Source of the DNA: an uncultured Desulfovibrio sp.
GTDB taxonomy: Bacteria > Desulfobacterota > Desulfovibrionia > Desulfovibrionales > Desulfovibrionaceae
Assembly: GCA_945871415.1 (NCBI GenBank)
Contig: CAMBWG010000018.1
Span: forward strand, 1-13,859
Direction: 5' to 3'
DNA length: 13,859 nt
Part shown: positions 1 to 13,859 of the stretch, piece by piece
Layout of the letters: every line of letters begins with the position of its first letter
How positions within the stretch are numbered: the stretch's first letter is position 1
Position numbers and translations under genes: made by a program
The notes under the pieces: generated by a model
Database searches by the model: none
The model's input: the letters and a program-made list of their open reading frames with translations, nothing else
What the model was told of the DNA's origin: nothing

Positions 1-362
1 GCTGCACCCTGACGGCCCGGCAACTGCTGGAACGGCTGGGTTTGCCGCCCTGCCGGCTGTCCCGGATTGCCCTGCTGCCGCCGGACAGGGACGCGCCCTG
101 CTTTGTGGAGCTATTTGCCGCACGACTGCACGCCGCCCCCCGTTTTCCCGAGGCATGGGAGGCGATGGCCGTTGATGTCGATGCCCTGACGGGACTTCAG
201 GCCCTGACCGACGCGCCGCTGTCGCCCCTGCTGCGCCGCATTGAACCGCAATGGCTGCGGGACTACGGCATGGCCGCCCGGTCCGCGGCCCGACGCAACA
301 ACTCGCAGGCTGCAGCATGCACACGTCCGTTGCTGGCCACGACCTCCCCGCCGAAGCAATAG
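1..362 (+). CDS. 3' end of an unrecognised protein (partial)
   Basis: The frame that starts at base 3 is open from the window edge to a TAG at 360-362; the other two plus frames stop by about base 170. About 119 residues of the C-terminal part are visible. The visible part is rich in Leu, Ala, Arg and Pro, with motifs such as ARQLLERLGLPP and PLLRRIEPQWLRDYG, and I do not recognise the family. There is no membrane segment. The last ~33 residues overlap the 3' end of the convergent inositol-phosphatase gene by 100 bases and look low in information (Arg/Ala/Ser/Pro-rich). The original stop may therefore have been lost and the frame run on into the neighbour. A true start lies outside the window. 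It could also be a spurious high-GC frame. Confidence 0.45.
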   Translation, partial: CTLTARQLLERLGLPPCRLSRIALLPPDRDAPCFVELFAARLHAAPRFPEAWEAMAVDVDALTGLQALTDAPLSPLLRRIEPQWLRDYGMAARSAARRNNSQAAACTRPLLATTSPPKQ

Positions 363-1063
363 GCGTCCCCGGAAGGCAGCGTCAGCCGCCCGCCCGCCTC
401 CTCCACCAGCAGCCAGCCGGCCGCCATATCCCAGGGCTTGAGCCAGAGTTCGTAAAAAATATCAAGACGCCCGCAGGCCACATAAGCCAGATCCACGGAC
501 GCAGCGCCAATACGCCGCATCCCCTGCGTGGCGGGCAGCATGAGGCGCAACCGCTCGATCACATCGGGCAGCTTTTTGTCCACGTCATAGGGAAATCCCG
601 TGGCGCACAGGCATTGCTGCAGTTCGCTTTCCCTGCTGACGGCAATGGGATTGCCGTTGCAAAAGGCTCCCAGCCCCCGCGCGGCCCAGAAACACTCATC
701 CATCATGGGCACATTGACGACGCCCAGCGCCACCTGTCCGTCACGCCACAGGGCCACGGACGTGCCCACCTGTGGAATGCGGTGCACAAAGTTGGTCGTG
801 CCGTCCACAGGATCAATAATCCAGCAGTCCCCCGAAGGGCGGGCAGCCGCATCGCTGCTTTCCTCAGCCAGAAAGCCTACGCCGGGCGCGAGCGTCGCAA
901 GCTGCTCCTTGAGAAAGGACTCAACGGCCAGATCCGTCTGCGTCACCAGATCGACGCGTCCTTTGTGGCGCACATGACGTTCTTCCCGCCATTGCCGCCG
1001 CACAATCTCGCCGCTCCTGCGCACGATGCCGACAAGCTCCTCAAGAAGCGAATCCTTTTCCAC
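263..1063 (-). CDS. Inositol-1-monophosphatase family protein (SuhB-like)
   Basis: A 266-residue protein of normal length for the Mg2+-dependent inositol monophosphatase/SuhB family, which hydrolyses inositol or related sugar phosphates in the cytosol. Visible motifs are the metal site AEES (residues 66-69, usually GEE), the hallmark WIIDPVDGTTNF (81-92, with D84 and D87 as metal ligands) and the C-terminal WDMAAGWLLVEEAGG block that carries the last metal-binding Asp. The start is a GTG at 1063, preceded by GAAGGG about nine bases upstream; no in-frame ATG lies near it. The gene appears to be transcribed alone: a terminator lies 50 bases upstream, and the plus-strand gene converges on its 3' end with a 100-base overlap. 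Related enzymes also act on fructose-1,6-bisphosphate or PAP, so the substrate is not settled by sequence alone. Confidence 0.93.
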   Translation of the reverse strand: MEKDSLLEELVGIVRRSGEIVRRQWREERHVRHKGRVDLVTQTDLAVESFLKEQLATLAPGVGFLAEESSDAAARPSGDCWIIDPVDGTTNFVHRIPQVGTSVALWRDGQVALGVVNVPMMDECFWAARGLGAFCNGNPIAVSRESELQQCLCATGFPYDVDKKLPDVIERLRLMLPATQGMRRIGAASVDLAYVACGRLDIFYELWLKPWDMAAGWLLVEEAGGRLTLPSGDAYCFGGEVVASNGRVHAAACELLRRAADRAAMP

Positions 1064-1112
1064 AACAAAAACCCTTCATGTTTTACTTTAAGAACAAAAA
1101 CGCCCTGCACAG

Positions 1113-1144
1113 AGACGAAAAAGGGAAGGGACAACGCCCTTCCT
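1113..1144 (-). terminator. Rho-independent terminator, minus strand
   Basis: On the minus strand a 7-bp perfect stem GGAAGGG/CCCTTCC (pairing 1124-1130 with 1137-1143) encloses a six-base loop and is followed directly by CTTTTT. It would stop leftward transcripts coming from the mreB side and so isolate the inositol-phosphatase gene. It leaves only about 50 bases for a promoter of that gene. Confidence 0.6.
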
Positions 1145-1290
1145 CTGGAGCACTTTCAGTTTGAAACGCATTGCGTTTCAAACCATACGACCTGTCGTTT
1201 TGCGGAAAAACGCTGTTTTTACACTCACTTCGGGCAGGGCGGCGCTGTGACGCCGCCTCGCGTGTCATCTTTTTCAAAAAGAACACGCTC
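1145..1290 (+). repeat. Family-1 structured intergenic repeat, copy A
   Basis: This ~146-base element recurs at 8617-8763 and 11037-11184, and in shortened, inverted form at 10328-10425. It opens with a 25-base palindrome of 12-bp perfect arms (GTTTGAAACGCA / TGCGTTTCAAAC, 1159-1183). Next comes the core CCATACGACCTGTCGTT, which itself folds as ACGAC-CT-GTCGT. A 7-bp GC hairpin follows (GGCGGCG / CGCCGCC, 1238-1257), then an imperfect last hairpin (1260-1288). No protein-coding potential is apparent; small frames across it are by-products. Function is unknown: it could be a REP-like or MITE-like repeat, or a structured RNA. Confidence 0.85.
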
Positions 1291-1322
1291 TGGCAAGAAA
1301 CGCATTCCACGAACATGCCCCT

Positions 1323-1602
1323 GGCTCAGGACTCATTACTGTTTTCTTGGGATGAAGACCCCCCTTTGCTCTGCTGTCGATGCCCGTAAGGCCCTGCGTG
1401 CCTGACGGGCACGGCCTGCGGCAAAAAGGGCCCCCCTTCCGTAGCAAAGCGAGGAAGGGCGTTCCCGTAAACTCTCCCATCTTCCCCCCCCCGCACGCAA
1501 CATGCCGGCAGGCAAAGAGAGACGTTTCATAACATAGGGTTATGTTTTGTTTTTTGCATATTAGCCCACAGAAAAACAGCTCTTGATAATGAGTCCTGAC
1601 CC
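1323..1602. mobile_element. MITE-like block with terminal inverted repeats next to the mreB stop
   Basis: The left end GGCTCAGGACTCATTA (1323-1338) matches the reverse complement of the right end (1587-1602, GGGTCAGGACTCATTA) at 15 of 16 bases. Past a 6-base indel the similarity continues (CTGTTTTCTTGGG against CTGTTTTTCTGTGGG). The 280-base block has no credible ORF, contains a family-2 repeat copy, and is AT-rich at its right side (1505-1600), unlike the flanks. Its right edge supplies the first base (plus strand) of the mreB stop codon. The ends resemble IS5-type terminal repeats in form, but no clean target duplication is visible, so the element class is inferred. Confidence 0.5.
1345..1466 (-). 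repeat. Family-2 intergenic repeat, copy 1
   Basis: Read on the minus strand this stretch shares two blocks with 11380-11497. GCCGCAGGCCGTGCCCGT (18/18 identical, 1405-1422) and TACGGGCATCGACAGCAGAG (20/20, 1369-1388) are separated by 16 bases here and 15 there. The blocks pair through TGCCCGT/ACGGGCA. The outer arms that make a long stem in the other copy have diverged here, although a local CCCTTCC/GGAAGGG hairpin remains. It lies inside the MITE-like block at 1323-1602. Confidence 0.75.
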
Positions 1603-2624
1603 TAGTTAATAAACAAATCTTCGTAGGTGCTCTTATCGCGCATGGCTCGCGCCGAACCTCGAAGCACCGTCGTAAGAGGATCGACATCCACTCTCACAGG
1701 GATATGCGCGGCGGCGGCCAGGTACTGATCCAGCCCGCGCAGCAACCCCCCTCCCCCGGCCAGCAGCATGCCGCGCTCATAAATATCGGCGGCCAGTTCC
1801 GGCGGTGTCATCTCCAGCGCCCGCAACACGGCCCCGGCAATGGCCTGAAGAGGGTCCCGCAGCGCCTCCCGCACATGCGCTTCGCTCACGCAGACGGTCT
1901 TCGGCGTTCCCAGTACGGCATCCTTGCCCATGACCTCAGCGGTACGGCTGTCGTCCACAGGCACGGCCGTTCCCAGTTCTATCTTGAGGCGCTCCGCGGA
2001 ATTTTCGCCAATTACGATACCAAAGACATCCCGCATGTAGCGGCGTACGGCATCATTCATGACATCGCCCGCAATACGCAGCGACCGGGTAACGGACATG
2101 GCCGAAAGAGAAATGATGGCAACCTCGCTGGTGCCGCCGCCGATGTCCAGAACCATGGAGGCCACGGCTTCCTGCACGGGCAGACCCGCGCCAAGAGCTG
2201 CCGCCATGGGCTCTTCCACAAGACGCACCTCTCCGGCTCCGGCCAGCAGAGCCGCATCAATGACGGCTTTTTTTTCCACCTGCGTGATGCCGGAGGGAAT
2301 GCTGATCACCATGGACGGCCTGAACAGCCGAGAGCGTCCGATAGCCTTGCCGACGAAATAGGCGATCATCTCGCGCGTCACGTCAAAATCGGCAATAACG
2401 CCATCCTTCATGGGCCGCACGGCCCGGATTTTCTGAGGTGTACGCCCCAGATACGCCTTGGCCTGCGCACCGACGGCCAGCACCGCGCCGCTGATGGCAT
2501 CCAGCGCCACCACGGAAGGTTCGTTGACGATCAGATCTTCCCGCGCGGAAGAGAGCAGCGTATTTGCCGTGCCCAGATCCATAGCGAGATCATGCGCAAA
2601 AAAACGACGCAGGAAACCAAACAT
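1602..2624 (-). CDS. mreB: MreB-type actin-like cell shape protein
   Basis: A 340-residue bacterial actin. MreB polymerises with ATP under the inner membrane and guides lateral-wall synthesis. The phosphate-1 loop DLGTANT (16-22), GVIADFDVT (75-83), the catalytic-Glu segment VEEPMAAA (136-143), phosphate-2 DIGGGTSEVA (160-169) and the adenosine-site segment LLAGGGGLLRGLD near residue 290 are all present, at standard length. The strand after phosphate-1, usually close to IYVKGQGIV, is LSSAREDLI here, so this is a divergent paralogue. ATG at 2624 has GGAG upstream, overlapping the end of the GAF gene 15 bases away, so the two are probably cotranscribed. The C terminus follows the usual pattern up to EDLF, then meets the edge of a MITE-like block. 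No mreC or mreD is adjacent, so it may be a second MreB of the genome. Confidence 0.93.
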   Translation of the reverse strand: MFGFLRRFFAHDLAMDLGTANTLLSSAREDLIVNEPSVVALDAISGAVLAVGAQAKAYLGRTPQKIRAVRPMKDGVIADFDVTREMIAYFVGKAIGRSRLFRPSMVISIPSGITQVEKKAVIDAALLAGAGEVRLVEEPMAAALGAGLPVQEAVASMVLDIGGGTSEVAIISLSAMSVTRSLRIAGDVMNDAVRRYMRDVFGIVIGENSAERLKIELGTAVPVDDSRTAEVMGKDAVLGTPKTVCVSEAHVREALRDPLQAIAGAVLRALEMTPPELAADIYERGMLLAGGGGLLRGLDQYLAAAAHIPVRVDVDPLTTVLRGSARAMRDKSTYEDLFIN

Positions 2625-2639
2625 CCGCTTGAGCTCCGC

Positions 2640-3665
2640 CTATTCTTCGTCCTCGTTTTTCTCCGTCTCGAAGGTCGGCGCGCCATTGCGGTGCAGATGC
2701 GCCTGCGGCAGGAGATGATTCAGGCGTGTCTGGAGGTAAAGATTTTCCAGATGCATAGCCAGATGATCCACACACTGCAACAAAAAGCTCCGCATGACCT
2801 CGTCAATTTCCAGAGGCTCCATATGCGCCAGACAGATGACGGCGCGCGTACTGCGGCTGATTGTGACGGGCAGGCAGACCGCCGCCTGAAAATCAGGCAT
2901 TTCCACCTGCTTGCCAAAAAGCATGGTGGACGGCGACGTTTCTATGGTTCCGGCAAATACCGGCTGCTCATTACGAAATACCCAGCCTGTCAGGCCGCAG
3001 CCCAGCGGCAGCACCATGGGTTTGCCTCTGTCCAGGAGGACGGACCGGGTTTCGCACTCGACACGATACGTTTCCCCGGCGCCGTCGGTAGACGCAAAGG
3101 CGCAGTAGTCAAAGCCCGAGGCATCAGCCAGCGTGCGGACAAAATTAAGGATATACTGCGGCCAGCGCTTATACTTGTTGCGCAGATCGCGCAGCACGTT
3201 GAATTCCACAAAATAGCGGGGAATATTGCCGGTAATGAGGCTGGCGCTCTTTTCCTTCTGCATCCCGGAAATAAGATCGGCAAAGAGCTGCAGCATCTTC
3301 TGATCCTTTTCCGAAAAGGAATATTCGCGCTTGCTGTCCACGCACAGGACGCCGCCCGTGGCAATGGGGAAGGCCATGAAGGCCTTGATACCCACCTCAT
3401 CCTCGCGGCGGTAATAGCCCAGAGAGTTCTTTTCCCTGTCGAAACTGGTCAGACGCAGAGGCTCGTGACTGCGCAGCAGCCAGCCGACAAGGCCCTTGTC
3501 CGGCCGAAAATCCTCATCGGTAATGATTTCATCGCCCAGACTGAAGAACTCCGCCAGCCGGAATCCGTCGCCATCCTCGGCGGGGAGAAACAGAACGGCG
3601 GAATAGGCATCGAAGACGCTGCACACGATACACAGGATATGATATTCTACAGTGGAACCGACCAT
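2640..3665 (-). CDS. Tandem GAF-domain protein
   Basis: A soluble protein with two GAF-like sensory domains. The first spans roughly residues 5-140, from EYHILCIVCSVFDAYSAVLF to VLCVDSKREYSFSEKDQKML; the second about 170-310, from ILNFVRTLADASGFDYCAFA to AVICLAHMEPLEIDEV. The tail is acidic (ETEKNEDEE). No output domain (kinase, GGDEF, HTH) is attached, so any signal must pass to a partner; the adjacent mreB, 15 bases downstream, is the obvious candidate, which is inference. I chose the ATG at 3665 because the GAF fold begins right after it. A GTG at 3764 would add 33 residues of unstructured-looking sequence. Neither start has a convincing Shine-Dalgarno sequence. The ligand is not predictable from sequence. 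Confidence 0.85.
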   Translation of the reverse strand: MVGSTVEYHILCIVCSVFDAYSAVLFLPAEDGDGFRLAEFFSLGDEIITDEDFRPDKGLVGWLLRSHEPLRLTSFDREKNSLGYYRREDEVGIKAFMAFPIATGGVLCVDSKREYSFSEKDQKMLQLFADLISGMQKEKSASLITGNIPRYFVEFNVLRDLRNKYKRWPQYILNFVRTLADASGFDYCAFASTDGAGETYRVECETRSVLLDRGKPMVLPLGCGLTGWVFRNEQPVFAGTIETSPSTMLFGKQVEMPDFQAAVCLPVTISRSTRAVICLAHMEPLEIDEVMRSFLLQCVDHLAMHLENLYLQTRLNHLLPQAHLHRNGAPTFETEKNEDEE

Positions 3666-3785
3666 GGCGCTCGAAGGGTTGAAGGGTTGGCGGCGCGGAT
3701 ATCCGTGCGTCCTTTCCTTGCTTACCAGAGGCGGAGAAGCGCCGCAACCATGCCGGACGGACACGCGTCCCGGAGTACTGGAAAA

Positions 3786-3813
3786 AATTTAGAAAAGTGC
3801 TTATTCTGAACAA
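3786..3813 (-). promoter_or_regulatory. Candidate sigma-70 promoter for the GAF-mreB pair
   Basis: On the minus strand TTGTTC (3808-3813) is followed after 16 bases by TAAATT (3786-3791), inside the only AT-rich patch between the divergent genes. It would start transcription near 3779, about 115 bases before the chosen GAF start. The match to consensus is partial. Confidence 0.25.
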
Positions 3814-3872
3814 CGGCACGGAAGGAAAGGGGAATCCGCATAGTCCGACGGTCGGGAAGGAACAGGGACGCC

Positions 3873-5588
3873 ATGATCAAATGGGAAGAAATCTTCAGCA
3901 AGAACGGGCTGCCGTGGTGTGACGCCTACACATTTTCCGAGCCTGTGGATATTCCCAATCTTGCGACCCTGAAACGCTTTCTCGATGCGGTCCATATCCG
4001 CCTCTGCCTTGTCAAGCCGTATCAGGAAAACAAGAGCTATCCTCTTGTGGAAGCCCGCGAACTGCTCCCCTCCTTCGACAACGACATGTTCGAATACAAG
4101 GATCTGCCGGGCTTCGCTCTGGTGGCTCTGGAACGACCTCTGGAATATTTTTCCGAAATCTTTCAGTACGACAAACTGCATACCGTCATCAGCGAGGGCG
4201 ACGGGGCCTGCTGTCCGCTGGAACATACGGTACTGGCGCTTAACCTGCAAACCATGGCTGCGCGTCTGCCGCGGCAGCATCAGGAAATCTTCCGCCAGCA
4301 GTTCGCCCGTACCGACACCGTCCTGCTCGATAATTACCCCCAGCTCATGCCTTATCTCCTGGCCATGGATCGCGCGCACGTTCTGGCCCTCGGCGCGGAC
4401 AGGCAGTTTCATCTTGCGGGCGTCTTTGCCTCCTTTCCCTCGGATATCGACAGCGAACTGAAGCGCTTCGGCATGCGTATCGGCAAATTCGCTTACGGCG
4501 ACAGCGAGATGTACGAACGCAACCGCATGTTTGTCTATCAGTATCTGATGGAACTCTACGGTTTTCCCATTGTCTCCGAACGCCGCACCTCCAGCGCCCT
4601 CTTTGCCCGCAAGCTGCACAAGATGGGCGAGCATTGTCTGCTGCGCGTTCAGGGGCAGACGGACCGCACCATTACAACCTATCTTTCCTGCGGCGAAAAC
4701 CGGCGCTATCCCGCGCTGGAAAAAATTGCGCTGGTGGCCGTGGACGAAGATCAGCACGAAGTTATCGAAGAGCTGGACAGAAAGGGCTTCTTTCTCGATA
4801 AGCCACGCCGCGTGGTCATCATCCGCGTCACCTACCGTCAGCACCGCTTCGATTCCAGCAACGTCCGTCAGGATCGCGCCCTGTCCGTCGCCTCGCAGGA
4901 AGTGCTGCACCCGCTCACCGGCGAGGCTCTGTCCGGGCTGAACATCATCAAGGATACCACCAATATGTTCCTGCGCCTCAACGACATTGTGCGCGGGGAA
5001 TACACGGGACGTATCGTCTACAAGCGCACCGAAGTTATTGAAAATACCGACACGGATGAAAAACGCCTGAAATTCCTGTATTTCTGGCTCACCAAGCATC
5101 AGCGTCGCATGATCGGCTACAGCGATGAATTTTTCTGCAACGTCAGCAAGGTGCTGACGGGCTATCTGTATTCGCCGGACAATGACGAAGCCTTTGATGC
5201 CCTGCGTGAACTGCACCGCGAAGTCTGCGCCAAGTTCAGCTATATCCAGCAGGCCCGCCGCGTGCGCATTCTCGAGGATCTCAGCGTCCGCCAGCTCAAG
5301 GGCGAGCGCATCGGCTACCGCCAGATGCTGCGTGCCTCGCTGGATCTGCTCAACGAGCTGAAGTTTGAAATCGTCAACTTCTTTCCCGAGCTGGTGGACG
5401 ATATTGTGGAAAATGTGGAAAAAATTCTTTCGGATCGCTATCTGTGCCGCACCTATATTGACGTCCCTGAAGAGACGCTGACAAAGGCCGGTCTGGAAAT
5501 ACGCAAGAATTATGGCAGACTGGTTGCCCTGCAGGACGGATTCAAGGCTGTGCGCAAGGCCCGCGCCAAAGAAAAGGAGAATGCCTGA
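3873..5588 (+). CDS. Uncharacterised 571-residue cytosolic protein
   Basis: I do not recognise this family. The protein is 571 residues, with no signal peptide and no hydrophobic segment long enough to cross a membrane. It is rich in Arg, Asp, Glu, Tyr and Phe and looks like a mixed alpha/beta N-terminal half. The C-terminal half (from about residue 395, KRLKFLYFWLTKHQRRMIGY) looks mostly helical and amphipathic, ending in a basic tail KAVRKARAKEKENA. I see no nucleotide-binding loop, zinc ligands or known catalytic motif. ATG at 3873 has AAGGA about 11 bases upstream. It is the first gene of a plus-strand operon, two bases before rsmE, whose Shine-Dalgarno sequence lies inside its last codons. 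It is divergent from the GAF-mreB pair. A long antisense frame across it is a by-product of high GC. Confidence 0.9.
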   Translation: MIKWEEIFSKNGLPWCDAYTFSEPVDIPNLATLKRFLDAVHIRLCLVKPYQENKSYPLVEARELLPSFDNDMFEYKDLPGFALVALERPLEYFSEIFQYDKLHTVISEGDGACCPLEHTVLALNLQTMAARLPRQHQEIFRQQFARTDTVLLDNYPQLMPYLLAMDRAHVLALGADRQFHLAGVFASFPSDIDSELKRFGMRIGKFAYGDSEMYERNRMFVYQYLMELYGFPIVSERRTSSALFARKLHKMGEHCLLRVQGQTDRTITTYLSCGENRRYPALEKIALVAVDEDQHEVIEELDRKGFFLDKPRRVVIIRVTYRQHRFDSSNVRQDRALSVASQEVLHPLTGEALSGLNIIKDTTNMFLRLNDIVRGEYTGRIVYKRTEVIENTDTDEKRLKFLYFWLTKHQRRMIGYSDEFFCNVSKVLTGYLYSPDNDEAFDALRELHREVCAKFSYIQQARRVRILEDLSVRQLKGERIGYRQMLRASLDLLNELKFEIVNFFPELVDDIVENVEKILSDRYLCRTYIDVPEETLTKAGLEIRKNYGRLVALQDGFKAVRKARAKEKENA

Positions 5589-5590
5589 CC

Positions 5591-6334
5591 ATGGGCGAAC
5601 ATCGCTTTTATCTTTCCCCGGAGCGCTGGGCATCGCCCTCCGGCATCGTTATTGACGGCCAGGAAGCCCGTCACATGACGCAGGCCCTGCGTCTGCGTGC
5701 CGGTGAAGACGTCGTGCTGCTGGACGGTCAGGGGCGCATCGGCCGCTGCCGCATACGGCAGACAGACAAAAAGCAGGTTCTGCTCGATCTGCTGCACGAA
5801 GAAATCGTGCCGCGTCCATCCTCGCTGCCCGTCATGGCTCTGGCCTTCAGCAAGGCCGTGCGGCGCGGGTTCTTTGCCGAGAAGGCAGCGGAACTGGGGG
5901 CGCATGCCGTCTGGCTCTGGCAGGGGGATTTCAGCCAGGGCAAGCTCCCGCCGCAGGCAGCCGAAACATGGCGCGCCCAGATGATCGCCGGGATCAAACA
6001 GTCCGGCAATCCGTGGCTGCCCGAAGTGCAGGTTTTTACGGGCGGCGTGGATGAACTGATCCGGCAGGCCGCGCAGGCCGATAATCGTATTCTGCCCTGG
6101 GAACTGGAAGAAACGACATCCATCATCCCCCCTTCGCGTCTGGGGCTGCCCGGCACCACGGTCTATGCCATCGGCCCCGAAGGAGGCTTTTCGCCCCGCG
6201 AACTGGCGGCGCTTGATGCCGCCGGTTTTGCCCGCATCAGCCTCGGAGCCCGCATCCTGCGTTGCGAAACGGCAGCTACGCTCTGCCTTGGTCTGCACTG
6301 GTGGGCCTCGCAGCTGCCCGATCATGCAGCCTAG
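5591..6334 (+). CDS. rsmE: 16S rRNA (uracil1498-N3)-methyltransferase RsmE
   Basis: A 247-residue SPOUT-class methyltransferase that uses S-adenosylmethionine to methylate U1498 of 16S rRNA in the 30S subunit. The N-terminal PUA-like part (about 1-75) includes EARHMTQALRLRAGE. The knotted SAM site shows GPEGGFSPRE (195-204) and LGARILRCETA (218-228), both diagnostic. The segment KQSGNPWLPEV (136-146) matches the family's conserved Q-x-x-R-x-x-x-P region except that Arg is replaced by Asn, a small oddity. Length is typical. AAGGAG about 10 bases before ATG 5591 lies inside the previous gene, so translation is probably coupled. Its end overlaps the start of rarA. Confidence 0.95.
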   Translation: MGEHRFYLSPERWASPSGIVIDGQEARHMTQALRLRAGEDVVLLDGQGRIGRCRIRQTDKKQVLLDLLHEEIVPRPSSLPVMALAFSKAVRRGFFAEKAAELGAHAVWLWQGDFSQGKLPPQAAETWRAQMIAGIKQSGNPWLPEVQVFTGGVDELIRQAAQADNRILPWELEETTSIIPPSRLGLPGTTVYAIGPEGGFSPRELAALDAAGFARISLGARILRCETAATLCLGLHWWASQLPDHAA

Positions 6335-7583
6335 CCTCTGCTCTCTCCTGCCCATGGCCGTTTCGCAACCGCTTCCCGAACGCCTCCGCCCCGATGATGT
6401 GGCCGACTTTCTCGGTCAGGGGCATCTGACGGATCGCATTCGCTCCTTCATGCGTGCGCCGCGGCTGCCCAGTCTGCTTTTTTTCGGGCCTCCCGGCTGC
6501 GGCAAATCCACGCTGGCCCTGCTGCTGGCGCGGGCTTCGGGGAAAAAGTACGTCAGGCTCAGCGCGCCGGAAGCGGGTCTGCAGCATTTGCGCCGCTCAC
6601 TGACGGGCGTGGAAGTGCTGGTGCTGGACGAACTCCACCGTTTCACCAAGGCACAGCAGGATTTTTTCCTGCCGCTGGTGGAGTCGGGAGAACTGATTCT
6701 GCTGGCCACCACCACGGAAAATCCATCCTTCAGCGTCACACGGCAGCTGCTCTCACGTCTGCATGTGCTGCGCCTGCGTCCTCTGGGGCATGCCGAACTG
6801 ATGGCGCTGGCAAAACGCGGCGCCGCCACCCTGCAATTGTCTCTGTCCGAAGCAGCACTTGACATTCTGGCGCAAGCTGCGCACGGTGACGCGCGCACGC
6901 TGCTCAATCTTGTCGAATATGTGGCCGCCCTGCCGGAGGATCGCAAGACAGCGGAAGGTATCAAGGCCACGCTGCCCGAAATGCTGGCCCGACACGACAA
7001 GGACGGTGACAGCCACTACGAGCTGGCATCAGCCCTGATCAAGTCCATTCGCGGCAGCGACCCCGACGCGGCGCTCTACTATCTTGCCTGTCTGCTGGAA
7101 GGGGGCGAAGATCCGCGTTTTGTCTGCCGCCGCCTCATTCTTTCGGCCTCGGAAGACATCGGGCTGGCCGATCCCCGTGCCCTGCAACTGGCCGTTGCCT
7201 GCCAGCAGGCCGTAGAATTTGTGGGCATGCCTGAAGGTTTTATCCCTCTGGCGGAAACCACGACGTATCTTGCGCTGGCTCGCAAGAGCAACAGCACCTA
7301 TGCCGCCTATCTTGCCGCCGCCAGGGAGGTCAAGGCAAACGGCCCTCAGGCGGTTCCGCTGCATCTGCGTAATGCCACCACCCAGATGCAGAAGGAATGG
7401 GGCTACGGCAAGGACTACAAATACCCGCACAATTACCCGGAGGCGTGGATCCGGCAGGACTATCTTCCCGCCGAACTGGCCGGCCGCCGCTTCTATATGC
7501 CGCGCGACAACGGCGAAGAACAGCGCCTCAGCCAGTGGTGGCGCAAGATCCACAACATCAAAAAGACGGACGATTGGTCATGA
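6324..7583 (+). CDS. rarA: Replication-associated recombination protein A (RarA/MgsA), AAA+ ATPase
   Basis: A 419-residue clamp-loader-like AAA+ ATPase that acts at stalled replication forks and in recombination. It has the N-terminal signature PLPERLRPDDVADFLGQ, Walker A GPPGCGKST (55-63), Walker B LVLDELHRF (D102, E103; the family usually has DEIHRF), sensor-1 TTENPSF (129-135) and a C-terminal tetramerisation region with EDPRFVCRRLILSASEDIGLADP. ATG 6324 overlaps the rsmE stop and was chosen for coupling; ATG 6354 in the same frame (MAVSQPLPERL) is equally possible. Neither has a clear Shine-Dalgarno sequence. Its TGA overlaps the ATG of the next gene (ATGA). The reading frame stays open upstream into rsmE, but that part is not this gene. 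Confidence 0.94.
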   Translation: MQPSLCSLLPMAVSQPLPERLRPDDVADFLGQGHLTDRIRSFMRAPRLPSLLFFGPPGCGKSTLALLLARASGKKYVRLSAPEAGLQHLRRSLTGVEVLVLDELHRFTKAQQDFFLPLVESGELILLATTTENPSFSVTRQLLSRLHVLRLRPLGHAELMALAKRGAATLQLSLSEAALDILAQAAHGDARTLLNLVEYVAALPEDRKTAEGIKATLPEMLARHDKDGDSHYELASALIKSIRGSDPDAALYYLACLLEGGEDPRFVCRRLILSASEDIGLADPRALQLAVACQQAVEFVGMPEGFIPLAETTTYLALARKSNSTYAAYLAAAREVKANGPQAVPLHLRNATTQMQKEWGYGKDYKYPHNYPEAWIRQDYLPAELAGRRFYMPRDNGEEQRLSQWWRKIHNIKKTDDWS

Positions 7584-8413
7584 CACCATTTATTGAAGGT
7601 ACTTTTTCAAATAAATTCAAAGGACTTGACAGATACGAAACATCCGCGCGCCCTCTTGGCAGCCTGAGCCGCAACCTGCCGTCCACCATGTTTTACAGTC
7701 GCCTGCTTATAGGGCCCATGCAATGGCTCTGCCGCCGTGCAGCCAGGGGACAATGCGACGATGCCGCCTGGGTGCATGCCAGCGTTTCCGTCACGGAAAT
7801 TCTCGAAAGTATCGGAAGCCGCGTCTTTATCGAGGGACTGCGCCATGCTACGGAATTCGAGGGACCCTGCGTCTATGTGGCCAATCATATGAGCACCCTC
7901 GAAACCTTCATGCTTCCCGGTATCCTGCGCCCCATCCGTCCCGTGACCTTTGTCGTCAAGAAGAGTCTCACAACCATGCCCTTTTTCGGCCCGGTCATGC
8001 GTTCGCGCGATCCCATTGTCGTGGGGCGTACCAATCCGCGCGAGGATCTTACCGCCGTGCTGGATGGCGGCGTGGAACGCCTTGCCCGCGGCATTTCCAT
8101 TATCGTCTTTCCGCAAAGCACCCGCAGCCTCGTCTTTGACGAGCAGCACTTCAATACCATCGGCGTCAAGCTGGCCCGCAAGGCAAATGTGCCCGTCGTG
8201 CCGCTGGCCCTCAAGACCGACGCCTGGGGTCAGGGCAAAAAGATAAAGGAATTCGGAAAAATCAAGCCGCTTCCTGTCCACTACCATTTCGGCAATGCCC
8301 TGCACATTCGCGGCAACGGCAAGGAAGAGCATCAGCATGTCTGCGAGTTCATCCGCAGCAATCTTGAACACTGGCAGAAGGAAGACGGCATCAATCAGCC
8401 GGATTCGGAATAG
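7580..8413 (+). CDS. PlsC-type lysophospholipid acyltransferase with variant motifs
   Basis: A 277-residue member of the PlsC acyltransferase superfamily, which transfers acyl chains from acyl-ACP or acyl-CoA to lysophospholipids at the membrane face. Motif I is NHMSTLE (102-108), giving H-x4-E instead of the classical H-x4-D. Motif III is FPQSTRS (177-183) where FPEGTR is usual. Motif IV is probably VPVVPLALKTDAWG. No strong transmembrane helix is present; residues 36-50 are moderately hydrophobic. ATG 7580 overlaps the rarA stop, so it is the last gene of this operon. A terminator follows about 140 bases downstream. The variant motifs leave the acyl donor and acceptor open; a relative acting on another lipid is possible. 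Confidence 0.85.
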   Translation: MTPFIEGTFSNKFKGLDRYETSARPLGSLSRNLPSTMFYSRLLIGPMQWLCRRAARGQCDDAAWVHASVSVTEILESIGSRVFIEGLRHATEFEGPCVYVANHMSTLETFMLPGILRPIRPVTFVVKKSLTTMPFFGPVMRSRDPIVVGRTNPREDLTAVLDGGVERLARGISIIVFPQSTRSLVFDEQHFNTIGVKLARKANVPVVPLALKTDAWGQGKKIKEFGKIKPLPVHYHFGNALHIRGNGKEEHQHVCEFIRSNLEHWQKEDGINQPDSE

Positions 8414-8551
8414 CGGCCCTCGGAGCCGGCCGGCATCCCGCGCCCCGGGGCGGGAAGGTCCCGGCGGCAAAAGCCGCTCTTCCTGAAATACCGCTGCTTG
8501 AAAAAAGGTTGCAGGGAACGCAGCCTTCCGCAACTGCACAGAGAAACGTTT

Positions 8552-8605
8552 GAGCCGGCCGCAGTCGTTTTACGCTCGGCCGGCTCTATTCCTTTACTAT
8601 CTTTT
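8552..8605 (+). terminator. Hairpin terminator after the acyltransferase gene
   Basis: A 10-bp perfect stem GAGCCGGCCG (8552-8561) / CGGCCGGCTC (8577-8586) with a 15-base loop is followed by TATTCCTTTACTATCTTTTT. The T-tract is interrupted, so efficiency is uncertain. The preceding 8414-8551 holds further GC hairpins (for example around CCCGCGCCCCGGGGCGGG) but no gene. Confidence 0.5.
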
Positions 8606-8616
8606 TGCCGATAGTA

Positions 8617-8763
8617 TTCCAGAGCATTTTCAGTTTGAAACGCGTTGCATTTCAAACCACAGGACCTGTCGTTGTGCGGAAAAGCGCGCTTTTTCCACAC
8701 GCGTTGGGCCGGGCGGCGCTGTACTGCCGCCTCGCATTCTGCCTTTTTCAAAGGCAGAATGCT
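8617..8763 (+). repeat. Family-1 structured intergenic repeat, copy B
   Basis: This is the most complete copy. It has CCAGAGCATTTTCAGTTTG, a 25-base imperfect palindrome (8633-8657), the core CCACAGGACCTGTCGTT, a GC hairpin (GGCGGC/GCCGCC) and a last hairpin with 13-bp perfect arms (8734-8746 / 8750-8762, GCATTCTGCCTTT against AAAGGCAGAATGC, loop TTC). It lies between an operon terminator and the next operon's promoter region. Confidence 0.88.
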
Positions 8764-8798
8764 CTCTATGCCTGAAAAGGTCGGCCCGCCTTTCGGGC

Positions 8799-8827
8799 TT
8801 GTCCGAAATGCTGCAACGCTGTATGCT
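8799..8827 (+). promoter_or_regulatory. Candidate promoter for the YkgJ-DnaJ operon
   Basis: TTGTCC (8799-8804), a 17-base spacer and TATGCT (8822-8827) give a reasonable sigma-70-like match, placing the start near 8834 and leaving an ~85-base leader. A small GCCCG/CGGGC hairpin overlaps its upstream edge. Confidence 0.3.
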
Positions 8828-8918
8828 TCCCTTCCCCGCACCATAGCAGCACCGGATGTTGTTCCGAGAGACACGCCATACCGCTCACAGGACGGGGAAG
8901 ATTCCTCAAGGAGACTCC

Positions 8919-9368
8919 ATGACGAACACCGCGTTCGATTGCCGCATGTGCGGACATTGCTGCGAAGGCAAGGGAGGCATTGTCGTTTCCCCTTCCGATC
9001 TGCAACGCCTGTGCGACTTCCTCCGCATGCCTGCCGATGCCGTTATAGCCGCCTACGGCGAACAGGCCGGCGGCAAACTGAAAATCCGCTGCGGCGAGGA
9101 CGGCTACTGCATCTTTTTCCGACAGGGCAAGGGCTGTATCGTCCATGAAGGCAAACCCTCCATCTGCAAGGCCTGGCCCTTTTTCCGCGGCAACATCGAG
9201 GACCCCGAAAGTCTGGCACTGGCAAAGGATTTCTGCCCCGGCATCAATCCCGACATCAGCCATGAAGACTTTGCGCGGGAGGGCATGGCCTATCTGGAGC
9301 AGGAACGTCTTTTAGCCAGCGATACCCGCACCGAAGCCAACGCTCTTATTCTTTCTCACAGGCAATAA
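8919..9368 (+). CDS. YkgJ-like cysteine-cluster protein (putative metal-chelating)
   Basis: A 149-residue small cytosolic protein of the YkgJ/UPF0153 cysteine-cluster type, thought to bind zinc or iron; the cellular role is not established. The pattern is C8-x2-C11-x2-C14-C15 at the N terminus, then C58, C64, C73, then HEGKPSICKAWPFF with C83, and C106 in DFCPG. ATG 8919 was chosen because AAGGAG sits five bases upstream; the frame is open further upstream (to 8856) but without a ribosome site. Three bases separate its stop from the DnaJ-like gene, so the two form an operon. Pairing of a metal-cluster protein with a J-domain protein might hint at maturation of a metalloprotein, but that is only inference. 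Confidence 0.88.
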   Translation: MTNTAFDCRMCGHCCEGKGGIVVSPSDLQRLCDFLRMPADAVIAAYGEQAGGKLKIRCGEDGYCIFFRQGKGCIVHEGKPSICKAWPFFRGNIEDPESLALAKDFCPGINPDISHEDFAREGMAYLEQERLLASDTRTEANALILSHRQ

Positions 9369-9371
9369 GCT

Positions 9372-10256
9372 ATGCGACGTCCCTCCCGGCAGCTCTCGCT
9401 CAAAGAGTGCTACGAGATTCTCAAGATCGACAAGCACGCCGATCTTGAGACGCTGAAAAGCGCCTATCGAAAGCGGGCCTTTGAGCTCCACCCGGATCTG
9501 TACCCCGATAATCCCGATGCGGGACGGCAGTTCCAGCGTCTCAACGAAGCCTATGTCGCTCTGTCCGCCGTTCTGAAACCTGCGGCGGAAAAGGCCGCGC
9601 AGGGCAAGGACGCCGGAGCCGAACCAAAGGCAAACTCGGCGCAGGAAGAAAAGACGCAGGAATCGGCCCGGCAGGACGACGCCGCGCAAAAGACGGCTGC
9701 GGATGACGCTACCGACAAAGGCGATAAGACGGACAAGACTACGCACGCCTATGCGGAAGAGGAAGTACTGCGGGATCTGCTCAACGATCCCTTTGCCCGC
9801 CGCGTCTTTGAAGACATCTACAGCGAACTGCACCGGCAGGACGCCGAACGCGCCGCCGCGGAAGCGGCCGCCGCACGCAAGGAAGAAGAAGCCGCGGGCG
9901 CGGAACCGCGCGGTATGCGCCGGGATCCTCCGCCCGCCAAAGAACGTCGCGTCGATGTTTCCTGGATGAAAAAAGGCCCGCGCAAAGGCCTCGGACTGCT
10001 GTTCAAGAACGGCGTCACCGGCTGGCTCCGGCACCAGATCGACGAGGAACAGTCCTTCAGCCTGCCCACGAGCATGCTCCTCCCCGGTTCGCGTATCCGT
10101 CTGCGTATCCGGCAGGGCATTTCCGGCGAACTCGTGACCGTGGAAATAACGCTGCCCCACGACTTCATCCCCGGCAAGCCCGTGCGCCTGCGCGGCCTCG
10201 GTAAACGCATCGGCCCCTGGCAGGGCGATCTCTATCTGACGCTGACTCCCCAGTAA
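9372..10256 (+). CDS. DnaJ-like protein with J domain and short C-terminal substrate-binding domain
   Basis: A 294-residue J-domain co-chaperone. The J domain covers about residues 9-68, with HPD at 40-42, so it should stimulate a DnaK/Hsp70 ATPase. Instead of the Gly/Phe region and the Cys-rich zinc domain of DnaJ, residues ~70-125 are an Ala/Lys/Glu/Asp/Gln-rich linker. It is followed by the possibly helical, charged VLRDLLNDPFARRVFEDIYSE and an Ala/Glu/Arg run. The last ~70 residues (from FSLPTSMLLPGSRIRLRIR to QGDLYLTLTP) resemble the final beta domain of DnaJ/CbpA, including VRLRGLGKRI. Only one beta domain seems present, against two in CbpA. ATG 9372 follows the ykgJ-like stop by three bases; its Shine-Dalgarno sequence is weak, suggesting coupling. 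Confidence 0.88.
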   Translation: MRRPSRQLSLKECYEILKIDKHADLETLKSAYRKRAFELHPDLYPDNPDAGRQFQRLNEAYVALSAVLKPAAEKAAQGKDAGAEPKANSAQEEKTQESARQDDAAQKTAADDATDKGDKTDKTTHAYAEEEVLRDLLNDPFARRVFEDIYSELHRQDAERAAAEAAAARKEEEAAGAEPRGMRRDPPPAKERRVDVSWMKKGPRKGLGLLFKNGVTGWLRHQIDEEQSFSLPTSMLLPGSRIRLRIRQGISGELVTVEITLPHDFIPGKPVRLRGLGKRIGPWQGDLYLTLTPQ

Positions 10257-10264
10257 TATAATCT

Positions 10265-10317
10265 CCGGGGGAAGGCTCCTCTTGGCTGGTGCGCAAAGGG
10301 TGTTTCCTTCCCCCCGG
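10265..10317 (+). terminator. Long-arm hairpin after the DnaJ-like gene (family-2-like)
   Basis: The arms GGGGGAAGG (10267-10275) and CCTTCCCCC (10306-10314) form a 9-bp perfect stem nine bases after the DnaJ-like stop. The loop read on the minus strand (AAACACCCTTTGCGCACCAG) resembles the left arm of family-2 copy 2 (AACCCCTCTCGCGCCAGCAG). There is no T-tract, so termination activity is doubtful. It abuts family-1 copy D. Confidence 0.4.
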
Positions 10318-10327
10318 GCCCTCCGCC

Positions 10328-10425
10328 TTCCCCCAACGCGCTTTTTCCAAGGCGTTTTTCCCGCGGAACGACAGGCCGTATGGTTTGAAACACACATCGT
10401 TTCGAACTAAAAATACTCCAAGGAG
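10328..10425 (-). repeat. Family-1 structured repeat, copy D (truncated, inverted)
   Basis: On the minus strand it reads GGAGTATTTTTAGTTCG, then a 25-base imperfect palindrome, then the core TTTCAAACCATACGGCCTGT and GCGGGAAAAACGCC. The copy ends near GCGCGTTGGG, where the GC hairpin and last hairpin of the full element are replaced by the GGGGGAAGG hairpin next door. The orientation is opposite to copies A, B and C. Confidence 0.8.
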
Positions 10426-10474
10426 TACAGTGGCATACGGCATGCCTCTCAAAAAAGACGCTTCCATCCTGCCC

Positions 10475-11029
10475 CTACTCCGGGAGCCTGAACGAAATGG
10501 CATCGGAATCAATACCATATTTGCCGACGGTCACTTCCCTGTCGTCGCCGCTCGGCCAGGATATTCCGGTTTCCACCCGCCAGTCCGTTATATCGCTGAC
10601 AAAAAAATACTTTCCGCTTTTCCTGTCAAAGGCTTTCACGAAAAACGATCCGTCATGATTATAAAAGACAGTTGTGACGGGATTTCTGGGCACGCTGTAG
10701 CATTCGACAACAAAACGACCGTCCGGACTGACTTCTTCCGAAAACAGCGTTCCTCCCGCCCGCAGCGCCCAGGGCACTCCCCAATAGACGGCGGCCCAGA
10801 TCACGGCATAGACGCCGAGCCAGCGCCACGGTGTTTTTGAACACAGAGGCACGGCCATAACCGACAGGACAAGCACGCTGACAAAGCCCAGAAGGAAAGT
10901 CATCATGGCCGGGCTAACATCATCCGGCCCGGCCCAGAGATATGTTTTCCAAAGAACGCCCAGCCATACCGCAACGGCCAGAAGGCCTTTGACCCACCGG
11001 ACAGCCCGCGTAAAATTCTTTTGCGGCAT
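10475..11029 (-). CDS. Small uncharacterised membrane protein
   Basis: 184 residues, family not recognised. Three hydrophobic helices are visible in the first half: roughly 10-29 (GLLAVAVWLGVLWKTYLWAG), 42-62 (MTFLLGFVSVLVLSVMAVPL) and 68-88 (WLGVYAVIWAAVYWGVPWAL). A soluble C-terminal domain of about 90 residues follows, with FSEEVSPDGRFVVECYSVP, VTTVFYNHDGSFFVKAFDR and a beta-rich feel. ATG 11029 has GGAGG five bases upstream; an in-frame GTG at 11035 would overlap that site and is rejected. The gene stands alone, bracketed by inverted family-1 repeats. Its leader and Shine-Dalgarno sequence lie at the edge of copy C. It may be a lineage-specific gene. Confidence 0.8.
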   Translation of the reverse strand: MPQKNFTRAVRWVKGLLAVAVWLGVLWKTYLWAGPDDVSPAMMTFLLGFVSVLVLSVMAVPLCSKTPWRWLGVYAVIWAAVYWGVPWALRAGGTLFSEEVSPDGRFVVECYSVPRNPVTTVFYNHDGSFFVKAFDRKSGKYFFVSDITDWRVETGISWPSGDDREVTVGKYGIDSDAISFRLPE

Positions 11030-11036
11030 CGTCACC

Positions 11037-11184
11037 TCCAGAGCATTTTCTCTTGAAACACCTTTCGCATTTCAAACCATACGGCCTGTCGTTTCGCTGG
11101 GAAAACGCAGTTTTTCCGCTCACTCCGGGCCGGGCGGACTGTGCCGCCGCCTCGTGTTTTGCCTTTTTCAAAGGCAAAACACTC
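11037..11184 (+). repeat. Family-1 structured intergenic repeat, copy C
   Basis: CCAGAGCATTTTC, a degenerate first palindrome (TTGAAACACCTTTCGCATTTCAA), the core TTTCAAACCATACGGCCTGT, a shorter GC hairpin (5 bp) and a last hairpin with 13-bp perfect arms (11154-11166 / 11170-11182, GTGTTTTGCCTTT against AAAGGCAAAACAC, loop TTC). The last stem differs in sequence from copy B yet is fully paired. Its reverse complement forms the whole upstream region of the membrane protein gene at 10475-11029. Confidence 0.87.
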
Positions 11185-11207
11185 TTGTCCCACTTCCATA
11201 CAAAACA

Positions 11208-11249
11208 GCCCGGCGCTCCTGTTTTCGGAACGCCGGGCATATTTTTATC
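11208..11249 (+). terminator. Rho-independent terminator with no plus-strand gene upstream
   Basis: An 8-bp stem GCCCGGCG (11208-11215) / CGCCGGGC (11231-11238) is followed by ATATTTTTATC. It lies 24 bases after family-1 copy C, and no plus-strand protein gene precedes it. It would therefore end a transcript running through copy C. On the minus strand the tail is less T-rich. Confidence 0.55.
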
Positions 11250-11251
11250 AG

Positions 11252-11379
11252 CCCTGGAGGCAGATTAACACGGATTTATAAATCATTTCGAACAAGTAAA
11301 GTTATCGACTAAACACCTTAAAAAAACTTACCAGAGCTCTCACATCCCCTGAAAATGCGCGCTGGGGAAGGTAGGGAGC
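11252..11379. other. AT-rich non-coding stretch
   Basis: This stretch between the terminator and family-2 copy 2 is clearly richer in A+T than its surroundings (for example TTTATAAATCATTTCGAACA and CTTAAAAAAACTTACC). I see no gene, no convincing promoter pair and no repeat shared with elsewhere in the window. Confidence 0.5.
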
Positions 11380-11497
11380 TTGGGGGAGGGAACCCCTCTC
11401 GCGCCAGCAGCGACCGGATGGCGGCCGCAGGCCGTGCCCGTTGCGACGAAGGAAGCTACGGGCATCGACAGCAGAGATGAGGGGTTCCCTCCCCCAA
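11380..11497 (+). repeat. Family-2 intergenic repeat, copy 2, with 19-bp inverted arms
   Basis: The perfect 19-bp inverted repeat TTGGGGGAGGGAACCCCTC (11380-11398) / GAGGGGTTCCCTCCCCCAA (11479-11497) encloses two blocks identical to copy 1: GCCGCAGGCCGTGCCCGT (11424-11441) and TACGGGCATCGACAGCAGAG (11457-11476). The inner TGCCCGT/ACGGGCA stem nests inside the outer one, so the whole 118 bases could fold as one cruciform or RNA hairpin. It lies 24 bases beyond the stop of the DUF3426 gene on the minus strand and could also act as that gene's 3' structure. Confidence 0.8.
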
Positions 11498-11521
11498 ACA
11501 ATAAAGACTGTATACTTCGCC

Positions 11522-12343
11522 CTAGAACCCCGTCACAGCGGAGGCATCCTGCACATCCACGATACGGAGGCCGAATTCCTTGATGGTATCGGCAAAGGCC
11601 TGGCTCTGCTCCTTGGAGGGCGGGTAGAAAAGAATCATGAAGGGAACTTCCGCCCCGGGCTGGACATTGGTGTTGGCCGTCACGATATCGACCTTGTTGG
11701 TCAGGAAGGCTTCCATGTCCTTTTCCCGCACGACCTGAAGCTGGAACAGGCTGAGCTGCGTACCCGCCAGCTGGCGCTTGACCGCGAGAGGCTTTTTATT
11801 TTTGTCGTAAATAGCCGCTTCCACGGCAATCAGTGCCTTGGGAGTATCAAAGCCGTTGACGACGACCCCGTCAATGACGAAAACCTTGCCCACGGTTTCA
11901 TTGTCCACATAATACTGATGCACCTTGCGCATGCTCAGCATCCGCAGCTTATCCGCGACCTGCGGTTTGGGCGCAGCCTCGGGGGCGGCGGGAGCCGGAT
12001 CATTTTTCGCTACCGGTGTGGCAGGGGCAGGGCTTTCGCCCGCATCACGCAGGAAAAACCACCACCCGGCAGCCCCCCCAGAAGCCAGCAGAAGCACCAG
12101 AAGAATCAACAGAAGCGGCAGGAGATTACGCTTGCGCGGCTGTTCCTCTTCATCCAGCGAAAAAGGCGCCGTAGCCATGGTCGGCTCCGGTCGGCGCGGC
12201 GCTGCGGCAGGGGCTGCTGCCGCAGCAGGCGACGGCAGTGTGAAGACAGACTGGCAGACGCTGCAACGCAGCTTGGCGCCTGGTTTGACAACGCTGTCCG
12301 GCAGATTGAAACGACTATCGCAGTGTGGGCATTTCACTTCCAT
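11522..12343 (-). CDS. Zinc-ribbon, single-pass membrane protein with DUF3426 domain
   Basis: 273 residues. The N-terminal MJ0042-type zinc ribbon (CPHC at 5-8, RCSVCQSVF at 26-34; ligands C5, C8, C27, C30) faces the cytosol. A Pro/Ala and acidic linker follows, then a strong transmembrane helix (about 74-98, LLPLLLILLVLLLASGGAAG and following aromatic residues). A second Ala/Pro linker (100-130) leads to a periplasmic DUF3426 domain (KVFVIDGVVVNGFDTPKALI, PGAEVPFMILF). Proteins of this build are common in delta-type proteobacteria; their role is unknown. ATG 12343 has GGAG eight bases upstream. A promoter candidate lies 70-95 bases upstream and family-2 copy 2 follows its stop, so it is probably a single-gene unit. 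Confidence 0.9.
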   Translation of the reverse strand: MEVKCPHCDSRFNLPDSVVKPGAKLRCSVCQSVFTLPSPAAAAAPAAAPRRPEPTMATAPFSLDEEEQPRKRNLLPLLLILLVLLLASGGAAGWWFFLRDAGESPAPATPVAKNDPAPAAPEAAPKPQVADKLRMLSMRKVHQYYVDNETVGKVFVIDGVVVNGFDTPKALIAVEAAIYDKNKKPLAVKRQLAGTQLSLFQLQVVREKDMEAFLTNKVDIVTANTNVQPGAEVPFMILFYPPSKEQSQAFADTIKEFGLRIVDVQDASAVTGF

Positions 12344-12411
12344 AAGATATCTCCAGAAAGGCGCTCCGGGGGCGCGGCAAAGCGCCGTCGGCCCGCGAAG
12401 CCGCCCGTACC

Positions 12412-12440
12412 AGTCTATGCGGGAAAAAATTTTTTCTCAA
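12412..12440 (-). promoter_or_regulatory. Candidate sigma-70 promoter of the DUF3426 gene
   Basis: On the minus strand TTGAGA (12435-12440), a 17-base AT-rich spacer and TAGACT (12412-12417) give 5/6 and 4/6 consensus matches, placing transcription start about 60 bases before ATG 12343. The leader includes a GGCGCT/AGCGCC hairpin at 12360-12386. The rest of this gap, 12441-12560, shows no gene. Confidence 0.4.
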
Positions 12441-12560
12441 GTGCGCCAACACGCAGAAAAAGAGTGCCTCCCCGGAGAACTGGCGACTTCTTCGCAGCCG
12501 CCATCCCTGCCCGACCGGCGGACGTCGCAGCCGAAAAAACAGCTCCGGAAACGGGTCTGC

Positions 12561-12640
12561 CAAAAGGAGAGGGAGGGAATCCCGTTGACGACCGCGATGC
12601 CGTAAACAGCCTTCGCGCGGCAAGGGCTTACCCTCCCTCC
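12561..12640 (-). terminator. Hairpin after hpt, resembling a degenerate family-2 repeat
   Basis: On the minus strand the hpt stop is followed by GGGAGGGAGGG, about 50 bases, then CCCTCCCTCTCCTTTTGG. The arms GAGGGAGGG (12569-12577) and CCCTCCCTC (12631-12639) pair over 9 bp. The interior ACGGCATCGCGG and GGGATTCCCTCCC resemble ACGGGCATCGAC and GGGGTTCCCTCCC of family-2 copy 2. It may be both the hpt terminator and an eroded repeat copy. Confidence 0.45.
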
Positions 12641-12663
12641 CAGAGAAAAAATAGACTTTGCCG

Positions 12664-13185
12664 TCAGGACAGGAGTTCGTACACAGCGGGCAGAGCCCGA
12701 TATTTCTCGGCACAATCCATGCCGTAACCGACAATATACCCGCGTTCAAGGTTGAAGCCCACGAAGTCCACATGCACATCGATTTCCCGACGTTCCTTCT
12801 TGTCGATCAGGGCTGCAATACGCAGGCTTGCCGCCTCGCGCGCCTGGAACTGCGTCACGAGGAAACGCATGGAATGGCCGCTGTCCACCACATCTTCCAC
12901 AATGAGCACGTGTTTGCCGCGCACATCACAGTCCACGTCCTTGCTGAACGTCACATGACGGGAGCTGCTCGTGGCATTGCCATAACTCGACAGGCGCACG
13001 AAATCCAGCTCCAGCGCCGGATTGCGCAACCGACGGCTCAAATCGCTGAAGAAGTGAACCGCCCCTTTCAGCACGCAGACGACAACCAGCGGCTCTTCCC
13101 CGTAAACGGCGTCGATCTCCCGCGCCATTTCGACGATGCGCTCACGGATCTGCTCCTCTGTGAAGACGGTCCGCAAACTAGGCAT
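12664..13185 (-). CDS. hpt: Hypoxanthine phosphoribosyltransferase
   Basis: 173 residues, the standard length for cytosolic purine salvage enzymes that join hypoxanthine (or guanine) to PRPP to give IMP (or GMP). The PRPP loop is VLIVEDVVDSGHSM (93-106, with the acidic pair E97-D98). LKGAVHFFSDL (39-49) and FVRLSSYGNATSSS (62-75) match the family, and the C terminus keeps the GYIVGYGMDCAEKYRALP active-site segment. ATG 13185 lies inside the end of the acetyltransferase gene (8-base overlap), so the two are translationally coupled. A hairpin follows the stop. Xanthine/guanine specificity cannot be excluded from sequence. Confidence 0.95.
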   Translation of the reverse strand: MPSLRTVFTEEQIRERIVEMAREIDAVYGEEPLVVVCVLKGAVHFFSDLSRRLRNPALELDFVRLSSYGNATSSSRHVTFSKDVDCDVRGKHVLIVEDVVDSGHSMRFLVTQFQAREAASLRIAALIDKKERREIDVHVDFVGFNLERGYIVGYGMDCAEKYRALPAVYELLS

Positions 13186-13666
13186 GCGCCTTGTCTCCCC
13201 CCACCGTCAGGAAAACGGCGGTTTCATCGCAGTCAGGATACTTGGGGCAGTGCACGCAATCAGCCCAGATCTTCTGGGGCAGAACGCTCTTGTCCACTAT
13301 TTCAAAACCGATGTGCGTGAAGAATTTTTCCTGATAGGTCAGGGCAAAGACCTTTTCGATACGCAGTTCGCGACAGTCCGCCACGCAGGCTTCCACCACG
13401 AGACGGCCCAGTCCCTTCCCGCGCAAATCTTCCCGGACGACCAGGGAGCAGACTTCGGCCAGATCCTGCCAGACAGGCGCCAGCGCACAGCAGGCGGCAA
13501 TGCCGCCGTCCTCGGCATCCACAACCCAGAAGTTGCGGATATGGCTGTACAAATAGATAAGCGCACGCGGCAGCAAAAGACCCTTTTGCGCGGTCTGCAA
13601 CAGCAGGCTGTGAATGCCCTTGACATCATCCATGTGCGCACGGCGCACGCTGAAAGCTTGCTTCAT
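13178..13666 (-). CDS. argA: GNAT acetyltransferase, probably short-form N-acetylglutamate synthase (ArgA-like)
   Basis: 162 residues, a stand-alone GNAT domain. The acetyl-CoA loop is RGKGLG (82-87) after the CSLVVREDL strand. LLLPRALIYLYSHIRNFWVV, LAPVWQDLAEVCSLVV, FALTYQEKFFTHIGFE and LPQKIWADCVHCPKYPDCDE match the short ArgA type, which makes N-acetylglutamate as the first arginine-pathway step without the kinase-like regulatory half. C137, C140 and C146 form a small Cys cluster near the C terminus. ATG 13666 overlaps the upstream stop by one base (TAATG), and its own stop overlaps hpt, so the three genes form a tight chain. The identity as synthase rather than another GNAT is inferred from these motifs. 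Confidence 0.8.
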   Translation of the reverse strand: MKQAFSVRRAHMDDVKGIHSLLLQTAQKGLLLPRALIYLYSHIRNFWVVDAEDGGIAACCALAPVWQDLAEVCSLVVREDLRGKGLGRLVVEACVADCRELRIEKVFALTYQEKFFTHIGFEIVDKSVLPQKIWADCVHCPKYPDCDETAVFLTVGGDKAHA

Positions 13667-13859
13667 TACTTTTTGCCCGTCAATGTTCCAAAAATTTCCA
13701 GAAGGGTCCTCTTGTCCATGAGGCCACTGCCCGCCAGCATGACCTTGCCGGTGGGGCCGTAAAACACATTATGCGGAATGCTGGAAATATTAAAGGCCTG
13801 AATCAGATCTTCTCCCGCAAGGAACACGGGATAATCCACTTTCAGCTTTTTGAGAAAGG
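13666..13859 (-). CDS. Thioredoxin-fold protein, C-terminal part (cut by window end)
   Basis: Only the last 63 residues are inside the window. They read like the C-terminal half of a TlpA/ResA-type thioredoxin: LKVDYPVFLAGEDLIQAFNI, then the cis-proline loop SIPHNVFYGPTGKVMLAGSG and a final helix MDKRTLLEIFGTL ending in GKK. The active-site CxxC and any signal peptide would lie outside the window, so redox activity and location are unproven. Its stop overlaps the start of the acetyltransferase gene by one base, placing it at the head of the visible operon. Confidence 0.82.
   Translation of the reverse strand, partial: FLKKLKVDYPVFLAGEDLIQAFNISSIPHNVFYGPTGKVMLAGSGLMDKRTLLEIFGTLTGKK

Follow-up and report, generated by a model that had tools for sequence, protein, structure and literature searches.

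A 148-bp hairpin-built intergenic repeat of Desulfovibrio is very likely an IS630-type MITE

Results

An intergenic repeat in the window

The window, a 13,859-nt stretch of DNA that constitutes contig C18 of an uncultured Desulfovibrio sp. genome (G000), contains three full copies (A, B, and C) and one truncated copy (D) of an intergenic repeat, at the places where the original prediction had put them (Table 1). Orthologues of one protein encoded in the window assign the host to Desulfovibrio, with identities of 95% to 'Candidatus Desulfovibrio intestinigallinarum', 94% to MAG BRZ_SQ__bin37, and 82% to E25__bin168. Gene calls made independently, with their own codon model, locate all four between genes, as had been claimed; the left end of copy C lies directly against the start of minus-strand gene 10475-11029. 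The same end may supply part of the ribosome-binding site of this ORF (10475-11029/11035; window 11029-11050), which has no NCBIfam match at E 0.001.

Two details of the original prediction held in part. Copy D had been drawn from 10328 to 10425, of which 10351-10418 aligns to the consensus and 10328-10350 does not, and the GTTTGAAACGC palindrome described as common to the copies is clear in A and B and degenerate in C and D. That description proposed no mechanism and did not include the terminal inverted repeats of the element, TAGAGC...GCTCTA, which point to its identity. The statement that no named element of this layout was known stood up: Rfam gave 0 matches at gathering thresholds over the whole window, the best E-value for copy B at permissive settings was 1.8, and a search of the Desulfovibrio literature by title and abstract listing did not find such a repeat. 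Judged from Rfam and this literature, the element is unnamed. Copy B contains one promoter-like match (shuffles 0.1, sd 0.3) and two overlapping terminator-like matches (shuffles 0.8, sd 1.0).

Table 1. Coordinates of the repeat, its hairpins, and associated elements. Those of the full copies A, B, and C are approximate and include the end dinucleotides.
Feature	Location	Strand	Remarks
Copy A, full length	window 1146..1292	+	Spacer of minus-strand genes 263-1063 and mreB-like 1602-2624; opposed to gene direction
Copy B, full length (feature under study)	window 8620..8766	+	Plus-strand neighbours, upstream gene ending 8413, downstream gene starting 8856-8919; along gene direction
Copy B, hairpin 1	window 8633..8657	+	Outer arm overlaps inner part of left terminal repeat
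Copy B, hairpin 2	window 8662..8711	+	Basal stem, internal loop, apical stem; placed by model structure
Copy B, hairpin 3	window 8712..8731	+	GC-rich
Copy B, hairpin 4	window 8734..8762	+	Right terminal repeat paired with inverted inner copy
Copy C, full length	window 11039..11186	+	Spacer of minus-strand genes 10475-11029 and 11522-12178; opposed to gene direction
Copy D, truncated	window 10351..10418	-	Model positions 3-70 only; between convergent genes
Second intergenic repeat	window 1331-1500	+	
Second intergenic repeat	window 11423-11504	-	
IS630 element	G048 L205:1396-2388		993 bp, intact
137-bp element	G048 C10:25806-25942; C4:12750-12887		
137-bp element	G000 L174:1419-1548; L039:11510-11638; L186:7017-7152		
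Related family with five-hairpin interior	L288-L291, L294, L301-L304, L308		Other Desulfovibrio genomes

Abundance and orientation relative to genes

Copies were counted in samples of two genomes. G000, the genome of the window, comprises 2.56 Mb in 435 contigs and is 79% complete; its sample consisted of 41 of the largest contigs (577,426 bases). G048, a relative that is 99% complete, was sampled in parts of 13 contigs (779,078 bases). After removal of overlaps, the G000 sample holds 148 copies, 86 of them full length, which make up 3.05% of the DNA; the G048 sample holds 171, of which 122 are full length (2.84%). The expectation of many copies genome-wide is borne out by these numbers, which extrapolate to about 650 copies in G000 and 720 in G048, rough totals because the sampled contigs are large ones. 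The full element measures 148 bp. In a DNA search of G000, the best 40 of 606 first-look candidates were near-full copies with 82-100% identity, copy B included. A consensus search of 338 kb of G000 returned 77 matches, one of them an opposite-strand duplicate on a copy already counted, against 0 in the reversed sequence, which argues that the repeat is not a product of chance.

None of the 148 copies in G000 and only one of the 171 in G048 overlap a called gene by more than half. The element has no coding capacity: copies lie outside called genes and differ by single-base indels (mechanical frames do cross copies). Gene-flanked copies are distributed over convergent, tandem, and divergent spacers as 41/75/9 in G000 and 41/106/11 in G048; per kb of repeat-free spacer, divergent spacers are four- to five-fold poorer than convergent ones.

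Between tandem genes, the element is oriented against gene direction in 127 cases and with it in 54 (p 6e-8). This opposition is observed where genes follow the local GC skew (59:20) and where they do not (68:34), suggesting an orientation effect tied to genes, which may arise by purging or by insertion preference. With a cruder gene finder that calls antisense frames, the tandem orientations were 45:25 and 71:30 opposed. Replication strand was rejected as the cause of the bias because convergent sites divide 42:40 against the local gene majority. Relative to GC skew, 34 convergent sites are oriented with and 48 against, and the 20 divergent sites divide into 5 with and 15 against; the skew may thus have a small effect on orientation.

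Ends of the element and unoccupied sites

The ends, located by GAGC and GCTC and not by TA, form an imperfect terminal repeat of about 23 bp. Among 77 G048 copies with intact ends, 46 read TA-GAGC...GCTC-TA; 20 are one transition off in their end dinucleotides, one reads AA/AA, and one AT/AT. The base preceding TA is C or T in 60 of 69 cases and the base following it is A or G in 56 of 66, as at Y-TA-R sites. In G000, where the median nearest-neighbour divergence of copies is 11.5% vs 6.8% in G048, only 15 of 47 copies keep TA/TA. Tandem copies have a dinucleotide in common, TA in L025 and CA in L021. The flanking TA presumably represents a target duplication.

Placing the flanks of individual copies in the other genome revealed that about half of the comparable sites are unshared, in both directions. 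For 36 of the 148 copies in G000, counterparts of both flanks could be located in the G048 sample, with the repeat present at 18 sites and absent from 18; reciprocally, 33 of the 171 G048 copies were placed in the G000 sample, with the repeat present at 18 sites and absent from 15. Clean junctions were found at 3 of the 18 and 1 of the 15 absent sites, four in all; the remaining 15 and 14 are not clean, and most show absence only. The flanks of the element at C8:8266-8413 in G048 are 2 bases apart in G000, and those of the G000 element at L044:9725-9874 are 3 bases apart in G048. The lengths of the clean empty sites are compatible with a 2-bp target, with further small differences on the left side of one, and their letters at the target are TA once (L181:943), CA twice (C8:8266 and L181:11012), and CG once (L044); further readable empty sites show TA, TA, and CA. 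This mixture of TA, CA, and CG counts against a simple TA duplication. In at least two cases (opposite L033:13217 and L182:4853), the absence is a deletion and the site is not an empty one, as a short piece of the element survives there with both of its ends.

Four hairpins with covarying stems

Copies A, B, and C each fold better than 200 of 200 shuffles (z -4.2 to -4.4), and truncated copy D folds no better than its shuffles (z +0.6). When five families were folded singly (as a consensus for G000, G002, and G033 and as single copies for G024 and G007), all gave the same layout, a short single-stranded end plus hairpins 1 to 4. The families have in common this layout, loops of similar size, and the internal loop of hairpin 2. 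Single-sequence folds and covariation thus agree with the original prediction of a multi-hairpin repeat family.

A covariance model was built from 27 G000 copies. To the model we fitted an alignment of 35 copies (34 distinct) from 33 loci in 22 genomes, picked from earlier matches, and the alignment therefore favours the model structure. Paired cells amount to 94.8%, and 33 of the 49 pairs change on both sides. Such two-sided changes occupy 224 cells, compared with 64.7 (sd 5.5) in shuffled alignments and 18-43 with slid partners, and they occur in all five helices (8/11, 6/9, 5/9, 3/7, and 11/13 pairs). Within G000 alone (27 copies), two-sided changes affect 9 of 49 pairs and 21 cells (8.8 in shuffles) and are located in hairpin 4 and a single pair of hairpin 1. 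G-U and A-C pairs number 76 vs 45 in A4, or 46 vs 45 without two consensus-level pairs, and 47 vs 24 in A6, with 28 of the 47 in two pairs.

Change within resident copies was counted at pairs free of subfamily polymorphism. The 76 G000 copies examined show 232 single changes that break a pair, 106 that keep it, and 18 compensated cells; the corresponding numbers for 112 G048 copies are 274, 125, and 15. We take this predominance of pair-breaking over pair-keeping change to suggest that pairing matters more for spreading than for a resident copy. Some selection on resident copies may nevertheless act, given that stems change less than loops (6.2 vs 9.3% in G000, p 0.007; 4.9 vs 6.4% in G048, p 0.08) and that two-sided changes are in excess within G000.

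Distribution among relatives

Scans of this genome and its relatives with the covariance model, whose E-values are rough, found further copies. At E 1e-4, the model matches 44 of 79 genus genomes (39 candidates scored per genome); at E 1e-5, it matches 32 genomes in a draw of 199 from the family, in 11 of 44 genera (15 scored per genome). Within one genus, the scored matches per genome range from 39 of 39 to none. A blastn search over 100 relatives had placed the repeat in 16 of 101 genomes, all 16 of one genus, a confinement overturned by the model.

Copies examined in G007, G106, G105, G116, and G037 keep the hairpins without TAGAGC ends. The low-copy relatives L263 and L277 (G007, G106) score alike and seem to share flanks. 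A related family in genomes such as G110, G017, G058, and G054 combines TAGAGC ends and end hairpins with a five-hairpin interior (Table 1); in 400 kb of the one-contig genome G110, 16 matches were found, 4 of them full length, and 0 in the reversed control.

The window also carries a second intergenic repeat of about 145 bp, with inverted ends resembling GGGGGAAGGAACCCC that enclose TGCTGTCGATGCCCGTA...ACGGGCACGGCCTGCGGC. It has 19 matches in the 577-kb sample of G000 and 25 in the 779-kb sample of G048, and the main repeat is nested in it at least once (G048 C12:20763).

An IS630 element with similar ends

G048 contains one intact copy of an IS630 element, whose right TA is common to an adjoining repeat copy. 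Its 322-aa protein matches the NCBIfam IS630 transposase with 193 bits (cut-off 100) and the Pfam families HTH_23 and DDE_3 (116 bits for DDE_3, cut-off 28.6). The left end of the IS630 element agrees with the right end of the repeat at 21 of 23 bases and with its left end at 18; for the right end of the IS630 element, the agreement is 17 of 23 and 18 of 23, respectively. The G048 sample has 165 TAGAGC sites that are not part of a called copy; among them, the IS630 element provides the sole 21-of-21 match, the next best being 20. Ends excepted, the interior of the repeat and IS630 have matches of chance length only. We therefore rejected an origin of the repeat as an internal-deletion derivative of IS630: only the ends match, and the interior is unrelated.

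Relatives of the G048 transposase occur in 19 of 79 genus genomes at E 1e-10, and a search with PF13358 (DDE_3) gave matches in six of 12 genomes, G043, G040, and G042 having none. G043, which is listed as 100% complete and is copy-rich, has neither a relative at E 1e-10 nor a DDE_3 match. G000, at 79% completeness, lacks a match to the transposase at this threshold and has one other DDE_3 match of 47 bits. A 39-aa piece of the IS630 transposase, 100% identical, lies at a contig end in G040, and G021 has a frame-broken IS630 copy with 83-88% identity, together with contig-end pieces. An insertion sequence with PF13340 was considered as a partner and rejected; it is present in G021, G043, and G048 but has no match in G000, and the sequence from a repeat copy to the PF13340 frame reads GGGGTTGTTTC, with no TAGAGC end seen. 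This insertion sequence (L191, L192, L199) has a second short frame, and its 131-aa first frame is identical in G043 and G048.

Both G000 and G048 also contain a 137-bp element that, over about 97-117 bp, has 73-81% identity with the right part of IS630. By its sequence, this is an ordinary deletion MITE derived from IS630, and its presence in G000 shows that the IS family has been in the genome of the window. The 148-bp element outnumbers it by 148 to 3 in the G000 sample and by 171 to 2 in the G048 sample. With this deletion MITE alongside, the structured repeat is a distinct element that uses ends of the same kind and is far more numerous.

Discussion

Taken together, the many intergenic copies, the terminal repeats, presence and absence between relatives, the TA ends, and the match to IS630 point to an IS630-type MITE. 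We consider it very likely that the repeat is a 148-bp element of this type, of the RUP/Correia kind, that is moved in trans and whose hairpin pairing is kept in spreading lineages while its inserts decay. Its mover would be an IS630 transposase: a DDE enzyme of this family, like that of G048, would recognise the TA-GAGC...GCTC-TA ends in trans and insert the element at Y-TA-R sites, duplicating a 2-bp target. Insertions would persist where they are least harmful, in intergenic DNA other than divergent spacers. The interior, of non-IS origin, would constitute a four-hairpin module of which the pairing, not the letters, is kept in spreading lineages, with individual inserted copies decaying. 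The hairpins presumably serve the spread of the element rather than the host.

Among known systems, the element seems most like RUP with IS630-Spn1. In the passages of PMC3049150 that describe it, RUP is a 107-bp repeat with terminal repeats like those of the resident IS630 element, a target duplication, and a predicted RNA fold; it is over-represented between convergent genes, numbers 110 copies in one strain, and is reported to follow coding bias, with 60.9% on the leading strand. Compared by description and not by sequence, the 148-bp element shares the terminal repeats matching IS630, the predicted fold, and the convergent enrichment. It differs from RUP in its length, its four hairpins, its roughly 650-720 extrapolated copies, and covariation across species, and is oriented against tandem genes, whereas RUP follows coding bias. 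Correia elements (NEMIS) of Neisseria are presented in parts of PMC10969869 as abundant intergenic MITEs, mostly just upstream of genes, that carry promoters and whose transcripts RNase III can cut at the terminal repeats. The likeness to them, again by description and not by end sequence, lies in being an abundant intergenic MITE; host and size are different, and the 148-bp element is poorest in divergent spacers. The sections of PMC2170065 on ISY100/IS630 describe one gene for a DDE transposase with an N-terminal helix-turn-helix, a TA target with 2-bp duplication, and terminal repeats of 24 bp. The AA/TT duplications found with 2 of 39 ISY100 products may be compared with the AA/AA and AT/AT copies in G048. 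Unlike IS630/ISY100, the 148-bp element is gene-free and lacks an IS interior. ERIC, a 127-bp enterobacterial repeat that is intergenic and palindromic, resembles it in these respects and in size, by description and not by sequence, and occurs in distant hosts. A 127-bp enterobacterial repeat appears under the name RU-1 in the abstract of PMC2759123.

The hairpins invite other readings. They could form a host-serving RNA or regulatory module (a 3' end stabiliser, terminator, or insulator) that is only incidentally mobile, as would fit the covarying structure, the smaller change in stems than in loops, the convergent enrichment, the 127:54 orientation against tandem genes in either GC-skew class, and the hairpin relatives without transposon ends in low-copy genomes. 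Yet such a module would have to be reconciled with about half of the comparable sites being unshared by two relatives, with resident copies in which loss of pairs is commoner than their retention or compensation, and with scored matches that vary within a single genus between 39 of 39 and none; moreover, convergent enrichment is read as the mark of a parasitic repeat in the pneumococcal passages of PMC3049150. We regard this explanation as improbable. If the repeat were of the REP/REPIN type, mobilised by a RAYT (Y1) transposase as single-stranded DNA, hairpins and compensation would be explained directly: REPINs are described in parts of PMC3116915 as hundreds of hairpin-forming intergenic copies with common compensatory changes, and Y1_Tnp is found in 13 of 24 genus genomes tested, including one each in copy-rich G021 and G043. 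The TA-flanked ends with IS630-matching terminal repeats and the lack of any RAYT (Y1_Tnp) match in the copy-rich genomes G000 (79% complete) and G048 (99%) make such an origin highly improbable.

The repeat could also be an IS630-type MITE in which covariation is a by-product of mutation, through quasi-palindrome template switching or arm-to-arm conversion, and not of selection. Quasi-palindrome correction is known from other bacteria, and G-U pairs, which selection on an RNA would tolerate on one of the strands, are not clearly above A-C. This mutational route is unlikely, in that families preserve the layout, loops of similar size, and the internal loop of hairpin 2, and resident copies, under the same mutation, do not stay palindromic.

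Within the preferred reading of a trans-moved IS630-type MITE, the interior is not an IS remnant and so departs from the textbook MITE. It is possible, if somewhat doubtful, that the hairpin interior is itself selected in a DDE-moved MITE lineage found across much of the family, and that pairing, preserved by compensatory change in spreading lineages while each insert decays, lets the element outnumber the IS-derived MITE; the hairpins would, for example, present the ends to the transposase or make inserts cheap for the host. The relatives without TAGAGC ends weigh slightly against this reading. Such selection has been described for REPINs, and we know of none for IS630-type elements.

As an IS630-type MITE, a very abundant repeat of gut sulphate reducers, which makes up about 3% of two genome samples, would be accounted for and linked to its likely enzyme. 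A pair of non-autonomous elements whose ends are of the same kind, one built of conserved hairpins and abundant, the other not so built and rare, would provide a natural experiment in which the reasons why some MITEs outrun others, and the role of nucleic-acid structure, become directly testable.
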